The position numbers and the translations under genes were made by a program. The notes beneath the pieces are model-generated. The model was not told the DNA's origin and ran no database searches. It worked only from the letters and a program-made list of their open reading frames with translations. A stretch of DNA of 64,000 bases from Aerophototrophica crusticola (GTDB taxonomy: Bacteria; Pseudomonadota; Alphaproteobacteria; Azospirillales; Azospirillaceae), in assembly GCA_001939945.1 (NCBI GenBank), contig MOEB01000003.1, positions 62,001 to 126,000 on the forward strand, read 5' to 3'. This document shows, in pieces, positions 1 through 64,000 of the stretch; the stretch's first letter is position 1; the number at the start of each line of letters is the position of its first letter.

Positions 1-1650
1 GGCCAGGTGCTGGCGGCCAAGGGCGGGGGCAACGTCCGGACCCTGAACCTGAAGCTGGATGACGACGACGTGGTCCGCCAGTACTGGAAGGGCTTCGCGG
101 CGGAAGGGTCGGGGGAGCTGGTGCCGTCCTTCGGGGTGGAGCTGGCGGCCCGGGCGGGTGCCGCCCTGCCGCCGGGCGACTTCCTGGTGAACTTCAACAC
201 CGGGCCGGGGGACGTGCCTGTCTACAGCTTGGCCGACCTGCATGCCTGCGCCCTGGCGGGCAAGGGCGACTTTTTCCAACGGCACTTCGCCGGCAAGGTG
301 GTGCTGCTGGGGGAGGTGCTGGACCTGGAGGACCGGGTGCGCACCACCAAGCGCCTGGTGCAACGCCTGGACGGCACGGGCACGGAGGCGGGGCCGGAGC
401 GCTGTGCCCTGCCGGTGCCGCCCCAACGGGCGGAGCCGCTGCTGGCCCGCAGCACCATGGCCGGGGTGCTGGTGCACGCGGCCGCGGTGAACACGCTGGT
501 GCTGGGCCAGGGGTTGGTGCCCCTGTCCTGGCCGGTGGCCGGGCTGGGCATGGCGGTGCTGCTGTTCGCCGTGTCGGTGGGCCTGCTGCTGCTGAACCCG
601 GCGGCGGGCGGGCTGCTGGTGCTGGGCCTGCTGGGCGGGTCGGCCCTGGCGGGGGCGCAGGCCCTGGCTGCCGGGACGGTGTTGCCGCTGCCCGGCTTCG
701 CCCTGGCGCTGGCGGCCACCTACCTGCTGGCCGCGGGCTTCCGCGTGTTCGTGGAGGGGCGGGAGCGGCGGCGCATCAAGCACGCCTTCCGCCATTACCT
801 GTCCCCGGCGCTGGTGGACAAGCTGGCCAGCGATCCCGGCGCCCTGAAGCTGGGCGGGGAGCGGCGCTGGTTGTCGGTCATGTTCAGCGACATCGTCGGC
901 TTCACCACGGTCAGCGAGTCCCTGCGGGAAAAGCCGGAACTGCTGGTTGAGCTGATCAACCGCTACCTGACCCTGATGTCGGAGACGGTGTCCCGCCACG
1001 GCGGCTATGTGGACAAGTTCATCGGCGACGCGGTGATGGCCGTCTGGGGCGCCCCGGTGGATGAGGGCTGCCCGGAACGCCGGGCGGTGGAGACGGCGCT
1101 GGACTGCCTGGCCGCCCTGGACCGCTTCAACACGGAGGTGGTGGTGGGCCAGTACGGGCTGCCGCCCCTGGGGACGCGCTTCGGCATTGCCACGGGCTAT
1201 GCCATCGCCGGCAACATCGGCAGCGCCAGCCGCCTGAACTACACGGTCACCGGCGACATGGTGAACCTGGCGGCGCGGCTGGAAGGCGCCAACAAGGAAT
1301 ATGGCAGCATCATCATGGTCAACGAAACCACGGCCAAGGCCTTGGGCGACGGCTTCGTGCTGCGCCGGCTGGACCGGTTGGTCGTGAAAGGCAAGACCGA
1401 GCCGGTGCTGGTGCATGAGGTGGTGGGCCGCCTGCATGAGCTGCCCGCCGGCCGCGTGGCGGAGGTGGCCCTGTTCGAGGCCGCCATGACCCTGCATGAC
1501 GGCCGCAAGTTCGCCGAGGCGGCGGGGGCCTTCGCCGCGCTCAGCCCGCACGACCCCTGCGCCGCCCTCTATGCCCGCCGTTGCGTGGCCTATGCGGAGG
1601 CGCCGCCGCCCGCGGACTGGGACGGCACCTTCACCATGACGACGAAATGA
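1..1650 (+). CDS. CHASE2-domain adenylate/guanylate cyclase, 5'-truncated
   Basis: Class III nucleotide cyclase that makes a cyclic nucleotide, most likely cAMP, under control of an extracytoplasmic sensor. The frame is open from the first base of the window, so the true start lies upstream. The first ~150 visible residues match the C-terminal half of a CHASE2 sensor (AGKVVLLGEV region). Three hydrophobic segments follow at about residues 170-245, then the catalytic domain, with the metal-binding FSDIVGFT motif near residue 297, FIGDAVMAVWG, and the TGDMVNLAARLE segment that lines the purine site. The C-terminal ~60 residues form a short helical tail. The M48 peptidase gene begins 38 bases downstream and may be co-transcribed. 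The family assignment is firm; the signal sensed is unknown. Confidence 0.9.
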   Translation, partial: GQVLAAKGGGNVRTLNLKLDDDDVVRQYWKGFAAEGSGELVPSFGVELAARAGAALPPGDFLVNFNTGPGDVPVYSLADLHACALAGKGDFFQRHFAGKVVLLGEVLDLEDRVRTTKRLVQRLDGTGTEAGPERCALPVPPQRAEPLLARSTMAGVLVHAAAVNTLVLGQGLVPLSWPVAGLGMAVLLFAVSVGLLLLNPAAGGLLVLGLLGGSALAGAQALAAGTVLPLPGFALALAATYLLAAGFRVFVEGRERRRIKHAFRHYLSPALVDKLASDPGALKLGGERRWLSVMFSDIVGFTTVSESLREKPELLVELINRYLTLMSETVSRHGGYVDKFIGDAVMAVWGAPVDEGCPERRAVETALDCLAALDRFNTEVVVGQYGLPPLGTRFGIATGYAIAGNIGSASRLNYTVTGDMVNLAARLEGANKEYGSIIMVNETTAKALGDGFVLRRLDRLVVKGKTEPVLVHEVVGRLHELPAGRVAEVALFEAAMTLHDGRKFAEAAGAFAALSPHDPCAALYARRCVAYAEAPPPADWDGTFTMTTK

Positions 1651-1688
1651 TCACTGCCGAACCATCGCGGCTTCCGGAGGACAGACCC

Positions 1689-2636
1689 ATGCGCGACCAC
1701 CCGTCGGACGCTACGCAGCCCAGCCGCCGCGCCCTGCTGGCCGGGGCCGCCGCCCTGCTCACCGTGGCGAACCCCGCGGCGGCCCAGCTGGGGGACATCC
1801 TGCGCCAGGGTGGCCTGGGGGACGTGGCCAACAGCCTGGACGGGCTGATGAAGGGCATGGATTTCAAGGAGGCGGACGAGCTGGCCATGGGCACCGCCTA
1901 TTATGAGCGGTTCATCGCCCAGTCCGGCGGGCGCTACAACAGCCGCCGCGCCCAGGAGGCCCTGCGCCGCTTCGCCGACCCCATCATCCGCACCAGCCTG
2001 CGCCCCCACCTGCCGTGGGAGGTGGTGCTGGTGGACAATGAGACGGTGAACGCCTGGGCCCTGCCCGGCGGCAAGCTGGCGGTCCACAAGGGCGTGCTGC
2101 GCTATGCCGCCACGCCGGAGGAGCTGGCGGCCGTGCTGGCGCATGAGCTGGCCCATGCGGAGTTCAGCCACGCCGTGGCCCAGATGAAGTCGAAGCAGTT
2201 CACGTCCAACCTCGGCGGCCTCGGCAAGCAGGCCCTGGTGGACCGGGTCAGCCGCGGCAGCCTGGGCAGCCTGGGTGGCACCCTGACGACGGAGCTGCTG
2301 GGCGTGCTGGAGGCGCCGATCTATGAGATGGTCACCTCAGGCTATGGCCGTGACCTGGAGTATGACGCGGACGGCCACATCATCAGCGTGTTCCAGCGGG
2401 TGGGCCTTGACCTGGGCAAGGCCGCCAACTTCCACAAGACCATGATGCAGGTCCTGCCCAAGCAGACGGAGGAGACCACCAGCCTCTACTCCACCCACCC
2501 CGGCACGGAGAAGCGGGTGGAGCGGATCGAGAAGGCGGTGCGCAAGGCGAAGGCCAACAACCTCGCCCCCGGCGCGCCCGGCGGCTGGGCGGAGCTGAAG
2601 GAAAGCTTCCCGACGCGCAGGTTCAGGCGGGCATAA
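1689..2636 (+). CDS. Exported M48-family zinc metallopeptidase
   Basis: Zinc-dependent peptidase expected in the periplasm. The chosen ATG is preceded by GGAGG at a good distance; an upstream in-frame start overlapping the cyclase gene is less likely. The N-terminus has a twin-arginine motif (PSRRALLAG) followed by a hydrophobic stretch and an Ala-rich cleavage region near residue 32, as in a Tat signal. The zinc site HELAH is at residues 152-156, and DLEYDADGH further on supplies the third ligand typical of M48 proteins. At 315 residues it is a stand-alone peptidase without TPR repeats. Such proteins often act in outer-membrane quality control (BepA/LoiP-like), but which substrate applies here cannot be read from the sequence. 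Confidence 0.88.
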   Translation: MRDHPSDATQPSRRALLAGAAALLTVANPAAAQLGDILRQGGLGDVANSLDGLMKGMDFKEADELAMGTAYYERFIAQSGGRYNSRRAQEALRRFADPIIRTSLRPHLPWEVVLVDNETVNAWALPGGKLAVHKGVLRYAATPEELAAVLAHELAHAEFSHAVAQMKSKQFTSNLGGLGKQALVDRVSRGSLGSLGGTLTTELLGVLEAPIYEMVTSGYGRDLEYDADGHIISVFQRVGLDLGKAANFHKTMMQVLPKQTEETTSLYSTHPGTEKRVERIEKAVRKAKANNLAPGAPGGWAELKESFPTRRFRRA

Positions 2637-2780
2637 TTCCCTCTCCCTGGGGAGAAGGTGGCGCGCAGCGCCGGATGAGGGAGGTAGGCGTAAAGACCGA
2701 CTTGGAACCCAGGCGTTTCGAGGAACCCGTCCCCCTCACCCGGCCGCTGACGCGGCCACCCTCTCCCCAGGGAGAGGGGA
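2637..2780. repeat. Palindromic repeat family B, copy 1 (paired REP-like arms)
   Basis: Starts immediately after the stop codon of the M48 gene. Two ~48 bp arms face each other around a ~45 bp spacer. The outer hairpin motif CTCTCCCTGGGGAG in the left arm matches the right arm on the opposite strand. Each arm holds an inner stem: GGCGC/GCGCC on the left and GGCCGC/GCGGCC on the right, so the stem sequence changes but pairing is kept. The arms end with TGAGGGAGG and its complement-like CCCCCTCACC. A second, more worn pair is at 30794-30927. Confidence 0.75.
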
Positions 2781-2855
2781 CAGGATGCCCCTTGCCCTCC
2801 CGGCCCGCTGGACCCCAGATACCCGCATGCCCCTGTCGGGTATCGGAGGAACGCC

Positions 2856-3302
2856 ATGCACCCCACCCGTCGCCATGTCCTCGTCGGCCTGGCCGCAATC
2901 TCCGTCGCCGGCCCCGCCGCGCGGGCCGCGGCGCTGCCGCCCATGAAGGTCTGGAAGGACCCCAACTGCGGCTGCTGCGGCGCCTGGGTGGACCATGTCC
3001 GCGCCGCCGGCTTCACGGTGGAGGTGGAGGAGGTGCGGGCCATGAACCAGGTGAAGGCCCGGCTGGGCGTGCCGGCCGACCTCGCCTCCTGCCACACGGC
3101 CCAGGTGGGCGGCTACGTGCTGGAAGGCCATGTCCCCGCGGAGGACGTGAAGCGCCTGCTGGCGGAGAAGCCCGCCGGCCGCGGCCTTGCTGTGCCCGGC
3201 ATGCCCCAGGGCTCCCCGGGGATGGAGACGGGGGTGAAGGACCCGTATGAGGTGGTGCTGTTCCGGGCCGACGGGACACGGGCGGTGTTCGCGCAACGCT
3301 GA
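2856..3302 (+). CDS. DUF411 metal-binding exported protein
   Basis: Small (148 aa) periplasmic protein of the DUF411 family, often found in copper-handling contexts. The start ATG follows GGAGG. The N-terminus is signal-like (two arginines at residues 5-6, hydrophobic core, AARA end near residue 24). The family hallmark is DPNCGCCGAWVDH at about residues 35-47, whose cysteines are probable metal ligands; a further Cys-His pair (ASCHTAQVGGYVLEGHVP) follows. The C-terminal GMPQGSPGME is also conserved in the family. No copper pump or oxidase lies next to it in this window, so the copper role is inferred from the family alone. Confidence 0.85.
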   Translation: MHPTRRHVLVGLAAISVAGPAARAAALPPMKVWKDPNCGCCGAWVDHVRAAGFTVEVEEVRAMNQVKARLGVPADLASCHTAQVGGYVLEGHVPAEDVKRLLAEKPAGRGLAVPGMPQGSPGMETGVKDPYEVVLFRADGTRAVFAQR

Positions 3303-3435
3303 CCGGCCGTGACAAGGATGGGACATCCCCCCTGACACCAGTTTGCCGTGATCCCGTCCAAGTGAAGCCCGCATGGGCTTGCATCTTGGCAAGTGTCGGG
3401 CCTGGGGGCCCGGTCCTTTCCAAGGGATCACGACC

Positions 3436-3825
3436 ATGCGTACCAAGGCGATCACCCTGTTGCTGGCCGGCGTGTTGTCGGCGGCGGCCTTCTCGGTCCC
3501 GGCGGCGGCCCATGACGGCCGGCGGGGCGACCCGCAGGTGCGGCGGGAGTGGCGCGACCTGCAGCAGGAGAAGAGGGACTTGGCCGAGGCCTATTACTGG
3601 CGCGACAAGGCCCTGGCCCGGGGCGACTACCGCTCAGCCAACCGGGCTGAGCGCCGGATCCGGGAGGAATGGCGCGACGTGCGTGAGGCGCGGCGCGACC
3701 TGCGGGAAGCCCGGCGCGACGCCTATGGTCATGGCGGTCATGGGTACGGCTACGGCCACCGCCCCCCGCCGCCGCCGACCTGGGGTTACGGGCACGGCAA
3801 CGGCTATGGCTGGCGAGGCAACTGA
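3436..3825 (+). CDS. Small secreted Arg/Glu-rich protein with Gly-His-Tyr tail
   Basis: 129-residue hypothetical exported protein. The chosen ATG is preceded by AAGGGA and begins a clear Sec signal peptide (MRTKAITLLLAGVLSAAAF, cleavage near AAAH at residues 23-26). The mature part has a highly charged helical middle (about residues 30-95) with recurring REWRD/REARRD units, probably a long amphipathic helix. The tail, from about residue 97, is rich in Gly, His, Tyr and Pro and could bind metal. I do not recognise a named family, and a role in envelope stress or metal binding would be speculation. A short hairpin (AAGCCC/GGGCTT) lies about 65 bases upstream. Confidence 0.7.
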   Translation: MRTKAITLLLAGVLSAAAFSVPAAAHDGRRGDPQVRREWRDLQQEKRDLAEAYYWRDKALARGDYRSANRAERRIREEWRDVREARRDLREARRDAYGHGGHGYGYGHRPPPPPTWGYGHGNGYGWRGN

Positions 3826-3832
3826 CGCTGTT

Positions 3833-3968
3833 GATAGGTGATCGTCCCCGATCACCTATCCCCTCAAACGCCGGGCGGGCGCATCCGCGCCCTTGGCTCA
3901 CGCGGGCATGGGCCCGCGGGCCGGCGGTCGCCGACCTCCAGCGGCATGAGCCGATGCCTCATGCCGCT
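3833..3968. repeat. Family C five-hairpin element, copy 1
   Basis: Five consecutive stem-loops. Stem 1: GATAGGTGATCG (3833-3844) with CGATCACCTATC (3849-3860). Stem 2: GGGCGC/GCGCCC around ATCC (3877-3892). Stem 3: CGCGGGC/GCCCGCG around ATGG (3901-3918). Stem 4: CGGC/GCCG around GGTC (3922-3933). Stem 5: AGCGGCATGAG (3940-3950) with CTCATGCCGCT (3958-3968). The linkers CCCTCAAACGCCGGGC and TTGGCTCA are shared with the copy at 25739-25886, while stems 1, 2 and 5 have different but still complementary sequences there. The rest of the 339-base gap (3826-4164) holds only a possible -10 box, TATAGT, at 4119-4124. Confidence 0.85.
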
Positions 3969-4164
3969 GTCTCGCCGCCCCGTCCACTGGCGGAGGGGCG
4001 GGGCGGCCCTGTCCTGAAGAGGTAAGTGCCGGGCCCTCCGGAAGGAAACCGTTGGCCCGGCGGCATAATTTGCGCCTATCGCCCCGATCCCCCCTGTTCC
4101 CCGGCGGCGAAACCAAAGTATAGTGCATCGCCAAAAGGGGGCTTTCCGCGTCGGGGGGTTGGGG

Positions 4165-6555
4165 ATGGCCGAGCATTATACGATTGCCATTGTCGGGTCC
4201 GGCCCGGCGGGGTTGAGCGCCGCCGCGCGCGCCGCCAAGCTTGGGATTTCCCACGTCCTGCTGGAACGCACGGACCATCTGTCCGACACCATCTACAATT
4301 ACCAGAAGCGCAAACCGGTTGAGGCCAACCCGGAAAACCTGGCCCTGCGCAGCGACGTGGAGTTCGACAAGGGCCTGCGGGAGGAGGTGCTGGCCGCCTT
4401 CGACCGGGGCATCGCCGGCCCCAAGGCGCATGTCCGCTACAACGCGGAAGTCACCGCCATCAGCGGCCAGGTGGGCGCCTTCACCCTGGCCCTGGCCGGC
4501 GGTGCCGCCATCACGGCCGAGCATGTGGTGCTGGCCATCGGCGTGCAGGGCAACGTGCGCAAGCTGGGCGTGCCGGGCAGCGAGGAATGGGACCGGGTCC
4601 AGTACCAGCTCTCCGACCCCGACGCCTACAAGGATGAGCGGATCGTGGTGGTCGGCGCCGGCAACGCCGGCATCGAGAACGCGCTGGCGCTGATGAACAC
4701 GAACGACGTCAGCATCGTCAACAACCAGACCGAGTTCGCCTACGCCAGCCCGCAGAACAAGCAGCTCATCACCAACGCCATCGAGACGGGCGCCATGCAG
4801 GCCTACATGGGCTGCACGGTCAAGGCCGTCCGGCCCGGCGTGCTGGTGCTGAACACGCCGGAGGGGGAGGCGGAGGTCCCCTGCGACCGCATCATCGCCC
4901 GCATCGGCGCCCTGCCGCCGCGCAAGTTCGTGGAATCCTGCGGCATCGCCTTCGCCAGCGACGCGCCCACGGCGTTCCCGGTGCTGACGGAAACCTATGA
5001 GTCCAGTGTCCCCGGCATCTATGTGATCGGCGCCCTGGCGGGCTACCCGCTGATCAAACAGTGCATGAACCAGGGCTACGACGTCGTCGAGTTCATCCGC
5101 GGCAACCGGATCGAGACGGTGGACGAGGAGCTGGTGGCCGCCAAGATGAAGGCCGCCGGCGCCCGCATGGCGGTGCCCGACCTGATCAATCTGATCCAGG
5201 CCAACCTGCCCATCTTCGCCAAGCTGACCAAGCTGCAGGTGCGCGACTTCCTGGTGGGCAGCAACATCCACATGAAGCAGAAGGGGGAGGTGGCGTTCGA
5301 GCGGAACGAGTACACCAACAGCTTCTGGGCCATCGTGGACGGGGCCGTGGGGATCGAGGTGAACCCCGCAAACCCGAACGAGGTCGTGACCCTGAAGACC
5401 GGTGAGTTTTTCGGCGAGATGGGCCTGATTTCCGGCCGCCGCCGCACCGCCACCGTGCGGGCCAGGCAGCCCTCGCTGCTGCTGGAGGTGCCGCGCAGCA
5501 TCATGATCCGGCTGCGCAACACCGTGCCGGAGGTGCGCCGCGCCATCGACGAGGTGGCCATCGTCCGCCAGATCCAGACCTACCTGGCCCCCAAGGTGAG
5601 CCGCGACATGCTGGCCGACGTGGTGGCCACGGCGGAGGTCGCCAACTTCAAGAAGGGCGACATCCTGATCGAGCAGGGGAAGGAGGACGACTGCGTCTAC
5701 CTGATCCGCAGCGGCTCGGTCGTCGTCTCCCGCAGCGACGGGGCGAAGGAGACGGTGCTGTCCTACGTGCCGGCCGGCAACTATGTGGGCGAGATGGCGA
5801 TGCTGAAGCGCCAGCCCCGCTCCGCCACGGTGAAGGCCGCGGTGGCCCTGGAAGCCATCCGCATGAAAAGCGACGCGCTCCGCGCGCTGATGGAGCACAA
5901 CCCGGAAATCCGCACGCAGCTGGAGGCCACGCTGCGCGCCCGCACCGTCGCCAACGTGACGCGTGAGGAAAAGGGTGCCGTGGGCGGCATGACCGACTTC
6001 CTGATGAAGCAGGGGTTGGGTGAGGCCACGGACGTGCTGCTGATCGACGAGTCGCTCTGCGTCCGCTGCGACAATTGCGAGAAGGCCTGCGCCGAGACGC
6101 ACCACGGCGTCTCCCGCCTGAACCGGGAGGCGGGCCCCACCTTCGCCAACGTGCACGTGCCCACCTCCTGCCGCCATTGCGAGCACCCGCACTGCATGAA
6201 GGACTGCCCGGCGGACGCCATCCTGCGCGCGCCCACGGGTGAGGTGTTCATCACCGACAGCTGCATCGGCTGCGGCAACTGCGAGCGGAACTGCCCCTAC
6301 TCGGTCATCCAGATGGCGGCCACCCCGCCGCACAAGCCCAGCCTGTGGCAATGGCTGCTGTTCGGCCTGGGCAGCGGCCCGGGCGAGGACAAGAGCCCCG
6401 AGGCGCTGAAGAAGCGCACCGGCGGCAAGCACGCGGTGAAGTGCGACATGTGCAAGGGCATCGACGGCGGCCCGGCCTGCGTGCGCGCCTGCCCCACCGG
6501 CGCCGCCATCCGCGTCTCGCCCAAGGAATTCCTGGAGGTCATGGGGCAGGAGTGA
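4165..6555 (+). CDS. FAD/NAD(P) oxidoreductase fused to two cyclic-nucleotide-binding domains and a polyferredoxin
   Basis: 796-residue multidomain redox protein, cytoplasmic by sequence (no signal or membrane segment). Residues 1-320 are a thioredoxin-reductase-like flavoprotein with the FAD motif IVGSGPAGLSAA at the N-terminus and the NAD(P) motif VVVGAGNAGIENA near residue 155. Two cNMP-binding domains follow (about 360-445 and 490-570), each with the phosphate-binding-cassette segment GEMGLISGRRRTATV or GEMAMLKRQPRSATV. The last ~170 residues carry ferredoxin cysteines: CVRCDNCEKAC, CRHCEHPHCMKDCP, CIGCGNCERNCP and CDMCKGIDGGPACVRACP, enough for about four 4Fe-4S clusters. It probably moves electrons from NAD(P)H to a partner under second-messenger control. 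The start ATG follows a G-rich SD region. Confidence 0.85.
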   Translation: MAEHYTIAIVGSGPAGLSAAARAAKLGISHVLLERTDHLSDTIYNYQKRKPVEANPENLALRSDVEFDKGLREEVLAAFDRGIAGPKAHVRYNAEVTAISGQVGAFTLALAGGAAITAEHVVLAIGVQGNVRKLGVPGSEEWDRVQYQLSDPDAYKDERIVVVGAGNAGIENALALMNTNDVSIVNNQTEFAYASPQNKQLITNAIETGAMQAYMGCTVKAVRPGVLVLNTPEGEAEVPCDRIIARIGALPPRKFVESCGIAFASDAPTAFPVLTETYESSVPGIYVIGALAGYPLIKQCMNQGYDVVEFIRGNRIETVDEELVAAKMKAAGARMAVPDLINLIQANLPIFAKLTKLQVRDFLVGSNIHMKQKGEVAFERNEYTNSFWAIVDGAVGIEVNPANPNEVVTLKTGEFFGEMGLISGRRRTATVRARQPSLLLEVPRSIMIRLRNTVPEVRRAIDEVAIVRQIQTYLAPKVSRDMLADVVATAEVANFKKGDILIEQGKEDDCVYLIRSGSVVVSRSDGAKETVLSYVPAGNYVGEMAMLKRQPRSATVKAAVALEAIRMKSDALRALMEHNPEIRTQLEATLRARTVANVTREEKGAVGGMTDFLMKQGLGEATDVLLIDESLCVRCDNCEKACAETHHGVSRLNREAGPTFANVHVPTSCRHCEHPHCMKDCPADAILRAPTGEVFITDSCIGCGNCERNCPYSVIQMAATPPHKPSLWQWLLFGLGSGPGEDKSPEALKKRTGGKHAVKCDMCKGIDGGPACVRACPTGAAIRVSPKEFLEVMGQE

Positions 6556-6652
6556 GCTTCATTCCGGGGTGGTGCCGGGTTTCACGGATTGGTAATACTT
6601 GCGGGCTTACCCGTCTGGGTGTGTCCCCCCACGAGTATCCCCGACCGATCCG

Positions 6653-7603
6653 ATGAATGCCGCCCTGGCCAAGGCGAAGGCCTCGCTGTTCCCGTTCCGC
6701 GTCGCCCGGGCCGCCCCGGCGCGCGCGCCCTCGCCCCGGGGTGAGCGGCTGCCCCTGCGGGAGACGCCCTGGCGGGCCCGGCTGGCCGTGCCGATCCTGG
6801 GCGGGGCCCATGTCTGGTCGGACCTGTTCGTGGTGGCGGAATGGCGGGTGCAGCAGCATGCCCTGACGGGGGAATACCGGCTGCTGGACCCGGCGCACCG
6901 GACCCGCGCCAGCGGCGGCTGGGACGAATGCCGGGCCCTGGTGCCGCAAGGCTTGGCGGTCCCGGAACAGGTGACCATCCTGCTGCACGGGCTGGGCTGC
7001 GGCCATGACCTGATGGAGCCCATGGAGGCCGCGCTGCGCGCCGGGGGCCTGTATCCGGTCAACCTTGGCTATGCCAGCCTGTTCCGCTCCCTGGAGCAGA
7101 ACGCCGACGCCCTGGGCGGGGTGCTGGAGGCGCTGGCCGACCATGGCGCCAGGTCCGTCTTCTTCGTCGCCTACAGCCTGGGCGGGCTGGTGCTGCGCCG
7201 CGCCCTGGGCCCCGGTGCCCGGTGGCGGTCGCGGCTGGCGTGTGGGCGGGCGGTGCTGCTGGGAACGCCCAACCAGGGTTGCCGCCTGGCCAGCCTGCTG
7301 GCGCTGCCCCAGGCCCTGCGCACCGTCGGCCCGGCGGGGCGGGCCATCCTGCCGCGGCAGGCGCGCGCCTTGCCGGTGCCGGACTTCCCCTTCGCCCTCA
7401 TCATGGCCGGGCAGGGCAACCGCCGCGGCCTGAACCCCTGGCTGGCGGGGGACAATGACGGCGTCGTCCGCGTGGCGGAAACGCGGCTGGACGGGGCGGA
7501 GGAAAGCCTGCTCGTCCCTGGCGACCATTGGGGCATCACCCGGCAGGCAACCGTGATCTCCGCCGTGGCACGCTACCTGGGCGGCGGGCGGCTCGCAGGT
7601 TGA
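6653..7603 (+). CDS. Alpha/beta-hydrolase, lipase/esterase-like
   Basis: 316-residue alpha/beta-hydrolase, likely cytoplasmic. The oxyanion-hole region is ILLHGLGCGHDLM (about residues 106-118), the nucleophile elbow is AYSLGG with Ser near residue 176, the acid is probably in GDNDGVV, and the catalytic His is in GDHWG near residue 288. The C-terminal arrangement (NPWLAGDNDGVV then a HWG motif) resembles lipases and PGAP1-like esterases. The start used is the ATG just after a 97-base gap from the fusion oxidoreductase gene; an upstream in-frame ATG gives an unconvincing extension. The substrate is not predictable. Confidence 0.75.
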   Translation: MNAALAKAKASLFPFRVARAAPARAPSPRGERLPLRETPWRARLAVPILGGAHVWSDLFVVAEWRVQQHALTGEYRLLDPAHRTRASGGWDECRALVPQGLAVPEQVTILLHGLGCGHDLMEPMEAALRAGGLYPVNLGYASLFRSLEQNADALGGVLEALADHGARSVFFVAYSLGGLVLRRALGPGARWRSRLACGRAVLLGTPNQGCRLASLLALPQALRTVGPAGRAILPRQARALPVPDFPFALIMAGQGNRRGLNPWLAGDNDGVVRVAETRLDGAEESLLVPGDHWGITRQATVISAVARYLGGGRLAG

Positions 7604-7640
7604 CCCGTCGCCCTTCCCCGGGAGCGGCAACCATTCACAT

Positions 7641-9521
7641 ATGAAATGTTCCGTTGCCGATCCCGTCGCGTTACGATGCCTTAAGTCGTGGACGCAAGAC
7701 GGGGGGCGGTCGGTGCAGGGTTTGCCGGAGGGGTCGGCCGGGCCTCGGGTCGCGACCGCAAGCCCGGACTTGGGCCAGGGGCTTTTCCAGGCCATCTTCG
7801 AGAACGCGGCCGTCGGCATCTGCCAAGTCGCCCCGGACGGCAGCTTCCTGCGGGCCAACGCGCGGCTGTGCGAGATCCTGGGCCATGCGGAGGCGGAACT
7901 GCTGGGCCTGCGGTTCCAGGACCTGACCCATCCCGACGACCTGGCGACCGACATGGTGCTGGTGGGGCAGTTGGCGCGGGGGGAGGTGGACCGCTACAGC
8001 GCGGAGAAGCGCTACCTGCGGCGGGATGGCGGCATCGTCTGGGCCCACCTGTCTGTCGGCTGTGTCCGGGGTGCTGACGGCGCCGTGGCCTATTTCGTTT
8101 CCGTCGTCGAGGACATCACCACCCGGAAGGAGACGGAGGCCGCCCTGCGGGCCAGCGAGGAACGGCTGCGGTTGGCCTTCCAGGCCGGGCAGCTGGCTTC
8201 CTGGGACTGGGACATCGCCAGCGGCCGGGTGGAATGGTCGGAAAACCTGGCGGAGATCATCGGCCTGGGCCCGGCCGGGTTCGGGGGCACGCTGGAGGAT
8301 TTCCGCGCGCTGGTCCACCCGGAGGACCGGGAGCGGGTAGGATCGGCCCTGGCCGCCGCCCTGGCCGGGCAGGCGCCCTATGCGGTGGAGTTCCGCATGG
8401 TCCGGCCCGACGGGTCCATTCGCTGGGCCGCGGCGCAGGGAACCGTGCTGCGGGACGATTCGGGCAAGCCCGTGCGCATGGTGGGCTTCGACGTGGACGT
8501 GACCGCCCGGAAGCAGGCGGAGATGGCCCTGGCGGATGTGGCGGAGCGCTACCGCCTGGCCCTGCTCGCCACCCGGGACACGGTGTGGGACCGGGACCTG
8601 GTGGGCGGCACCATCCTGTGGAACGGCGGCCTTCGCGACCGCTTCGGCCATGACCCGGCGGCGGCGACGTCCTTCGACTGGTGGGCGGCGCAGGTCCACC
8701 CCGACGACCGCCCGCGGGTGCTGGACGGCGTGCGGGCCGTGCTGGAGGGGGGCGGGGACCATGGCGCCCTGGAGTACCGGTTCCGTCGGGCGGACGGCAG
8801 CTACGCGGTCGTGCTGGACCGGGCCTTCATCCGGCGGGATGGCCAGGGCCGGGCGGTGCGGCTGGTGGGCGCCATCCAGGACATGACGGAGCGGCGGCGG
8901 GCGGAGGAGACGCGCCAACTGCTGTTGCGGGAACTGGACCATCGTGTCCAGAACCTGTTCTCCATGGCCACCGCCATGGTGTCCCTGACCGCCCGCCACG
9001 CCGAAACCCCCGACGACATGGCCGTGGCCCTGACCGGGCGGCTGATGGCCCTGGCCAAGGCGCATGAGCTGGTGCGCCCGGCCATGCGGCCCGGCACGGC
9101 GGCGACGGCCGGGGCCACCGGCCTGTGCCAGCTTGCCGACACCCTGCTGGCCCCGCACCTGGCGGGGGCCGCGGGGCGACTGGTGACGGACGGGCCGGAG
9201 GTGGTGGTGGGGGCGCCGGCCGTGACCGGCCTTTCCCTCGTGCTGCATGAGCTGGCCACCAACGCCGCCAAGTACGGGGCCCTGTCGGTGCCCGCGGGCA
9301 AGGTCCTCCTTTCCTGGGAGACGACGCCGGACCGGTTGCTGCTGCGCTGGTCGGAACAGGGCGGCCCGGCCCTGGCCGGGCCGCCGCGGCGGGAAGGTTT
9401 CGGCTCCCGGCTCATCGCCGCGACGGCACAGGGCCAGCTTTCCGGCAGCGTCGCCTTCGACTGGGCGCCGGACGGGTTGCGGGTGACCCTGGACCTGCCG
9501 CTGGACGGGCTGGGGCCCTGA
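7641..9521 (+). CDS. Triple-PAS HWE-family sensor histidine kinase
   Basis: 626-residue soluble sensor kinase without membrane segments. Three PAS/PAC units lie at about residues 45-165, 175-290 and 300-425, each ending in a PAC signature such as VVEDITTRKETE or IQDMTERRRAEE. The dimerisation box has the phosphoacceptor His in ELDHRVQNLF. The catalytic part has HELATNAAKYGAL and a W-S-E motif (LLLRWSEQGGP), which together place it in the HWE class. These kinases are common in Rhizobiales and Rhodospirillales, and several use flavin or act on PhyR-type regulators. No response regulator is adjacent. A GTG at 7713 is an alternative start. Confidence 0.88.
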   Translation: MKCSVADPVALRCLKSWTQDGGRSVQGLPEGSAGPRVATASPDLGQGLFQAIFENAAVGICQVAPDGSFLRANARLCEILGHAEAELLGLRFQDLTHPDDLATDMVLVGQLARGEVDRYSAEKRYLRRDGGIVWAHLSVGCVRGADGAVAYFVSVVEDITTRKETEAALRASEERLRLAFQAGQLASWDWDIASGRVEWSENLAEIIGLGPAGFGGTLEDFRALVHPEDRERVGSALAAALAGQAPYAVEFRMVRPDGSIRWAAAQGTVLRDDSGKPVRMVGFDVDVTARKQAEMALADVAERYRLALLATRDTVWDRDLVGGTILWNGGLRDRFGHDPAAATSFDWWAAQVHPDDRPRVLDGVRAVLEGGGDHGALEYRFRRADGSYAVVLDRAFIRRDGQGRAVRLVGAIQDMTERRRAEETRQLLLRELDHRVQNLFSMATAMVSLTARHAETPDDMAVALTGRLMALAKAHELVRPAMRPGTAATAGATGLCQLADTLLAPHLAGAAGRLVTDGPEVVVGAPAVTGLSLVLHELATNAAKYGALSVPAGKVLLSWETTPDRLLLRWSEQGGPALAGPPRREGFGSRLIAATAQGQLSGSVAFDWAPDGLRVTLDLPLDGLGP

Positions 9522-9530
9522 CGGCTTGCG

Positions 9531-10184
9531 TCACGGGCCGGCGGGGGCCGCCCTGACCGCCGGGGTGCCGTCGCGCAGCTCCGCCCGGGCCTGCCGCACG
9601 ATCTGCATGGCGCCGGTGACCGACAGGGTGGCCATGACCAGCGCCACCAGGATGTCCGGCCACGCCGTGCCCGTGCCGAACACCCCCGCCGCGGCCAGGA
9701 CCACCGCCACGTTGCCGATGGCGTCGTTGCGGCTGCAGATCCACACCGACCGCATGTTGGCGTCGCCCGTGCGGAAGGCATAGAGCATGGCGGCCACGCC
9801 CAGGTTCGCGGCCAGGGCCAGCAGCCCGACCACGCCCATCACCTCCGCCATGGGCAGCTTCAGGACGACGGCGTTGTACAAGGCGTTGCCCGCCACGAAC
9901 AGGCCCACCGCCCCCAGCGACAGGCCCTTCAGCAGCGCCGCCCTGGCCCGCACGGCCAGCACGGCGCCCAGCACGAACAGGCTGACGGCGTAGTTGGCCG
10001 CGTCGGACAGGAAGTCCAGCGCGTCCGCTTTCAGCGACACGGACCCCGCGGCCACGCCGGCCACGATCTCCACCAGGAACATGACGGCATTGACGGCCAG
10101 GGCCGCCCACAGCACCCGGCGGTAGGTGGGGTCGGCGGCGGGCTTGGCGGTGCCGCAGCCGCCGCCACAACAGGAAGCGCCCAT
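9531..10184 (-). CDS. CDF-type cation efflux transporter with N-terminal cysteine cluster
   Basis: 217-residue inner-membrane cation/proton antiporter of the cation diffusion facilitator superfamily. Five to six transmembrane helices are visible. The metal-binding ALDFLSDAANYAVS in TM2 (Asp residues) and NDAIGNVAVVLAA in TM5 match the HxxxD/DxxxD pattern of CDF sites, with Asn-Asp instead of His-Asp in the second. The very N-terminus, MGASCCGGGCGT, is a compact Cys cluster likely to capture soft or borderline metals. The C-terminal cytoplasmic domain is almost absent, so this is a short CDF. GGAGA precedes the start. It is divergent from a MerR-type regulator with a spaced promoter between them, which suggests metal-induced expression. 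Confidence 0.85.
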   Translation of the reverse strand: MGASCCGGGCGTAKPAADPTYRRVLWAALAVNAVMFLVEIVAGVAAGSVSLKADALDFLSDAANYAVSLFVLGAVLAVRARAALLKGLSLGAVGLFVAGNALYNAVVLKLPMAEVMGVVGLLALAANLGVAAMLYAFRTGDANMRSVWICSRNDAIGNVAVVLAAAGVFGTGTAWPDILVALVMATLSVTGAMQIVRQARAELRDGTPAVRAAPAGP

Positions 10185-10204
10185 CGGTGTTCTCCATCAG
10201 AAGC

Positions 10205-10250
10205 TTCCCCGCTAGGCTGGGGTCCGTAGCCGCTACAGGGTCAAGGGGCG
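10205..10250 (-). promoter_or_regulatory. MerR-type promoter/operator for the CDF exporter
   Basis: On the minus strand a -35 box TTGACC (10244-10239) is followed by a near-perfect dyad CCTGTAGC/GGCTACGG and then a weak -10-like AGCCTA after a 20-base spacer. A dyad inside an overlong spacer is the hallmark of promoters activated by MerR/ZntR/CadR-type regulators by DNA untwisting. The regulator gene starts 9 bases beyond on the other strand, so autoregulation is also expected. Confidence 0.6.
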
Positions 10251-10258
10251 AGGGGCGC

Positions 10259-10672
10259 ATGGCCGCCGCGACATACAGCATCGGCAGCCTGGGCAGGCTG
10301 ACCGGCACGAATGTGGAGACGATCCGCTATTACGAGCGCATCGGCCTGCTGCCCGCCCCGCCGCGCACGGCGGGCAACTACCGGGCCTATGGCGACGGGC
10401 ATGTGCGGCGCCTTGCCTTCATCCGGCGGGCGCGCGGCCTGGGCTTCCCGCTGGAAACGGTGCGGGCCCTGCTGGAGGTGGCCGACCGGCCTGACCAGTC
10501 CTGCGCCGCGGTGGATACCCTGGCCCGGCAACAGGTGGCGGAGATCGAGGCCCGCATGGCCGACCTGGCCCGCCTGCGGGATGAGCTGCTGCGCATCGCC
10601 GACGGCTGCGGCGGCGGCAGGATCGCCGATTGCCGGATCATCGAGGCCCTGTCCCCCGCCGCGGGGGATTGA
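10259..10672 (+). CDS. MerR-family heavy-metal-responsive regulator
   Basis: 137-residue transcription factor. The N-terminal winged-helix part reads YSIGSLGRLTGTNVETIRYYERIGLLPAPPRT, the usual MerR DNA-binding segment, followed by RRLAFIRRARGLGFPLETVRALL and a dimerisation helix. Metal-site cysteines are at C83 or so (DQSCAAVD) and in the C-terminal loop CGGGRIADC. The spacing resembles ZntR/CadR/PbrR rather than CueR. The start ATG is supported by position just downstream of the divergent operator. Which metal it senses (Zn, Cd, Pb, Co) cannot be told from sequence alone, but the adjacent CDF exporter is its obvious target. Confidence 0.85.
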   Translation: MAAATYSIGSLGRLTGTNVETIRYYERIGLLPAPPRTAGNYRAYGDGHVRRLAFIRRARGLGFPLETVRALLEVADRPDQSCAAVDTLARQQVAEIEARMADLARLRDELLRIADGCGGGRIADCRIIEALSPAAGD

Positions 10673-10747
10673 GGCGGGACGGGCTTGCATCCGCCCGCCG
10701 CCGGTGTCACGCAAGGACCCTTGCCCACCGATCGAGGAATGCGCGCC

Positions 10748-11485
10748 ATGACCAGCAAAGCCGTCGTCACCGGCCACAGCCGCGGCCTGGGCCTCGCCGT
10801 CGCCGAGGCGCTGCTGGGCCGGGGCATCCCGGTGCTGGGGCTGTCCCGCTCCCCCGCCGCGGGGCTGGCGGGGCGGTTCCCCGGCCTGCTGGCGGAGGTG
10901 GCGGTGGACCTGGGCGACCCGGACGGGCTGGCGGCCTGGGCCGGGGGCGCGGACCTCGGCCGGTTCCTGGAGGGCGTCTCGCAGGCGCTGCTGGTGAACA
11001 ATGCCGGCCTGGTCACCCCCATCGCGGCGCTGGGAAGGCAGGGCGCCGCCGCCATCTCACGGGCGGTGGCGGTGAACGTGGCCGGGCCGCTGGTGCTGGC
11101 CGACGCCTTCGTGTCCGCCACGGGCAGGGTGGCGGACCGGCGCATCCTGCATGTGTCCAGCGGGGCGGGACGGAAGCCCTATGCGGGCTGGTCGGTCTAT
11201 TGTGCCACCAAGGCGGCGCTGGACATGCACGCCCAGGCGGCCATGCTGGACGGGGTGCCGGGGCTGCGTGTGTCCAGCGTGGCGCCCGGGGTCATCGACA
11301 CGGACATGCAGGCCACCATCCGCGGCAGCAAGGCGGACGACTTCCCCACCTTGGGGCGGTTCCACGCCCTCAAGGCGGAAGGCGGCCTGTCCACCCCGGC
11401 GGAGGCGGCGGGGAAGCTGGTGTCCTTCCTGCTGCGGGACGGCTTCGGCGGCAACCCGGTGGCCGACGTGCGCGACCCGGCCTGA
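10748..11485 (+). CDS. Short-chain dehydrogenase/reductase (SDR)
   Basis: 245-residue NAD(P)-dependent oxidoreductase with a Rossmann fold. The cofactor loop is TGHSRGLG at residues 8-15, the NNAG motif is near residue 83, and the active site YCATK lies near residue 154, with Ser in HVSSGAG about 14 residues before it. The chosen ATG follows GAGGAAT; the upstream in-frame ATG lacks a ribosome site. The layout (YCATKAALDMH, APGVIDTDMQ) resembles sepiapterin-reductase-like SDRs that produce the (S)-hydroxy product. No pathway neighbour is evident. Confidence 0.82.
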   Translation: MTSKAVVTGHSRGLGLAVAEALLGRGIPVLGLSRSPAAGLAGRFPGLLAEVAVDLGDPDGLAAWAGGADLGRFLEGVSQALLVNNAGLVTPIAALGRQGAAAISRAVAVNVAGPLVLADAFVSATGRVADRRILHVSSGAGRKPYAGWSVYCATKAALDMHAQAAMLDGVPGLRVSSVAPGVIDTDMQATIRGSKADDFPTLGRFHALKAEGGLSTPAEAAGKLVSFLLRDGFGGNPVADVRDPA

Positions 11486-11531
11486 CCGGCGCCACGGCGG
11501 GCGTGCCGGCCGGACGCTGGGCGCCACGGCC

Positions 11532-11545
11532 CTGACGCAGATCAA
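11532..11545. promoter_or_regulatory. Candidate FNR/FixK-type box
   Basis: CTGAC-GCAG-ATCAA matches the alphaproteobacterial anaerobox TTGAY-N4-RTCAA at nine of ten positions. It lies about 72-85 bases before the first kinase gene, a spacing compatible with class II activation. It would put the whole signalling operon under oxygen control. A single imperfect site in a high-G+C genome remains tentative. Confidence 0.4.
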
Positions 11546-11616
11546 ATACGCCCTACCCCTTTCGGTCGTAAAGCATGGTGGACCGGCCCGCGCCGGCGTC
11601 ATCACGGGGGTAGACC

Positions 11617-13761
11617 ATGGGCGGCATCCTCGCGCCGGGGGCGGACATGACCGGCGGCCAGGCTGCCGCCGGCAATGCCATCCCGATCCTGGCCGGGCAG
11701 TTGCGCCGGATGCAGCGGCAGGTCCCGGCGCTGGTGGTGGCCCTGGCCGTCCTGCTGGTGGCGGCCGGGTCCTACGCGGCGTCCCAGGTCCTGCGCCACG
11801 CCCATGCCCTGGCGGTGGAAACGGCCGAGGCCCGTGCCGGCAGCCTTGCCCGCGCCTATGGGGAGCATGTGGGGCAGCTGGTCCGCCGCCTGGACCATGC
11901 CCTGCTGCACCTGCGCGACGAGTATGAGCACGACCGGTCCAGCTTCCCGGCCCGCGCGCCGTTGCATGCCCGACTGCATGGCGATCTGGCCTTCCAGGCC
12001 GTGGCGGCGGATGCTGCCGGCCGGTTGGTCTTCAGCTACCCGGTTCACCTGACGGGGCCGGTATTGGTCGCGGACCGGGCCTATTTCCACGCCCACCGGG
12101 ATGATCCCGAGGATCGGCTGCGGATCAGCGAGCCGCTGACGGGCCGCGTCTCCGGGCAATGGACCCTGCAGTTCTCCCGCCCCTTGCGGGCGCCCGGCGG
12201 CGCCTTCGACGGGGTGATGCTGCTGTCCGTGGACCCGGGGACCCTGGCCCGTTTCCACGACGCGTCCGAACTGGGCCCTGCCGGGTTCGAGGCGTTGCTC
12301 GGCCCGGAAGGCATGGTACGCGGCGGCTCCCGCCCCGACGTCGCCGACCTGCTTCCCCTGGCGGTCCTGCGGGACCCGGGCCAGCCGGCCCATGGCGTGC
12401 TGCGCCACCGGGGTGGCGACGGCAGCGAGCGGCTGGTCGCCTATCGACGGCTGCCCCAGGACGGCCTGGTCGCGGTGGCCGCCCTGGACGGGGCCGTGGC
12501 CATGGCGGGCTTCCAGTCCCACCGCCGCTCCGTCATGCAGACCGCCCTGGTGGTGACGCCCACGGTGGTGGTGGCGCTGCTGCTGGTGGCCTGGCTGGCC
12601 CAGCGCCAGGCGCGACAGCAGGCCCGCCTGGCCGCCGCCCAGCGGGAACTGGCCCGCACGGAGGAGCGCTGGCGCCTGGCCCTGGACGCGGTGGGTGACG
12701 GGGTCTGGGACTGGGATGCCACCACGGGCGCCGTCTTCTACTCCGCCCGCTGGAAGGCCATGCTGGGCCATGGGGAGGACGAGGTGTCCCCCCGGCTGGA
12801 GGAATGGGAAACCCGCATCCATCCCGACGACCGGGCCCGCACCCGCGAGGACGTGGCCCGCCACCTGAGCGGGGAAACGCCGGTCTATGCCAACGAGCAC
12901 CGGGTCCGCTGCAAGGACGGGCGCTACAAATGGATCCTGGACCGGGGCGTCGTCGTCAGCCGGGCCGCGGACGGCACGCCCCTGCGGGTCGTCGGCACCC
13001 ACACGGACATCACGGGCCCACATGAGTCCGCGGCCGCGCTGGAGCGGCAGCGGGCGGAGCTGCAACGCAGCAACGAGGAGCTGGAGGCCTTCGCCTATGT
13101 CGCCTCCCACGATTTGCGCCAGCCGTTGCGCACCATCGGCGCCTACCTGACCCTGCTGGAGAAGGACCTGGGCGACAGGCTGGACGATGACGCGCGGGAA
13201 TGCATCGTCTTCGCCCGGGACGGGGCGCGGCGCATGGACCGGCTGGTGGTGGACCTGCTGGAGTACAGCCGCGTGGGCCGCAAGGCCCGCCCCTCCGCCG
13301 CGGAACCCGCCGGCCCCATCCTGGAGGCGGCCCTGGCCGGGCTGGAGGTCGCCGTGGCCGAGGCCGGCGCCACCGTCACCCTGCCGCCGGACCCGCCAAC
13401 CCTGTGGGGTGACGGGGACGAGCTGATGCGCCTGTTCGCCAACCTGCTGGGCAATGCCGTGAAGTACCGGGCCCCCGGCCGGGCGCCGGTGATACGCGTC
13501 ACCTGGGCGGCGGAGGGCGGCATGGCCCACTTCCGGGTCGCCGACAACGGCATCGGCATCCCCGCCGACGGGCTTGAACGCATCTTCGGCATCTTCCAGC
13601 GGCTGCATGCCCGCGACGCCTATGAGGGCACGGGCATCGGCTTGGCCATCTGCCGCAAGGTGGCGGAGCGCCATGGCGGCCGGATCTGGGCGGAGTCCGT
13701 GCCGGGGGAGGGGAGCACGTTCCATGTCCTCCTGCCCCTGGCGGGGAAGGGGCAACCATGA
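11617..13761 (+). CDS. Membrane sensor histidine kinase with periplasmic sensor and PAS
   Basis: 714-residue inner-membrane kinase. A first transmembrane helix at about residues 36-54 and a second near 310-328 enclose a ~250-residue extracytoplasmic region similar in layout to double-Cache sensors (LVFSYPV, LVADRAYFHAHRDDPEDRLRISEPL). A PAS/PAC unit follows at ~355-475, then the HisKA box FAYVASHDLRQPLRTIGAYL with the phosphoacceptor His, and the ATPase domain with DNGIGIPADGLERIFGIFQRLH and GTGIGLAICRKV. The receptor-like start and bacteriophytochrome-like kinase core (HDLRQPLR) usually partner with Rcp1-type single receivers, one of which is two genes downstream. The stop overlaps the next gene by 4 bases. 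Confidence 0.88.
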   Translation: MGGILAPGADMTGGQAAAGNAIPILAGQLRRMQRQVPALVVALAVLLVAAGSYAASQVLRHAHALAVETAEARAGSLARAYGEHVGQLVRRLDHALLHLRDEYEHDRSSFPARAPLHARLHGDLAFQAVAADAAGRLVFSYPVHLTGPVLVADRAYFHAHRDDPEDRLRISEPLTGRVSGQWTLQFSRPLRAPGGAFDGVMLLSVDPGTLARFHDASELGPAGFEALLGPEGMVRGGSRPDVADLLPLAVLRDPGQPAHGVLRHRGGDGSERLVAYRRLPQDGLVAVAALDGAVAMAGFQSHRRSVMQTALVVTPTVVVALLLVAWLAQRQARQQARLAAAQRELARTEERWRLALDAVGDGVWDWDATTGAVFYSARWKAMLGHGEDEVSPRLEEWETRIHPDDRARTREDVARHLSGETPVYANEHRVRCKDGRYKWILDRGVVVSRAADGTPLRVVGTHTDITGPHESAAALERQRAELQRSNEELEAFAYVASHDLRQPLRTIGAYLTLLEKDLGDRLDDDARECIVFARDGARRMDRLVVDLLEYSRVGRKARPSAAEPAGPILEAALAGLEVAVAEAGATVTLPPDPPTLWGDGDELMRLFANLLGNAVKYRAPGRAPVIRVTWAAEGGMAHFRVADNGIGIPADGLERIFGIFQRLHARDAYEGTGIGLAICRKVAERHGGRIWAESVPGEGSTFHVLLPLAGKGQP

Positions 13762-15386
13762 CCGGCCGCGGCATCGCCGGATGGGCCCGGGACCATGCCC
13801 GCACCCTGGCCGCCATGGCCCTGGTGGCGCTGGCCTTGCTGGGCGCCTACCACTGGGTGCGGGCGGTGACGCTACGCACCGCCGTCGCCGACCTGCGGGC
13901 CACGGCCGCCACCACGGCCACCCCCTATGCGGGCCTGCTGGCGGGGGCGCTGAACGAGCGGTTGGCCCTGGTGCGGGGCTTGGCCGCCTTCGTCACGGTG
14001 AAGGCCGCCACGGGCGACCTGGCGGAGGAGTTCCCCGTCTTTGCCGACGCCCTGCGGGGCAGCGTGCCCGGCATCCGCAACATGTCCGCCAGCCCCGGCT
14101 TCATTGTCCGCCACGTGAACCCGGTCGCGGGCAACGCATCCGTCCTGGGCAACGACCTGCTGAAGGACCCGCGGCCCGGCTTCGCCGACACGGTCCGCCG
14201 GGCGGTGGAGACGGGCGACGTCACTACCCACGGGCCGCTGAAGCTGATCCAGGGCGGCACCGGCCTGATCGCCCGCGCCGTCGTCCGCAAGGACGGGGAG
14301 GCCTGGGGGGCGGTGGGGGTGGTGCTGGACCTGCAACCCATCCTGGACGCCGCCAACCTGCCGGGCCTCGCCGGGCACTATGCCTATGGCATCCGCACGG
14401 GCACGGGCGCCGGGGTGGCCGGGGATCTGGGCGTGTTCGACAAGAACCCGATCCTGGAGCGCATCCACCTGCCCGACGCGGTCTGGGAGCTGGGTGTGGT
14501 GCCGCCGGCGGGGTGGGACGGGGCGGCCGCGGCTTCCGCCGACCAGCGCACCCTGTCGGTGGCCTTCGTGGTGGGTGCCCTGCTGGCGCTGGCCCTGACC
14601 TTCCTGGTGGCGGAGCGGCGGGTGGCGCTGGAGCGCCTGGTGGGCCGCCGCACCGCCGAACTGGTGGAGGCCCGCGGCATGGCGGAGGCGCGGGCCCGCG
14701 ACCTGGCCCAGTTTGCCCACGCCGCCGCCCATGACCTGCAGGAACCCGCCCGCACCGTGGGCACCTATGCCCAGCTTCTGGGGCGGCAGGTGGGGGAGCA
14801 GGCGTTGGGGCCGGAGGGCCGCGCCTGCCTGCGCCACGTCCAGGACAGCGCGGCGCGCCTGCGTGCCCTGCTGCACGACGTGGAGGTGTTCCTGGCGGAG
14901 GACGGGGAGCCGCCCGCCGCCGTCCCCACCGCGGCGGAGGAAGCCCTGCGGGGCGCGATGGAGGAGCTGGGGCCCTGCCTCGCCCGCTCCGGCGCCAGCG
15001 TGACCGCCGGGCCCCTGCCGGCCGTCATGGCCGACGGGCGCCGGCTGCGCGCCATCCTGGCGGAACTGCTGGGCAACGCCCTGGAATACCACCACCCCGG
15101 CCGCAAGCCCGCCGTGCACGTGACCGCCGTGCGGGAGGGTGACGCGGTCCGGCTTTCCGTGGCGGACAACGGCATCGGCATCGAGCCCGCCTATTTCGAG
15201 CAGATTTTCCAGGTCTTCCGCCGCCTGCACGGGCGGGACCAGCACCCCGGCACCGGCATGGGCCTGGCCATCGCCCGCAAGATGGCGGAGCGGCTGGGCG
15301 GCGGGCTGGAGGTCCGGTCCGTGCCCGGCCAGGGCAGCACCTTCATCCTCACCCTCCCGGCGGTGCCGGGCGACATCCTTGCCTGA
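13758..15386 (+). CDS. CHASE-domain sensor histidine kinase
   Basis: 542-residue membrane kinase, translationally coupled to the preceding kinase (ATGA overlap). A transmembrane helix at about residues 16-33 precedes a CHASE sensor (residues ~50-245; FPVFADALRGSVPGIRNMSASPGFIVRHV-type segments). A second membrane helix lies at ~258-280. The HisKA box is LAQFAHAAAHDLQEPARTV with the phosphoacceptor His, and the ATPase domain includes DNGIGIEPAYFEQIFQVFRRLHG and GTGMGLAIARKMAE. The HDLQEP core again belongs to the class that pairs with Rcp1-like receivers. CHASE domains bind small extracellular ligands; the ligand is unknown. Confidence 0.87.
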   Translation: MTGRGIAGWARDHARTLAAMALVALALLGAYHWVRAVTLRTAVADLRATAATTATPYAGLLAGALNERLALVRGLAAFVTVKAATGDLAEEFPVFADALRGSVPGIRNMSASPGFIVRHVNPVAGNASVLGNDLLKDPRPGFADTVRRAVETGDVTTHGPLKLIQGGTGLIARAVVRKDGEAWGAVGVVLDLQPILDAANLPGLAGHYAYGIRTGTGAGVAGDLGVFDKNPILERIHLPDAVWELGVVPPAGWDGAAAASADQRTLSVAFVVGALLALALTFLVAERRVALERLVGRRTAELVEARGMAEARARDLAQFAHAAAHDLQEPARTVGTYAQLLGRQVGEQALGPEGRACLRHVQDSAARLRALLHDVEVFLAEDGEPPAAVPTAAEEALRGAMEELGPCLARSGASVTAGPLPAVMADGRRLRAILAELLGNALEYHHPGRKPAVHVTAVREGDAVRLSVADNGIGIEPAYFEQIFQVFRRLHGRDQHPGTGMGLAIARKMAERLGGGLEVRSVPGQGSTFILTLPAVPGDILA

Positions 15387-15399
15387 CCGGAGCACCGAA

Positions 15400-15843
15400 A
15401 TGCACGCCCCCCATCCGCGGCCCTACCGCATCCTGCTGGTGGAGGATGACCCGGCCGACGCCGCCCTGGTCAACCGCGCCGTCCGCCAGGGCCCGGTGCC
15501 CTGCCAGCTCGACCATGTGTGCGACGGGGTGGAGGCGCTGGCGTACCTGCGGCGACACGGCGACCGGTTCGCCGCCGCGCCGCGGCCGGACCTGGTGCTG
15601 CTGGACCTGAACATGCCCCGCCGGGACGGGCGGGAGGTGCTGGGCGACATCAAGACCGACCCCGACCTGAGCGCCATACCTGTGGTGGTGCTGACTACTT
15701 CCGACGCGCGCCGAGACATCGATGCTTGCTACCGGCACGGGGCGAATTCATATGTGACCAAACCAATGGATGTTGACGATTTCTTCGGCTTGGTCCATGC
15801 CATCCAGGCCTATTGGTTTTCCGCCGTCACTTTGCCGAACTGA
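15400..15843 (+). CDS. Single-domain response regulator, Rcp1-like
   Basis: 147-residue stand-alone receiver. The acidic pocket is LLVEDDPADA at residues 11-20, the phosphoacceptor Asp is in LVLLDLNMPRRDG, the switch Thr in VVLTTSDAR, and the Lys in SYVTKPMD. No output domain is present. The long beta4-alpha4 region and NMPRRDGREVL match the Rcp1 group that serves phytochrome-like kinases. It starts 13 bases after the CHASE kinase and 4 bases before the next regulator gene, so it probably relays phosphate from one or both kinases. Confidence 0.88.
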   Translation: MHAPHPRPYRILLVEDDPADAALVNRAVRQGPVPCQLDHVCDGVEALAYLRRHGDRFAAAPRPDLVLLDLNMPRRDGREVLGDIKTDPDLSAIPVVVLTTSDARRDIDACYRHGANSYVTKPMDVDDFFGLVHAIQAYWFSAVTLPN

Positions 15844-15847
15844 AACC

Positions 15848-17173
15848 ATGTCCCCCCGGGACCCTATCAACCTGCTCCTGGTCGAAGATGACGAGGCCGA
15901 TGCGGGCCTTGTCCGCCGAGCCCTGCGCCCGCTTGGGGGGCGGTTCCGGGTGACCCGGCAGGCCAGCCTGGCCGACGGGCTGGCCTGGCTGGCGGGCAAC
16001 GACTGCCAGGTGGTGCTGCTGGACCTCGGCCTGCCGGACAGCGTCGGGCTGGACACGCTGCTGCGGGTCCGGCAGGCGGCGGAGTCCCTGCCCATCATCG
16101 TGCTGACCGGCCATGACGACGAGGACCTTGCCTTGGCGGCGCTGGAGGCCGGGGCCCAGGACTATCTGGTGAAGGGTGCGGCGGACGGGCCGGCGCTGGA
16201 ACGGGCCATCCGCCACGCCATGGCCCGCATGCACCTGGAAGACAGGCTGCGCCGGTCGGAACGCCGGCTGCAAAGCATCGTCACCCTGGCCCACGACGCC
16301 ATCCTGTCGGTGGACAGGGACCACCGGATCATCCTGTTCAACCCGGCTGCCGAGCGGACCTTCGGCTACACGGCGGCGGAGGCCCTGGGCATGCCGATGG
16401 CCATGCTGCTGCCGGAGCGGCTGCGGCCGGACCATGACCGGTACCTGGACCGCTACGCCACCATGGGCCCCGCTTCCCGGTCCCTGAACGACCGCCCGCG
16501 GGAGTTCGTGGCCCGGCACAAGGACGGGCATGAGTTCCCCATCGAGGTGTCCGTGTCAAAGGACGCCGAAGGCAGCTTTCCCCTGACCGCCACGGTGCGC
16601 GACGTGACCGAGCGGCGGAAGCTGGAGGAGCAGCTTCGGCTGCTGGCCGCCACCGACCCGCTGACCGGCCTGCCCAACCGCCGCGCCTTCCTGGAGACCG
16701 CGGGGCGGGAGCTGGCGGGCGCCGGGCGCCGCAACCGGCCCGTGGCCCTGGTCATGCTGGACATCGACCATTTCAAGCGCGTCAACGACCGGCATGGCCA
16801 CGCCGCCGGCGACGAGGCCCTGCGCCGGGTGGCGGAGACCTGCCGCGACAGCCTGCGCGCCGGGGACCTGGCCGGGCGCCTGGGCGGGGAGGAGTTCTGC
16901 CTGCTGCTGCCCGACACGGACCTGCCCGCCGCGGCCGGCGTGGCCGAGCGGGTGCGCCAGACCGTTGCCGCCACGCCCATCCCCCTGCCCGACGGGGCGG
17001 TGCTCCACCTGACCATCAGCCTGGGCGTCGCCATCGCCCAGGCGCCCGAGAGCCCCGGGGCCCTGGATGACACGCTGGGCCGCGCCGACCGCGCCCTCTA
17101 CCGCGCCAAGGACAACGGGCGCGACAGGGTGGAGCTGGATGGGGGCCCCGTCGCACTGGCGGCCGCCGGCTGA
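15848..17173 (+). CDS. REC-PAS-GGDEF diguanylate cyclase
   Basis: 441-residue response regulator that makes cyclic di-GMP. Receiver: LLVEDDEADAG at the N-terminus, phosphoacceptor in VVLLDLGLPDS, Lys in YLVKGAAD. A PAS domain follows at ~145-270 (SIVTLAHDAILSVDRDH start, DVTERRKLEEQL end). The GGDEF domain starts ATDPLTGLPNRRAF and holds an intact GGEEF active site. RAGD lies five residues before it, giving the RxxD inhibitory I-site, so product feedback is expected. The start chosen is the ATG 4 bases after the preceding stop. As last gene of the two-kinase operon it is the likely output: membrane signals converted to cyclic di-GMP. Confidence 0.9.
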   Translation: MSPRDPINLLLVEDDEADAGLVRRALRPLGGRFRVTRQASLADGLAWLAGNDCQVVLLDLGLPDSVGLDTLLRVRQAAESLPIIVLTGHDDEDLALAALEAGAQDYLVKGAADGPALERAIRHAMARMHLEDRLRRSERRLQSIVTLAHDAILSVDRDHRIILFNPAAERTFGYTAAEALGMPMAMLLPERLRPDHDRYLDRYATMGPASRSLNDRPREFVARHKDGHEFPIEVSVSKDAEGSFPLTATVRDVTERRKLEEQLRLLAATDPLTGLPNRRAFLETAGRELAGAGRRNRPVALVMLDIDHFKRVNDRHGHAAGDEALRRVAETCRDSLRAGDLAGRLGGEEFCLLLPDTDLPAAAGVAERVRQTVAATPIPLPDGAVLHLTISLGVAIAQAPESPGALDDTLGRADRALYRAKDNGRDRVELDGGPVALAAAG

Positions 17174-17175
17174 CC

Positions 17176-18654
17176 TCAAGGATTCGGCGGGCCGGCGCCG
17201 GGCAGGGTGCCGCCCTCCGCGGCGCGGGAGCGGAGGTCCACCTCCCGCAGCATGGCGCGCAGCACCTCGTCGCCGATGCGGTTCTCCTCCCGCAGGGCCA
17301 GCAGGGCGCGGCGCTCGGCGTCGAAGCGGTTGGCAGTCCCCTCGGCCGCGCCTTCATGTTTCCAGGCGGCGTCCATGGCTTGCTTGGCCCGGCTTTCCTC
17401 TTCCTGCTTTTCCTTGTCGTCGCCCAGGTCGGCCTTGCGCACGGCCCAGCGCAGGCTGGCGCCCTGGACGATGATGGAGGCGACGACCACCAGGGTGGCG
17501 AGGACCAGCAGCAGTTCCCGCGCCGCGAAGGGCTGCCCATCCGGCAGGGCGGCCGGCAGGGACAGGGCCAGGACCAGCCCCACCACCGACCGGGTGGAGG
17601 CCCAGGCGGAGACGCCGGCCCCTTGCGCGGGCGTGCCGTCCAGGGCGCGGCGCAGGGTGGGCAACCGGGCTGCCAGCCAGGACACCGCCGCCTGCACCGC
17701 CATCACCGCCAGCAGCAGCGCCCCCGTCAGCAGGGCCAGCCAGGCCGGGGAATGGTCGTCCAGCCCCGTGACGGCGCCGGGCAGGGCGCGGCCGGTCAGG
17801 AAGAACAGGGTGGCGGACAGCAGCAGGCTCGCCTCCTCCCAAAAAGCGACCGCGGTGATGCGGGCCTCGGAGGAGCTGCGCGGCGCGCCGGTGCGCGTCT
17901 CGAACCGCACGGCGTTCACCGCCAGGGCCGCGGCCATGACCACCACCACCGTGGGCAGGCCCAGCAGGCTGGCCCCCAACGCCCCTAGGTAGGGGGTGCC
18001 CACGGACACCAGAATCTCCACCGGCGCCGGCCCAGACCGCTCCCGCAGCCAGACCATGCCCATGCCGAGCACGGCGCCCAGCACTGCCCCGCCGGCGATG
18101 CCCAGGACAAGCTTGCCCGCCAGGGGCAGCAGGTCGGGCCCCGCCGGCCCCAACTCCTCCACCAGCAGGCCGAACAGGGCCACGGCCATGGCCCGGGACA
18201 CCATCTCCCGCGATTTCAACGCGTCCGCCAGGGCGCGGGGGACATGGGGGCGGCCCTTGGATTCATGGAACAGGCGGGTGTCGAACACCGCCAGGATGGC
18301 GCCCAGCAGCAGGGCCGCCGTCCAGCCGATGCCGGGCAGCAGGACATGCGCCAGGGCCGCCACCGCCGCGACGGTGGCCAGGGTCAGCACCGCCCCGGCC
18401 AGCACCCCCGTCAGCAGCGTGGTCCGCAGCAGCGGGACAGAGGCGCGCACGCTGGCCGCATAGATGATCGGCGGCAGGAACAGGACGGTGAATACCTCCG
18501 ACGGCGGATGCCCCTGGGGCAGGCCGGGGATGAACGCCGACGCCACCCCCGCCCCGAACAGGGCCAGCGTCGGCGGCAGCTTCAGCAACCCCGACAACAG
18601 CAGGGCCGGCCCCGCGAGGGCGAGCAGCAAGGCCACGAAATCCACGCCGGTCAT
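17176..18654 (-). CDS. CPA1-like cation:proton antiporter homologue with altered active-site motifs
   Basis: 492-residue polytopic membrane protein with ~12 hydrophobic segments and a hydrophilic C-terminal tail (~residues 410-492). The fold signatures are those of NhaP/CPA1 exchangers: the VLFLPPIIYAASVR segment near residue 60 and WASTRSVVGLVLALSLP, equivalent to the conserved WGGLRGAVSLALALS helix. The two catalytic segments are changed: the family's TDPVA is FDTRL here (ILAVFDTRLFHE), and the essential ESLLND stretch is REMVSR (ALKSREMVSRAMAVALF). The ion-binding Asn-Asp is therefore absent. It may be a transporter with another mechanism or a non-transporting relative. ATG at 18654 is chosen because upstream open sequence is a palindromic repeat. 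Confidence 0.75.
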   Translation of the reverse strand: MTGVDFVALLLALAGPALLLSGLLKLPPTLALFGAGVASAFIPGLPQGHPPSEVFTVLFLPPIIYAASVRASVPLLRTTLLTGVLAGAVLTLATVAAVAALAHVLLPGIGWTAALLLGAILAVFDTRLFHESKGRPHVPRALADALKSREMVSRAMAVALFGLLVEELGPAGPDLLPLAGKLVLGIAGGAVLGAVLGMGMVWLRERSGPAPVEILVSVGTPYLGALGASLLGLPTVVVVMAAALAVNAVRFETRTGAPRSSSEARITAVAFWEEASLLLSATLFFLTGRALPGAVTGLDDHSPAWLALLTGALLLAVMAVQAAVSWLAARLPTLRRALDGTPAQGAGVSAWASTRSVVGLVLALSLPAALPDGQPFAARELLLVLATLVVVASIIVQGASLRWAVRKADLGDDKEKQEEESRAKQAMDAAWKHEGAAEGTANRFDAERRALLALREENRIGDEVLRAMLREVDLRSRAAEGGTLPGAGPPNP

Positions 18655-18706
18655 GACGGGTCCCCTGTGGTGACGGAGACGTGCCGCCCGTGCCGGGGAT
18701 TTCTGT

Positions 18707-18798
18707 TTCCCCCGCAAAGGCGGGGGCCCACGGTTCTTGACCCGGGTTGCGCCGGCCCTGGCGTTGGAAAACTTTGGACCCCCGCCTGCGCGGGGGAA
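18707..18798. repeat. Palindromic repeat family A, copy 1 (92 bp)
   Basis: Inverted repeat whose two arms each contain a hairpin. Left arm: TTCCCCCGC-AAAG-GCGGGGG followed by CCCACGGTTCTTGACCC. Right arm ends CCCCCGC-CTGC-GCGGGGGAA. The outer arms are complementary to each other as well, so the whole element can fold as a cruciform or as two hairpins. It lies in the gap between the antiporter and the M42 peptidase genes. Confidence 0.8.
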
Positions 18799-18880
18799 GC
18801 ACGACAACCTGCCACGGCAACCGGCTTTTCGCCCCGGGGACCACGGCCCGGGCAGGCTTTCTCCCCAGGGAGAAGAGGCG

Positions 18881-19948
18881 TCAGCGCGGGTCCTCCGGCG
18901 GGCTCTGCATGTAGAGCGCGACCAGGCGGGCGACGTCCACCAGGGAGGAGATGTGGATGCGCTCATAGCCGTGGGAGGCGTCGATGCCGAAGGTGATGAG
19001 GGCCGTGCGCATGTCGGCCCCCGCCTCCAGCGCGGCGGCGCTGTCGCAGCGGTAATAGCGGAAGATGTCCCGCTGGTGCGGGACGCGGAACTCCCGGCAC
19101 AGGCCGATCAGGGACCGGGTCAGGGCCATGTCGAAGGGGCCGGTCATGTCGGCCATGGCGATGGTCACGCCGAACTCCGAGGAGTTCTGGCCGGGGGCGG
19201 TGGTGCCGTTGTCGATGGTCACCATCTCCGCCACGTCCTCATGCAGGCCGGTGGACGCGCCGGAGCCCACCTCCTCGCTGATGGTCACCAGCAGGTGGCA
19301 GTCCACGGGCAGCTCCGCCCGCTGCTCGATCACAGCCTTGGCCGCGGCCAGCATGATGGCCACGCCCGCCTTGTCGTCCAGGTGGCGGGAGACGAAGAAG
19401 CCGCTGTCGGTCAGCTCGGGCTGGGGGTCGATGGCCACGCAGTCGCCGATATGGACGCCCAGCGCCATCAGGTCCTGGGCGTTCGCCACCTTCTCGTCCA
19501 CCCGCAGCTCCACCTGCTGCCAATTGACCGGCTGGGTGTCCACCTCCTCGTTGAAGGTGTGGCCGCTGGCCTTCAGCGGCACGATGGTGCCGCGCCGGCG
19601 GCCGCTTTCGGTGAACAGGGTGCAGCGCGCCCCCTCCGCGAAGCGGGCGGACCAGTGGCCGATGGGGACCAGCTCCAGCCGCCCGTTCTCCTTCAGCCGC
19701 TTCACCTGGGCGCCCAGGGTGTCCACGTGGGCGGCCAGGGCCCTGTCGGGGGTCTGGCGCTTGCCCGGCAGCACGGCGCGGATGGCGCCGCGGCGGGTCA
19801 TCTCGTAGCTGATGCCCAGGCGCGTCAGCTCGTCCCGCAGGTACTTCACCGCGTCGTCGGTGAAGCCGGTGGGGCTGGGGATGGACAGGAGCTGGAACAG
19901 CGTGTCGCGCAGGTAGGTGCCATCGATCGGCAGGTCCCTGATGTCCAT
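18881..19948 (-). CDS. Osmoprotectant NAGGN system M42-family peptidase
   Basis: 355-residue cytosolic zinc aminopeptidase-type protein of the M42/M20 clan. Metal-binding motifs are AAHVDTLGA (residues ~70-78), SRHLDDKAGVA and the catalytic ISEEVGSG, then the C-terminal metal-binding FGIDASHGYERIH. This subfamily is regularly encoded next to the enzymes that make N-acetylglutaminylglutamine amide (NAGGN), as here: the ngg stop codon is 4 bases upstream. Its role is presumed to be turnover of the dipeptide osmolyte or trimming of precursors; this is known only from genomic association. The start Met precedes DIRDLPIDG; an in-frame upstream ATG would overlap ngg. Confidence 0.85.
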   Translation of the reverse strand: MDIRDLPIDGTYLRDTLFQLLSIPSPTGFTDDAVKYLRDELTRLGISYEMTRRGAIRAVLPGKRQTPDRALAAHVDTLGAQVKRLKENGRLELVPIGHWSARFAEGARCTLFTESGRRRGTIVPLKASGHTFNEEVDTQPVNWQQVELRVDEKVANAQDLMALGVHIGDCVAIDPQPELTDSGFFVSRHLDDKAGVAIMLAAAKAVIEQRAELPVDCHLLVTISEEVGSGASTGLHEDVAEMVTIDNGTTAPGQNSSEFGVTIAMADMTGPFDMALTRSLIGLCREFRVPHQRDIFRYYRCDSAAALEAGADMRTALITFGIDASHGYERIHISSLVDVARLVALYMQSPPEDPR

Positions 19949-19952
19949 GCGT

Positions 19953-21656
19953 TCAGAAGCCTCCGCGCGTCCCCGGGAACAGCAGGTCGATGAAACGCTC
20001 CGCCGTCGGTTGCGGCTCATGGTTGGCGAGGCCGGGACGCTCGTTGGCCTCGATGATCACGTGGTCGGGACCATCCACCGCCGGGACCAGGAAGTCGAAC
20101 CCCACCAAGGGCATGCCAAGGTACGCCGCCGCCCGGACCGCCACGTCCGCGAGGTGCGGGTGCAGGTCGGGGGTGACGTCATGGATGGTGCCGCCGGTGT
20201 GCAGGTTCGCGGTCTTGCGAACCGGCAGGACCTCGCCCGCCGGCAGCACGTCCTCCAGCCCATAACCGGCGGCACGCACACAGCGTTCCGTCTCCGCGTC
20301 CAGGGGGATGCGACTTTCCCCGCCGGTGGCGGCGGCGCGGCGGCGGCTCTGCGCCTCGATCAGGTCGCGGATGCTGTGGGACCCGTCCCCGCTCACATGG
20401 GCCGGGCTGCGGATGGCGGCGGCCACCACCTCCCCGCCGATGACGATGATGCGGAGGTCCTGCCCCTCGCAGAACTGCTCCAGCAGGACCACCTCGCATT
20501 GGCGCCTGGCGGACTCGATGGCCTTGGACAGGGTCTCCGCGTCGCGCACGTCCACGGTGATGCCGCGGCCCTGCTCCCCCCGCGCCGGCTTTACGACGAT
20601 GCGGCCGTGGCGGGCCAGGAAGGCGCGGTCGCCGTCGCCGCCGTCGGACACCGCCTGGTCCGGCACCGACAGGCCGTGCTTGGCCAGGATGCGACGGGTC
20701 ACCGCCTTGTCGTCGCAGCGGGACATGGCCACGGCGCTGGTCAGCTCCGACAGGCTCTCCCGGCAGTGGATGCTGCGCCCGCCCAGGGTCAGGCAGAAGA
20801 AGCCGCCCTCCGCGTCCAGCACCTCCACCCCGATGCCGCGGCGGCGCGCCTCCCGCACGATGATGGTGGCATAGGGGTTGAGCTTCGCCTCCTCCTCCGA
20901 CGGGGGGCCGATGAACAGGCTCTCGTTGATGGGGCTCTTGGTCTTCAGGGCGAAGACGGGGACGCGGCGGAAGCCCAGCTTCTCGTACAGGGCGATGGCG
21001 TGGAAATTGTCGTGCAGGACGGACAGGTCCAGCTGGGCCCGCCCCGCCGCCTTGGCGTATGCCGCCACGGCGCGCACCAGCGCCTCCCCGATGCCGGGGA
21101 AGCTGGCCTGCGGGTCCACCGCCAAGCCCCATAGTGAACAGCCATTCTCCGGGTCGTCGAAGGCCTGGTGGTGGTCCACGCAGGTGACGACGCCGATGAC
21201 CGACCCGTCCCCCGGCACCACCGCCACGAAGTGGCGCAGCACCTGGTCATGGCAGGTGTCGAACAGGAACTCCGCCGGCGGCGGCACCATGCGGCGGCGG
21301 GCATAGATCAGGTGGGCGGACTGCGCCTCCTGCGGGCCTTGCAGGGGGCGGACCTGGAAGCCGGCGGGCTCCTGCCCGGCGGGCTGGTAGTCTGCCAGCA
21401 GCAGGCGGTAGGTGTGGCTGGGGTCCAGGAAGAACTCGTGCGGGGCCTGGGACAGGACCACGTGCGGGTCCTGCAGGTACAGCGCCACGTCCCGTTGGCC
21501 CTGCACCTCCCGCCGCATCTCCTCCGCCAGGGACTGGGGGTCGGGGAAGGTGTGCGCGAACAGCACCCGCCCCCAGCCGCAGGCCACCACGGCACTGCCG
21601 GTCCGGGGCTTGGGCTGATCCAGGGGGCGGGGTCGGCTCTGGGGCAGGGTCATCAT
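19953..21656 (-). CDS. ngg: N-acetylglutaminylglutamine synthetase (GNAT + ATP-grasp)
   Basis: 567-residue bifunctional enzyme for the dipeptide backbone of NAGGN. The middle third is a GNAT acetyltransferase domain (about residues 100-280: VVPGDGSVIGVVTCVDHH, then LAVDPQASFPGIGEALVRAVAAYA, the acetyl-CoA loop, and ALYEKLGF). The C-terminal half is an ATP-grasp ligase of the cyanophycin/glutathione-synthetase type (VVKPARGEQGRGITV nucleotide-binding segment, FCEGQDLRIIVIGGEV, and VIIEANERPGL metal-binding end). It thus acetylates and joins glutamine units. The gene is followed closely by the M42 peptidase and preceded, after a repeat-bearing 291-base gap, by the amidotransferase that completes the molecule. 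Confidence 0.88.
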   Translation of the reverse strand: MMTLPQSRPRPLDQPKPRTGSAVVACGWGRVLFAHTFPDPQSLAEEMRREVQGQRDVALYLQDPHVVLSQAPHEFFLDPSHTYRLLLADYQPAGQEPAGFQVRPLQGPQEAQSAHLIYARRRMVPPPAEFLFDTCHDQVLRHFVAVVPGDGSVIGVVTCVDHHQAFDDPENGCSLWGLAVDPQASFPGIGEALVRAVAAYAKAAGRAQLDLSVLHDNFHAIALYEKLGFRRVPVFALKTKSPINESLFIGPPSEEEAKLNPYATIIVREARRRGIGVEVLDAEGGFFCLTLGGRSIHCRESLSELTSAVAMSRCDDKAVTRRILAKHGLSVPDQAVSDGGDGDRAFLARHGRIVVKPARGEQGRGITVDVRDAETLSKAIESARRQCEVVLLEQFCEGQDLRIIVIGGEVVAAAIRSPAHVSGDGSHSIRDLIEAQSRRRAAATGGESRIPLDAETERCVRAAGYGLEDVLPAGEVLPVRKTANLHTGGTIHDVTPDLHPHLADVAVRAAAYLGMPLVGFDFLVPAVDGPDHVIIEANERPGLANHEPQPTAERFIDLLFPGTRGGF

Positions 21657-21787
21657 CGCCGCTGGTCCTGTGGTTGGGGGCGGGGTGTTCGTTGAACAGT
21701 CGGGGGGTGGGGGAGGTGCCGGGGGGACTCAACGGGGCGGATCAGAGCCGAGGCGGCAGCAAGCCGGTTTGTCCAAGGCTCAACCGC

Positions 21788-21879
21788 TTCCCCTGCGGAA
21801 GCAGGGGCCCACGGTTTTTGACCCGCTATCCCACATCACACTGGTCGAAGAACTGTGGGCCCCTGCTTTCGCAGGGGAG
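21788..21879. repeat. Palindromic repeat family A, copy 2 (92 bp)
   Basis: Same length and layout as the copy at 18707-18798. Left arm TTCCCCTGC-GGAA-GCAGGGG then CCCACGGTTTTTGACCC; right arm GAACTGTGGG then CCCCTGC-TTTC-GCAGGGGAG. Relative to copy 1 the hairpin stems change C-G to T-A in step on both sides, so pairing is preserved. It sits in the 291-base gap between ngg and asnO. The remaining gap shows no further gene. Confidence 0.82.
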
Positions 21880-21947
21880 ACAGAAAGTGGCGGAAGCGGA
21901 GGGTCGGCGCCCTCCCACGGGGGTGGGGAAGCGGGCATGAGGGTGCC

Positions 21948-23726
21948 TCACCCCACCCCCTGCTCCCGCAGCCAGAACTCCAGCAGGGCCGCCTGCCATA
22001 GCTTGGAGCCGCGCAGGGGCGTGATGTGCCGGTCGGGGTCGGACAAAAGGGTGTCCAGGTAGGCCGGCTGGAACAGGCCGCGGTCCCGCGCCTTCCGGTC
22101 GGTGACCATGTCGCGCACCAGCTCCAGGAAGGGGCCGCGCAGGTATTTCAGGGCGGGGACGGGGAAATAGCCCTTGGGCCGGTCGATGACCGCGGCCGGC
22201 ACCACGCGGCGCGCGGCCTCCTTCAGCACGTGCTTGCCACCGCCGCCCACCTTCATCTCCGCCGGGATGCGGGCGGCCAGCTCCACCAGCTCATGGTCCA
22301 GGAAGGGGACGCGGGCCTCCAGCCCCCAGGCCATGGTCATGTTGTCCACCCGCTTCACCGGGTCCTCCACCAGCATCACCGTGGTGTCCAGGCGCAGGGC
22401 CTTGTCCACCGGCCGGTCGGCGCCGGGCTGGGCGAAGTGGTCTGTGACGAAGGATGTCGCGTGGTCCCCGTCCACCAGGCCGGGGGCGAGGGCTTGGCGC
22501 ATCTCGCCCAAGTCGCGGTCGAAGAAGACCTTCGAATAGCCGGCGACCGGGTCCGCGGCGTCCAACAGGGGCGGGTACCAGTGGTAGCCGCCGAACACCT
22601 CATCCGCCCCCTGGCCGGACTGCACGACCTTGACGTGCTTCGCCACCTCCTGGCTCAGCAGGTAGAAGCCGATGTTGTCGTGGCTGACCATGGGTTCAGA
22701 CATAGCGCGGACGCAGGCGGAGAGTTCCGGCAGGGCGCGGCTGCTGTCCACGAACAGGCGGTGGTGGTTGGTGCCGAAATGCTTGGCGATGATGTCGGAA
22801 TATTGGAACTCGTCGCCCCGCTCCTCGCCGACGCTCTCGAAGCCGATGGAGAAGGTGTTGATGCCGCTTTGCCCCTCATCCGCCAGCAGGGCAGTGATCA
22901 GCGAACTGTCCAGCCCGCCGGACAGCAGCACCCCCACGGGCACGTCGGACACCAGCCGGCGGCGCACGGCGGTGCGCAAGCCTGCCAGCACCTCCTCCTG
23001 CCAGTCGGCGAAGGACTTGCGTTCGTCCTCGGCGCGCGGGCCGTAGGCGACGTCCCAGTAACGGGTCTCGGTGCGGGACCCGTCGGGCTCGATCCGCAGC
23101 AAGGTGGCGGGGGGCAGCTTGCGCACGCCCTTCAGGATGGTGCGCGGGGCCGGCACCACGGCGTGGAAGCTCATGTAATGGTAAAGCGCCACCGGGTCGA
23201 TGGACGTGTCGATGCCGCCGCCCGCGACCAGCGCGGGGAGGGAGGAGGCGAAGCGCAAGCCCCCCTCCACCTCCGCCAGGTACAGCGGCTTGATGCCCAG
23301 CCGGTCACGGGCCAGCAGGACACGGCCGCTGTCCCGCTCATGGATGGCCAAGGCGAACATGCCGTGGAAACGCTTCACGCAATCCGGCCCCCAGGCATGG
23401 TAGGCCTTGAGCAGCACCTCCGTGTCGCCTGACGAGAAGAACCGGTAGCCCTTGCCCTCCAGTTCCGCCCGCAGGTCCTGGTGGTTGTAGATGCAGCCGT
23501 TGAAGACCAGGGTCAGGCCCAACTCGCTGTCCACCATGGGCTGCCGGGCGGCCTGGGACAGGTCGATGATGCTCAGGCGCCGGTGGCCGAAGGCGATGTT
23601 GCCGTGGGCGGCCACGCCGTGCCCGTCCGGCCCGCGGGCCGACAGGCTGTCGCACATGGACTGGAGGGCCGCCAGGTTCGGCGCCCTGCCCTTGGAAAAC
23701 TGGATCTCACCGGCGATACCACACAT
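21948..23726 (-). CDS. asnO: N-acetylglutaminylglutamine amidotransferase (AsnB-like)
   Basis: 592-residue glutamine-dependent amidotransferase that amidates N-acetylglutaminylglutamine to NAGGN, an osmoprotectant dipeptide. The class II glutaminase domain starts MCGIAGEIQF, with the catalytic Cys at residue 2; this fixes the start and rejects a 45-residue in-frame extension. RGPDGHG, HRRLSIIDLS and NGCIYNH follow. The synthetase domain carries the ATP pyrophosphatase P-loop LLSGGLDSSLITALLA near residue 260. It differs from ordinary asparagine synthetases mainly in context: next to ngg and an M42 peptidase, the combination typical of NAGGN producers. Expression is expected to rise with osmolarity, but I could not identify a specific operator. 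Confidence 0.9.
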   Translation of the reverse strand: MCGIAGEIQFSKGRAPNLAALQSMCDSLSARGPDGHGVAAHGNIAFGHRRLSIIDLSQAARQPMVDSELGLTLVFNGCIYNHQDLRAELEGKGYRFFSSGDTEVLLKAYHAWGPDCVKRFHGMFALAIHERDSGRVLLARDRLGIKPLYLAEVEGGLRFASSLPALVAGGGIDTSIDPVALYHYMSFHAVVPAPRTILKGVRKLPPATLLRIEPDGSRTETRYWDVAYGPRAEDERKSFADWQEEVLAGLRTAVRRRLVSDVPVGVLLSGGLDSSLITALLADEGQSGINTFSIGFESVGEERGDEFQYSDIIAKHFGTNHHRLFVDSSRALPELSACVRAMSEPMVSHDNIGFYLLSQEVAKHVKVVQSGQGADEVFGGYHWYPPLLDAADPVAGYSKVFFDRDLGEMRQALAPGLVDGDHATSFVTDHFAQPGADRPVDKALRLDTTVMLVEDPVKRVDNMTMAWGLEARVPFLDHELVELAARIPAEMKVGGGGKHVLKEAARRVVPAAVIDRPKGYFPVPALKYLRGPFLELVRDMVTDRKARDRGLFQPAYLDTLLSDPDRHITPLRGSKLWQAALLEFWLREQGVG

Positions 23727-24041
23727 CGTCCCCGCACCTCCTCCTGTCGGCCCACGGCGCTGCGGCGGTGCAGCACCGGTACGGAAACCCCGCGGGGGGA
23801 GAAAGGGGCCCCGCTTTTTGCCGGAATGCCGCGGATTCCCGTTCGGGCCCCGAAGGAACAAGGGAATTCGGGGTGGGTTGCGCCCATCGGGGGCGGAGCC
23901 GTGGCCCTTAGAACCCTAACACTTTTGCGCTGGATCAAATCTGCGGCCGACCGGGGGCCGCTGCGCGGGAAAGTAACCCGTCGTTAAGCGCCGCGGGCCG
24001 GAACTGCCTGTCCGACAAGCAAGAAGAAGGCCTGGCTTCCC
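23727..24041. other. 315-base divergent intergenic region between asnO and chemoreceptor gene
   Basis: Non-coding region that must hold the promoter of asnO (minus strand) and of the chemoreceptor gene (plus strand). A weak FNR-like site (TTGCG-CTGG-ATCAA, 23925-23938, eight of ten positions) and a GGAAC-N16-GGTT pair (23855-23879) are present, neither convincing. A G+C-rich imperfect palindrome spans about 23790-23835. No gene is visible here. Confidence 0.5.
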
Positions 24042-25739
24042 ATGTCCACCTGGTTCGGCAACCTGCGGCTCACCACCAAGCTGGCCATCCCCCTCACCGT
24101 CCTGTTGCTGGCCGTGGCGGCCATCGTCGCCCAGGGCCATGCCTCCCTGTCCAGCCTGACCGGCACCATGGAGGACGCGCTGGGGCGCACGGCCCGGCGC
24201 TATGGCTTGGCGATGGAGATCGCGGCGGCCCTGAATGCCGCCACCATCGCCGAGAAGAACGCCATCGTGGAGACGGATCCCAAGCGCCTGGCGGAGGTGC
24301 AGGCCGCCTTCGAGGAGAGCATCGCCCGCACGAAGGGCTTCGCCGCGGACATCGTGCAGTACGCCCCCAGCCCGGACCGCCGCAAGGTGCTGGAACAGTT
24401 GGGCAAGGAGGTGGAGGCCTATGAGGCCCTGGCCCGCGCCGTGGTGGTGTTCGGGCTTGAGAACCGGAACGCGGAGGCCGCCGCCCTGTCCAACGGGGAG
24501 GGGCGGGAGGCCCGGCGCAAGGCCGTCGCTTTGGCGGAGAACGTGGCCGCCTTCAACCGCAACGCCATGGAGGAGCTGCGCGCCAGCAGCGCCCGGGAGG
24601 CCGCCACCGCCAAGGCGACCCTGTGGTGGGTGGCGGGGGCCGGGCTTGCCCTGTCCTTGCCGCTGCTGGCCTGGATCGTGCTGGGGCTGGTGGTGCGGCC
24701 CCTGGTGCGGCTGGCGGGCAGCATGGGCACCATCGCCGGGGGCGACCTGGCGGCGGAGGTGCGCGGCGCCGACCGGCGGGACGAGGTGGGCCAGCTTGCC
24801 CGCGCGCTGCAGACCTTCAAGGACAATGGCCTGCGCCTGCGCCGGATGGAGGCGGATGCCGCGGCCCAGAAGGAGGCGGCGGAGCGGGAGCGCAAGGCCG
24901 CCCTGGCCCGCATGGCCGACACCTTCCAGGCCAGCGTCCAGGGCGTGGTGGACGCCGTCGCCACCGCGGCGGCGGAGATGGAGGCCACCGCCCAGGCCAT
25001 GGCCGCCACCGCCGCCCAGACCAGCACCCAGGCCACCGCCGTGGCCGGTGCCACGGAACAGGCCAGCGCCAACGTCAACATGGTGGCCGGCGCCACGGAG
25101 GAACTCAGCGCCTCCATCCAGGAGATCAGCCGCCAGGTTGCCCAGTCCGCCGATATGGCGGGCGAGGCGGTGGCCGAGGCCGGGCAGGCGGGCCGGGTGG
25201 TGGAAAGCCTGGCCGACACGGCCCGCCAGATCGGTGACGTGGTGGGCCTGATCAACGCCATCGCCAGCCAGACCAACCTGCTGGCCCTGAACGCCACCAT
25301 CGAGGCGGCGCGGGCCGGGGAGGCCGGGAAGGGCTTCGCCGTGGTCGCGTCGGAGGTGAAGGCCCTCGCCACCCAGACCGCCAAGGCGACGGAGGAGATC
25401 GCCGCCAAGGCCGATGCCATCGGCCATGCCACCGGCACGGCATCCCGCTCCATCGCGGGGGTCACCGCCACCATCACCCGCCTGAACCAGGTCGCCGCCG
25501 CCATCGCCGCGGCGGTGGAGCAGCAGGGCGCCGCCACCCGCGACATCGCCGGCAACGTGGCCCAGGCCGCCCAGGGCACGTCCGAGGTCTCGGCCAACGT
25601 GGCGGGCGTCACCCAGGCCGCCGGTGAGACCGGTTCTGCCGCCACCCAGGTGCTGGGTGCGGCCGGCGGCTTGGCGCGGGAAGCGGAGACCCTGCGCGGG
25701 GAGGTGGGCCGCTTCCTCGCCACCGTGCGGGCGGCGTAA
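24042..25739 (+). CDS. Methyl-accepting chemotaxis protein
   Basis: 565-residue chemoreceptor. A transmembrane helix at residues ~15-33 and a second at ~192-215 flank a ~160-residue helical periplasmic domain of the four-helix-bundle type. A HAMP domain follows ([25 protein letters not shown]). The cytoplasmic part is a long coiled coil rich in Ala, Thr and Gln, with the kinase-interacting hairpin tip around [34 protein letters not shown]. It should signal to CheA through CheW. No che genes are nearby, so it is an orphan receptor. The stop codon touches the start of a family C repeat. Confidence 0.92.
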
Positions 25740-25886
25740 TACCAGCCGCCGTTGATCGTGACCGATCAACGGCCCCTCAAACGCCGGGCGCCGCCATCCG
25801 GCGGCTTGGCTCACGCGGGCATGGGCCCGCGGGCCGGCAGTCGCCGGCCTCCAAGCGCATGAGTCAGAAACTCATGCGCTTGGTAT
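25739..25886. repeat. Family C five-hairpin element, copy 2
   Basis: Begins at the stop codon of the chemoreceptor gene. Stem 1: GCCGTTGATCG (25748-25758)/CGATCAACGGC (25763-25773). Stem 2: GCCGCC/GGCGGC around ATCC (25790-25805). Stem 3: CGCGGGC/GCCCGCG around ATGG (25814-25831). Stem 4: CCGGC/GCCGG around AGTC (25834-25847). Stem 5: CCAAGCGCATGAGT (25851-25864)/ACTCATGCGCTTGG (25870-25883). ATACCA (25739-25744) and TGGTAT (25881-25886) could close the whole element. Order, linkers and the ATCC and ATGG loops match the copy at 3833-3968. Confidence 0.88.
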
Positions 25887-25915
25887 AAGGGTCCCCGGCC
25901 GGCTGGGGCCGCGTG

Positions 25916-26656
25916 TCAGGCCCCGGCCGGGACGGCACCCAGATAAAGGGCGGTCAGGCTCACCGTATCCACCAGCCCGTGGAGCAGGATGCAGGGCCAC
26001 AGGTTGCGTCCGCCCACCAGATAGACCGACCCCAGGACCAGGCCCATGCCCGCGGCCAGCAGCGCCCCGCCGGGACCCTGGTAGGCATGCAGCGCGCCGA
26101 AGATCGCTGCCTGGGCCAGGACGGCAAGCAAGGCCGCACCCCGGCCGCTCCCGAAAAGCCCTTCCAGGCGGCTTTGGAGGAAGCCGCGGAACAGCAGCTC
26201 CTCCCCGAACGCGGCGGAACCCCAGGCCACCGGCAGCAGCCAGTACAGGTATTCCGCCGTGTCCCCCCGCAGGGCTGCGAACAGGGCGGCCGTCTTCGGC
26301 GCGATGCCCAGGGCGGGGAGGACGGCCAGGGTCAGCGCGGCGCCGACCGCGGCCACGGCGACGTAGCCGCCCAGGACCAGCCCAAGGACCCGCCAGGCGG
26401 AAGCCGGGGCCCGCAGGCCCACGTCCCGCCAGCCCTGCCCGGCGCGGGCCAGCAGCAGGGTGGCCAGCAACACCAGCGCCGCCATCCGGGCGGGCACGGC
26501 CACCCGTTCCGCCCAGCCGCCGCCGACCGCCATGTCGGCGGGGAACAGGGCCAAGACCGCGGCACAGGCCAGCACCGTCACGGCCACGCCGCCGGCCATT
26601 GCCGCCCGGTTGGTGCCCGGGGGCGTATCCCCCCGCATCGCCGCCGCCATCCCCAT
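25916..26656 (-). CDS. CPBP-family intramembrane metalloprotease
   Basis: 246-residue inner-membrane protein with about seven hydrophobic helices. It carries the three CPBP (Abi/CAAX) motifs: EELLFRGFL (residues ~152-160), FGALHAYQG and LLHGLVD, whose Glu and His residues form the metal site of Rce1-like proteases. Bacterial members are linked to peptide-pheromone processing, bacteriocin immunity or envelope stress; no peptide gene is seen next to it. AGGAGGGG precedes the start. The gene is divergent from a tetR-type regulator and the shared promoter holds a perfect palindrome, so repression by that regulator is likely. Confidence 0.82.
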   Translation of the reverse strand: MGMAAAMRGDTPPGTNRAAMAGGVAVTVLACAAVLALFPADMAVGGGWAERVAVPARMAALVLLATLLLARAGQGWRDVGLRAPASAWRVLGLVLGGYVAVAAVGAALTLAVLPALGIAPKTAALFAALRGDTAEYLYWLLPVAWGSAAFGEELLFRGFLQSRLEGLFGSGRGAALLAVLAQAAIFGALHAYQGPGGALLAAGMGLVLGSVYLVGGRNLWPCILLHGLVDTVSLTALYLGAVPAGA

Positions 26657-26665
26657 CTTCCCCTC

Positions 26666-26690
26666 CTGATCTGAACAATGTATAGATCAG
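26666..26690. promoter_or_regulatory. Probable operator of the divergent TetR/CPBP pair
   Basis: Perfect inverted repeat CTGATCT (26666-26672) and AGATCAG (26684-26690) separated by 11 bases. It overlaps the likely promoters of both divergent genes, ends 2 bases before the TetR start and lies 10 bases from the protease start. Size and placement fit a TetR-family operator. Confidence 0.6.
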
Positions 26691-26692
26691 TC

Positions 26693-27328
26693 ATGCCGAA
26701 GCAACTGAACACTGTCAAGATGCCGTCGCCCGCCACCCCCGCGCGGGACAGCTACCACCATGGCGACCTGCGCGGGGCCCTGCTCCGGGTGGGGGAGGAG
26801 GTGCTCGCCGAGCGGGGGCCCGCCGGCTTTTCCCTGCGGGAGGTGGCGCGCCGGGCCGGCGTCTCCCCCGCCGCGCCCGCGCACCATTTCGGGGATGCCC
26901 GCGGGCTGCTGACCGCCATTGCCGCCGGCGGCTTCCGCAGGCTGGACCAGGCCCTGGCCGCGGCGGCGGAGGGGGCGGCCGGGCGCAAGGTGGAAGCCCT
27001 GGCCGCGGCCTACCTAGGCTTTGCCCGGGCAAACGCGGCCTTGTTCAGCCTGATGTGGATGCAGGACCTGCTGGACGGGACGGACCCCGGCTACGTGGCC
27101 GCGGGCCGGTCGGCCTTCAACAGCTTCGAGCGGGCCGCGTCGGGGCGTGACGTGCCCGTTGCCACCGGCCCCCATGTGCCGGATGCCCATGTGCTCGCGG
27201 CTTGGGCCATGGCCCATGGCTATGCCCGGCTGGCCCTGGACGGGGCGTTGGCGCCGGTGCCCGACGACATGGCCGCTGCCGTGTTCCGCCACCTGCCGGG
27301 TCCCCCGGGCGACCCCAGCGGGGCCTGA
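26693..27328 (+). CDS. TetR-family transcriptional regulator
   Basis: 211-residue repressor-type protein. The N-terminal helix-turn-helix reads LREVARRAGVSPAAPAHHFGD at about residues 43-63 and is typical of TetR/AcrR proteins with the HHFGD ending. The C-terminal ligand domain matches the WHG (TetR_C_33-like) group: AYLGFARANAALFSLMW. The ATG at 26693 is preferred because an alternative at 26678 would lie inside the operator palindrome; neither has a strong SD. A hairpin (TGCCCA/TGGGCA, 27330-27346) follows the stop without a T-run. The ligand is unknown; the divergent CPBP protease gene is the probable target. Confidence 0.82.
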   Translation: MPKQLNTVKMPSPATPARDSYHHGDLRGALLRVGEEVLAERGPAGFSLREVARRAGVSPAAPAHHFGDARGLLTAIAAGGFRRLDQALAAAAEGAAGRKVEALAAAYLGFARANAALFSLMWMQDLLDGTDPGYVAAGRSAFNSFERAASGRDVPVATGPHVPDAHVLAAWAMAHGYARLALDGALAPVPDDMAAAVFRHLPGPPGDPSGA

Positions 27329-27479
27329 CTGCCCAGATCTTGGGCAAACACCATCTCCGCCCATTTCCTGTGCACATGCCCTGAACCGCCGCCCGAGTTT
27401 TTTGCACCCGCGAATGGCCGCCCTCGGCGGGGCACCCTGAATCCCGCACGAATGCTGGGGGCAGCCATGGCCCGGCGCT

Positions 27480-27495
27480 TGGCACGGTCTTTGCC
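27480..27495 (+). promoter_or_regulatory. Sigma-54 (RpoN) promoter of the nitrate assimilation operon
   Basis: TGGCACGGTCTTTGCC matches the -24/-12 consensus TGGCAC-N5-TTGC, with the invariant GG and GC exactly ten bases apart. Transcription would start near 27506, just before the first leader hairpin. RpoN control implies activation by NtrC under nitrogen limitation. Only scattered GCACC half-sites upstream (for example near 27405 and 27432) hint at NtrC binding; no full dyad was found. Confidence 0.8.
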
Positions 27496-27506
27496 AATGT
27501 AAGCGC

Positions 27507-27555
27507 GGCCGGGCAACGCTGCCCGGTCCCGGAACATAGGGCCCGATGCCGGGCC
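27507..27555 (+). promoter_or_regulatory. ANTAR-type tandem hairpins in the nitrate operon leader (NasT target)
   Basis: Hairpin P1: GGCCGGGC (27507-27514) pairs with GCCCGGTC (27521-27528) around the hexaloop AACGCT, which has the A1 and G4 recognised by ANTAR antiterminators. Hairpin P2: GGCCC (27540-27544) pairs with GGGCC (27551-27555) around GATGCC, which keeps G4 but has G at position 1 and can close by one extra pair. The two hairpins are separated by 11 bases and followed closely by an intrinsic terminator. A NasT homologue is encoded at 58024-58611. Confidence 0.7.
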
Positions 27556-27564
27556 ACGAGCGAC

Positions 27565-27622
27565 GCCGCTGACCGTCCCCCGCCTTTGCCAGGCGCGAGG
27601 GGGAACGATCAGCGGCTTTTTT
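27565..27622 (+). terminator. Intrinsic terminator/attenuator in the nitrate operon leader
   Basis: GCCGCTGA (27565-27572) pairs with TCAGCGGC (27609-27616). Inside it CCCCC (27577-27581) pairs with GGGGG (27599-27603) and GCCT with AGGC, and six T residues follow at once (27617-27622). It lies 25 bases before the first structural gene, so it must be read through for expression, which fits NasT-mediated antitermination. Confidence 0.85.
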
Positions 27623-27647
27623 ATTGGCCCGAGCGACAGGAGCGACC

Positions 27648-28949
27648 ATGCCCAAGGCCCCCATCCTCTCCCGCCGCGACCTCCTCGGCGGCACCACGCG
27701 CCTCGCCGGCGCCGCCGCCGTGCTTTCCGCCGCCGGCGCGGCCCTGCCGGGCGGGGCCTGGGCGGCCATCGTGGACACGCCGGAGGTGACGAAGGCCGTC
27801 CTGGGCTTCATCGCCCTGACCGACAGCGCCCCACTGATCGTGGCGAAGGAAAAGGGCCTGTTCGCCAAGTACGGCATGGCGGATGTGGAGGTGGTGAAGC
27901 AGGCCTCCTGGGGCACCACGCGCGACAACCTGGAGCTGGGCGGCGGGGCCGGCGGCATCGACGGGGCGCACATCCTGACGCCCATGCCCTACCTGATGAC
28001 GGCGGGCAAGATCACCAAGAACGGCAACCCGGTGCCCATGCAGATCCTGTCCCGGCTGAACACCAACGGCCAGGGCATCAGTGTCGCCAAGCGCTACCAG
28101 GGGCTGGACGTGGGCGTGAAGTCCGGCGCCCTGAAGGATGCCTTCGCCAAAGCCAAGGCCGGCGGGAAAGAGGTCAAGTGCGCCGTGACCTTCCCCGGCG
28201 GCACCCATGACCTCTGGATGCGCTACTGGCTGGCGGCGGGCGGCATCGACCCGGACAAGGACGTCTCCACCATCGTCGTGCCGCCGCCCCAGATGGTGGC
28301 CAACATGAAGGTGGACACCATGGAGGCCTTCTGCGTCGGCGAGCCGTGGAACGCCCAGCTGGTCAACCAGGACATCGGCTTTTCCGCGCTGACCACCGGC
28401 GAGCTGTGGAAGGACCACCCGGAGAAGAGCTTCGCCCTGCGCGCCGACTGGGTGGAGAAGCACCCCAAGGCGGCCAAGGCCCTGCTGATGGCGGTGCTGG
28501 AGGCGGCGCAATGGTGCGACGAGCCCGCGAACAAGGCGGAGATGTGCGCCATCCTGGCCAAGCGCGAATGGTTCAAGGTGCCGGTGGACGACATCCTGGC
28601 CCGATCCCAGGGCACCTTCGACTATGGCAACGGCAAGGTGGTGAAGGACAGCCCGCACCTGATGAAGTTCTGGCGCGACCATGCCTCCTACCCCTTCCAG
28701 AGCCATGACCTCTGGTTCCTGACGGAGGACCAGCGCTGGGGCTACCTGCCCGCCGGCCTGGACACCAAGGCCCTGATCCAGAAGGTCAACCGCGAGGACC
28801 TCTGGCGCGCCGCCGCCGCCGCCATCGGCGCCACCGCCGTGCCGGCCGGCACCAGCCGGGGGACGGAGACCTTCTTCGACGGCATCACCTTCGACCCGGC
28901 GAACCCGTCGGCCTACCTGGCCGCCCTGCCGATCAAGCGCGTGGCCTGA
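27648..28949 (+). CDS. nrtA: Nitrate ABC transporter substrate-binding protein (NrtA/NasF-like)
   Basis: 433-residue periplasmic nitrate-binding protein of the CmpA/NrtA family. The N-terminus MPKAPILSRRDLLGG and the hydrophobic Ala-rich stretch are a Tat signal, with cleavage near WAA at about residue 40. The mature protein shows the family pattern VLGFIALTDSAPLIVAKEKGLF, SWGTTRDNLELGGGAGGIDGAHIL and VGEPWNAQLV. AGGAG lies 6 bases before the ATG, which excludes the earlier in-frame start in the terminator region. First gene of the nitrate operon after the attenuator; permease and ATPase follow. The cytosolic relative at 58621-59895 lacks the signal peptide. Confidence 0.9.
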   Translation: MPKAPILSRRDLLGGTTRLAGAAAVLSAAGAALPGGAWAAIVDTPEVTKAVLGFIALTDSAPLIVAKEKGLFAKYGMADVEVVKQASWGTTRDNLELGGGAGGIDGAHILTPMPYLMTAGKITKNGNPVPMQILSRLNTNGQGISVAKRYQGLDVGVKSGALKDAFAKAKAGGKEVKCAVTFPGGTHDLWMRYWLAAGGIDPDKDVSTIVVPPPQMVANMKVDTMEAFCVGEPWNAQLVNQDIGFSALTTGELWKDHPEKSFALRADWVEKHPKAAKALLMAVLEAAQWCDEPANKAEMCAILAKREWFKVPVDDILARSQGTFDYGNGKVVKDSPHLMKFWRDHASYPFQSHDLWFLTEDQRWGYLPAGLDTKALIQKVNREDLWRAAAAAIGATAVPAGTSRGTETFFDGITFDPANPSAYLAALPIKRVA

Positions 28950-28963
28950 GGGGGGATCGGCGC

Positions 28964-29941
28964 ATGTCCGCATTGCTCGACGTCACCGGCACGGGGGAGG
29001 AGGGCACCCCCCTTCCCGCCAACACCAACCGCCTCCCCCGCGCAGGCGGGGGTCCACGGTTCTTCGGCACCAGCGCCGCGGCACCGGGGTCAAAAACTGT
29101 GGGCCCCCGCCTTCGCGGGGGAAGCGGGATCATGGGGCCGATCAGGGGATTGGCAAAGGCAGCCACCCGCAAGGCCGTGGACCTGCTGCCCTTCCTGGTG
29201 GCGCTCGCCCTGCTGCTCGGCCTGTGGGAGCTGGCCTGCCACGGCACCAAGGCCGGCCTGCCGCCGCCGTCAAAGGTGGTGGCGGACACGTGGGAGCTGA
29301 TCGTCGACCCGTTCTTCGACAATGGCGGCACGGACAAGGGCCTGTTCTGGCACCTGGCCGCCAGCCTGAAGCGGGTGGCGGTGGGCTTCTCCCTCGCCGC
29401 CGTCGCTGGCATCGCCCTGGGCGTGCTGATCGGGCAGTCGGCCCTGGCCTACCGCGGCCTGGACCCGCTGTTCCAGGTGCTGCGCACGGTGCCGCCGCTG
29501 GCCTGGCTGCCCATCTCCCTGGCCGCGTTCCAGCAGGCGGACCCCTCGGCCATCTTCGTGATCTTCATCACGTCGGTCTGGCCCATCATCCTGAACACGG
29601 CCGTGGGCATCCGGCAGATCCCCAAGGATTACGTGAACGTGGCCCGGGTGCTGCGCCTGTCGCCGCTGGAATACTTCTTCAAGATCATGCTGCCGGCCAC
29701 GGTCCCCTACATCTTCACCGGGCTGAAGATCGGCATCGGCCTGTCCTGGCTGGCCATCGTGGCGGCGGAGATGCTGATCGGCGGCGTGGGCATCGGCTTC
29801 TTCATCTGGGACGCTTGGAACAGCTCGCTGATGAGCGAGATCATCCTGGCCCTGGTCTATGTCGGCCTGGTCGGCTTCATGCTGGACCGCGCCATCACCC
29901 TGCTGGCCGCCCGCGTCGGCGGCGGCATGCCCAAGCGCTGA
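28964..29941 (+). CDS. nrtB: Nitrate ABC transporter permease, N-terminus carrying a palindromic repeat
   Basis: Inner-membrane permease of the NrtB/SsuC type. Six hydrophobic helices and the coupling loop LRLSPLEYFFKIMLPATVPYI are present; IGGVGIGFFIWDAWNS is typical of the nitrate/taurine subgroup. The frame opens at 28964 after a strong GGGGGG ribosome site, 14 bases past the binding-protein stop. Residues 24-54 would be encoded by a 91 bp family A repeat, ending just before Met57 (29132), an alternative start with a weaker SD. With the upstream start the protein has 325 residues, with the downstream one 269, close to the usual ~270-290. Which start is used is unresolved. Confidence 0.85.
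   Translation: MSALLDVTGTGEEGTPLPANTNRLPRAGGGPRFFGTSAAAPGSKTVGPRLRGGSGIMGPIRGLAKAATRKAVDLLPFLVALALLLGLWELACHGTKAGLPPPSKVVADTWELIVDPFFDNGGTDKGLFWHLAASLKRVAVGFSLAAVAGIALGVLIGQSALAYRGLDPLFQVLRTVPPLAWLPISLAAFQQADPSAIFVIFITSVWPIILNTAVGIRQIPKDYVNVARVLRLSPLEYFFKIMLPATVPYIFTGLKIGIGLSWLAIVAAEMLIGGVGIGFFIWDAWNSSLMSEIILALVYVGLVGFMLDRAITLLAARVGGGMPKR
29033..29123. repeat. Palindromic repeat family A, copy 3 (91 bp)
   Basis: Left arm CTCCCCCGC-GCAG-GCGGGGG then TCCACGGTTCTTCGG; right arm GGGGTCAAAAACTGTGGG then CCCCCGC-CTTC-GCGGGGGAA. It lies inside the open frame of the nitrate permease gene, just upstream of an internal ATG, with no stop codon in that frame. Confidence 0.8.
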
Positions 29942-29958
29942 ACCGGGAGGGCGCCGCC

Positions 29959-30762
29959 ATGACCACCCCTTATTTGTCCATCGAGAAGGTGGAGATGACC
30001 TTCACCGTCGGCGCGCAGAAGTTCTGCGCCCTGCGGGAGGTCGACCTCGGCATCGCCAAGGGGGAGTTCGTTTCCATCATCGGCCATTCCGGCTGCGGCA
30101 AGTCCACCCTGCTGAACATCGTGGCGGGCCTGACCCGCTGCACGTCCGGCGGGGTGATCCTGGACGGGCGGGAGGTGTCGGAGCCCGGGCCCGACCGCGC
30201 CGTGGTGTTCCAGAACCACTCCCTGCTGCCCTGGCTGACGGCCTATGACAATGTCCGCCTGGCCGTGGACAAGGTGTTCGGCAAGACCAAGACGGCGGCG
30301 GAGCGGCACGACTGGGTGGAGCACAACCTCCGCCTCGTCCATATGGCCCACGCGGCGGGCAAGCGCCCGGATGAGCTGTCCGGCGGCATGAAGCAGCGCA
30401 TCGGCATCGCCCGGGCCCTGGCCATGGAGCCCAAGGTGCTGCTGATGGACGAGCCGTTCGGCGCCCTGGATGCCCTGACCCGGGCGCACCTGCAGGATAC
30501 CTGCATGGAGATCCAGCAGCGGCTGAACAACACGGTCATCATGATCACCCACGACGTGGACGAGGCGGTGCTGCTGTCCGACCGCATCGTCATGATGACC
30601 AACGGCCCCGCCGCCACCATCGGCCAGGTGCTGGAGGTGGGCCTCCCCCGCCCCCGCCGCCGGCTGGAGCTGGCCGACGACCCGGCGTACGTGCGGGCAC
30701 GGGCGGAGGTGCTGCGCTTCCTGTATGAGCGCCACGCGCCGGCGAAGATGGCGGCCGAGTAA
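29959..30762 (+). CDS. nrtD: Nitrate ABC transporter ATP-binding protein
   Basis: 267-residue ATPase of the nitrate/sulfonate/bicarbonate importer group. Walker A is GHSGCGKSTLLN, the Q-loop is VVFQNHSLLPWL, the ABC signature is LSGGMKQRIGIARAL and Walker B is VLLMDEPFGALDALTR, with the switch His in ITHDVDEAV. HSLLPWLTAYDNV after the Q-loop is characteristic of nitrate transporters. The C-terminus lacks the NrtA-like regulatory domain of cyanobacterial NrtC, so it is the short NrtD/NasD form. GGGAGG precedes the start, 17 bases after the permease gene. Confidence 0.9.
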   Translation: MTTPYLSIEKVEMTFTVGAQKFCALREVDLGIAKGEFVSIIGHSGCGKSTLLNIVAGLTRCTSGGVILDGREVSEPGPDRAVVFQNHSLLPWLTAYDNVRLAVDKVFGKTKTAAERHDWVEHNLRLVHMAHAAGKRPDELSGGMKQRIGIARALAMEPKVLLMDEPFGALDALTRAHLQDTCMEIQQRLNNTVIMITHDVDEAVLLSDRIVMMTNGPAATIGQVLEVGLPRPRRRLELADDPAYVRARAEVLRFLYERHAPAKMAAE

Positions 30763-30793
30763 TCGCGACGGTGCCTCCTTCCCCCGGGCGCTT

Positions 30794-30927
30794 TTCCCCC
30801 TCTCCCCCCCGGGGAGAGGGTCGGGGTGAGGGGGCACGTAGCAGCAACACAGCCAACCTCGGTGCGGCGGCACCACCCCCTCACCCGGACGCTACGCGTC
30901 CGACCTCTCCCCGGTGGGGAGAGGGGT
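30794..30927. repeat. Palindromic repeat family B, copy 2
   Basis: Left arm CCTCTCCCCCCCGGGGAGAGG then TCGGGGTGAGGGGG; right arm CCCCCTCACCCGGACGC-TAC-GCGTCCG then ACCTCTCCCCGGTGGGGAGAGGGG. The arms match those at 2637-2780, except that the left one has lost its inner stem. It fills most of the 183-base gap between the transporter ATPase and nitrite reductase genes and might act as a processing or attenuation site inside the operon. Confidence 0.72.
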
Positions 30928-30945
30928 AAGAGAGCGGACTGACCC

Positions 30946-33411
30946 ATGAACAAGAGCAACCCTAGGGAACGCCTCGTCGTCGTCGGCAACGGCATGGCCG
31001 GCATCCGGACGGTGGAGGAGCTGCTGGCCCTCGACCCCGGGCGTTACGACGTCACCGTGTTCGGCGCCGAGCCGCACGTGAACTACAACCGCATCATGCT
31101 GTCCCCCGTGCTGGCGGGGGAGAAGACGTTCCAGGACATCGTCCTGAACGACCGGGACTGGTACGCCGCCAACGGCATCACCCTTCACGCCGGCGACAGG
31201 GTGGTGGGCGTCGACCGGGCGGCGAAGCTGGTCATGGCGGTGTCGGGCCTGTTCGTGCCCTATGACAAGCTGCTGCTGGCCACGGGCAGCGACCCCTTCA
31301 TCGTGCCGGTGCCGGGCAAGGACCTGCCCGGCGTGGTCACCTTCCGCGACCTGGCGGACGTGGACGCCATGCTGGCGGCTTCCGCCGAGGGCGGCAGCGC
31401 CGTGGTCATCGGCGGCGGGCTGTTGGGGCTGGAGGCGGCGGCCGGGCTGAAGGCGCGGGGGATGGACGTCACCGTCCTGCACCTGATGCCCACCCTGATG
31501 GAGCGGCAGCTGGACCCGGCGGCCGGGCACCTGCTGGAACAGGCGCTGGAGAAGCGCGGCATCCGCGTCATCACAAGGGCCAACACCCACGCCATCCTGG
31601 GCGAGGGCAAGGTGACAGGCGTCCGCCTGGACGACGGGCGGGAGATCGCGGCGGACATCGTCGTCATGGCTGTGGGCATCCGGCCCAGCACGGGACTAGC
31701 CCGGGCCGCGGGGATCGAGGTGAACCGTGGCGTGCTGGTGGACGACCACATGCGCACCAGCGACCCCGCCATCCTGGCGGTGGGGGAGTGTGTGGAGCAC
31801 CGGGGCCACTGCTACGGGCTGGTGGCGCCCCTGTGGGACATGGCCAAGGTGGCGGCGGCGCAGTTGGCAGGGGACGGGGGGCGGGCCTACCAGGGCTCCG
31901 TCACCTCCACCAAGCTGAAGGTGACGGGCATCGACGTCTTTTCCGCCGGCGACTTCGCCGAGGGCAAGGGGCGGGAGGAGATCGTCCTGCGCGACGCCGC
32001 CCGCGGCGTCTACAAGCGGTTGGTCATCCAGGACAACCGCATCGTGGGCGTGGTGCTGTATGGGGAGACGGCGGACGGCCCCTGGTTTTTCGACCTGCTG
32101 CGCCAGGGCACGGACATCACCGACCTGCGCGAAAGCCTGATCTTCGGCCAGGCCTATGCCGGGGGTGCCCCCCTGGACCCTATGGCGGCCGTTGCAGCCT
32201 TGCCGGATGAGGCAGAGATCTGCGGCTGCAACGGCGTCTGCAAGGGGCAGGTCACGAGTGCCATCACCGCCAAGGGCCTGACGGACGTGGACGGCGTGCG
32301 CGCCGCCACCAAGGCGTCCGCCTCCTGCGGGTCCTGCACGGGGCAGGTGGAGAAGCTGCTGGCCCTGACCCTGGGCGACAGGTACAAGCCCGCCGCGGTG
32401 CAGCCGGTCTGCGCCTGCACCAGCCACGGGCATGACGAGGTGCGGCGGCGCATCGTTTCCCAGGGCCTGAAGTCCATCCAGGCGGTCATGCAGGCACTGG
32501 AATGGAAGACCTCCTGCGGCTGCGCCAAGTGCCGGCCGGCCCTGAACTTCTACCTGCTGGCCACCTGGCCCGGCGAATATGTGGACGACCAGCAGTCCCG
32601 CTTCGTGAACGAGCGGCTGCACGCCAACATCCAGAAGGACGGCACCTACAGCGTCGTCCCCCGCATGTGGGGCGGCGTGACCAGCGCCAAGGAGCTGCGC
32701 GCCATCGCGGACGTGGCGGACAAATACGCCATCCCCACGGTGAAGGTCACCGGCGGCCAGCGCATCGACCTGCTGGGCGTGCGGAAGGAAGACCTGCCCG
32801 CCGTCTGGGCCGACCTGAACGCCGCGGGCATGGTCAGCGGCCACGCCTATGCCAAGGGCCTGCGCACGGTGAAGACCTGCGTCGGCACGGACTGGTGCCG
32901 GTTCGGCACGCAGGACAGCACGGGGCTGGGCATAAAGCTTGAGAAGTTCCTCTGGGGCTCCTGGACCCCGGCCAAGCTGAAGATGGCGGTCAGCGGCTGC
33001 CCCCGGAACTGCGCCGAATCCACCTGCAAGGACATCGGCATCATCTGCGTGGACAGCGGGTACGAGATCCACTTCGCCGGGGCCGCGGGGCTGGAGATTA
33101 GGGGGACCGAGGTGCTGTGCCATGTGGGCACGGAGGCGGAGGTGCTGGAGGTCTGCGCTGCCCTGGTCCAGGCGTACCGGGAGCAGGGCCGCTACCTGGA
33201 GCGGGTCTACAAATGGGCCAAGCGCGTCGGCAGTGACGCCATCCGCGCCCAGGTGGTGGCGGACCTGTCCAACCGCCGAGCCCTGTACGACCGGTTCGTC
33301 CACTCCCAACAATTTGCCCAGGTGGACCCCTGGGCCGAGCGGGTGCGCGGGCTGGACGCGCATGAATTCCAGCCCCTGTCCCCCCTGCCTGTCCTGGAAC
33401 CCGCAGAATGA
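30946..33411 (+). CDS. nirB: Assimilatory nitrite reductase [NAD(P)H], large subunit
   Basis: 821-residue cytosolic enzyme that reduces nitrite to ammonium. N-terminal FAD/NAD domain (VVVGNGMAGIRTVEELL, later VVIGGGLLGLEAAAGL). A BFD-type [2Fe-2S] domain follows at ~425-475 (CGCNGVCKGQV and CGSCTGQVEKLL), with further cysteines CGCAKCRPALN near residue 525. The C-terminal siroheme/4Fe-4S region includes TCVGTDWCRFGTQDS and SGCPRNCAESTCKDIG, whose cysteines hold the coupled cluster. Length and order equal typical NirB. The stop overlaps nirD by 4 bases. The enzyme needs siroheme, made by the cysG product at the end of this operon. Confidence 0.93.
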   Translation: MNKSNPRERLVVVGNGMAGIRTVEELLALDPGRYDVTVFGAEPHVNYNRIMLSPVLAGEKTFQDIVLNDRDWYAANGITLHAGDRVVGVDRAAKLVMAVSGLFVPYDKLLLATGSDPFIVPVPGKDLPGVVTFRDLADVDAMLAASAEGGSAVVIGGGLLGLEAAAGLKARGMDVTVLHLMPTLMERQLDPAAGHLLEQALEKRGIRVITRANTHAILGEGKVTGVRLDDGREIAADIVVMAVGIRPSTGLARAAGIEVNRGVLVDDHMRTSDPAILAVGECVEHRGHCYGLVAPLWDMAKVAAAQLAGDGGRAYQGSVTSTKLKVTGIDVFSAGDFAEGKGREEIVLRDAARGVYKRLVIQDNRIVGVVLYGETADGPWFFDLLRQGTDITDLRESLIFGQAYAGGAPLDPMAAVAALPDEAEICGCNGVCKGQVTSAITAKGLTDVDGVRAATKASASCGSCTGQVEKLLALTLGDRYKPAAVQPVCACTSHGHDEVRRRIVSQGLKSIQAVMQALEWKTSCGCAKCRPALNFYLLATWPGEYVDDQQSRFVNERLHANIQKDGTYSVVPRMWGGVTSAKELRAIADVADKYAIPTVKVTGGQRIDLLGVRKEDLPAVWADLNAAGMVSGHAYAKGLRTVKTCVGTDWCRFGTQDSTGLGIKLEKFLWGSWTPAKLKMAVSGCPRNCAESTCKDIGIICVDSGYEIHFAGAAGLEIRGTEVLCHVGTEAEVLEVCAALVQAYREQGRYLERVYKWAKRVGSDAIRAQVVADLSNRRALYDRFVHSQQFAQVDPWAERVRGLDAHEFQPLSPLPVLEPAE

Positions 33412-33749
33412 GCAACGCGCTGAGCTGGGTCGCCATCGGCACCCTGTCCGACATCCCCGTCCGCGGGGCCCGCACGGTGAACACGCCCAATGGACGGGTC
33501 GCCGTGTTCCGCACGGCGGACGACCGCATCTTCGCCCTGGATGACCGCTGCCCCCACAAGGGCGGCCCCCTGGCCCAAGGCATCGTGCATGACCGGTCCG
33601 TGACCTGCCCGCTGCACAATTTGGTCATCGACCTGGCGACCGGGGAGGCGCGGGGGGAGGACCGGCTGTGCGCCCGCACCCTGCCGGTTCGGGTGGAGGG
33701 CGGGCGGGTGTTGCTGGGCCTCGGCCAGCGCGCCGTGCAGGCGGCCTGA
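33408..33749 (+). CDS. nirD: Nitrite reductase small subunit (Rieske-like)
   Basis: 113-residue partner of NirB with a Rieske fold. The ligand motifs CPHKGG and CPLHN are both complete here, so this copy can hold a [2Fe-2S] cluster, whereas enterobacterial NirD proteins lack the ligands. The start ATG overlaps the nirB stop (ATGA), indicating coupled translation and equal stoichiometry. Only two bases separate it from the nitrate reductase gene. Confidence 0.9.
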   Translation: MSNALSWVAIGTLSDIPVRGARTVNTPNGRVAVFRTADDRIFALDDRCPHKGGPLAQGIVHDRSVTCPLHNLVIDLATGEARGEDRLCARTLPVRVEGGRVLLGLGQRAVQAA

Positions 33750-33751
33750 CC

Positions 33752-36583
33752 ATGCCCGACGCCCTGACCCAACCCCCGGCAACCCGCACCACCTGCCCCT
33801 ATTGCGGGGTGGGCTGCGGGGTGCTTGCGACGCCCGGGCCCGGCGGCACCGTGACGGTGCAGGGGGACCCGGACCACCCGGCGAATTTCGGCCGGCTCTG
33901 TTCCAAAGGGGCGGCGTTGGGGGAGACGATGGGGCTGGAAGGCCGACTGCTCCACCCCATGGTCGGCGGGCAGCGGGTGGGGTGGGACGCGGCGCTGGAT
34001 TTGGTGGCGGGCACCTTCGCCCGCACCGTCGCGGAGCACGGGCCGGACAGCGTGGCCTTCTACGTCTCCGGCCAGATCCTGACGGAGGACTATTACGTCG
34101 CCAACAAGCTGATGAAGGGCTTCATCGGGTCGGCGAACATCGACACCAACTCCCGCCTCTGCATGGCCTCCACCGTTGCGGGGCACCGCCGGGCCTTTGG
34201 GGCGGACGTGGTGCCAGGGTGCTATGAGGACCTTGAGCAGGCGGATCTTGTCGTCCTGGTAGGCAGCAACCTGGCCTGGTGCCACCCGGTGCTGTTCCAG
34301 CGCATCCAGGCGGAACGGGCAAAACGGCCCAGCCTGAAGCTTGTCGTGGTGGACCCCCGCCGCACCCAGACGGCCGCCGCGGCGGACCTGCACCTGCCCC
34401 TGGCCCCGGACAGTGATACGGCCCTGTTCAACGGGCTATTGACGCACCTGGACGCCACCGGCCGGGTGGACCAGGCCTATGTGGCCGCGCACACCACGGG
34501 GTTCGCGGAGGCGCTGGAGACGGCGCGGCTGTCCCTGGGCGACGTGGCGGGCCTGACCGGCCTGCCCGCGGCGGACCTCGCCCGCTTCTACGCCCTGTGG
34601 GCGGGGACGGAGCGGGTGGTCACCGTCTTTTCCCAAGGGGTCAACCAGTCCGGCGGCGGCACGGACAAGGTGAACGCCATCATCAACTGCCACCTGGCCA
34701 CCGGCCGCATCGGCAGGCCCGGCATGGGGCCCTTCAGCGTCACCGGCCAGCCCAACGCCATGGGCGGGCGGGAGGTGGGTGGCCTCGCCAACCAGCTTGC
34801 CAGCCACCTGTCGCTGGAGGATGCGGCGCACCGGTCGCTGGTCCGGGCCTTCTGGGGCTCCCCCACCATCGCGGACAAGCCTGGGCTGAAGGCGGTGGAC
34901 CTGTTCCGCGGCATCGCCGAAGGGCGGGTCAAGGCCGTCTGGATCATGGGGACCAACCCGGTGGACAGCCTGCCGGAGGCGGACGCCGTGCGGGCCGGGT
35001 TGCAGGATTGCCCCTTCGTCGTGGTCAGCGACGTGACGGCGCGGACGGACACGACGGCATGGGCCCATGTGCTGCTGCCTGCCGCGGGCTGGGGGGAAAA
35101 GGACGGGACAGTCACCAACAGCGAACGCCGGGTCAGCCGCCAGCGCGGGTTCCTGCCGCTTCCGGGGGAGGCGCGGCCCGACTGGTGGATCATCACCCAG
35201 GTGGCCCGGCGGATGGGGTTCGCTGACCGCTTCGCCTATGAGGGGCCGGCGGACATCTTCCGGGAATATGCGGCGCTGACGGCGCTGGCGTCGGGCGGGA
35301 TGGGGCCACTGGACCTTAGCGGGCTGGTGGGGCTGGACAGTCAGGGCTACGACGCGCTGTCGCCGGTGCAGTGGCCGGTGCGGGCGGGGCTCCCCAACCG
35401 AGATCGAGCAGCGACCCCGTCAACCCAAGAACAACCGCCTCCCCTGCGAAAGCCGGGGCCCACTTTTCTTGACCCCGTTCCCACCGCGACCGCGGAAGAG
35501 GAACTGTGGGCCCCGGCTTTCGCAGGGGAGGCAGGGAAAGGTGCTGCGGCAAGCGAAGCACAACCCAGCAGCGCTGACCCGGGCACCCGCCTCTTCACCG
35601 ACGGCCGGTTCGGCACACCCGACGGCCGCGCGCGGTTCATCCCCACGCCCGTGGTGCAACCCCGCGAACAGCCCCGCCCCCTGCGCCTGAACACAGGCCG
35701 CATCCGGGACCAGTGGCACACCATGACCCGCACCGGCACCTCCCCCCGCCTGTCGCAGCACTTGGCGGAGCCGTTCCTGGAAATCCACCCCGTGGACGCC
35801 GCGGCGGCCGGGATCGCGCCGGCCAGCATCGCGCGGGTGGAAAGCGACCATGGCGCCGTGCTGGTCCGGGCACTGGTGACGGACACGGCACGCCCGGGCT
35901 GCGTGTTCGTGCCCATGCACTGGACCGACCAGTATGCCTCCCAGGCACGGGTGGACGCGGTGGTGGCGCCGCGCACCGACCCCGTCTCAGGACAGCCGGC
36001 GAGCAAGGACACAGCGGTCACCGTCACCCCGGCGCCCATGGCTTGGTACGGCTTCGCCGTGCTGTCGGGTGATCCGGGGGAGATCGCGGCCGAGTATTGG
36101 GCCAAGGCCCGCACGCCCCGGGGCTGGCGGGTGGAGCTGGCGGGGCTGGCGGCACCGGCGGACTGGGCGGCCTTCGCCCGGCGGCTCTTCGGGGATGCGA
36201 CCGGTGAGATGGTCACGGTCAGCGATCCTGCCGCGGGCCGCTACCGCTTTGCCCTGGTAGGGCCGGGCGGGGTGCGGGCGGTGCTGTTCGTGGCGCCGGA
36301 GCCGGTCACCGTGGCCCGAACCTGGGTGGTGGACCTGGTGGGAGGGGAGGGGGAGGGTCGCAGCCTGCTTGCGGGGCGGCCGGGGGCGGACGGGCCGGAC
36401 CGGGGGGCCATCGTCTGCGCCTGCTTCGACGTGGGCGCCAAGCAGATCGCGGCGGCCGCGGCCCAGGGCTGCGTGACCGTGGAGATGGTGGGCAAGGCCC
36501 TGCGGGCCGGGACGAACTGCGGCTCCTGCCGCACGGAGATCGGGAGGATCATCGAGCATGCCAAGCCCGCGCACGCCCATTGA
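33752..36583 (+). CDS. nasA: Assimilatory nitrate reductase catalytic subunit with in-frame repeat insertion
   Basis: 943-residue cytosolic molybdenum enzyme reducing nitrate to nitrite. The N-terminal 4Fe-4S motif is CPYCGVGCGV, then the bis-MGD domains (GRLCSKGAALGET, SRLCMASTVAGHRRAFGAD, FSVTGQPNAMGGREVGGLANQL). The molybdopterin-dinucleotide domain begins around residue 645 (RLNTGRIRDQWHTMTRTG). The last ~60 residues are a BFD-type [2Fe-2S] domain (CACFDVGAKQI, TNCGSCRTEIG), as in bacterial NasC/NasA fusions. Residues 563-593 are encoded by a 92 bp family A repeat, read in frame as PPLRKPGPTFLDP...ELWAPAFAGE, in the linker between the catalytic and C-terminal domains. ATG at 33752 is chosen by fit to the family. 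Confidence 0.92.
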   Translation: MPDALTQPPATRTTCPYCGVGCGVLATPGPGGTVTVQGDPDHPANFGRLCSKGAALGETMGLEGRLLHPMVGGQRVGWDAALDLVAGTFARTVAEHGPDSVAFYVSGQILTEDYYVANKLMKGFIGSANIDTNSRLCMASTVAGHRRAFGADVVPGCYEDLEQADLVVLVGSNLAWCHPVLFQRIQAERAKRPSLKLVVVDPRRTQTAAAADLHLPLAPDSDTALFNGLLTHLDATGRVDQAYVAAHTTGFAEALETARLSLGDVAGLTGLPAADLARFYALWAGTERVVTVFSQGVNQSGGGTDKVNAIINCHLATGRIGRPGMGPFSVTGQPNAMGGREVGGLANQLASHLSLEDAAHRSLVRAFWGSPTIADKPGLKAVDLFRGIAEGRVKAVWIMGTNPVDSLPEADAVRAGLQDCPFVVVSDVTARTDTTAWAHVLLPAAGWGEKDGTVTNSERRVSRQRGFLPLPGEARPDWWIITQVARRMGFADRFAYEGPADIFREYAALTALASGGMGPLDLSGLVGLDSQGYDALSPVQWPVRAGLPNRDRAATPSTQEQPPPLRKPGPTFLDPVPTATAEEELWAPAFAGEAGKGAAASEAQPSSADPGTRLFTDGRFGTPDGRARFIPTPVVQPREQPRPLRLNTGRIRDQWHTMTRTGTSPRLSQHLAEPFLEIHPVDAAAAGIAPASIARVESDHGAVLVRALVTDTARPGCVFVPMHWTDQYASQARVDAVVAPRTDPVSGQPASKDTAVTVTPAPMAWYGFAVLSGDPGEIAAEYWAKARTPRGWRVELAGLAAPADWAAFARRLFGDATGEMVTVSDPAAGRYRFALVGPGGVRAVLFVAPEPVTVARTWVVDLVGGEGEGRSLLAGRPGADGPDRGAIVCACFDVGAKQIAAAAAQGCVTVEMVGKALRAGTNCGSCRTEIGRIIEHAKPAHAH
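35439..35530. repeat. Palindromic repeat family A, copy 4 (92 bp), inside nasA
   Basis: Perfect 25-base terminal inverted repeat: CTCCCCTGCGAAAGCCGGGG followed by CCCAC at the left end, and its exact reverse complement at the right end. The centre, TTTTCTTGACCCC, matches the other copies. It is read without stop codons in the nitrate reductase frame, offset by one base from the frame used in copy 3. Confidence 0.88.
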
Positions 36584-37964
36584 GGCCAGTCCTGCCCGCA
36601 TGCAGCCCCTGGCGCGGCTGCCCGTCTTCCTGGACCTGAACGGCCGCCGGGCGGTGGTGGCGGGGGACGGGGAGGGGGCGGCCTGGAAGGCGGAGCTGCT
36701 GGCCGCCGCGGGGGCCGAGGTGCATGTCTTCAGCGCCTCGGCGGACCTGCCCGGCGTGACGGCCCATGACCGCCCGGTGACCGGGGCCGCCCTGGACGGC
36801 GCCGCCCTGCTGGTGGCGGAAGCGGGGGACGAGGCGGAGGCCGCGCGGCTTTACGCGATGGCCAAGGCAGCGGGCGTGCCCTGCAACATTATCGACCGGC
36901 CCGCCTTCTGCGACTTCACCTTTGGCGCCATCGTCAACCGCAGCCCGGTGGTGATCGGCATCAGCACCGACGGCGCCGCCCCCATCCTGGGCCAAGCCAT
37001 AAGGCGCCGGATTGAGACCCTGCTGCCGCCGGCCCTTGCCGGTTGGGCCGCGGCGGCGAAGGGGATGCGCGGGGCCTTGGCCCAGGCGCTGCCGGACCGG
37101 CAGGCCCGCCGCGCGGCCTGGGAACGCTTCGCCGACCTGGCCATGGCGGCGCGGGATGCGTTGCCGGATGTGAAGGATCTGCTCTTGACGTTGATGGAGG
37201 GTAATGAACGAGGTGGCGGCCGGGTGACGCTGGTGGGGGCCGGGCCGGGGGACGCGGAGCTGCTGACCCTGAAGGCGGTGCGGGCACTCCAGTCGGCGGA
37301 CGTGATCCTGTTCGACGACCTTGTCAGCGCGGAGGTGCTGGAGCTGGCCCGGCGGGAGGCCAAGCGCATGATGGTGGGCAAGCGCGGCGGGCGGGAAAGC
37401 TGCGCCCAGGGCGACATCAACGCCCTGATGCTGCGCCTGGCCCGGCAGGGCAAGCATGTGGTGCGGCTGAAGTCCGGCGACCCCATGATCTTCGGCCGGG
37501 CGGGGGAGGAGATCGCCGAGTTGGAGGCCGCCGGCATCCCGGTTCAGGTGGTGCCCGGCATCACCGCCGCCCTGGCGGCCGCGGCGCGGCTCGGTGTCTC
37601 CCTGACCCACCGGGACGCGGCGCAGTCCGTGCGGTTCGTCACCGGACACGCCCGCGATGGCAGTCTGCCCGCCGACCTGGATTGGCGCGGCTTGGCCGAC
37701 CCGGCCACAACCCTGGTGGTCTATATGGGCGGGCGGACCGTGCGCGGGCTGGCGGCGCGGCTGCTGGCGGAAGGCCTGCCCGGCACCACCCCCGCCCGCA
37801 TCATCACGGCGGTGAGCCGGCCAGAGGAAACGGTGCGGGCGCTGGACCTGGACGGGCTGGCGGCAGCGGACATCCCCAGCGGGGACCCGGTGCTGATCGC
37901 CATCGGTCGCGTGCTGGAAATGGGGCGGGCCGTGGCCGGGAACCGGCTTGAGGCGGTGGCGTGA
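36558..37964 (+). CDS. cysG: Siroheme synthase, trifunctional
   Basis: 468-residue enzyme that turns uroporphyrinogen III into siroheme, the cofactor of the nitrite reductase in this operon. The N-terminal ~210 residues are the precorrin-2 dehydrogenase/ferrochelatase module (VVAGDGEGAAWKAELL NAD-binding segment, NIIDRPAFCDFTFGAIVNR, STDGAAPILGQ). The C-terminal half is uroporphyrinogen-III C-methyltransferase (VTLVGAGPGDAELLTLKAVR, LKSGDPMIFGRAGEE, VVPGITAALAAAARLGVSLTHR, VVYMGGRT). The ATG at 36558 overlaps nasA by 26 bases; Met15 at 36600 is an alternative just past the nasA stop. Confidence 0.93.
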   Translation: MPSPRTPIEASPARMQPLARLPVFLDLNGRRAVVAGDGEGAAWKAELLAAAGAEVHVFSASADLPGVTAHDRPVTGAALDGAALLVAEAGDEAEAARLYAMAKAAGVPCNIIDRPAFCDFTFGAIVNRSPVVIGISTDGAAPILGQAIRRRIETLLPPALAGWAAAAKGMRGALAQALPDRQARRAAWERFADLAMAARDALPDVKDLLLTLMEGNERGGGRVTLVGAGPGDAELLTLKAVRALQSADVILFDDLVSAEVLELARREAKRMMVGKRGGRESCAQGDINALMLRLARQGKHVVRLKSGDPMIFGRAGEEIAELEAAGIPVQVVPGITAALAAAARLGVSLTHRDAAQSVRFVTGHARDGSLPADLDWRGLADPATTLVVYMGGRTVRGLAARLLAEGLPGTTPARIITAVSRPEETVRALDLDGLAAADIPSGDPVLIAIGRVLEMGRAVAGNRLEAVA

Positions 37965-38053
37965 GGGGGCGGTCCCTTCCTCCCATGCGGCTGGTGTGAC
38001 TTTGCCCCGGGCCGGTGTAGAAGGAAGGCCGGTCCGACACCGGAGGCCTTGCC

Positions 38054-38713
38054 ATGTCGCTCGCGCTCTACGGCCACCCTTTCTCCTCCTACACGCAGAA
38101 GGTCCTGGTGGCGCTGTATGAGAACGGCACGCCGTTCGAGTTCCGGTGCCTGGGGCCGGACTCGCCGCAACATTCGGCGGAGTGGCTGCGGCGCTGGCCG
38201 TTGCGCAAGTTCCCGCTGCTGCTGGACGGGGACCGCGACATCGTCGAGAGCAGCATCATCGTGGAGTACCTGCACCTCACCCATCCCGGGCCGGTGCGGC
38301 TGCTGCCCGATGACCCGCGGGCCGCGCTCGAGGTGCGTTTCCTGGACCGTTTCTTCGACCTGCATGTGATGGAGCCGATGCAGCAGGCGGTCTATGCCGC
38401 CCTGACCGGCGATCCGGCGAAACGCCGGGACGGGATGGCCCAGGCGGCAGAGAGGCTGGACCGCGCCTATGGCTGGCTGGAAGGGCAACTCGCCGGACGG
38501 GACTGGGCGGCGGGCGCGGATTTCACCCTGGCCGACTGCGCGGCGGCGCCGTCCCTGTTTTATGCGGACTGGACGCACCCGATCTCAGAAGCGTTCCCCA
38601 CCGTGCGTGCCTACCGCGCCCGGCTGCTGGCCCGCCCATCCTTCGCCCGGGCTGTGGATGAGGCGCGGCCGTTCCGGCCCAACTTCCCCCTGGGCGCACC
38701 GGACAGGGACTAA
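38054..38713 (+). CDS. Glutathione S-transferase family protein
   Basis: 219-residue cytosolic GST. The thioredoxin-like N-terminal domain has LYGHPFSSYTQKVLVAL with the Ser/Tyr of the glutathione site, KFPLLLDGDRDIVESSIIVEYL (cis-Pro and ES motif), and an all-helical C-terminal domain with AGADFTLADCAAAPSLF (N-capping box). GGAGG precedes the ATG. It is separated from the nitrate operon by 89 bases and converges on the isochorismatase-like gene, the two stop codons overlapping. Substrate unknown; detoxification or dehalogenase-type roles are possible. Confidence 0.88.
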   Translation: MSLALYGHPFSSYTQKVLVALYENGTPFEFRCLGPDSPQHSAEWLRRWPLRKFPLLLDGDRDIVESSIIVEYLHLTHPGPVRLLPDDPRAALEVRFLDRFFDLHVMEPMQQAVYAALTGDPAKRRDGMAQAAERLDRAYGWLEGQLAGRDWAAGADFTLADCAAAPSLFYADWTHPISEAFPTVRAYRARLLARPSFARAVDEARPFRPNFPLGAPDRD

Positions 38714-39270
38714 AACCGAATCTCCGCCGACGGCACCACCCGCACCCGCCTGTCGCCGGCGCTGAGGCCGTGGAGGGTGAAGTTGTGGTGGGCGACGGTC
38801 TGTTCTGCCGTCAGGGGCCCCAAATCGGCGGTGGCGTGGGCGTCGGCGGCGAGGGTGACGCCGAAACCCTCCGATACCGCCCGGCGGCAGGCGGTGTCGA
38901 TGCAGAACTGGGTCATGCAGCCCATGACGACCAGGTGGCCGACGCCCAGGCCGCGCAGCCGGTCGGCCAGGCCGGTGCCGTAGAAGCTGTCGCAATGGTG
39001 CTTGTCGATGACAGGCTCACCGTCGTGGGGCGCCACCTCCGCCCGGATTTCCCAGCCGGGCGTGCCGGTGGAAAGGTTTTCCCCCGGCCCCTCATTGTGG
39101 CGGACATGCAGGACGGGCACGCCCGCCGCGCGGGCCCGGTCCAGCATTTCGGCCATGCGGGCGACGGCCTGGTCCAGGGCGGCCCTGTTCGCCGCCGCCC
39201 TTTCGCCGCCCAGCCCGTCGATGATGGCGTTCTGGACGTCGATGACCAGGACCGCCGTGCGGTCCGTCAC
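38710..39270 (-). CDS. Isochorismatase-family cysteine hydrolase
   Basis: 186-residue hydrolase of the isochorismatase/nicotinamidase fold. The catalytic triad is complete: Asp in LVIDVQNA (residues 8-15), Lys in VIDKHH near residue 90, and Cys in [15 protein letters not shown] near residue 119. Single-domain members hydrolyse amides such as nicotinamide, ureidoacrylate or carbamoylsarcosine. The start is a GTG that overlaps the stop codon of the methylmalonyl-CoA mutase gene (GTGA), so its translation appears coupled to the propionate pathway; there is no known biochemical reason for this link. Confidence 0.85.
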
Positions 39271-41417
39271 GCCGGCACCTTGCGGTCGCGCAGCAGGGAC
39301 AGGATCTCCGCAGCGGCCTTGGGGATGTTGGTGCCGGGGCCGTAGATGGCGGCGGCGCCTGCGTCCAGCAGGAACTGGTAGTCCTGGGGCGGGATCACGC
39401 CGCCGCAGACCACCAGCACGTCGTCCGCCCCTTGCTCCCGCAGGGACTTCACCAGGGCGGGGACCAGGGTCTTGTGGCCGGCGGCCTGGGAGCTGACGCC
39501 CACCACGTGCACGTCGTTCTCCACCGCCTGGCGCGCGGCTTCCTCCGGCGTCTGGAACAGGGGCCCCACGTCCACGTCGAAGCCGATGTCGGCGAAGGCG
39601 GTGGCGATGACCTTGGCGCCGCGGTCATGGCCGTCCTGGCCCATCTTCACGACCAGCATGCGGGGCCGGCGCCCCTCCTCCTCGGCGAAGGCCGCGACCT
39701 CCCCCTGGATGCGCTGGAAGGCGTCGTCGCCCTCATAGGCGGCGCCATAGACGCCGGAGACGCTGCGGACGACGGCACGGTGGCGGGTGAAGACCTGCTC
39801 CAGGGCGTCGCTGATCTCCCCCACCGTGGCCCGGGCGCGGGCGGCGTCGACGGCCAGGGCCAGCAGATTGCCGGTCTTGTCGGTGGCGGCCTGGGTCAGG
39901 GCGGCCAGGGCGGCGCGGACCTTGTCGTCGTCCCGGGCGGCGCGGACGCGCTGCAGGCGGGCGATCTGCGCCTCGCGGACGGCGGTATTGTCGATGTCCA
40001 GCACGTCCACCTTCTCCGGGTTGGCGGGCCGGTACTTGTTGACGCCGACGATCACCTCCTCCGCCCGGTCGATGCGGGCCTGGCGGCGGGCGGCAGCCTC
40101 CTCGATCATCAGCTTGGGCAGGCCGCTCTCCACGGCCTTGGTCATCCCGCCCATGGACTCCACCTGGTCGATCAGCTTCATGGCCTCCGCGGCCAGGCTG
40201 TGGGTCAGGTGCTCCACGTAATAGCTGCCGCCCAGGGGGTCGACCACCTTGGGGATGCCCGTCTCCTCCGCGATGATCAGCTGGGTGTTGCGGGCGATGC
40301 GGGCGCTGAAGGGGGTGGGCAGGCCCAGCGCCTCATCGAAGCTGTTGGTGTGCAGCGACTGCGTGCCGCCCAGGATGGCGGCCAGCGCCTCGATCGTCGT
40401 GCGAACCACGTTGTTGTAGGGGTCCTGCTCGGTCAGGGACACGCCGGACGTCTGGCAGTGGGTGCGCAGGGCCAGGGATCGAGCGTCCTTCGGCTGGAAG
40501 TGCTTCTGCATCAGCTCCGCCCACAGCAAGCGGGCGGCGCGCAGCTTCGCCACCTCCATGAAGAAGTTCATGCCGATGGCGAAGAAGAAGGACAGGCGCG
40601 GCGCGAACTCATCCACCGCCAGGCCCTTGGACAACGCGGCGCGCACATATTCCAGCCCGTCTGCGATGGTGAAGGCCAGCTCCTGCACCGCGGTCGCGCC
40701 GGCTTCCTGCATGTGGTAGCCGGAGATGGAGATGGAGTTGAACTTGGGCATGTGGCGGGCCGTGTACTCGATGATGTCGGCCACGATGCGCATGCTGGGG
40801 TCCGGCGGGTAGATGTAGGTGTTCCGGACCATGAACTCCTTCAGGATGTCATTCTGGATGGTGCCGGACAGGGTCTCCGGCCCGGCGCCCTGCTCCTCCC
40901 CCGCCACGATGTACATGGCCATGATGGGCAGCACGGCGCCGTTCATGGTCATGGACACGCTCATCTTGTCCAACGGGATGCCGTCGAACAGGATCTTCAT
41001 GTCCTCCACGCTGTCGATGGCGACGCCGGCCTTGCCCACGTCGCCCACCACGCGGGGGTGGTCGCTGTCATAGCCGCGGTGGGTGGCCAGGTCGAAGGCC
41101 ACGGACAGGCCCATCTGCCCGGCCTTCAGGTTGGCCTTGTAGAAGGCGTTGGACTCCTCCGCCGTGCTGAAGCCGGCGTACTGGCGGATGGTCCAGGGTT
41201 TGGCCGAATACATGGTGGCGCGGGGCCCGCGCACGAACGGGGCGAAGCCGGGCAGCGTCTCCGTCTCCAGCCCCTCCAGGTCCGCCGCGGTGTACAGCGG
41301 CTTGACCGCGATCCCCTCCGGCGTCGTCCAGGTGAGCGTGTCCGCGGAGGCGCCCTTGATGTCCTTCGCGGCCAGCTTCTCCCAGTCGGCCAGGGTCTTC
41401 TTCGGGAAGGTGGTCAT
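39267..41417 (-). CDS. mcm: Methylmalonyl-CoA mutase
   Basis: 716-residue adenosylcobalamin-dependent enzyme interconverting (R)-methylmalonyl-CoA and succinyl-CoA, the last step of propionyl-CoA assimilation. The catalytic barrel includes [53 protein letters not shown] and THCQTSG. The C-terminal B12 domain has the cobalt-binding His597 in GQDGHDRG, followed by [10 protein letters not shown] and GGVIPPQDY. This is the single-chain form. Start Met precedes [15 protein letters not shown]; a 15-residue extension is less likely. It lies downstream of pccA but is separated from it by a hicAB module. No epimerase gene is seen here. Confidence 0.95.
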
Positions 41418-41468
41418 GGTACCCTCTTGGCAGGATGCTGGTTCGCCGGGGCGGGCCGGCATTCGGTG

Positions 41469-41873
41469 TCAGCCCAAATCGTGGGCACGCAGGGTCAGTT
41501 CGGCGATCAGGCCGCCACGGCTCTTGTTCCGGCTGGCGGCCATGTCGTCCAGACGGCGGAGCACCCGGCGGGGCAGGGTGATGTTGACGCGCTCGATCGT
41601 GTCGTCGGCCACGACGCTGTCCAGCTCGACCACGCCGACGGTCCAGCCGGCAAAGTCGGGGTTCCGTGCCAAGGTGTCGAGCGGGGAGGGGGGCGGGATC
41701 GGCTCGCCCGTGTCCAGCGCGGCGTCGATCCAGGCGGCAGCGGCCTCCTTGGCCGCGTCCAGCGCCGCGTCCAGCGTGTCCCCGGCCGAGAAGCAGCCGG
41801 GCAGGTCCGGCACGACGACGCCGAAGGCCTGCGTGTCAGACCCGGGTTCGATCAGGATGGGGTATCGCATCAT
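41469..41873 (-). CDS. hicB: HicB-type antitoxin
   Basis: 134-residue antitoxin of the HicAB system. The N-terminal partial RNase H-like domain reads YPILIEPGSDTQAFGVVVPDLPGCFSAGDTLDAALDAAKEA, with the usual PDLPGC motif. The C-terminal part (VNITLPRRVLRRLDDMAASRNKSRGGLIAELTL) is a ribbon-helix-helix DNA-binding domain, so it should repress its own promoter; a palindrome upstream of hicA fits this. Its ATG overlaps the hicA stop (ATGA). The pair sits between pccA and mcm, in the same orientation. Confidence 0.88.
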   Translation of the reverse strand: MMRYPILIEPGSDTQAFGVVVPDLPGCFSAGDTLDAALDAAKEAAAAWIDAALDTGEPIPPPSPLDTLARNPDFAGWTVGVVELDSVVADDTIERVNITLPRRVLRRLDDMAASRNKSRGGLIAELTLRAHDLG

Positions 41874-42049
41874 AGCCCTGCCTGCCTGCGGATCGCCTTG
41901 ACCAGACCCGGCCCCAGATCCTTCTTCGGGTGGGGCACGACGACGATGCCGGGCCGCTCCGGGTGGGTGAAGACGTGGTGCGACCCACGCACCCGGTCCA
42001 GGACCCACCCGGCCCCCGCCAGTTCACGGATCAGGTCGGCGCTCTTCAC
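41870..42049 (-). CDS. hicA: HicA-type mRNA-interferase toxin
   Basis: 59-residue toxin with a dsRNA-binding-like fold. KSADLIRELAGAGWVLDRVRGSHHVFTHP contains the catalytic His of the family (GSHHVF) and the basic C-terminal PKKDLGPGLVKAIRRQAGL is typical. HicA cleaves mRNA and tmRNA when HicB is degraded. The GTG at 42049 is preferred from family length; another GTG at 42067 would add six residues and lies in the operator palindrome. Toxin-first order is the standard hicAB arrangement. Confidence 0.85.
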   Translation of the reverse strand: MKSADLIRELAGAGWVLDRVRGSHHVFTHPERPGIVVVPHPKKDLGPGLVKAIRRQAGL

Positions 42050-42050
42050 G

Positions 42051-42067
42051 GTGTGTAACCTACACAC
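42051..42067. promoter_or_regulatory. Palindromic operator at hicA
   Basis: GTGTGTAACCTACACAC is a perfect inverted repeat (seven-base arms, three-base centre) directly before the hicA start codon. Location and symmetry fit autorepression by the ribbon-helix-helix domain of HicB. Because it occupies the ribosome-binding position, translation may start leaderless or from the GTG inside it. Confidence 0.6.
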
Positions 42068-42103
42068 TTATCAGGAAAGCGTCAACCATGACCCCGGCCC
42101 CTT

Positions 42104-44104
42104 TCACTCGAACTCGATGATCTTGTCGTCCACGGCCAGGCTGGCGCCCTTCTCAGCGTGGACCTTCTTGACCGTGCCATCGCTCTCGGCGCGGAGGATG
42201 TTTTCCATCTTCATGGCCTCCACCACCGCCAGCTCCTGCCCCGCCTTCACCGCGTCGCCCTCCTTGACGGCGACGGAGACCAGCAGGCCCGGCATGGGGC
42301 TGAGCAGGTACTTGGACATGTCGGGGGGCAGCTTCACCGGCATCAGGGCCTTCAGGGCCGCCGCCTTGGGCGTCAGCACCTGCACCAGCAGCTCCGCCCC
42401 GCCCTGGCGCAGCAGCCAGCCGGTGCCGCGCTGCTCAACCTGAACGCTCAAGCTCTCGCCGCCCACGGTGCCCTGCCAGAGCACCTGGCCCGGGTCCCAC
42501 TCCCCGCGCACAGGCACCGTGCCGTCGGCGAAGGCCACGTCGGCGCCGCCGTCCACCTCCCGCACGGTGGCGGCGTGGTTCTCCTGGTTGTGGCGGGCCA
42601 CCCACTGCTCCCCGGCGCGGCGGCCATGGCCGGCGAGCTGGCCGGACACCATGCCGTCGCGCCCGGCCGCCCGGCGCTGGGCCATCAGGGCAACGGCCAG
42701 CAGCTTCTTCAACTGGGCCGGCGGCAGCTCCACCCCGTGGAAGCCATCCCGGAACTCCTCCGCGATCAGGTTGGTGGTCAGCCGCCCCTCCCGGAACCGC
42801 TCCAGCCCCATCAGGGCGGCCAGGAAGCTGATGTTCTGGCCGACGCCGCGGATTTGGAAGGCGTCCAGCGCGTCGCCCATGGCCTGGGTCGCTTGGGCGC
42901 GGGTGGGGGCCCAGGTGATCAGCTTGGCGATCATGGGGTCGTAGAACATGCTGATCTCGCCGCCCTCATACACGCCGGTGTCGACGCGCACGATGGACCC
43001 GTCCGCCTTGGTCCCCTCCACGGGCGGGCGGTAGCGGGTGACGCGGCCGGTGCTGGGCAGGAAGCCGCGGGTCGGCTCCTCCGCGTACACGCGGGCCTCG
43101 ATGGACCAGCCGTTCAGCTTCACGTCATCCTGGGTGATGGGCAGCTTCTCCCCCGCCGCCACGCGGATCATCAGCTCCACCAGGTCCAGGCCGGTGACCA
43201 TCTCCGTCACCGGGTGCTCCACCTGCAGGCGGGTGTTCATCTCCAGGAAATAGAAGTTCCGGTCCTTGTCGACGATGAACTCCACCGTGCCGGCGCTGCG
43301 GTACTGCACGGCCTTGGCCAGGGCCACGGCCTGTTCACCCATCGCCCGGCGGGTCGCCTCGTCCAGGAAGGGGCTCGGCGCCTCCTCGATCACCTTCTGG
43401 TGGCGGCGCTGGATGGAGCATTCGCGCTCGCCCAGGTACACCGTGTTGCCGAAGGCGTCGGCCAGCACCTGGATCTCGATGTGGCGCGGCTCCTCCACAT
43501 ACTTCTCGATGAACACCCGGTCGTCGGCGAAGCTGGACCGCGCCTCGTTCGACGCGGAGCGGAAGCCCTCCCGCACCTGGGCGTCGTCATAGGCCACGCG
43601 CATGCCCTTGCCGCCGCCGCCAGCGGACGCCTTGACCATGACGGGGTAGCCGATGTCCCGGGCGATGCGCACCGCCTCCTCATCGTCGCGGATGACGCCG
43701 AGGTAGCCGGGGACGGTGCTGACGCCGGCCGCGCGGGCCAGCTTCTTCGACTCGATCTTGTCGCCCATGGCGCCGATGGCGTGGACGTCGGGGCCGATGA
43801 AGGTGATGCCGTTGGCCTTCAGCAACTCACAGAAGTGCGCCTTCTCGGACAGGAAGCCGTAGCCGGGGTGGACGGCCTGGGCGCCCGTGGCTTTGCAGGC
43901 CTCCACGATCTTCTCGGCCACGAGGTAGGATTGGGCCGAGGGGGCCGGGCCGATGGCCACCGCCTCATCCGCCATCTCCACATGCAGCGCGCCGGCGTCC
44001 GCCTCCGAATAGACGGCCACGGTCTTGATGCCCATGCGCTTGGCGGTCTTGATCACGCGGCAGGCGATCTCGCCGCGGTTCGCGACCAGGATCTTCGTGA
44101 ACAT
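42104..44104 (-). CDS. pccA: Propionyl-CoA carboxylase, biotin-carrying alpha subunit
   Basis: 666-residue cytosolic subunit that carboxylates biotin with ATP and bicarbonate and carries the biotin to the beta subunit. The biotin carboxylase part starts MFTKILVANRGEIACRVI and includes the ATP-grasp lid VMVKASAGGGGKGMRV, the EKYVEEPRHIEIQVLAD segment and FLEMNTRLQVEHPVTEM. A BT domain follows (~470-590), and the biotinyl domain ends the protein with the acceptor Lys632 in EAMKMEN. The BT domain and partner pccB point to propionyl-CoA rather than acetyl-CoA. It is preceded by an unidentified ORF 12 bases upstream. Confidence 0.93.
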   Translation of the reverse strand: MFTKILVANRGEIACRVIKTAKRMGIKTVAVYSEADAGALHVEMADEAVAIGPAPSAQSYLVAEKIVEACKATGAQAVHPGYGFLSEKAHFCELLKANGITFIGPDVHAIGAMGDKIESKKLARAAGVSTVPGYLGVIRDDEEAVRIARDIGYPVMVKASAGGGGKGMRVAYDDAQVREGFRSASNEARSSFADDRVFIEKYVEEPRHIEIQVLADAFGNTVYLGERECSIQRRHQKVIEEAPSPFLDEATRRAMGEQAVALAKAVQYRSAGTVEFIVDKDRNFYFLEMNTRLQVEHPVTEMVTGLDLVELMIRVAAGEKLPITQDDVKLNGWSIEARVYAEEPTRGFLPSTGRVTRYRPPVEGTKADGSIVRVDTGVYEGGEISMFYDPMIAKLITWAPTRAQATQAMGDALDAFQIRGVGQNISFLAALMGLERFREGRLTTNLIAEEFRDGFHGVELPPAQLKKLLAVALMAQRRAAGRDGMVSGQLAGHGRRAGEQWVARHNQENHAATVREVDGGADVAFADGTVPVRGEWDPGQVLWQGTVGGESLSVQVEQRGTGWLLRQGGAELLVQVLTPKAAALKALMPVKLPPDMSKYLLSPMPGLLVSVAVKEGDAVKAGQELAVVEAMKMENILRAESDGTVKKVHAEKGASLAVDDKIIEFE

Positions 44105-44115
44105 GGGTCAGGACC

Positions 44116-44544
44116 TCAATGGCTGGCCGGGCCGGCCCGGCGGGCGGCGGCGGGACGGGTGGCGGGTTGGCGGTTGCGGAAGACGAACTCGTCCGGCGCC
44201 CGGGAGAACAGCACCTGGCCGCACCCTAGGCGGCGGCGCAGGGTGTCGCCATCGCGGCGCACCTGGTCGCGGAAACGGGCCAGCGGCATCACCTCGATAT
44301 GGGCGCGCAGCTTGGCGCGGCTGAGGAAGCTGGCGTCCTGCTTGCGGTGCTGGCCGTTGCGGACCAGCACCAGCACGCCCGGCTGGTCGGCGCCCTCATC
44401 CGTCCGCTCCTCCGGGTCGGGGGGCAGCAGGTAGACGCGGACGGGGTCCAGGTTCTCCACCACGGACCAGAGGGATTCGGCGAAGCCGGGGCCCAAGGAG
44501 GGGACGTAGTCGGGCCCGCGGGTCGGGTCGGGGGGCATCAGCAT
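44116..44544 (-). CDS. Unknown protein, possibly a degenerate nucleotidyltransferase fold
   Basis: 142-residue soluble protein of unrecognised family. A strong SD (GGGGGAGG) sits 8 bases before the ATG, and the gene is tightly spaced between pccB (20 bases) and pccA (12 bases), so it is very likely real. Residues ~30-110 have a pattern like small nucleotidyltransferases: a beta strand (VRVYLLPPDP) where GSRA normally sits, GVLVLVR in place of the DIDLLV strand, then HIEVMPLARFRDQVRRDGDTLRRRLGCGQVLFSR, similar to their C-terminal segment. The catalytic Gly-Ser and Asp pair are absent, so enzymatic transfer is unlikely. The tail is basic and Ala/Arg-rich. Confidence 0.6.
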   Translation of the reverse strand: MLMPPDPTRGPDYVPSLGPGFAESLWSVVENLDPVRVYLLPPDPEERTDEGADQPGVLVLVRNGQHRKQDASFLSRAKLRAHIEVMPLARFRDQVRRDGDTLRRRLGCGQVLFSRAPDEFVFRNRQPATRPAAARRAGPASH

Positions 44545-44563
44545 GGGACGGTCCTCCCCCCGG

Positions 44564-46099
44564 TCAGAGTGGCAGGTTGTCGTGCTTCTTCCAGGGGTTC
44601 TGGAGCTGCTTGGTCCGCAGCAGCGCCAGCGCCCGGCACACCCGCTTGCGGGTGTTGTGGGGCATGATCACGTCGTCCACATAGCCGCGGCTGGCCGCGA
44701 CGAAGGGGTTGGCGAACTTCTCCCGGTATTCCTCCGTCCGGGCGGCGATCTTGTCGGCGTCGCCCATGTCCTGGCGGAAGATGATCTCCACGGCCCCCTT
44801 CGGGCCCATCACCGCGATCTCCGCGCTGGGCCAGGCATAGTTGGCGTCGCCGCGCAGGTGCTTGGAGGCCATGACGTCGTACGCACCGCCATAGGCCTTG
44901 CGGGTGATGACGGTGACCTTGGGCACGGTGGCTTCCGCGTACGCGAACAGCAGCTTGGCGCCATGCTTGATGATCCCGCCGTACTCCTGCGCCGTGCCGG
45001 GCAGGAAGCCGGGCACGTCCACGAAGGTGACGATGGGGATGTTGAAGGCGTCGCAGAAGCGCACGAAGCGGGCGGCCTTGCGGCTGCTGTCGATGTCCAG
45101 GCAGCCCGCCAGCACCATGGGCTGGTTGGCGACGAAGCCCACCGTGCTGCCCTGCATGCGGCCGAAGCCGATGATGATGTTCTTGGCGTAGTCCGGCTGG
45201 ACCTCGAAGAAGTCCCCCTCATCCACGACCTTCAGGATCAGCTCCTTCATGTCATAGGGCTTGTTGGGGTTGGCCGGGACCAGCGTGTCCAGGCTCAGCT
45301 CCGGCCGGTCCGCCGGGTCGGCGGTGGGGCGGACGGGGGGCTGCTCCCGGTTGGACAGGGGCAGGAAGTCGAACAGGCGCCGGGCCTGGAGCAGGGACTC
45401 CACGTCGTCGTCGAAGGCGAGGTCGGCCACGCCCGACTTGGCGGTGTGGGTCACCGCACCACCCAGCTCCTCCGCCGTCACCACCTCATGCGTCACCGTC
45501 TTCACTACGTCGGGGCCGGTGACGAACATGTAGCTGCTGTCCTTCACCATCATGATGAAGTCGGTCATGGCCGGGCTGTACACGGCACCGCCGGCACAGG
45601 GCCCCATGACCAGGGAAAGCTGCGGCACGACGCCGGAGGCCATCACGTTGCGCTGGAACACCTCGGCATAGCCGCCCAGGGACGCGACACCTTCCTGGAT
45701 GCGGGCGCCGCCGCTGTCGTTCAGGCCGATGACGGGGGCCCCGACCTTCATGGCCTGGTCCATCACCTTGCAGATCTTCTCGGCATGGGCTTCCGACAGG
45801 GAGCCGCCGAACACCGTGAAGTCCTGGCTGAAGACGAAGACCGGGCGGCCGTTGATGGTGCCGTGGCCGGTGACGACGCCATCGCCGGCCACCTTCTGCT
45901 CCGCCATGCCGAAGTCGGCGCAGCGGTGCTCCACGAACATGTCCCATTCCTCGAACGAGCCCTCGTCCAGCAGGACCTCAAGCCGCTCCCGCGCGGTCAG
46001 CTTGCCCTTGGCGTGCTGGCCCTGGATGCGCTTCTGCCCGCCGCCGGCCCGGGCCTCGGCGCGCTTCTTCTCCAGCATGTCGATGATGGCGATGGTCAC
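44564..46099 (-). CDS. pccB: Propionyl-CoA carboxylase, carboxyltransferase beta subunit
   Basis: 511-residue subunit that transfers CO2 from carboxybiotin to propionyl-CoA. Crotonase-fold halves are visible: [37 protein letters not shown] and [11 protein letters not shown] in the N-half; [37 protein letters not shown] and [11 protein letters not shown] in the C-half. The GTG start at 46099 is chosen because GGGGGAG lies 9 bases upstream and the sequence then matches family N-termini ([16 protein letters not shown]). First gene of the minus-strand operon pccB-ORF-pccA-hicA-hicB-mcm. The divergent ScfR-like regulator gene begins 235 bases away. Confidence 0.94.
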
Positions 46100-46227
46100 G
46101 GCCGGGCACTCCCCCTGCAGGTTCACGTTCTTGGCGTTGGCGCGGGGACAAAACATGCGCGCGGCACTAGGTTTCCCCCGGTGCCGCCTGCTTGGCAAGC
46201 TTCGCAACCCGCGACCGAATGGTCACT

Positions 46228-46323
46228 TTCGAATTCGAAACTCGCAAAGATTGGGTGGACGCGCCAAGGCGTGATCGGGCAAAGTTTCGCAAGCGAGTTT
46301 TGCAAAGTGGCGAATTTTGCGAA
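46228..46323. promoter_or_regulatory. Candidate ScfR/RamB-like operator cluster between pccB and its regulator
   Basis: The 234-base divergent region holds repeated TTTGC/GCAAA motifs: TTTCGCAA (46285-46292), TTTTGCAAA (46298-46306) and AATTTTGCGAA (46313-46323), plus the palindrome TTCGAATTCGAA (46228-46239). RamB-type regulators of acyl-CoA metabolism are known to bind TTTGCAAA-like sites. The three sites lie just upstream of the regulator's own start and could serve both genes. Confidence 0.5.
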
Positions 46324-46333
46324 GGCCCTTGGG

Positions 46334-47767
46334 ATGGCGATGTCGGGCAAGGTTTATGCGGGGGAGCGGGTCCGGCAGGCGCGGGAGCGGCTGGGAATGA
46401 CCCAGGGGGCGTTGGCGGCGGCGTCCGGCCTGTCGCCCAGCTACCTGAACCAGATCGAGCGGAACCAGCGGCCGCTCAGCGCCTCCGCCCTGATCCGGCT
46501 GTCGGCGCAGCTGGGGGTGGAGCCGGCCTATTTCGCCGATGACACTGATCTGCGGCTGGCCAGCGCCCTGCGCGAGGCCCTGGGCGACCCGATCTTCGCA
46601 GGTGCCGGGGCGGCGGCGGGGGAAGCGAAAGACTGTGTCCGCGCCGCGCCGGCCATGGCGGGGGAGTTCGTGCGGCTTTACCGCGCATACCAGGCGTTGG
46701 GGGAAGAGTACCGGTCGTTGCGGGAGCGGGTGGGCGCCGACCCGGCCCTGTCGGGGGCGGCCCCCTTCCCCTATGACGAGGTGCGGGACCTGTTCCAGCT
46801 CCGCCGCAACCACTTCGAGGCCATCGACCACGCGGCGGAGCGGTTCGCCGAGGCCGCCGATATCCGCGTGGGGCGGGCGCTGGAGGACCTTGCGGGCTAT
46901 CTGGCCGACCGTCATGGGGTGGAGGTGCGGGTGGTGGCCGGCCTGACCCGGGAGGGGGTGCTTTGGCGGTTCGACCAGGGGCAGCGGCTGCTGGCCATCG
47001 CGGAGAACGCGCCGCGGGAAAGCCGCGCCTTCTTCCTGGCCCACCAACTGGCGCTGCTGGAGCACGGGGGCCTGATCGACGCGGAGGTGGAGCGGGCAGG
47101 GCTGGGCAGCGCCGAGGCGCGTGGGCTGGCGCGGACGGGCCTTGCGAACTATTTTGCCGGGGCGGTGCTGCTGCCCTATGGCCGCTTCCTGGCGGAGGCG
47201 CGGCGACTGCGCCACGACGTGGAGCGGTTGCAGGCCGTGTTCGGCACCAGCTTCGAGCAGGTCTGCCACCGGTTGAGCACCCTGCAACGGCCGGGCAACC
47301 CGGGCATCCCCTTCTATTTCATGAAGGTGGATTTGGCCGGCAACATCTCCAAGCGCAGCAGCGCCAACCGCTTCCAGTTCGCCCGCTTCGGCGGCGCCTG
47401 CCCCCTGTGGAACGTGCACCAGGCGTTCAACCACCCGGGCCAGGTGCTGGTGCAGTTGGCCCAGACGCCGGATGGGGTGGGGTACCTGTGCGTGGCCCGC
47501 ACCGTGACCAGCAGCGGCGGCGCCTACCTGGCCCGCCCTCGGGAGGCGGCGGTGGGCTTCGGCTGCGAGGTGGCCCATGCGGACCAGCTGGTCTACGCCG
47601 CGGGGCTGGACCTTCGGAACCTGGAGGCCGCCGTGCCGGTGGGGCCGGGCTGCCGCGTCTGCGACCGCGAAAGCTGCCGCCACCGGGCCTTCCCGCCGGT
47701 GGGGCGGTCGCTGCGGGTGGACGGGCTGGAACGGCGGGTGGTGCCCTATGCGGTGACGCTGGGGTAG
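46334..47767 (+). CDS. Short-chain fatty acyl transcriptional regulator (XRE-HTH, ScfR/RamB family)
   Basis: 477-residue regulator of propionate/acetate metabolism. N-terminal XRE helix-turn-helix at residues ~8-65 (ERVRQARERLGMTQGALAAASGLSPSYLNQIERNQRPLS). The middle is an ImmA/IrrE-like domain with a degraded zinc motif (FFLAHQLALLEHG, FAGAVLLPYGRFL). The C-terminal ~150 residues are the ScfR domain with FARFGGACPLWNVHQAF and cysteines near the end (CRVCDRESCRHRAFPP). Family members sense short-chain acyl-CoA and control pcc, mcm or methylcitrate genes. The ATG at 46334 is used; the long open frame upstream is the antisense of pccB. Divergent to pccB. Confidence 0.85.
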   Translation: MAMSGKVYAGERVRQARERLGMTQGALAAASGLSPSYLNQIERNQRPLSASALIRLSAQLGVEPAYFADDTDLRLASALREALGDPIFAGAGAAAGEAKDCVRAAPAMAGEFVRLYRAYQALGEEYRSLRERVGADPALSGAAPFPYDEVRDLFQLRRNHFEAIDHAAERFAEAADIRVGRALEDLAGYLADRHGVEVRVVAGLTREGVLWRFDQGQRLLAIAENAPRESRAFFLAHQLALLEHGGLIDAEVERAGLGSAEARGLARTGLANYFAGAVLLPYGRFLAEARRLRHDVERLQAVFGTSFEQVCHRLSTLQRPGNPGIPFYFMKVDLAGNISKRSSANRFQFARFGGACPLWNVHQAFNHPGQVLVQLAQTPDGVGYLCVARTVTSSGGAYLARPREAAVGFGCEVAHADQLVYAAGLDLRNLEAAVPVGPGCRVCDRESCRHRAFPPVGRSLRVDGLERRVVPYAVTLG

Positions 47768-47768
47768 G

Positions 47769-48347
47769 TCACCCCCGCCCGATCAGGCCCAGGAACTCCC
47801 GCCGCGTCTTCGGGTCGGTGCGGAAGGCGCCCAGCATGCGGCTGGTGACCATCATGGTGCCTGGCTTGTGGACGCCGCGGGTGGTCATGCATTGGTGGCT
47901 GGCCTCTACCACCACGGCCACGCCCAGGGGCTGGAGCACGTCCTGCAAGGCGTTGGCGATCTGGGCGGTCATCTTCTCCTGGATCTGCAGGCGCTTGGCA
48001 TAGGCTTCCACCAGCCGGGCCAGCTTGGAGATGCCCACGACCCGGGTGCGCGGCAGGTAGGCCACGTGGGCCTTGCCGATGATGGGGGCCATGTGGTGCT
48101 CGCAATGGCTCTCGAAGCCGATGTCGCGGAGCACCACCATCTCATCATAGCCGGCGGTCTCCTCGAAGGTGCGGGCCAGCAGCTCCATGGGGTCCTCGCC
48201 ATAGCCGGCGAAGAACTCCTGGTAAGAGCGCACCACCCGGTCGGGGGTGCCCAGCAGCCCTTCCCGCGTCGGGTCGTCGCCGGCCCAGCGGATCAGGGTG
48301 CGCACCGCCGCCTCCGCTTCCTCCCGGCTTGGCATGTCGCCTGTCAT
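47769..48347 (-). CDS. folE: GTP cyclohydrolase I
   Basis: 192-residue enzyme converting GTP to 7,8-dihydroneopterin triphosphate, the first step to folate and to 7-deazaguanine products. The zinc and active-site motifs are [22 protein letters not shown] and [12 protein letters not shown], with TSRMLGAF at the C-terminus; all key residues are present (Cys and His of CEHH, later Cys in QCMTTRG). The double ATG at 48350/48347 follows GGAG; the second has the better spacing. It converges on the ScfR-like gene with only one base between stops. Confidence 0.93.
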
Positions 48348-48438
48348 CATCCAACTCCGATCAAGCTTCGCTGCCCTATTGACCCCAAGGCTCGGGGCAA
48401 GGTTCCTGACGGTAAACATAACCGATGGGGAGGGCAGG

Positions 48439-49566
48439 GTGACACAGGGTCCTTTGGCGGGCTTGCGGGTGGTGGAGTTCGCCGGGATCGGGCCGGCGCC
48501 CTTCTGTGGCATGCTGCTGTCCGACCTGGGCGCCGACGTGGTGCGCATCGACCGGGCAGAGGCCTGGGCCGGGCAGGCGCAAGCCGTGATCGAGCGGGGG
48601 CGGCGGTCGGTGCTGCTGGATTTGAAGCGGCCGGAAGATTTGGACACGGCGCTCAAGCTGCTGGACCGGGCGGACGCGCTCATCGAGGGATACCGGCCCG
48701 GGGTGATGGAGCGGCTGGGGCTGGGGCCGGAGGTGGTGCTGGGCCGGAACCCCCGGCTGGTCTATGGCCGCATGACGGGATGGGGCCAGACGGGGCCGCT
48801 GGCGTCAGCGGCGGGGCACGACATCAACTACCTGGCCCTGTCCGGGGCGCTGCACGCCATCGGGCCGGCGGAAAGGCCGGTGCCGCCCCTGAACCTGGTG
48901 GGGGACTTCGGCGGCGGGTCGCTGTACCTGGCCTTCGGCCTGCTGGCCGGCATCCTGCACGCCCGCGCCACGGGGCAGGGGCAAGTGGTGGACTGCGCGG
49001 TGACGGACGGGGCGGCGTCGCTGATGGGCCTGTTCTATGGCATGCGGGCTGCCGGGCTGTGGCAGGACAGGCGGGAAGCCAACCTGCTGGACGGCGGGGC
49101 GCATTTCTATGGCACCTACCGGTGCGCCGACGGGAACTGGGTCTGCGTCGGGCCGCTGGAGCCGCAGTTCTATGGGCTGCTGCTGGAGAAGATGGGCATC
49201 GACGACCCGCAGTTCGCCAAGCAGATGAACCCGGCCCACTGGCCCGCCCTGCGCGCCAAGCTGGCGGAGCGGTTCGCCACCAGGACGCGGGAGGAATGGT
49301 GCGCCCTGCTGGAGGGGACGGACGCCTGCTTCGCCCCGGTCCTGTCCATGGGGGAGGCGCCGGGCCACCCGCACAACCAAGCGCGCGGCACCTTCACGGA
49401 GGTGGCGGGGGTGGTCCAGCCGGCACCGGCCCCCCGCTTTTCCGCCACCCCCGGGGCCATACGACGCCCGGCGCCCGCGCCCGGGGAGCATACGGCGGAG
49501 GTCCTGGCCGACTGGGGGCTGGCGGACCGCGAGCCGGCCGCCCCGCCGGACGGCACGGGTAAGTAG
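48439..49566 (+). CDS. CaiB/BaiF family CoA-transferase, alpha-methylacyl-CoA racemase-like
   Basis: 375-residue class III CoA-transferase-fold enzyme. The start is GTG at 48439, after GGGGAGGG, giving the standard N-terminus [35 protein letters not shown]. The catalytic Asp is in [18 protein letters not shown], a pattern specific to alpha-methylacyl-CoA racemases (Amacr), and [34 protein letters not shown] follows. It would epimerise 2-methylacyl-CoA thioesters so that branched acids can enter beta-oxidation. The propionyl-CoA released from branched acids would feed the neighbouring carboxylase operon, a plausible link. Confidence 0.88.
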
Positions 49567-49682
49567 GACAAACAAACGCCAGCGGCAGAAGTGCGGAACC
49601 ACCGCAACTCTGCCGATGTTGCCCCTGACCTGCCGCGGATGTCCGGATGCCGCGGCCTGCCACAGGCCAGGAGGATGAACAA

Positions 49683-50369
49683 ATGGCAGCAGTCCCCGTG
49701 GATACCCTTCTGCTTGACAGGAACACCCTGTCGCGGGAGTGCCTGAAGCAGTTGCTGCCCCCGGCCCGCTTCGTCGTGGCGGCGGAAGCGTCGAGCGTGG
49801 ATGAGGCGGAGAGCTTCCTGAGGGAGCGCCGCGGCTTCGGGTTGGTTCTGCTGGACCTGCGGGCTACGGAAGACCTGGCGGCCGCGGCGCGGCGGCTCCG
49901 GGAGGTGTCCCCCGGCACCAAGGTGGTGCTGCTGGCGGACGGGATGGACAGCCTACGCCTGCGGGAGGCCATCGCCGGCGCCCTGGACGGCTATGTCTGC
50001 AAGGACCGCCCCTCGGCTGCGTTGGCGGAGGCGCTCCACCTGGTGATGTTGGGGGAGACGGTCTATCCCTGCTCCCCCGACATGCTGATGTCGATGCTGG
50101 GCGGCCGGGCCGGCCGGCCACCGGGCCGGATAGGCTTGCCCAACGGCCGCGGGCTTTCCCAGCGAGAGACGGAGATCCTGGCGGCCCTGATGCGGGGGGA
50201 GAGCAACAAGCAGATCGCCCGCGAACTCGGCATCACCGAGGCCACGGTCAAGGTCCACCTGAAGGGCCTGCTGCGCAAGATCAAGGCCAGCAACCGTACC
50301 CAGGCGGCCATCTGGGCGCTGGAGAACGGGTTCCGCGAGGATCTGGCCCGGGCCGGCATGGCCGCCTGA
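49683..50369 (+). CDS. LuxR-type (NarL-like) response regulator
   Basis: 228-residue two-domain regulator. The receiver part has LLLDRNTLSRECL in place of the usual double-Asp start, the likely phosphoacceptor in LVLLDLRATED, and Lys in YVCKDRPS; the Thr/Ser switch is Ala (VVLLADGMD), so phosphorylation may be weak or altered. The C-terminal HTH is complete: LSQRETEILAALMRGESNKQIARELGITEATVKVHLKGLLRKI. The start used follows AGGAGG; an upstream in-frame ATG lacks an SD. No kinase is adjacent. Confidence 0.85.
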   Translation: MAAVPVDTLLLDRNTLSRECLKQLLPPARFVVAAEASSVDEAESFLRERRGFGLVLLDLRATEDLAAAARRLREVSPGTKVVLLADGMDSLRLREAIAGALDGYVCKDRPSAALAEALHLVMLGETVYPCSPDMLMSMLGGRAGRPPGRIGLPNGRGLSQRETEILAALMRGESNKQIARELGITEATVKVHLKGLLRKIKASNRTQAAIWALENGFREDLARAGMAA

Positions 50370-50398
50370 GCCAAAGGGCCGACCGCATCCCTGAAGGG

Positions 50399-50423
50399 CC
50401 CCGCCGGCACGCCGCCGGCGGGG
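50399..50423. terminator. Strong hairpin after the LuxR-type gene
   Basis: CCCCGCCGGC (50399-50408) pairs with GCCGGCGGGG (50414-50423) around ACGCC, 30 bases past the stop codon. The ten-pair G+C stem would halt or protect transcripts, but no T-run follows, so a classical intrinsic terminator is not certain. The rest of 50370-50581 holds no other signal that I see. Confidence 0.5.
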
Positions 50424-50581
50424 TAAGTCTTGAGCGGACACCATGCGAAGCCGCCGGTCGGGGAAGGCGGGCAATCCCGGCCCCTTCGCGGCAGAGCCTC
50501 CAGGGGAGGCTGAAGGACCAACACCGCCTTGGGGCCGCCGTCACGCAGAAAAGCGCCCGCCCGGCAGATTTGCGAAACCGG

Positions 50582-50833
50582 TCAGTCCCGCTCCACCGGG
50601 GCCAGCATGCCGTCGATCTCCGGCCAGGACCAGATTTGGCCCTCCGAGAGGTCGGTGATGACGGGGACGAACAGGGTCTGCCGCGTGGCGGCGGCCTCCA
50701 CCCAGTCCAAAGCCTCCTCGAATGTGTCGAAGCGCTCGGTCAGGAAAGGCGGTGGTTCCCCCTTCGGCCAGCGGCGGAAAGGGTCCAGCACGGGTCGGTC
50801 GGTGTAGGTAACGAGGAATCCCCGGGCCCGCAT
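50582..50833 (-). CDS. Small hypothetical protein, 83 aa
   Basis: Short acidic soluble protein of unknown function. AAGGAG lies nine bases before the ATG, strong support for a real gene. The sequence has a Thr/Tyr-rich first strand (FLVTYTDRPVL), a helix (FDTFEEALDWVEAAA) and a beta strand (LFVPVITDLSEG), suggesting a small alpha/beta domain. No catalytic or metal motif is evident. It is divergent from the glycosyltransferase gene, with 108 bases between. Confidence 0.65.
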   Translation of the reverse strand: MRARGFLVTYTDRPVLDPFRRWPKGEPPPFLTERFDTFEEALDWVEAAATRQTLFVPVITDLSEGQIWSWPEIDGMLAPVERD

Positions 50834-50941
50834 GGGCGCATCTCCTTGTTGCGGAGGGTGGCTTCCCGGTAAACAGCCAGGGTGGCGCCAGGGTGCGCGT
50901 CCCTGGGATCACCCCGCCCGGCGGGGGTGGGAGTATCATAC

Positions 50942-52093
50942 ATGGCACGACCTGGACCGATCTGCTTCTTCCTGCACGCGCCCGAGGCCGGCGGGGCGCA
51001 GCGGCGTACCCTGCAGCTCGCGGGCGGGATCGCCGCGCTGGGGCTGGAGGTGGAGCTGCTCGTCGTCGGGGCGGAGGGCCCCTTGGCCGCGGAGGTCCCG
51101 CCCGACGTGCCGCTGGTGGCGTTGGACACGCGGCTTCCGCACCTGCCTTGGGTGCGGGACAAGCGCCGCCGGCGCATGCGTGCCGCCGTGCCGGCCCTGG
51201 CCGACTACCTGCGGGTGCGGAAGCCCCGGGCCTTGGTGGCCGCCGCCAACCATGCCCATTTCCCCGCCCTGGCCGCCCGGGCCCTGGCGGGCACGGGCAC
51301 GCCGCTGGTCCTGCGGATCACCAACGCCCTGCGGGAAGGGCGCTCCGGCCCCGGCAGCCAGGCGAGGCGGGTGGTGGCGGGGTGGAGCTATGGCGGGGCG
51401 GACGCCGTGACCACCGTCGCCCCCAGCCTGGCGGCGGAGGTGGTGGAGCTGGTCCCCGCCCTGGTGGACCGCACCCGGTTCCTGCCTGACCCCATCGTGG
51501 ACGATGACCTGCTGGCCAAGGGCGAGGCCGCGCCCGGGCCGGAATGGCCATCGGCGGGGGAGGGGCCGGTGATCCTGGGCGTGGGCCGGCTGGTGCCGCA
51601 AAAGGACATGGGTACCCTGGTCCGCGCCTTCGCCCACCTGCGGCAGCGGCGGCCGGCCCGGCTGCTGGTCCTGGGGGACGGGCCGGAGCGGGGCATGCTG
51701 GAAGCCCTGGCGCGGGAGCTGGGGGTGGCCGGGGATGTCTTCCTGCCGGGCTTCTGCGCCAACCCGTTCCCCGCCATGCGCCGGGCGGGCGCCTTCGCCC
51801 TGTCCTCCCGCTGGGAGGGGTTGCCGGGGGCGCTGGTGGAAGCCATGGCCCTGGGCTGCCCCGTGGCCAGCACCGACTACCCGGGCGCCCGCTACATGCT
51901 GGAGGACGGGCGGCTGGGGCCCCTTGCCCCGCCGGGCGACCCGGAGGCCCTGGCCGGTGCGCTGGAAAGCCTGCTCGACCATCCGCCGCCGAGGGACCTG
52001 CTACGGGAAGCCGTGGCGCCCTTCACGGTGGCGGCGGCGTCCCGTGCCGCGCTGGAGATGATCGAGGCGGCCGTGGCGCGGCGGGGTGGGTAA
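50942..52093 (+). CDS. Glycosyltransferase, GT4 family
   Basis: 383-residue GT-B fold glycosyltransferase using a nucleotide sugar. N-terminal acceptor domain begins ICFFLHAPEAGGAQRRTLQLAGG, the GGAQR motif being common in GT4. The C-terminal donor domain has GVGRLVPQKDMGTLVRAFAHL, LVLGDGPERGMLEALARELGV, and the EX7E-like segment SSRWEGLPGALVEAMALGCPVASTDYPG. It probably adds a sugar to cell-surface polysaccharide or lipid. The ATG at 50942 gives the normal family N-terminus. A half copy of a family B repeat follows the stop codon. Confidence 0.88.
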   Translation: MARPGPICFFLHAPEAGGAQRRTLQLAGGIAALGLEVELLVVGAEGPLAAEVPPDVPLVALDTRLPHLPWVRDKRRRRMRAAVPALADYLRVRKPRALVAAANHAHFPALAARALAGTGTPLVLRITNALREGRSGPGSQARRVVAGWSYGGADAVTTVAPSLAAEVVELVPALVDRTRFLPDPIVDDDLLAKGEAAPGPEWPSAGEGPVILGVGRLVPQKDMGTLVRAFAHLRQRRPARLLVLGDGPERGMLEALARELGVAGDVFLPGFCANPFPAMRRAGAFALSSRWEGLPGALVEAMALGCPVASTDYPGARYMLEDGRLGPLAPPGDPEALAGALESLLDHPPPRDLLREAVAPFTVAAASRAALEMIEAAVARRGG

Positions 52094-52094
52094 A

Positions 52095-52136
52095 TCCCCC
52101 TCTCCCCACCGGGGGCAGGGGGCAGGATCCCCTCAC
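52095..52136. repeat. Family B single arm
   Basis: CCCCCTCTCCCCACCGGGGG with nearby CCCCTCAC resembles one arm of the paired repeats at 2637 and 30794. It fills the 39-base gap between two convergent genes and overlaps the stop codon of the phosphatidyltransferase gene. Confidence 0.5.
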
Positions 52137-53293
52137 GCCGCGGTGGCGGGGCGGCCCCAGAGTTGGGCGGTGCGGGCCGTGTGCCAGGCCAGGGTAAGGC
52201 CCTGCCAGGCGGCGCAGGCGACCATGCCGGCAGTGCCTTCCCCCACCAGCAGCGCGACGCAGAGGATCACCATGTTGATGTTGCGCCGGGCGATCCAGGT
52301 GCGGACGGCGCCGTCCAGGCTGGTCATGGCGTGCAGGCCGCGGCGGAAACGGGCCTTGGCGATGCCCAGCACGATGCGGTCTGCCACGTAGAAGCCCAGC
52401 AGCCACAGGGCAGCCAGCATGGCCGGGTCCTCCACCGACCGGGCGCCCAGCCCCCAGGCCCAGGCCAGGTACCAGAGGGGCGGGTGGACGATGTCCAGCC
52501 CGTGGTCCATGACGTTGCCGATGGCGCTGTCCGTCAGGGTCAGGCGGGCGACCTTGCCGTCCACGCTGTCAAGGATGGTCATGGCATAAGCCATGAGGAA
52601 GCCGACCAGGAACTCCCCCGCCGCGAAATAGGGCACGCAGGCAAAGGCCAGGACCACCGACACCAGGGTGATCCAGTTCGGGTGCACCCGGAACCGGGCC
52701 GACAGGCGCACCAGCGGCCAGACGATGGGTGGGTAGACCCAGCGGGTCAGGGCATCGGTGCTGCCCTTGTAGTTCTGCCAGAACATCCAGCGCTCCCGCG
52801 CCCGGCGGCTGGCATCATCGGGCACGGTGAACAGCCAGGGCTGCACCTCCCGCCGCAGGTTCTTCACGAACAGGCCCATGCCGTCCAGGTCGAGCTGGGG
52901 TAGGGCGCCCGCCGCCAGCAGCGCGTCCGCCACCTCCAGCACGCTGGCCGCGTCCGGCGGGACGGCGGCGGCATGTTCGGGGCGCAGGCACAGGGCGGCG
53001 GCCCGCTCCGCCCCCTCACCCCCCAGCACGACGCCCGGCTGGCCGCGTGACAGCAGGTGGCCCATCAGCCGGGGGTCGATCACCGCGGACCCGTCCAGCA
53101 CCAGCAGGTCCGGCCCTTGGGCCAACGCCTCCCGCAGGCGGGTGCCCAGGGGTCGGGCGGCGTCACCGTCCTGGACCACCATGGGCGGGCGGGTGGGCAG
53201 GCGGTCGGCCGTGCGCAGCAGGCGCGCCAGCGGGTCCAGCCCGAACAGGGGCAGGGACCGGGCGACCGTGGTCTTATCAATGAACAGGTTCAT
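52133..53293 (-). CDS. CDP-alcohol phosphatidyltransferase with N-terminal unknown domain
   Basis: 386-residue integral membrane enzyme. The C-terminal half (residues ~180-370) has about six membrane helices and the complete catalytic signature DGKVARLTLTDSAIGNVMDHGLD, fitting D-G-x2-A-R-x8-G-x3-D-x3-D. It would join a CDP-linked alcohol to a phosphoalcohol acceptor. The N-terminal ~150 residues are soluble and resemble the layout of CTP-dependent nucleotidyltransferases (as in fused inositol-phosphate cytidylyltransferase/synthase proteins), but no GxGxR motif is visible, so it looks degenerate. The promoter region is shared with the TonB receptor operon and holds the Pho-box array, so phosphate control may extend to it. 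Confidence 0.78.
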   Translation of the reverse strand: MNLFIDKTTVARSLPLFGLDPLARLLRTADRLPTRPPMVVQDGDAARPLGTRLREALAQGPDLLVLDGSAVIDPRLMGHLLSRGQPGVVLGGEGAERAAALCLRPEHAAAVPPDAASVLEVADALLAAGALPQLDLDGMGLFVKNLRREVQPWLFTVPDDASRRARERWMFWQNYKGSTDALTRWVYPPIVWPLVRLSARFRVHPNWITLVSVVLAFACVPYFAAGEFLVGFLMAYAMTILDSVDGKVARLTLTDSAIGNVMDHGLDIVHPPLWYLAWAWGLGARSVEDPAMLAALWLLGFYVADRIVLGIAKARFRRGLHAMTSLDGAVRTWIARRNINMVILCVALLVGEGTAGMVACAAWQGLTLAWHTARTAQLWGRPATAA

Positions 53294-53385
53294 GGCGACA
53301 GCATTGCCGATTCTGCATTCCTGCTCTCAACAAGCCTTAGGACATAGGCCGGGTTTGCCGCCAGTCCCCGTTGGGGTGCCTATGG

Positions 53386-53447
53386 CTGTAATTATTCGGG
53401 CATGAAGGTTTCATCGGCCCGTCACCGTCCCATCATGGGCATGTCAC
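53386..53447 (+). promoter_or_regulatory. Six-unit Pho-box-like array with -10 element
   Basis: Six seven-base units with the exact 11-base period of PhoB sites (consensus CTGTCAT): CTGTAAT (53386), CGGGCAT (53397), GTTTCAT (53408), CCGTCAC (53419), CCATCAT (53430) and ATGTCAC (53441). Each matches five or six of seven positions. A -10-like TATGCT follows at 53457-53462, about ten bases after the last unit, the normal PhoB geometry. The downstream genes encode a TonB receptor and a PhoD-type phosphatase. Confidence 0.65.
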
Positions 53448-53522
53448 CGCTCTCCTTATGCTGCGCCGCAACCGGTCCCGCCCGGGGCCGGACAGCACAA
53501 GAGGTTGGGGAGCTTGGAGAAA

Positions 53523-55796
53523 ATGCGCGTGACGACCCGTTCGGCGAAGACCTTCCGGACCGGGGTGGCCCTGGCCGCCCTGCTGGCCCCGGCTGCCGTC
53601 GCCCAGCCCACCCAGGTGGCCCAGATCGAGGAGATCATCGTCACCGCCCAGAAGCGCGAGCAGCGCGCCGTGGACGTTCCCATCGCCCTGACCGCCGTGT
53701 CGGCCGAGTTCCTGGACAACCTCGGCATCCGCGAGCTGGACGACCTCTCCAACTTCGTCCCCGGCCTGCAGGTGCAGTTGCAGAGCCCGAACAACCCCGG
53801 CTTCGTGATCCGCGGCCTGACCTCCGACACCGGGTCGTCCCAGCAGGAGGCGCGGGTGTCCGTCTTCGTGGACGGCGTCGCCGCCAGCCGCGCCCGGGGT
53901 GCCGTATCGGAGCTGTACGACCTGGACCGGGTGGAGGTGCTGAAGGGGCCGCAGGGCACCCTGTTCGGCCGCGGCGCCCAGATCGGCGCCGTCAGCGTGG
54001 TCACCGCCAAGCCGGTGCTGGGCGAGGTCCAGGTCCGTGGCCGGGTGGCCTTCGGCGACTACAGCCAGCGCACCTATGAGGCGGCGGCCAACGTGCCCGT
54101 GGGCGACAAGGCCGCCTTCCGCATCGCCGGCATCAGCCGCAAGCGTGACGGCTACATCGAGAACCTGGCCGGGGGCGAGGCCCTGAACGGGGTGGGTGTG
54201 CAGGCGCTGCGCGGGTCCGTGCTGGTGGAGCCGACGGAGGACCTGACCCTCACCGCTATCGTGAACGTCCAGGAGGACGACTATACCGGCACCTCTTTCA
54301 AGAACCGGGTCTTCGCCCCCCAGGGCGGCACCACCAGCCCCTTCACCGCCGCCCAGCTGAACCGGGGCGAGGAGCTGGGCGTGAAGCGCGATTTGTTCAA
54401 CGCCACGCTCCAGGGAGAGTACAGGGTCAACGACAGCCTCAGCCTGACCAGCATCACCGGTTACCGGGAGTTCAACAGCTTCGAGGAGTTCGACGCCGAC
54501 GGTAGCCAGGCCTACCTGCTGGAGTTCGCCGAGGACGCCCAGGGCGAGCAGTGGAGCCAGGAGCTGCGGGTGAACTTCGAGCTGGGCGACCGGTTCGAGG
54601 GCTTCGTCGGCGCCAGCTATTTCTATGAGGACAATTTCCAGCGGGTGCCGCTACGCACCAACGAGCGGTCGCTGGCGCTCCAGTCCGTGCCGGCGGTGGG
54701 CGCCCTGGCCGGCCCCATCATCCTGCCGAACGGCACCGTGAACCCGGGCATCCCGGCCCTGCCGATCGCCCCTGGGGTGAACCTGCCGCTGCGCACCCTG
54801 GCCACGGCGGAGTTCACGAACTTCGGTGAGAACACGGCCTATGACGTGTTTGCCGACGGCACCTTCCGCGTCACCGACGCCCTGTCGCTGACCGCCGGCC
54901 TGCGCTACACGCGGGAGGAGCTGAAGAGCGGGTACGTCCAGTCCGTGGACCAGACCCCCAGCCTGTTCGCCAACCTGTTCCCCAACGTCCCCCGCCGTGA
55001 CGCGGAGGAGGAGTTCGACAGCGTCGTCGGCCGCTTCGTGGCCAGCTACCAGGTGACGGACGACGCCCTGGCCTATGCCAGCGTCGCCCGCGGCCGCCGT
55101 CCGGCCGTGGTGCAGGTGACCGGCACCACCCCGCGCCAGATCCTGGAGAACGAGATCGTCTGGAGCTATGAGGTGGGTGGCAAGGGCGTGTTCCTGGACG
55201 GGATGCTCCAGGTGGAGGGTGCCGCCTATTACTACGATTACAGCAACTTCCAGACGGCGGTCGCCATCCCGACCCCGCCCTTCAGCATCACCGACGACGC
55301 GGGCGAGGCGCGGGCACTGGGCTTCGAGGCCAGCGTGGTCGCCCGGCCGATGGACGGGCTGACCCTGTTCGCCAACTACGGCTATGTGGACGCGGAGTTC
55401 AAGGACGAGGACGCGGACGGCCGGCCCCAGGCCCTGGCGGGCAACACGTTCCGCCTGACGCCCAAGCATGTGGCCAGCATCGGGGGCACCGCCACCGTCC
55501 CGCTGGGCGCGGGCAGCATGGAAGGCTTCCTCACCCCCAGCTTCACCTGGAAGAGCCGGGTCTATTTCGAGGACGCCAACCAGCCGGGCATTGAGCAGGG
55601 CGGCTATGGCCTGCTGAACCTGCGGGCCGGCGTGCAGGATGCCGACGGCACCTGGAAGGCAACGATCTTCGTGGAGAACGCGCTGGACCGGGACTACCTG
55701 ATCGATGCCGGGAACACCGGCGCCTCCTTCGGGCTGCCCACCTACATCGCCGGGACGCCGCGCTTCTATGGCGTCGAGCTGAGCTTCACGTTCTGA
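53523..55796 (+). CDS. TonB-dependent outer-membrane receptor
   Basis: 757-residue outer-membrane gated channel. The signal peptide runs to about residue 27 (LLAPAAVAQ), then the TonB box-like IEEIIVTAQKRE, the plug domain (residues ~45-160: DVPIALTAVSAEFLDNLGI, VFVDGVAASRARG, VEVLKGPQGTLFGRGAQIGAVSV) and a 22-strand beta-barrel ending in ELSFTF with a terminal Phe. ATG at 53523 follows GGAG; an earlier TTG is less likely. It precedes a PhoD-type phosphatase gene by 13 bases and sits behind a Pho-box array, so the substrate may be an organic phosphate or phytate-like compound, not a siderophore. Confidence 0.9.
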   Translation: MRVTTRSAKTFRTGVALAALLAPAAVAQPTQVAQIEEIIVTAQKREQRAVDVPIALTAVSAEFLDNLGIRELDDLSNFVPGLQVQLQSPNNPGFVIRGLTSDTGSSQQEARVSVFVDGVAASRARGAVSELYDLDRVEVLKGPQGTLFGRGAQIGAVSVVTAKPVLGEVQVRGRVAFGDYSQRTYEAAANVPVGDKAAFRIAGISRKRDGYIENLAGGEALNGVGVQALRGSVLVEPTEDLTLTAIVNVQEDDYTGTSFKNRVFAPQGGTTSPFTAAQLNRGEELGVKRDLFNATLQGEYRVNDSLSLTSITGYREFNSFEEFDADGSQAYLLEFAEDAQGEQWSQELRVNFELGDRFEGFVGASYFYEDNFQRVPLRTNERSLALQSVPAVGALAGPIILPNGTVNPGIPALPIAPGVNLPLRTLATAEFTNFGENTAYDVFADGTFRVTDALSLTAGLRYTREELKSGYVQSVDQTPSLFANLFPNVPRRDAEEEFDSVVGRFVASYQVTDDALAYASVARGRRPAVVQVTGTTPRQILENEIVWSYEVGGKGVFLDGMLQVEGAAYYYDYSNFQTAVAIPTPPFSITDDAGEARALGFEASVVARPMDGLTLFANYGYVDAEFKDEDADGRPQALAGNTFRLTPKHVASIGGTATVPLGAGSMEGFLTPSFTWKSRVYFEDANQPGIEQGGYGLLNLRAGVQDADGTWKATIFVENALDRDYLIDAGNTGASFGLPTYIAGTPRFYGVELSFTF

Positions 55797-55809
55797 GCGG
55801 GGGCCGACC

Positions 55810-57903
55810 ATGACCGAGCAGACGAACGGGACCGGCACCAGCCGCCGGTCGTTCCTGGAGATGCTGCTGGCGGGCGGGGCGGTCAGCTTCGCCACGGCCG
55901 GCGCTGCCCTGCTGCCCGTGGCCGCCCCGGCCCGGGCGGGGGCGGCCAAGGCGTTCCACTTCCCCCAGGGGCTGGCCTCCGGCGACCCCACGCCCACGGG
56001 CATCGTGCTGTGGACGCGGGTGGAGGCCAAGGGCAGCGCCACACCGCTGGAGGTGCCGCTGACCCTGCAGGTGTCGGAGGGCGAGGATTTCGCCACCGTG
56101 GTGCTAGAGAGGAAGGTGGAGGCCCTGGCGGCCAACGACCACACGGCGCGGGTGGTAGTGTCGGGGCTGAAGCCGGACCGCGTGTACCATTACCGCTTCC
56201 TGGCCCCGGACGGGGCGATGCCGGAGTTCCCGGGCCGCACCCGCACCGCCCCGGCGCCCGACGCCGACCGGCCGGTGCGCCTGGCCTTCGTCTCCTGCCA
56301 GTCCTATGAGGACGGTTTCTATGGCGCCTACCGCACCCTGGTGGCCCAGGACAAGGCGGCGACCCCGGGCGCGCAGGTGGACTTCGTCCTGCACCTGGGC
56401 GACCAGATCTATGAGACGGCGGGCTATGGCAAGGTGCGCACTGTGCCGCCCCTGCCCAGCGGCGGCGGGGAGACCAAGTGGGGCCCGGCGCGCCATGCGT
56501 TGACGCTGGAGGACTTCCGCCACATCTGGCGGACCTACCTGTCCGACCCGGACTACCGGGCGGCGCGGGCGCGGTTCCCCTTCGTCTGCATCTGGGACGA
56601 CCACGAGTTCGTCAACGACTATTGGCAGACCACCATCACTTTCACGCCGGAGGGCAAGTCCGCCCAGACCAGCAAGCTGGCGGCGAACAAGGCCTGGTTC
56701 GAGTTCGTGCCCGCCCTGCTGACCGGCGTCGCCGGGGTGAAGGGGGTGAAGCAGGCGGCGCGGGACTTCAAGCCGGCCAGCGTGGTGGACACGGACGCGC
56801 GCAACGCCCCGGTCGATGACGACAATCTGTTGCAGGAGCCGAACAACCTCGCGGCCCTGGACAGCCTTTGCATCTACCGTAGCTTCCGCTGGGGCCGGCA
56901 CCTGGAGCTGGTGCTGACCGACACGCGGTCCTATCGCAGCGACCACGCGGTGCCGGATGCGCTGGGCATCGCCATCGGCGGGCAGGCCACCTACCTGCTG
57001 CCGCAGCCGCTGGTGCAGCTGATGGACGCCGGCCGCACGGCCAACGGCGGCAACCCACCGGCAACCATCCGCATCGGCGACAAGGACATCCCCAACCCCC
57101 GCAAGGACAGCCCGCCGGGCACCCTGCTGGGCGGGCCGCAGAAGGCCTGGCTGAAGCAGACCCTGGCCGGGTCCGACGCCACCTGGAAGGTGCTGGCCAC
57201 GTCGGTGCCCTTCCTGCCCATGCGGATCGACATGGGCTCCGTCGACCCCGGCAAGCCCACCCTGGTGCTGACCGCCGACGCCTGGGACGGCTTCCCGAAG
57301 GAGCGGCGGGAGCTAATGACTCACCTGCGGGCGCAGAAGGTGGGCAACGTCATCAGCCTGTCCGGCGACCACCACCAGAGCTTCGCCGGGCTGGTGCATG
57401 ACGACTTCGAGGGCAAGGAGCAGGTGCCCGCGGCGGTGGAGTTCAGCGTCACCGGCATCAGCAGCACGCCGGTGTGGCAGGGCTTCGCCCGCGCGGTGAA
57501 GGATGACAGCCCGCTGAAGCCGCTGGTGGTCCAGGACGGCGGCGCCTTCGGCAAACCGGGTCCGGTGGAGGCGCTGAACCTGACCCTGCGCCACGGCACG
57601 AAGGCCGCGGTCACTGCGGCCAAGGCGGGGGACCTGAAGGCGGGCCTGGCCGCGGCCAACCCGGCCCAGAACCCGCACCTGCGCTATGTGGACACCAACT
57701 GCAACGGCTATGGCCTGTTGACGGTGGACGCGCGCGGCGCGGTGGCCGAGCTGGTGGCCACCACCCCCGCCCGCCAGCAGCCGGAGCCGCAGGGCGGCAT
57801 CCTCCGCCGCGCCCGCTTCGCCTTCCAGCCCTGGGGCGCCGGCGGCGTGCCGGTGCTGCCGGAGCCGGAGATGGAAGGGGAGAAGCCGTTCCCGCTGGTG
57901 TAA
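55810..57903 (+). CDS. PhoD-like alkaline phosphatase
   Basis: 697-residue exported phosphatase/phosphodiesterase. The N-terminus TSRRSFLEMLLAGG with a long hydrophobic stretch is a Tat signal, cleavage near PARA at ~residue 40; PhoD enzymes fold with Ca/Fe cofactors before export. Family motifs: GLASGDPTPTGIVLWTRVE, a Cys-containing ALAFVSCQS segment (FVSCQSYEDG), LHLGDQIYE, IWDDHEFVNDYW and SGDHHQSF. Longer than Bacillus PhoD by a C-terminal extension. Co-transcribed with the TonB receptor (13-base gap), so released phosphate or its ester is probably taken up by that route. A 12-pair hairpin follows the stop. Confidence 0.88.
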   Translation: MTEQTNGTGTSRRSFLEMLLAGGAVSFATAGAALLPVAAPARAGAAKAFHFPQGLASGDPTPTGIVLWTRVEAKGSATPLEVPLTLQVSEGEDFATVVLERKVEALAANDHTARVVVSGLKPDRVYHYRFLAPDGAMPEFPGRTRTAPAPDADRPVRLAFVSCQSYEDGFYGAYRTLVAQDKAATPGAQVDFVLHLGDQIYETAGYGKVRTVPPLPSGGGETKWGPARHALTLEDFRHIWRTYLSDPDYRAARARFPFVCIWDDHEFVNDYWQTTITFTPEGKSAQTSKLAANKAWFEFVPALLTGVAGVKGVKQAARDFKPASVVDTDARNAPVDDDNLLQEPNNLAALDSLCIYRSFRWGRHLELVLTDTRSYRSDHAVPDALGIAIGGQATYLLPQPLVQLMDAGRTANGGNPPATIRIGDKDIPNPRKDSPPGTLLGGPQKAWLKQTLAGSDATWKVLATSVPFLPMRIDMGSVDPGKPTLVLTADAWDGFPKERRELMTHLRAQKVGNVISLSGDHHQSFAGLVHDDFEGKEQVPAAVEFSVTGISSTPVWQGFARAVKDDSPLKPLVVQDGGAFGKPGPVEALNLTLRHGTKAAVTAAKAGDLKAGLAAANPAQNPHLRYVDTNCNGYGLLTVDARGAVAELVATTPARQQPEPQGGILRRARFAFQPWGAGGVPVLPEPEMEGEKPFPLV

Positions 57904-57909
57904 GGCCCC

Positions 57910-57935
57910 GTCCCCCCTCCCCAGGGAGGGGGGAC
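57910..57935. terminator. Hairpin terminator after the PhoD-like gene
   Basis: GTCCCCCCTCCC (57910-57921) pairs perfectly with GGGAGGGGGGAC (57924-57935) around CA, six bases past the stop, followed by TGTTTGCTT. Twelve G+C-rich pairs with a short T-rich tail make it a good terminator for the phosphate operon; it also resembles the core hairpin of family B repeats. Confidence 0.6.
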
Positions 57936-58023
57936 CGTGTTTGCTTGCAACATTCTGTCGTCAGCGATCCGTCACGCCCGCCGCATGTTGCGCCGCAGCA
58001 GGGTTGGTGCCATGGTCCTTGCC

Positions 58024-58611
58024 ATGCTGAACGGTTCGCTCTCCGTCGCCATCGTCGATGAGAACCATGCCCGCGCCGCGATCCTGGAGGAGGGGCTCCT
58101 CTCCGCCGGGATCAGCGACGTGACCCTGGTGCATGACACGCGGAACCTGCTGCGGCAGCTCGTCGACCTCGCCCCCGACGTCATCATCATCGACCTGGAA
58201 AACCCCAGCCGCGACGTGCTGGAGCAGATGTTCCAGGTCTCCCGCGTCGTCGCCCGGCCGGTGGCCATGTTCGTGGACCGCTCCGACAGCGCCATGATCC
58301 AGGCGGCGGTGGATGCCGGCGTCTCGGCCTACGTGGTGGACGGGCTGAAGAAGGAGCGGGTGAAGCCCATCGTGGACATGGCGGTCAGCCGCTTCAACGC
58401 CTTCAGCCGCCTGCAGGGGGAGCTGGAGAAGGCGCGCAGCGAGTTGGCGGAGCGCAAGGTGATCGAGCGGGCCAAGGGCATCCTGATGAAGACGCGCCGC
58501 ATGTCGGAGGAGGACGCCTACGCCGCCCTGCGCAGGCTGGCCCAGGCCGAGAGCCGCAAGCTGGCCGACGTGGCCCAGAGCGTCGTCACCGCGGCCAAGC
58601 TGCTGGGCTAG
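58024..58611 (+). CDS. nasT: ANTAR-domain RNA-binding antiterminator, NasT-like
   Basis: 195-residue receiver-ANTAR protein. The pseudo-receiver (LSVAIVDENHARAAILEEGLLSAGI) has DEN in place of the acidic pair but keeps DLENPS near the phosphoacceptor position and DGLKKE; NasT proteins act without phosphorylation. The ANTAR domain covers the last ~60 residues (KVIERAKGILMKTRRMSEEDAYAALRRLAQAESRKLADVA). It should bind tandem leader hairpins and stop terminator formation; its probable target is the leader at 27507-27622. NasS (next gene, 9 bases on) would hold it inactive without nitrate. The start is not certain: ATG at 58012 or 58024. Confidence 0.88.
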   Translation: MLNGSLSVAIVDENHARAAILEEGLLSAGISDVTLVHDTRNLLRQLVDLAPDVIIIDLENPSRDVLEQMFQVSRVVARPVAMFVDRSDSAMIQAAVDAGVSAYVVDGLKKERVKPIVDMAVSRFNAFSRLQGELEKARSELAERKVIERAKGILMKTRRMSEEDAYAALRRLAQAESRKLADVAQSVVTAAKLLG

Positions 58612-58620
58612 GGGGAATTA

Positions 58621-59895
58621 ATGGACACGGACACAGCAACCCTCGCCCCGCCCGGCCAGGATACCCGCACCTTGCGCATCGGCTTCATCCCCCTGGTGGA
58701 CGCGGCGCCCCTGGTGGTGGCGCAGGAGAAGGGGTTCGCGGCGGCGGAGGGGTTGCGGCTGGACCTGAAGCGGGAGAGTTCCTGGGCGAACATCCGGGAC
58801 CGGCTGGTACTGGGGCACTTCGATGCCGCGCACATGCTGGCGCCCATGCCGGTGGCGGCCAGCCTTGGCATCGGCAGCCTGCACACGCCCATGGCCGTGC
58901 CGCTGGTGCTGACCCTGGGCGGCAACGCCATCACCGCCTCCCTACCCCTGTGGGCGGAGATGCGGGCGGAGGTGCCTGACCTGTCGGGGACCGACCCGAA
59001 GCGGCTGGGCCGGGCCTTGGCCGCCGTGGTGCGGCGCCGGGGGCGGGAGGGGCAGCCGCCGCTGACCTTCGGCACGGTGCACCCGTTCAGCGCCCATAAC
59101 TATGAGTTGCGCTATTGGCTGGCCGCGGCCGGCGTCCACCCGGACGAGGAGGCGCGGCTGGTGGTAGTGCCGCCGCCGCTGATGGCCGACGCCCTGGCGG
59201 CGGGGCAGGTGGACGCCTTCTGCGTGGGGGAGCCCTGGAACAGCCGGGCGGTGGAGGCCGGCGTGGGCCGCATCCTGACCACCAAGGCCCATCTCTGGCG
59301 CCAGGGGCCGGAGAAGGTGCTGGCCCTCCGCGCCGACTTCGCGGAAAGGGAGGGGGAGACCCTGGCCGCCCTGCTGCGCGCCCTGGTCAAGGCGGGCGCC
59401 TGGGCAGAGGACCGGGCCAACCGGGATGAGCTGGCGGCCCTGCTGGCCGACAAGCGCTACCTGGACGTGGATGCCCGGATCATCCACCGCTCCCTTTCCC
59501 ACCGGCTGGTGCTGGAGCCGGGCGGGGAGGAGGTGGCGGTGCCCGACTTCCTGCTGTTCGACCGCGCCGCCGCGACCTTCCCTTGGCAGAGCCACGCCTT
59601 GTGGATCTACAGCCAGATGGTGCGCTGGGGGCAGGTGGCGGAGAGCCCCGCCAACCAGGAAGCGGCCCGCCGCACCTATCGCCCCGACCTGTACCGGAAG
59701 TACCTGGGTCCGGCGGGCGTCTCCCTGCCCGCCGCCAGCATGAAGGTGGAAGGGGCGTTGAAGGAACCGACCGGCGTCGCGTCCTCCGCCGGGCGCATGG
59801 TGCTGGGGCCGGACGGCTTCTTCGACGGGCAGGAGTTCGACCCGGACAGGGTGGCGGACTACATCGCCGGGTTCGCCATCCACAGCCGGCGCTGA
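58621..59895 (+). CDS. nasS: Nitrate-sensing NasS protein (NrtA-like, cytosolic)
   Basis: 424-residue soluble homologue of the nitrate-binding protein NrtA, lacking a signal peptide (MDTDTATLAPPGQDTRTLRIGFIPLVDAAPL). It keeps the binding-protein pattern PLVVAQEKGF, SSWANIRDRLVLGHFDAAHMLAPMP and VGEPWNSRAVEAGVG. In known systems NasS binds NasT in the absence of nitrate and releases it when nitrate or nitrite binds. Gene order here is nasT-nasS, with 9 bases between them, the reverse of the usual nasST operon. It lies about 30 kb from its presumed target. Confidence 0.9.
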   Translation: MDTDTATLAPPGQDTRTLRIGFIPLVDAAPLVVAQEKGFAAAEGLRLDLKRESSWANIRDRLVLGHFDAAHMLAPMPVAASLGIGSLHTPMAVPLVLTLGGNAITASLPLWAEMRAEVPDLSGTDPKRLGRALAAVVRRRGREGQPPLTFGTVHPFSAHNYELRYWLAAAGVHPDEEARLVVVPPPLMADALAAGQVDAFCVGEPWNSRAVEAGVGRILTTKAHLWRQGPEKVLALRADFAEREGETLAALLRALVKAGAWAEDRANRDELAALLADKRYLDVDARIIHRSLSHRLVLEPGGEEVAVPDFLLFDRAAATFPWQSHALWIYSQMVRWGQVAESPANQEAARRTYRPDLYRKYLGPAGVSLPAASMKVEGALKEPTGVASSAGRMVLGPDGFFDGQEFDPDRVADYIAGFAIHSRR

Positions 59896-59900
59896 CCGCC

Positions 59901-62060
59901 TCAGAACCCGCTTTCCCGCACCAGCACGGCGGTGACCGTGGTCAGCAGCCGGCCGGCGAGGCTGCGGCGTTCGCCCTGCACCAGCACGGTGCCGCGCAGG
60001 GCCATGGGCGGCGCGGCGATGGTGTCGGCGGGGGAGAGCAGCACGCGGTAGACCGCGGTCTCTGGCACCAGGTTGCCGTCCCGGTCGGGCAGAGCCGGGA
60101 TGCGGCCGCCATGGGGGGAGGCCAGTTCCGGCGCCGCGGTCAGGCGGCGGGTGGCGGTGGCGGAGACCTCCGCCACGGTGAGGTCCAGGGCCGGGCGGGC
60201 CGGGTCCTCCGCCACGAAGCGGGCCTTGGCACCGGGAGCCAGGCGGGTGAGGTCCGCCTCCGCCACATAGGCCTCCGTCACCGCCCGGGCCGGGGCGACC
60301 AGGGTACCCAGCCATTCGCCCGAGGGCAGCCATTCGCCGGGCGCAAGGGGAAGGGCCTGCTCAGCCACCACCCCGTCGAAGGGGGCGGTGACCTCCAGCC
60401 GCGCCAACTGCTGCGCCAGGGCGGCACGGCGGGCGGTGGCGCCGTCCAGCATCTGCCGGACCACGCGCAGGCGGGCGGCGGCCTCCGGGTCCAGCACCTG
60501 GAAGCTGGCCTGCCAGCGCAGGGTCGCGATCTCCCGGTCCAGGGCTTCCGCCTCATGGGCCAGGTCGGGGGCGGCAAAGCGGTAGAGGGGCTGGCCCGCC
60601 CGGACCGTGTCGCCAGCCTTGGCCAGCACGGCCTCCAGCCGGGCGCCCACGGGGGCGTAGAGCTGAACCTGCTGCTCGGCACGGAAAAGGGCCGGCGCCT
60701 CCACCGTGCCGCGCCAGGGGACCAGGAACAGCAGAAGGGCCAGGGTCACGCCGGCGGCGGTGCCGATGGTGTTGCGGTTCCAGCGATAGGCGTCGCGGCG
60801 CTTGGCCCACTCCACCAGTTCGTTCCAGACCGGACGCCCGATGAACCACACGATTTCCACCAGGAACAGGAAGATGCCGAGGAGCTTGAAGAAGACGTGG
60901 TAGACGAGCAGGGCGATGCCGAGGAACAGGAAGAACCGGTAGACCCAGGTTGCGTAGGAATAGGCCAGCAGGGTCTTCTCCAGCCGGGGCGGCAGCTGCT
61001 CCGGCTTCGGCTCGCCCAGGCCGAACAGGGCTTCCCGCAGGCGCCAGCGGCCCAGGGCGAAGGCCCGGTCCTGGAGGTTGGGCACGTCCAGCAGGTCCGA
61101 CAGCAGGAAATAGCCGTCGAACCGCATCAGCGGGTTCAGGTTCACCGCCAAGGTCAGCACCCAGCTGGTCGTCGCCAGGGTGAAGGCGGCGCTGCGCAGC
61201 ATGCCGTCCGGCAGGAAGCCCCAGGCCAGGGTGGCCCAGCAGGCCAGCGCCAGCTCCACCCCCATGCCGGCGGCCCCGATCTGCAACCGGTGCCGCCGCC
61301 GCTTCAGCCGCCAGGCGCCCGAGGTGTCGGTGTAGAGCACGGGGAACAGCACCAGCAGGGCCACGCCCATGGTGCTGACCCGGGCGCCGTGGCGGGTGCA
61401 GGTATAGGCGTGGCCCAGCTCATGAAGGACCTTGGAGAAGACGAGGGTCAGCCCGGCCAGGGCGGCCCCTTCCAGCGTGAAGAAGTGCAGGAAGGTGTGC
61501 AGGAAGGTGTCCCACTGCCGAGACGCCAGGAACAGGCCCAGCACCCCTGCAAACAGGGTCAGCAGCAGGAAGGTCCGGGAATAGAGCGGTTCCACGTACC
61601 GCAGCGTCGCCGACAGGAAGCGGTGCGGGCGGACCAGGGGGATGCGGACGAACAGGTAGTTCTTCAGCAGCCACTTGGCCCAGTTGCTCCGCATCATCGC
61701 GGCTTGCTGGGACAGGCGGGCGTTCGCCTCCGCCCCGCAGACCTGGAGCAGGTTGGACCCGGCCAGGAAGCGGGCGAACTCCTCCACCTCCTCGGCGGTG
61801 ACCTCCAGCGGGGTGGTGCGGCTGACGGCGTCGGCGATGCCGGCGGGGTCGCCCACGGACCAACGGGCGAGCATCTCCACCTCCGCCCAGCCGATGCGGA
61901 AGAAGCGGGCGCGGGCCGGGTCCTCCAGCGTCCAGGAGGGGGAGCCGTCGGGGTGGCGCGGCCCCTCATGCAGGTGCAGGTCCTCCCGCAGGGGTGCCAG
62001 GGAGGCCTTCGGCACCGGGCGGGGCCGGGGGCGGGGGCTGTCGATGGTCAGGGTGGCCAT
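59901..62060 (-). CDS. PqqD-like/M50 membrane protease/HlyD fusion
   Basis: 719-residue integral membrane protein. Residues ~25-110 resemble a PqqD/RRE-like winged helix (HEGPRHPDGSPSWTLEDPARARFFRIGWAEVEML). The middle is a site-2-protease (M50) domain with six to eight helices, the zinc motif HELGH (in VLHELGHAYTC, ~residue 215) and the second ligand motif NLNPLMRFDGYFLLSDLLD. The last ~270 residues are a HlyD-type biotinyl-lipoyl/barrel adaptor (APVGARLEAVLAKAGDTVRAGQPL, VTAPFDGVVAEQALPLAPGEWL). It likely cleaves or couples a peptide during export. The next gene upstream, another HlyD protein, is 12 bases away. Confidence 0.78.
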   Translation of the reverse strand: MATLTIDSPRPRPRPVPKASLAPLREDLHLHEGPRHPDGSPSWTLEDPARARFFRIGWAEVEMLARWSVGDPAGIADAVSRTTPLEVTAEEVEEFARFLAGSNLLQVCGAEANARLSQQAAMMRSNWAKWLLKNYLFVRIPLVRPHRFLSATLRYVEPLYSRTFLLLTLFAGVLGLFLASRQWDTFLHTFLHFFTLEGAALAGLTLVFSKVLHELGHAYTCTRHGARVSTMGVALLVLFPVLYTDTSGAWRLKRRRHRLQIGAAGMGVELALACWATLAWGFLPDGMLRSAAFTLATTSWVLTLAVNLNPLMRFDGYFLLSDLLDVPNLQDRAFALGRWRLREALFGLGEPKPEQLPPRLEKTLLAYSYATWVYRFFLFLGIALLVYHVFFKLLGIFLFLVEIVWFIGRPVWNELVEWAKRRDAYRWNRNTIGTAAGVTLALLLFLVPWRGTVEAPALFRAEQQVQLYAPVGARLEAVLAKAGDTVRAGQPLYRFAAPDLAHEAEALDREIATLRWQASFQVLDPEAAARLRVVRQMLDGATARRAALAQQLARLEVTAPFDGVVAEQALPLAPGEWLPSGEWLGTLVAPARAVTEAYVAEADLTRLAPGAKARFVAEDPARPALDLTVAEVSATATRRLTAAPELASPHGGRIPALPDRDGNLVPETAVYRVLLSPADTIAAPPMALRGTVLVQGERRSLAGRLLTTVTAVLVRESGF

Positions 62061-62072
62061 GGCGGCGCGCCG

Positions 62073-63428
62073 TCACAGGCCCAGGCGCAGGCGCAGGGCC
62101 GCCAGGGGCCGCCGCATCAAGTACATGAACAGGCTGGTCCGCTCCCCATACAGCTTGGCCGTGCCCTTCAGGCCGATGCGCACCCGCGGGTCGTCGCCCG
62201 TGAGCGTGGCGCGCAGGCGATAGGCCATCACGCCTTCCGGCGTCTGGCCGGCGCGATAGCCGGCGCGGACAAGCCGCGCGTCCAGGGGGGAAGCGGGGTC
62301 GGTGTTGAGGAACAGGCGCACGTCGGCCCCCGGCGGCAGGGCGATGGCGTCGGAGACGGGCAGGTGGATCTCCAGCTCGGCGTCGCGGGGCTCCGCCAGC
62401 ATCAGGATGCGCTCGCCCAGGGCAACGGGCCGGCCCACCCATTCCCCGGCATCGTCGAAGATGGCCACCCCGGCGCGGGGAGCCACCAGGGTGATGCGGC
62501 GGAGAAGTTCCTCCACATAGGCCACCTCCGCCGCCTGCTGTTCGCGGCGGCCCTGGAGCACGGCCAGGGCGGCCTTGGCCTTCTCGTCGAACATGGCGGT
62601 CTGCTGGGCTTGGCGCAGCTCCGCCTCCGCCACGCCCAGGGACTGGCGGGCCACCTCCAGGCGGGATTCTAGCTCCCGCGGGTCCAGCCGGGCGAGGGGG
62701 CGGCCCGCTTCCACGGCCTCGTTGGGCTTCACCAGCATCTCCGCCACCACGCCTTGGACGGGCGCGCGGAGGATGGCGGGGTCGCGGGCCACCAGCTCCG
62801 CCGGGGCCAGCACGGACTGGCGGACGGGCAGGGCCAGCAGCAGCAGGGCCGCCACGGCCACCCCCGCCCAGACCTTCCGGCTGCGGGTCAGGGCGATGCC
62901 GCGTCTGGGCTTGCCGGCCAGGGCCACCCAGGCGTGGGCGTAGGCGTCGGCCAGGGTGTCGAGGAGCTGCTTCTCCCCGTCATGCCAGGGGTCGTCGCGG
63001 GCCAGCAGCAGCACGGCGGGCACGGACCCGTCGGGGCGGCGCAGGGGCAGCCAGAGGGCTTGGCGCGGCAGGTGTTCCGCCCACATGGCCTGTTCCGCCG
63101 CAGGCAGGTCGGCGGCGGTGAGGACGGCGGTCTTGCGCGATTCCGCCCCCGCCATGCCGTCGCGGAACAGGGTGGTGAGCCAGAGGGTGAAGGGCGCGTC
63201 CCGGTCCGGGGCGGCGAGGCCGGAGACGGCCTGGACGCGGGCGGTGTCGCAGCGCCACAGCACGGCCTGGCGGTAGCCGGCCAGCATGTGGGTGTCGTTC
63301 ACCACCAGGAAGCCCAGCTCCTCCAGCGTCGCGGCGGCGCGGACGCGGCGCTCCAGCTGGACGAGTCCCGCCAGCACGGCAAGCTGCCGGTCGCGCACGT
63401 CCAACTGGGCCTGGGGGGCGGCGCTCAT
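62073..63428 (-). CDS. GAF-HlyD membrane fusion protein
   Basis: 451-residue adaptor. The N-terminal ~180 residues are a GAF-like cytoplasmic domain (ATLEELGFLVVNDTHMLAGYRQAVLWRCD), followed by one membrane helix (VWAGVAVAALLLLALPV, ~residues 195-212) and a HlyD periplasmic part with biotinyl-lipoyl halves (ILRAPVQGVVAEMLVKPNEAVEAGRPLARL; ITLVAPRAGVAIFDDAGEWVG) and a coiled-coil hairpin between them. Such GAF-HlyD proteins occur with M50-HlyD fusions and HlyD partners in a conserved but uncharacterised module. The start overlaps the preceding gene's stop by 4 bases. The GAF ligand is unknown. Confidence 0.78.
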   Translation of the reverse strand: MSAAPQAQLDVRDRQLAVLAGLVQLERRVRAAATLEELGFLVVNDTHMLAGYRQAVLWRCDTARVQAVSGLAAPDRDAPFTLWLTTLFRDGMAGAESRKTAVLTAADLPAAEQAMWAEHLPRQALWLPLRRPDGSVPAVLLLARDDPWHDGEKQLLDTLADAYAHAWVALAGKPRRGIALTRSRKVWAGVAVAALLLLALPVRQSVLAPAELVARDPAILRAPVQGVVAEMLVKPNEAVEAGRPLARLDPRELESRLEVARQSLGVAEAELRQAQQTAMFDEKAKAALAVLQGRREQQAAEVAYVEELLRRITLVAPRAGVAIFDDAGEWVGRPVALGERILMLAEPRDAELEIHLPVSDAIALPPGADVRLFLNTDPASPLDARLVRAGYRAGQTPEGVMAYRLRATLTGDDPRVRIGLKGTAKLYGERTSLFMYLMRRPLAALRLRLGL

Positions 63429-64000
63429 GGGGTGGCCCCCGCGGGCGGGGTGAGGCGGGCGGTGCCGCTCATCCCCGGCAGCAGGCCGTCCGCCTTGCCC
63501 TGGATGCGGCCGAAGACCTTCACCGACTGGCTGACCGGGTCCACCCGGCCGGACAGGCGCGCCACCTCCGCCCCGTAATCCTGCCCCGTCTCATCCACCC
63601 GCAAGGAGAAGGGCTGGCCCGGCTTCAGCCAGGCGAGCCAGCGGGACGGTACGATCATCTCCAGCTCGAAGGCGCCGTCGTCATAGATGGCCAGCAGCTC
63701 CTTGCCCTCAGGCACGTACTCATGCGCCTGGGCCTTGCGCTCCGCCACCCGACCGGCGAAGGGCGCGGCGATGGTGCAGCGCTGCACCAGGGTGCGGGCC
63801 ATGGACAGCTCGGCCCGGGCCATGGCCAGCTTGGCGGCGCTGTCGGACAGCTCCAGCCCGCTGACGGCGTTCAGCTTGTCCAGCTTGCCCACCGACTCCA
63901 GCTTCTTGGCGGCGGCTTCCTCCGCCGCCGCGGCGTTGTCCAGCCGGGCACGGTGCATGGCGCAGTCGAAGGCCACCAGCCGGTCGCCCTTCCTGAAGCT
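63425..64000 (-). CDS. HlyD-family periplasmic adaptor, 5'-truncated
   Basis: C-terminal part of a membrane fusion protein; the frame stays open to the last base of the window, so the start lies beyond it. The visible 191 residues include KGDRLVAFDCAMHRARLDNA (end of the first lipoyl half and start of a coiled-coil hairpin), ARTLVQRCTIAAPFAGRVAERKAQAHEYV (second lipoyl half) and a beta-barrel/MP domain (VDPVSQSVKVFGRIQGKADGLLPGMSGTARL). It overlaps the GAF-HlyD gene by 4 bases. Three adaptor-type proteins in a row suggest a multi-component envelope complex whose ATPase or outer-membrane partner would be outside this window. Confidence 0.8.
   Translation of the reverse strand, partial: SFRKGDRLVAFDCAMHRARLDNAAAAEEAAAKKLESVGKLDKLNAVSGLELSDSAAKLAMARAELSMARTLVQRCTIAAPFAGRVAERKAQAHEYVPEGKELLAIYDDGAFELEMIVPSRWLAWLKPGQPFSLRVDETGQDYGAEVARLSGRVDPVSQSVKVFGRIQGKADGLLPGMSGTARLTPPAGATP

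Follow-up and report, generated by a model that had tools for sequence, protein, structure and literature searches.

The assimilatory nitrate reductase gene nasA of Aerophototrophica crusticola very probably contains a selfish repeat, a dimer of two REP-like units that was inserted in frame, together with companion DNA, into the flexible linker of NasA and has been tolerated there. We analysed a 64-kb stretch of DNA (the window), in which nasA lies on the forward strand (33752-36583), runs from the ATG at 33752 to the stop codon at 36581-36583 and encodes the catalytic subunit of 943 amino acids. The open frame of nasA also offers an alternative upstream start, the GTG at 33668. In the scenario that we prefer, a non-autonomous head-to-head REP dimer would have entered nasA along with some 87 bp of further sequence, in a single event or in several, after the split from the closest sampled relative. 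Because the insertion is in frame, free of stop codons and placed in an inter-domain linker, nasA stayed readable, and the resulting NasA is modelled to carry a loop of 61 disordered residues. The insert was probably kept since it does little harm, rather than for any usefulness. Insertion events of this kind are known. For a palindromic insert in a nitrate reductase, no case was found in the open literature, outside which most subscription journals lie. A clean example of a non-coding repeat turned coding is thereby added from a metalloenzyme of a bacterium other than Rickettsia, with three more in the same genome.

The palindromic element is 96 bp long (35437-35532, forward strand; family A repeat) and is read in frame within nasA. 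Its arms, at 35437-35463 on the forward strand and 35506-35532 on the reverse strand, are exact reverse complements of 27 bp each, with a spacer between them (35464-35505, forward strand) that measures 44 nt if counted from CCA to TGG. The preliminary description had recognised this palindrome but drawn it slightly short, at 35439-35530 with 25-bp arms. The REP unit of the left arm (35436-35462) consists of a CGCC tag, two 8-nt stem halves, a GAAA loop and a CCA tail, and the tag of the right arm is TGCC. As DNA, the element folds with -45.7 kcal/mol, compared with -19.4 +/- 2.8 for 200 dinucleotide shuffles (z = -9.4), and as RNA it reaches -77.8 (z = -10.3). Numbered from the ATG at 33752, codons 563-593 span the palindrome without a stop, just as had been claimed. 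The linker position proposed for it agrees with the Pfam domains of NasA (Molybdop_Fe4S4, Molybdopterin, Molydop_binding and Fer2_BFD), the element lying between Molybdopterin (65-486) and Molydop_binding (644-754). A tandem-repeat origin of the insert was rejected, as there is no tandem repeat at 33000-37500, and no Rfam match at gathering scores was found anywhere in the window.

The insertion in NasA extends beyond the palindrome. In the best matches from a search of 40 genomes, homology to NasA stops at about residue 545 and restarts at about residue 607, and in the closest relative (genome G022, 79% identity over the aligned NasA protein) the two aligned pieces are separated by 3 bp. This delimits a lineage-specific insertion of 61 residues (546-606; 35387-35569, forward strand) with low pLDDT. 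An insertion relative to other NasA proteins had been expected and is present, although its size had been put at about 30 residues. At 183 bp, it is about twice as long as the palindrome, leaving about 87 bp of other DNA in a left, non-palindromic part (35387-35436) and a right part (35533-35569), both on the forward strand. These flanking parts look like non-coding DNA because their GC3 is low (8 of the 16 codons counted on the left, 547-562, and 5 of the 13 counted on the right, 594-606) compared with the rest of nasA, where it amounts to 496 of 545 codons upstream of the insert and 304 of 336 downstream. For the non-palindromic flanks, no credible second copy was found in the genome, the sole further match below E = 1 crossing an artificial query junction, and none among the fetched repeat loci.

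Judged from these alignments, the comparison with relatives places the insertion after the split of the lineages. The segment could instead be an ancestral linker that resembles the repeat by chance or that was lost in all relatives. The length of the linker does vary, from -7 to +72 residues relative to the reference among the 99 NasA loci measured (19 relatives and 80 named records). Ancestry is nevertheless extremely unlikely: none of the 19 aligned relatives has the segment, which refutes this explanation for the relatives sampled and disposes of the earlier concern that all homologues might have it in non-repeat codons. The segment also matches about 83 dispersed copies, and its GC3, at 21 of 31 codons for the dimer and 13 of 29 for the flanks, falls below the gene's value of about 0.9. 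As the closest relative is just 79% identical, its empty site is too distant to fix the insertion edges or a target site duplication of the MITE type, and the insertion of the dimer and the growth of the linker may have been separate events.

The element belongs to a dispersed family. A strict symmetric pattern found at least 68 dimers in the 6.06-Mb genome and the reversed-pattern control found none, and merging three genome searches by hand gave about 83 dimer places or more; all counts from the genome searches with the repeat model, which scored the first 150 or 48 candidates, are lower bounds. The window holds four copies of the family, so that the earlier claim of a family repeat is upheld both locally and across the genome. 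Besides the dimer in nasA, these copies lie at 18700-18802, 21781-21883 and 29026-29128, all on the forward strand, the last of them (L252), in the single frame examined, upstream of what we read by eye as an ABC permease. In the layout of the dimers, two REP-like units face each other with their tags outside and their CCA tails inside. Both units were found in 68 of the 82 loci searched, and the commonest spacing from CCA to TGG was 44 nt (47 of the 68 dimers with both units). Arm mismatch was 3.0 within dimers versus 4.0 between dimers (72 of 82 loci with both arms; 0 of 5000 permutations). In the nasA copy, unit position 18 is C in the left and the right arm alike, and this paired change is unique among the fetched copies. 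This change disrupts a pair in each of the small REP hairpins and preserves the long hairpin.

The paired change also bears on whether an assembly error put the repeat into nasA. The assembly is a draft of 328 contigs, yet such an error is so improbable as to be nearly negligible, as the element is in frame, is flanked by unique sequence on a 226-kb contig and combines arm changes that no other fetched copy has, and three further in-frame cases exist. More widely, matches to the repeat model occur in every one of the 11 genomes of the genus and in at least 48 of 82 genomes of the family (E 0.001 or better, strict filter), with weak matches in other genera possibly belonging to other REP families. 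The window element had no match in the plasmid collection. A search for a Y1 transposase (PF01797) gave no match in the organism's own genome (99.99% complete), the control search being positive in 5 of 14 genomes; such a gene may fall into a gap of the assembly or be carried by a relative.

The dimers resemble the CGTC REP superfamily of alphaproteobacteria. As described by Di Nocera and colleagues (2013; PMC3733652), this superfamily is defined by a terminal CGTC tag (with TGTC and CCTC accepted), a stem of 8-9 bp with complementary A-T at the first and second positions, a loop of 4-5 nt and a CCA tail, without transposase association, and intragenic REPs occur in several species, already known outside Rickettsia. 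Like the head-to-head dimers of CGTC-tagged REPs, those described here combine a 4-nt loop and a CCA tail with outward tags and inward tails; they are likewise dispersed, show no associated Y1 transposase in the PF01797 search of the own genome and lie partly inside genes. The CCA end is present in 149 of 150 units, a figure that is partly built in by a pattern with a fixed layout and four allowed tails, and a free alignment of 39 copies gave the same layout of loop and CCA tail. Unlike in CGTC REPs, the tag is [CT]G[CT][CT] in 127 of 150 units and CGTC, TGTC or CCTC in only 9 of 150, the nasA copy having CGCC and TGCC. The A-T first stem pair of CGTC REPs is also lacking: in 71 of 72 dimers both units have T at the first stem position, with mostly C or T as its partner, and seven of the eight stem positions pair, or six in the nasA copy. 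Because the tag and the first stem pair depart from those of the superfamily, we describe the element as a CGTC-like head-to-head REP dimer rather than as a CGTC member.

The comparison with the palindromic elements of Rickettsia, drawn in the preliminary description, proved apt, since the CGTC REPs of R. conorii are equated with RPE-4 and RPE-6 in PMC3733652. Like RPE-4 and RPE-6, the dimers include palindromes of about 100 bp that are in frame in unrelated genes, in loops that are exposed or, for NasA, predicted to be disordered. The insert in nasA exceeds its palindrome, like extended RPE-4; in the genome of R. japonica, inserts with RPE-4, RPE-6 and RPE-7 are longer than their palindromes and occupy areas exposed to solvent (PMC3767692), which is also what the NasA model predicts. 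Unlike with RPE-4 and RPE-6, the host is not a Rickettsia and only four in-frame cases stand among 79 located dimers; the likeness is one of layout and placement. Rickettsia genomes are far smaller than the 6.06 Mb of the present host. A further likeness is to REPINs with RAYT transposases (PMC3116915), which are inverted REP doublets; in both, the arms go together. Unlike REPINs, the dimers have a tag other than GTAG, and no Y1 (RAYT) transposase was detected in their genome. The RIME-like rhizobial repeats in other NasA genes, described below, bear no by-eye resemblance to the window element.

We next consider the protein into which the dimer is translated. An AlphaFold2 model of NasA, built with 44 sequences, had a mean pLDDT of 85.2, whereas residues 550-607 had pLDDT below 50 and were all coil, and five blocks of residues 551-600 had mean values of 27-36. 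The 61-residue loop is thus predicted to be disordered. By Foldseek, the solved structures that match the model best belong to formate dehydrogenases and periplasmic nitrate reductases. Seven cysteines of NasA (15, 18, 22, 50, 137, 889 and 891) are invariant in the 44 sequences, and Cys 923 and 926 are conserved in at least 90% of them. These nine cysteines presumably lie at cofactor sites, each being assigned to a particular cofactor by our assumption.

The dN/dS of nasA relative to the closest relative is 0.24 before the insert and 0.26 after it, and because of these values the two halves of the gene look equally constrained, with no sign of decay. If nasA were decaying in this strain, the insertion would have been fatal rather than tolerated. 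We hold this to be very unlikely, given a frame that is open over 943 codons, conserved cysteines, a dN/dS of about 0.25 on both sides and neighbouring frames that are open as well and that we read by eye as nirB-, nirD- and cysG-like. From the sequence constraint we infer that NasA, with the dimer and its companion DNA in the linker, would still work as an enzyme. As a separate observation, NasA (33752-36580) is closest to the protein of G022, a genome of another genus (81% over residues 1-545), whereas the good matches within the same genus reach only 61-63%, which suggests horizontal transfer or paralogy of nasA.

In-frame dimers were found in at least four genes whose relatives lack the segment, namely nasA, malQ, a hupK-like gene and a methyltransferase-like gene. 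The screen located 79 of the 83 compiled places and yielded 45 loci at which a frame stays open across the dimer. Beyond nasA, 20 of these 45 loci were read by eye and 11 were given to Pfam, which makes the four cases a lower bound. In three of the four genes the insertion is larger than the palindrome. The dimer in malQ lies between the N-terminal domain and the GH77 domain, and in the MalQ of G022 the pieces that correspond to residues 1-476 and 548-1033 are only 6 bp apart. The methyltransferase-like gene has no Pfam match and was named by reading; its pieces are 12 bp apart in G017, its sole match among the 12 other genomes searched. The hupK-like gene, with a short NiFe-hydrogenase stretch as its single Pfam match, is the least certain of the four cases because its three distant relatives are only about 35-36% identical.

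Several other candidates from this screen were rejected. Five loci (L258, L264, L286, L288 and L259) had coding-like GC3 but no Pfam match and were considered shadow frames. At L209, L245 and L250 the conserved domain is downstream of the dimer, which is extragenic or at most N-terminal, at L252, L256 and L281 it was judged by eye to be upstream, and at L266 the element had been mislocated. Two further observations concern these loci. At the malQ locus (L248; genome C203 46565-49669), a trehalohydrolase-like part and MalQ are fused in one frame, as they are in G022 (1915 and 1911 aa). A second short palindrome, with the core TTTCGAATTCGAAA, recurs in the genome: it is found in the window at 46224-46241, at L249 1626-1641, L216 1434-1449, L220 352-367 and L273 2885-2900, and one of its copies belongs to the left flank of the methyltransferase-like gene's insert.

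Long inserts in the same linker of NasA are also found in other lineages. Nine of the 99 loci have 16 or more extra residues in the linker, and the remaining 90 stay below that number. These nine hold sequence other than the window insert, which is clearly palindromic in four of them and weakly or not in five. With z-scores taken from 100 single-base shuffles, the strong palindromic inserts are those of Mesorhizobium temperatum (L103, -9.0), Mesorhizobium sp. (L105, -6.8) and Xaviernesmea oryzae (L116, -6.8), and the window insert scored -7.8 in the same test. The insert of M. metallidurans (L104) contains a shorter palindrome (-5.9), and the weak or negative inserts are those of L118 (-2.8), L179 (-2.1), L151 (-1.2), L106 (-0.9) and L111 (0.0). 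The NasA linker of M. xinjiangense (L117), which is longer by only 8 residues, includes a short perfect palindrome (-4.5). The in-frame repeats of Mesorhizobium and Xaviernesmea lie at 5600-5794 in L103, 5603-5827 in L105 and 5606-5806 in L116. The insert of L103 matched 755 places in 170 plasmid records and that of L116 matched 949 places in 174, mostly of Sinorhizobium and Rhizobium. Because of these many plasmid matches, both inserts can be classed by sequence as copies of a dispersed rhizobial palindromic repeat, which we take to be RIME-like. RIMEs exist in rhizobia (PMC2573895). The insert of L179 had one weak plasmid match, and for this reason it is only possibly a third kind of repeat in the NasA linker.

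The distribution of these inserts was compared with a FastTree tree of NasA from which the linker was left out. In this tree, the state of 16 or more extra residues changes seven times. The window NasA, L116 and L179 adjoin relatives without a long insert, and L103 does likewise within Mesorhizobium. When 100 NasA genes were scanned for exact inverted repeats, 12 of them had arms of at least 13, versus a mean of 2.3 in codon shuffles, and the two longest arms in that scan (27 and 20) are at the inter-domain linker. Five of the 12 scan matches come from an inverted repeat near residue 34 in five Mesorhizobium NasA, which is ordinary conserved coding sequence. We infer that the inserts of the separate lineages fit a permissive site in the linker. 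A stronger reading is that the linker is a recurrent landing site, which received the REP dimer, the RIME-like repeat (in a Mesorhizobium clade and separately in X. oryzae) and perhaps a third repeat (L179) within a few residues of one another. This reading is doubtful, though not far-fetched; if true, it would point beyond tolerance alone, to a preference of insertion site or to selection that favours a hairpin in the mRNA or an extended loop between domains.

That the insertion in nasA is itself useful is unlikely in our view. An mRNA hairpin might slow ribosomes between the domains, or the loop might alter the enzyme, and selection or site preference would then drive the recurrence. Such usefulness would be in keeping with the other inserts in the same linker of several lineages, of which the rhizobial ones are clearly palindromic, with the very stable RNA fold, and with the MalQ insert, which likewise lies between two domains. 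It sits poorly with the 90 of 99 relatives whose linkers have fewer than 16 extra residues, with the five of nine longer inserts that are not clearly palindromic and with the disorder predicted for the loop. In addition, a Rickettsia Gmk that contains an RPE is active with altered substrate affinity, and the insertion was considered by the reviewer to be neutral or slightly harmful (PMC2229807). We therefore retain the explanation of a REP dimer and companion DNA that are tolerated in the linker. Repeated insertions in one linker across lineages make mere tolerance testable by growth on nitrate.

A minor observation concerns another repeated sequence in the window. Two copies of 105 nt, 82% identical, lie at 3860-3964 and 25773-25877. 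At gathering scores neither copy had an Rfam match, and the lower-scoring matches of 3860-3964 were all at chance level. The copies share a core, side stems that show compensating differences by eye and a terminator-like terminal hairpin, and the fold has a z-score of -2.75. They are possibly an unnamed structured RNA.
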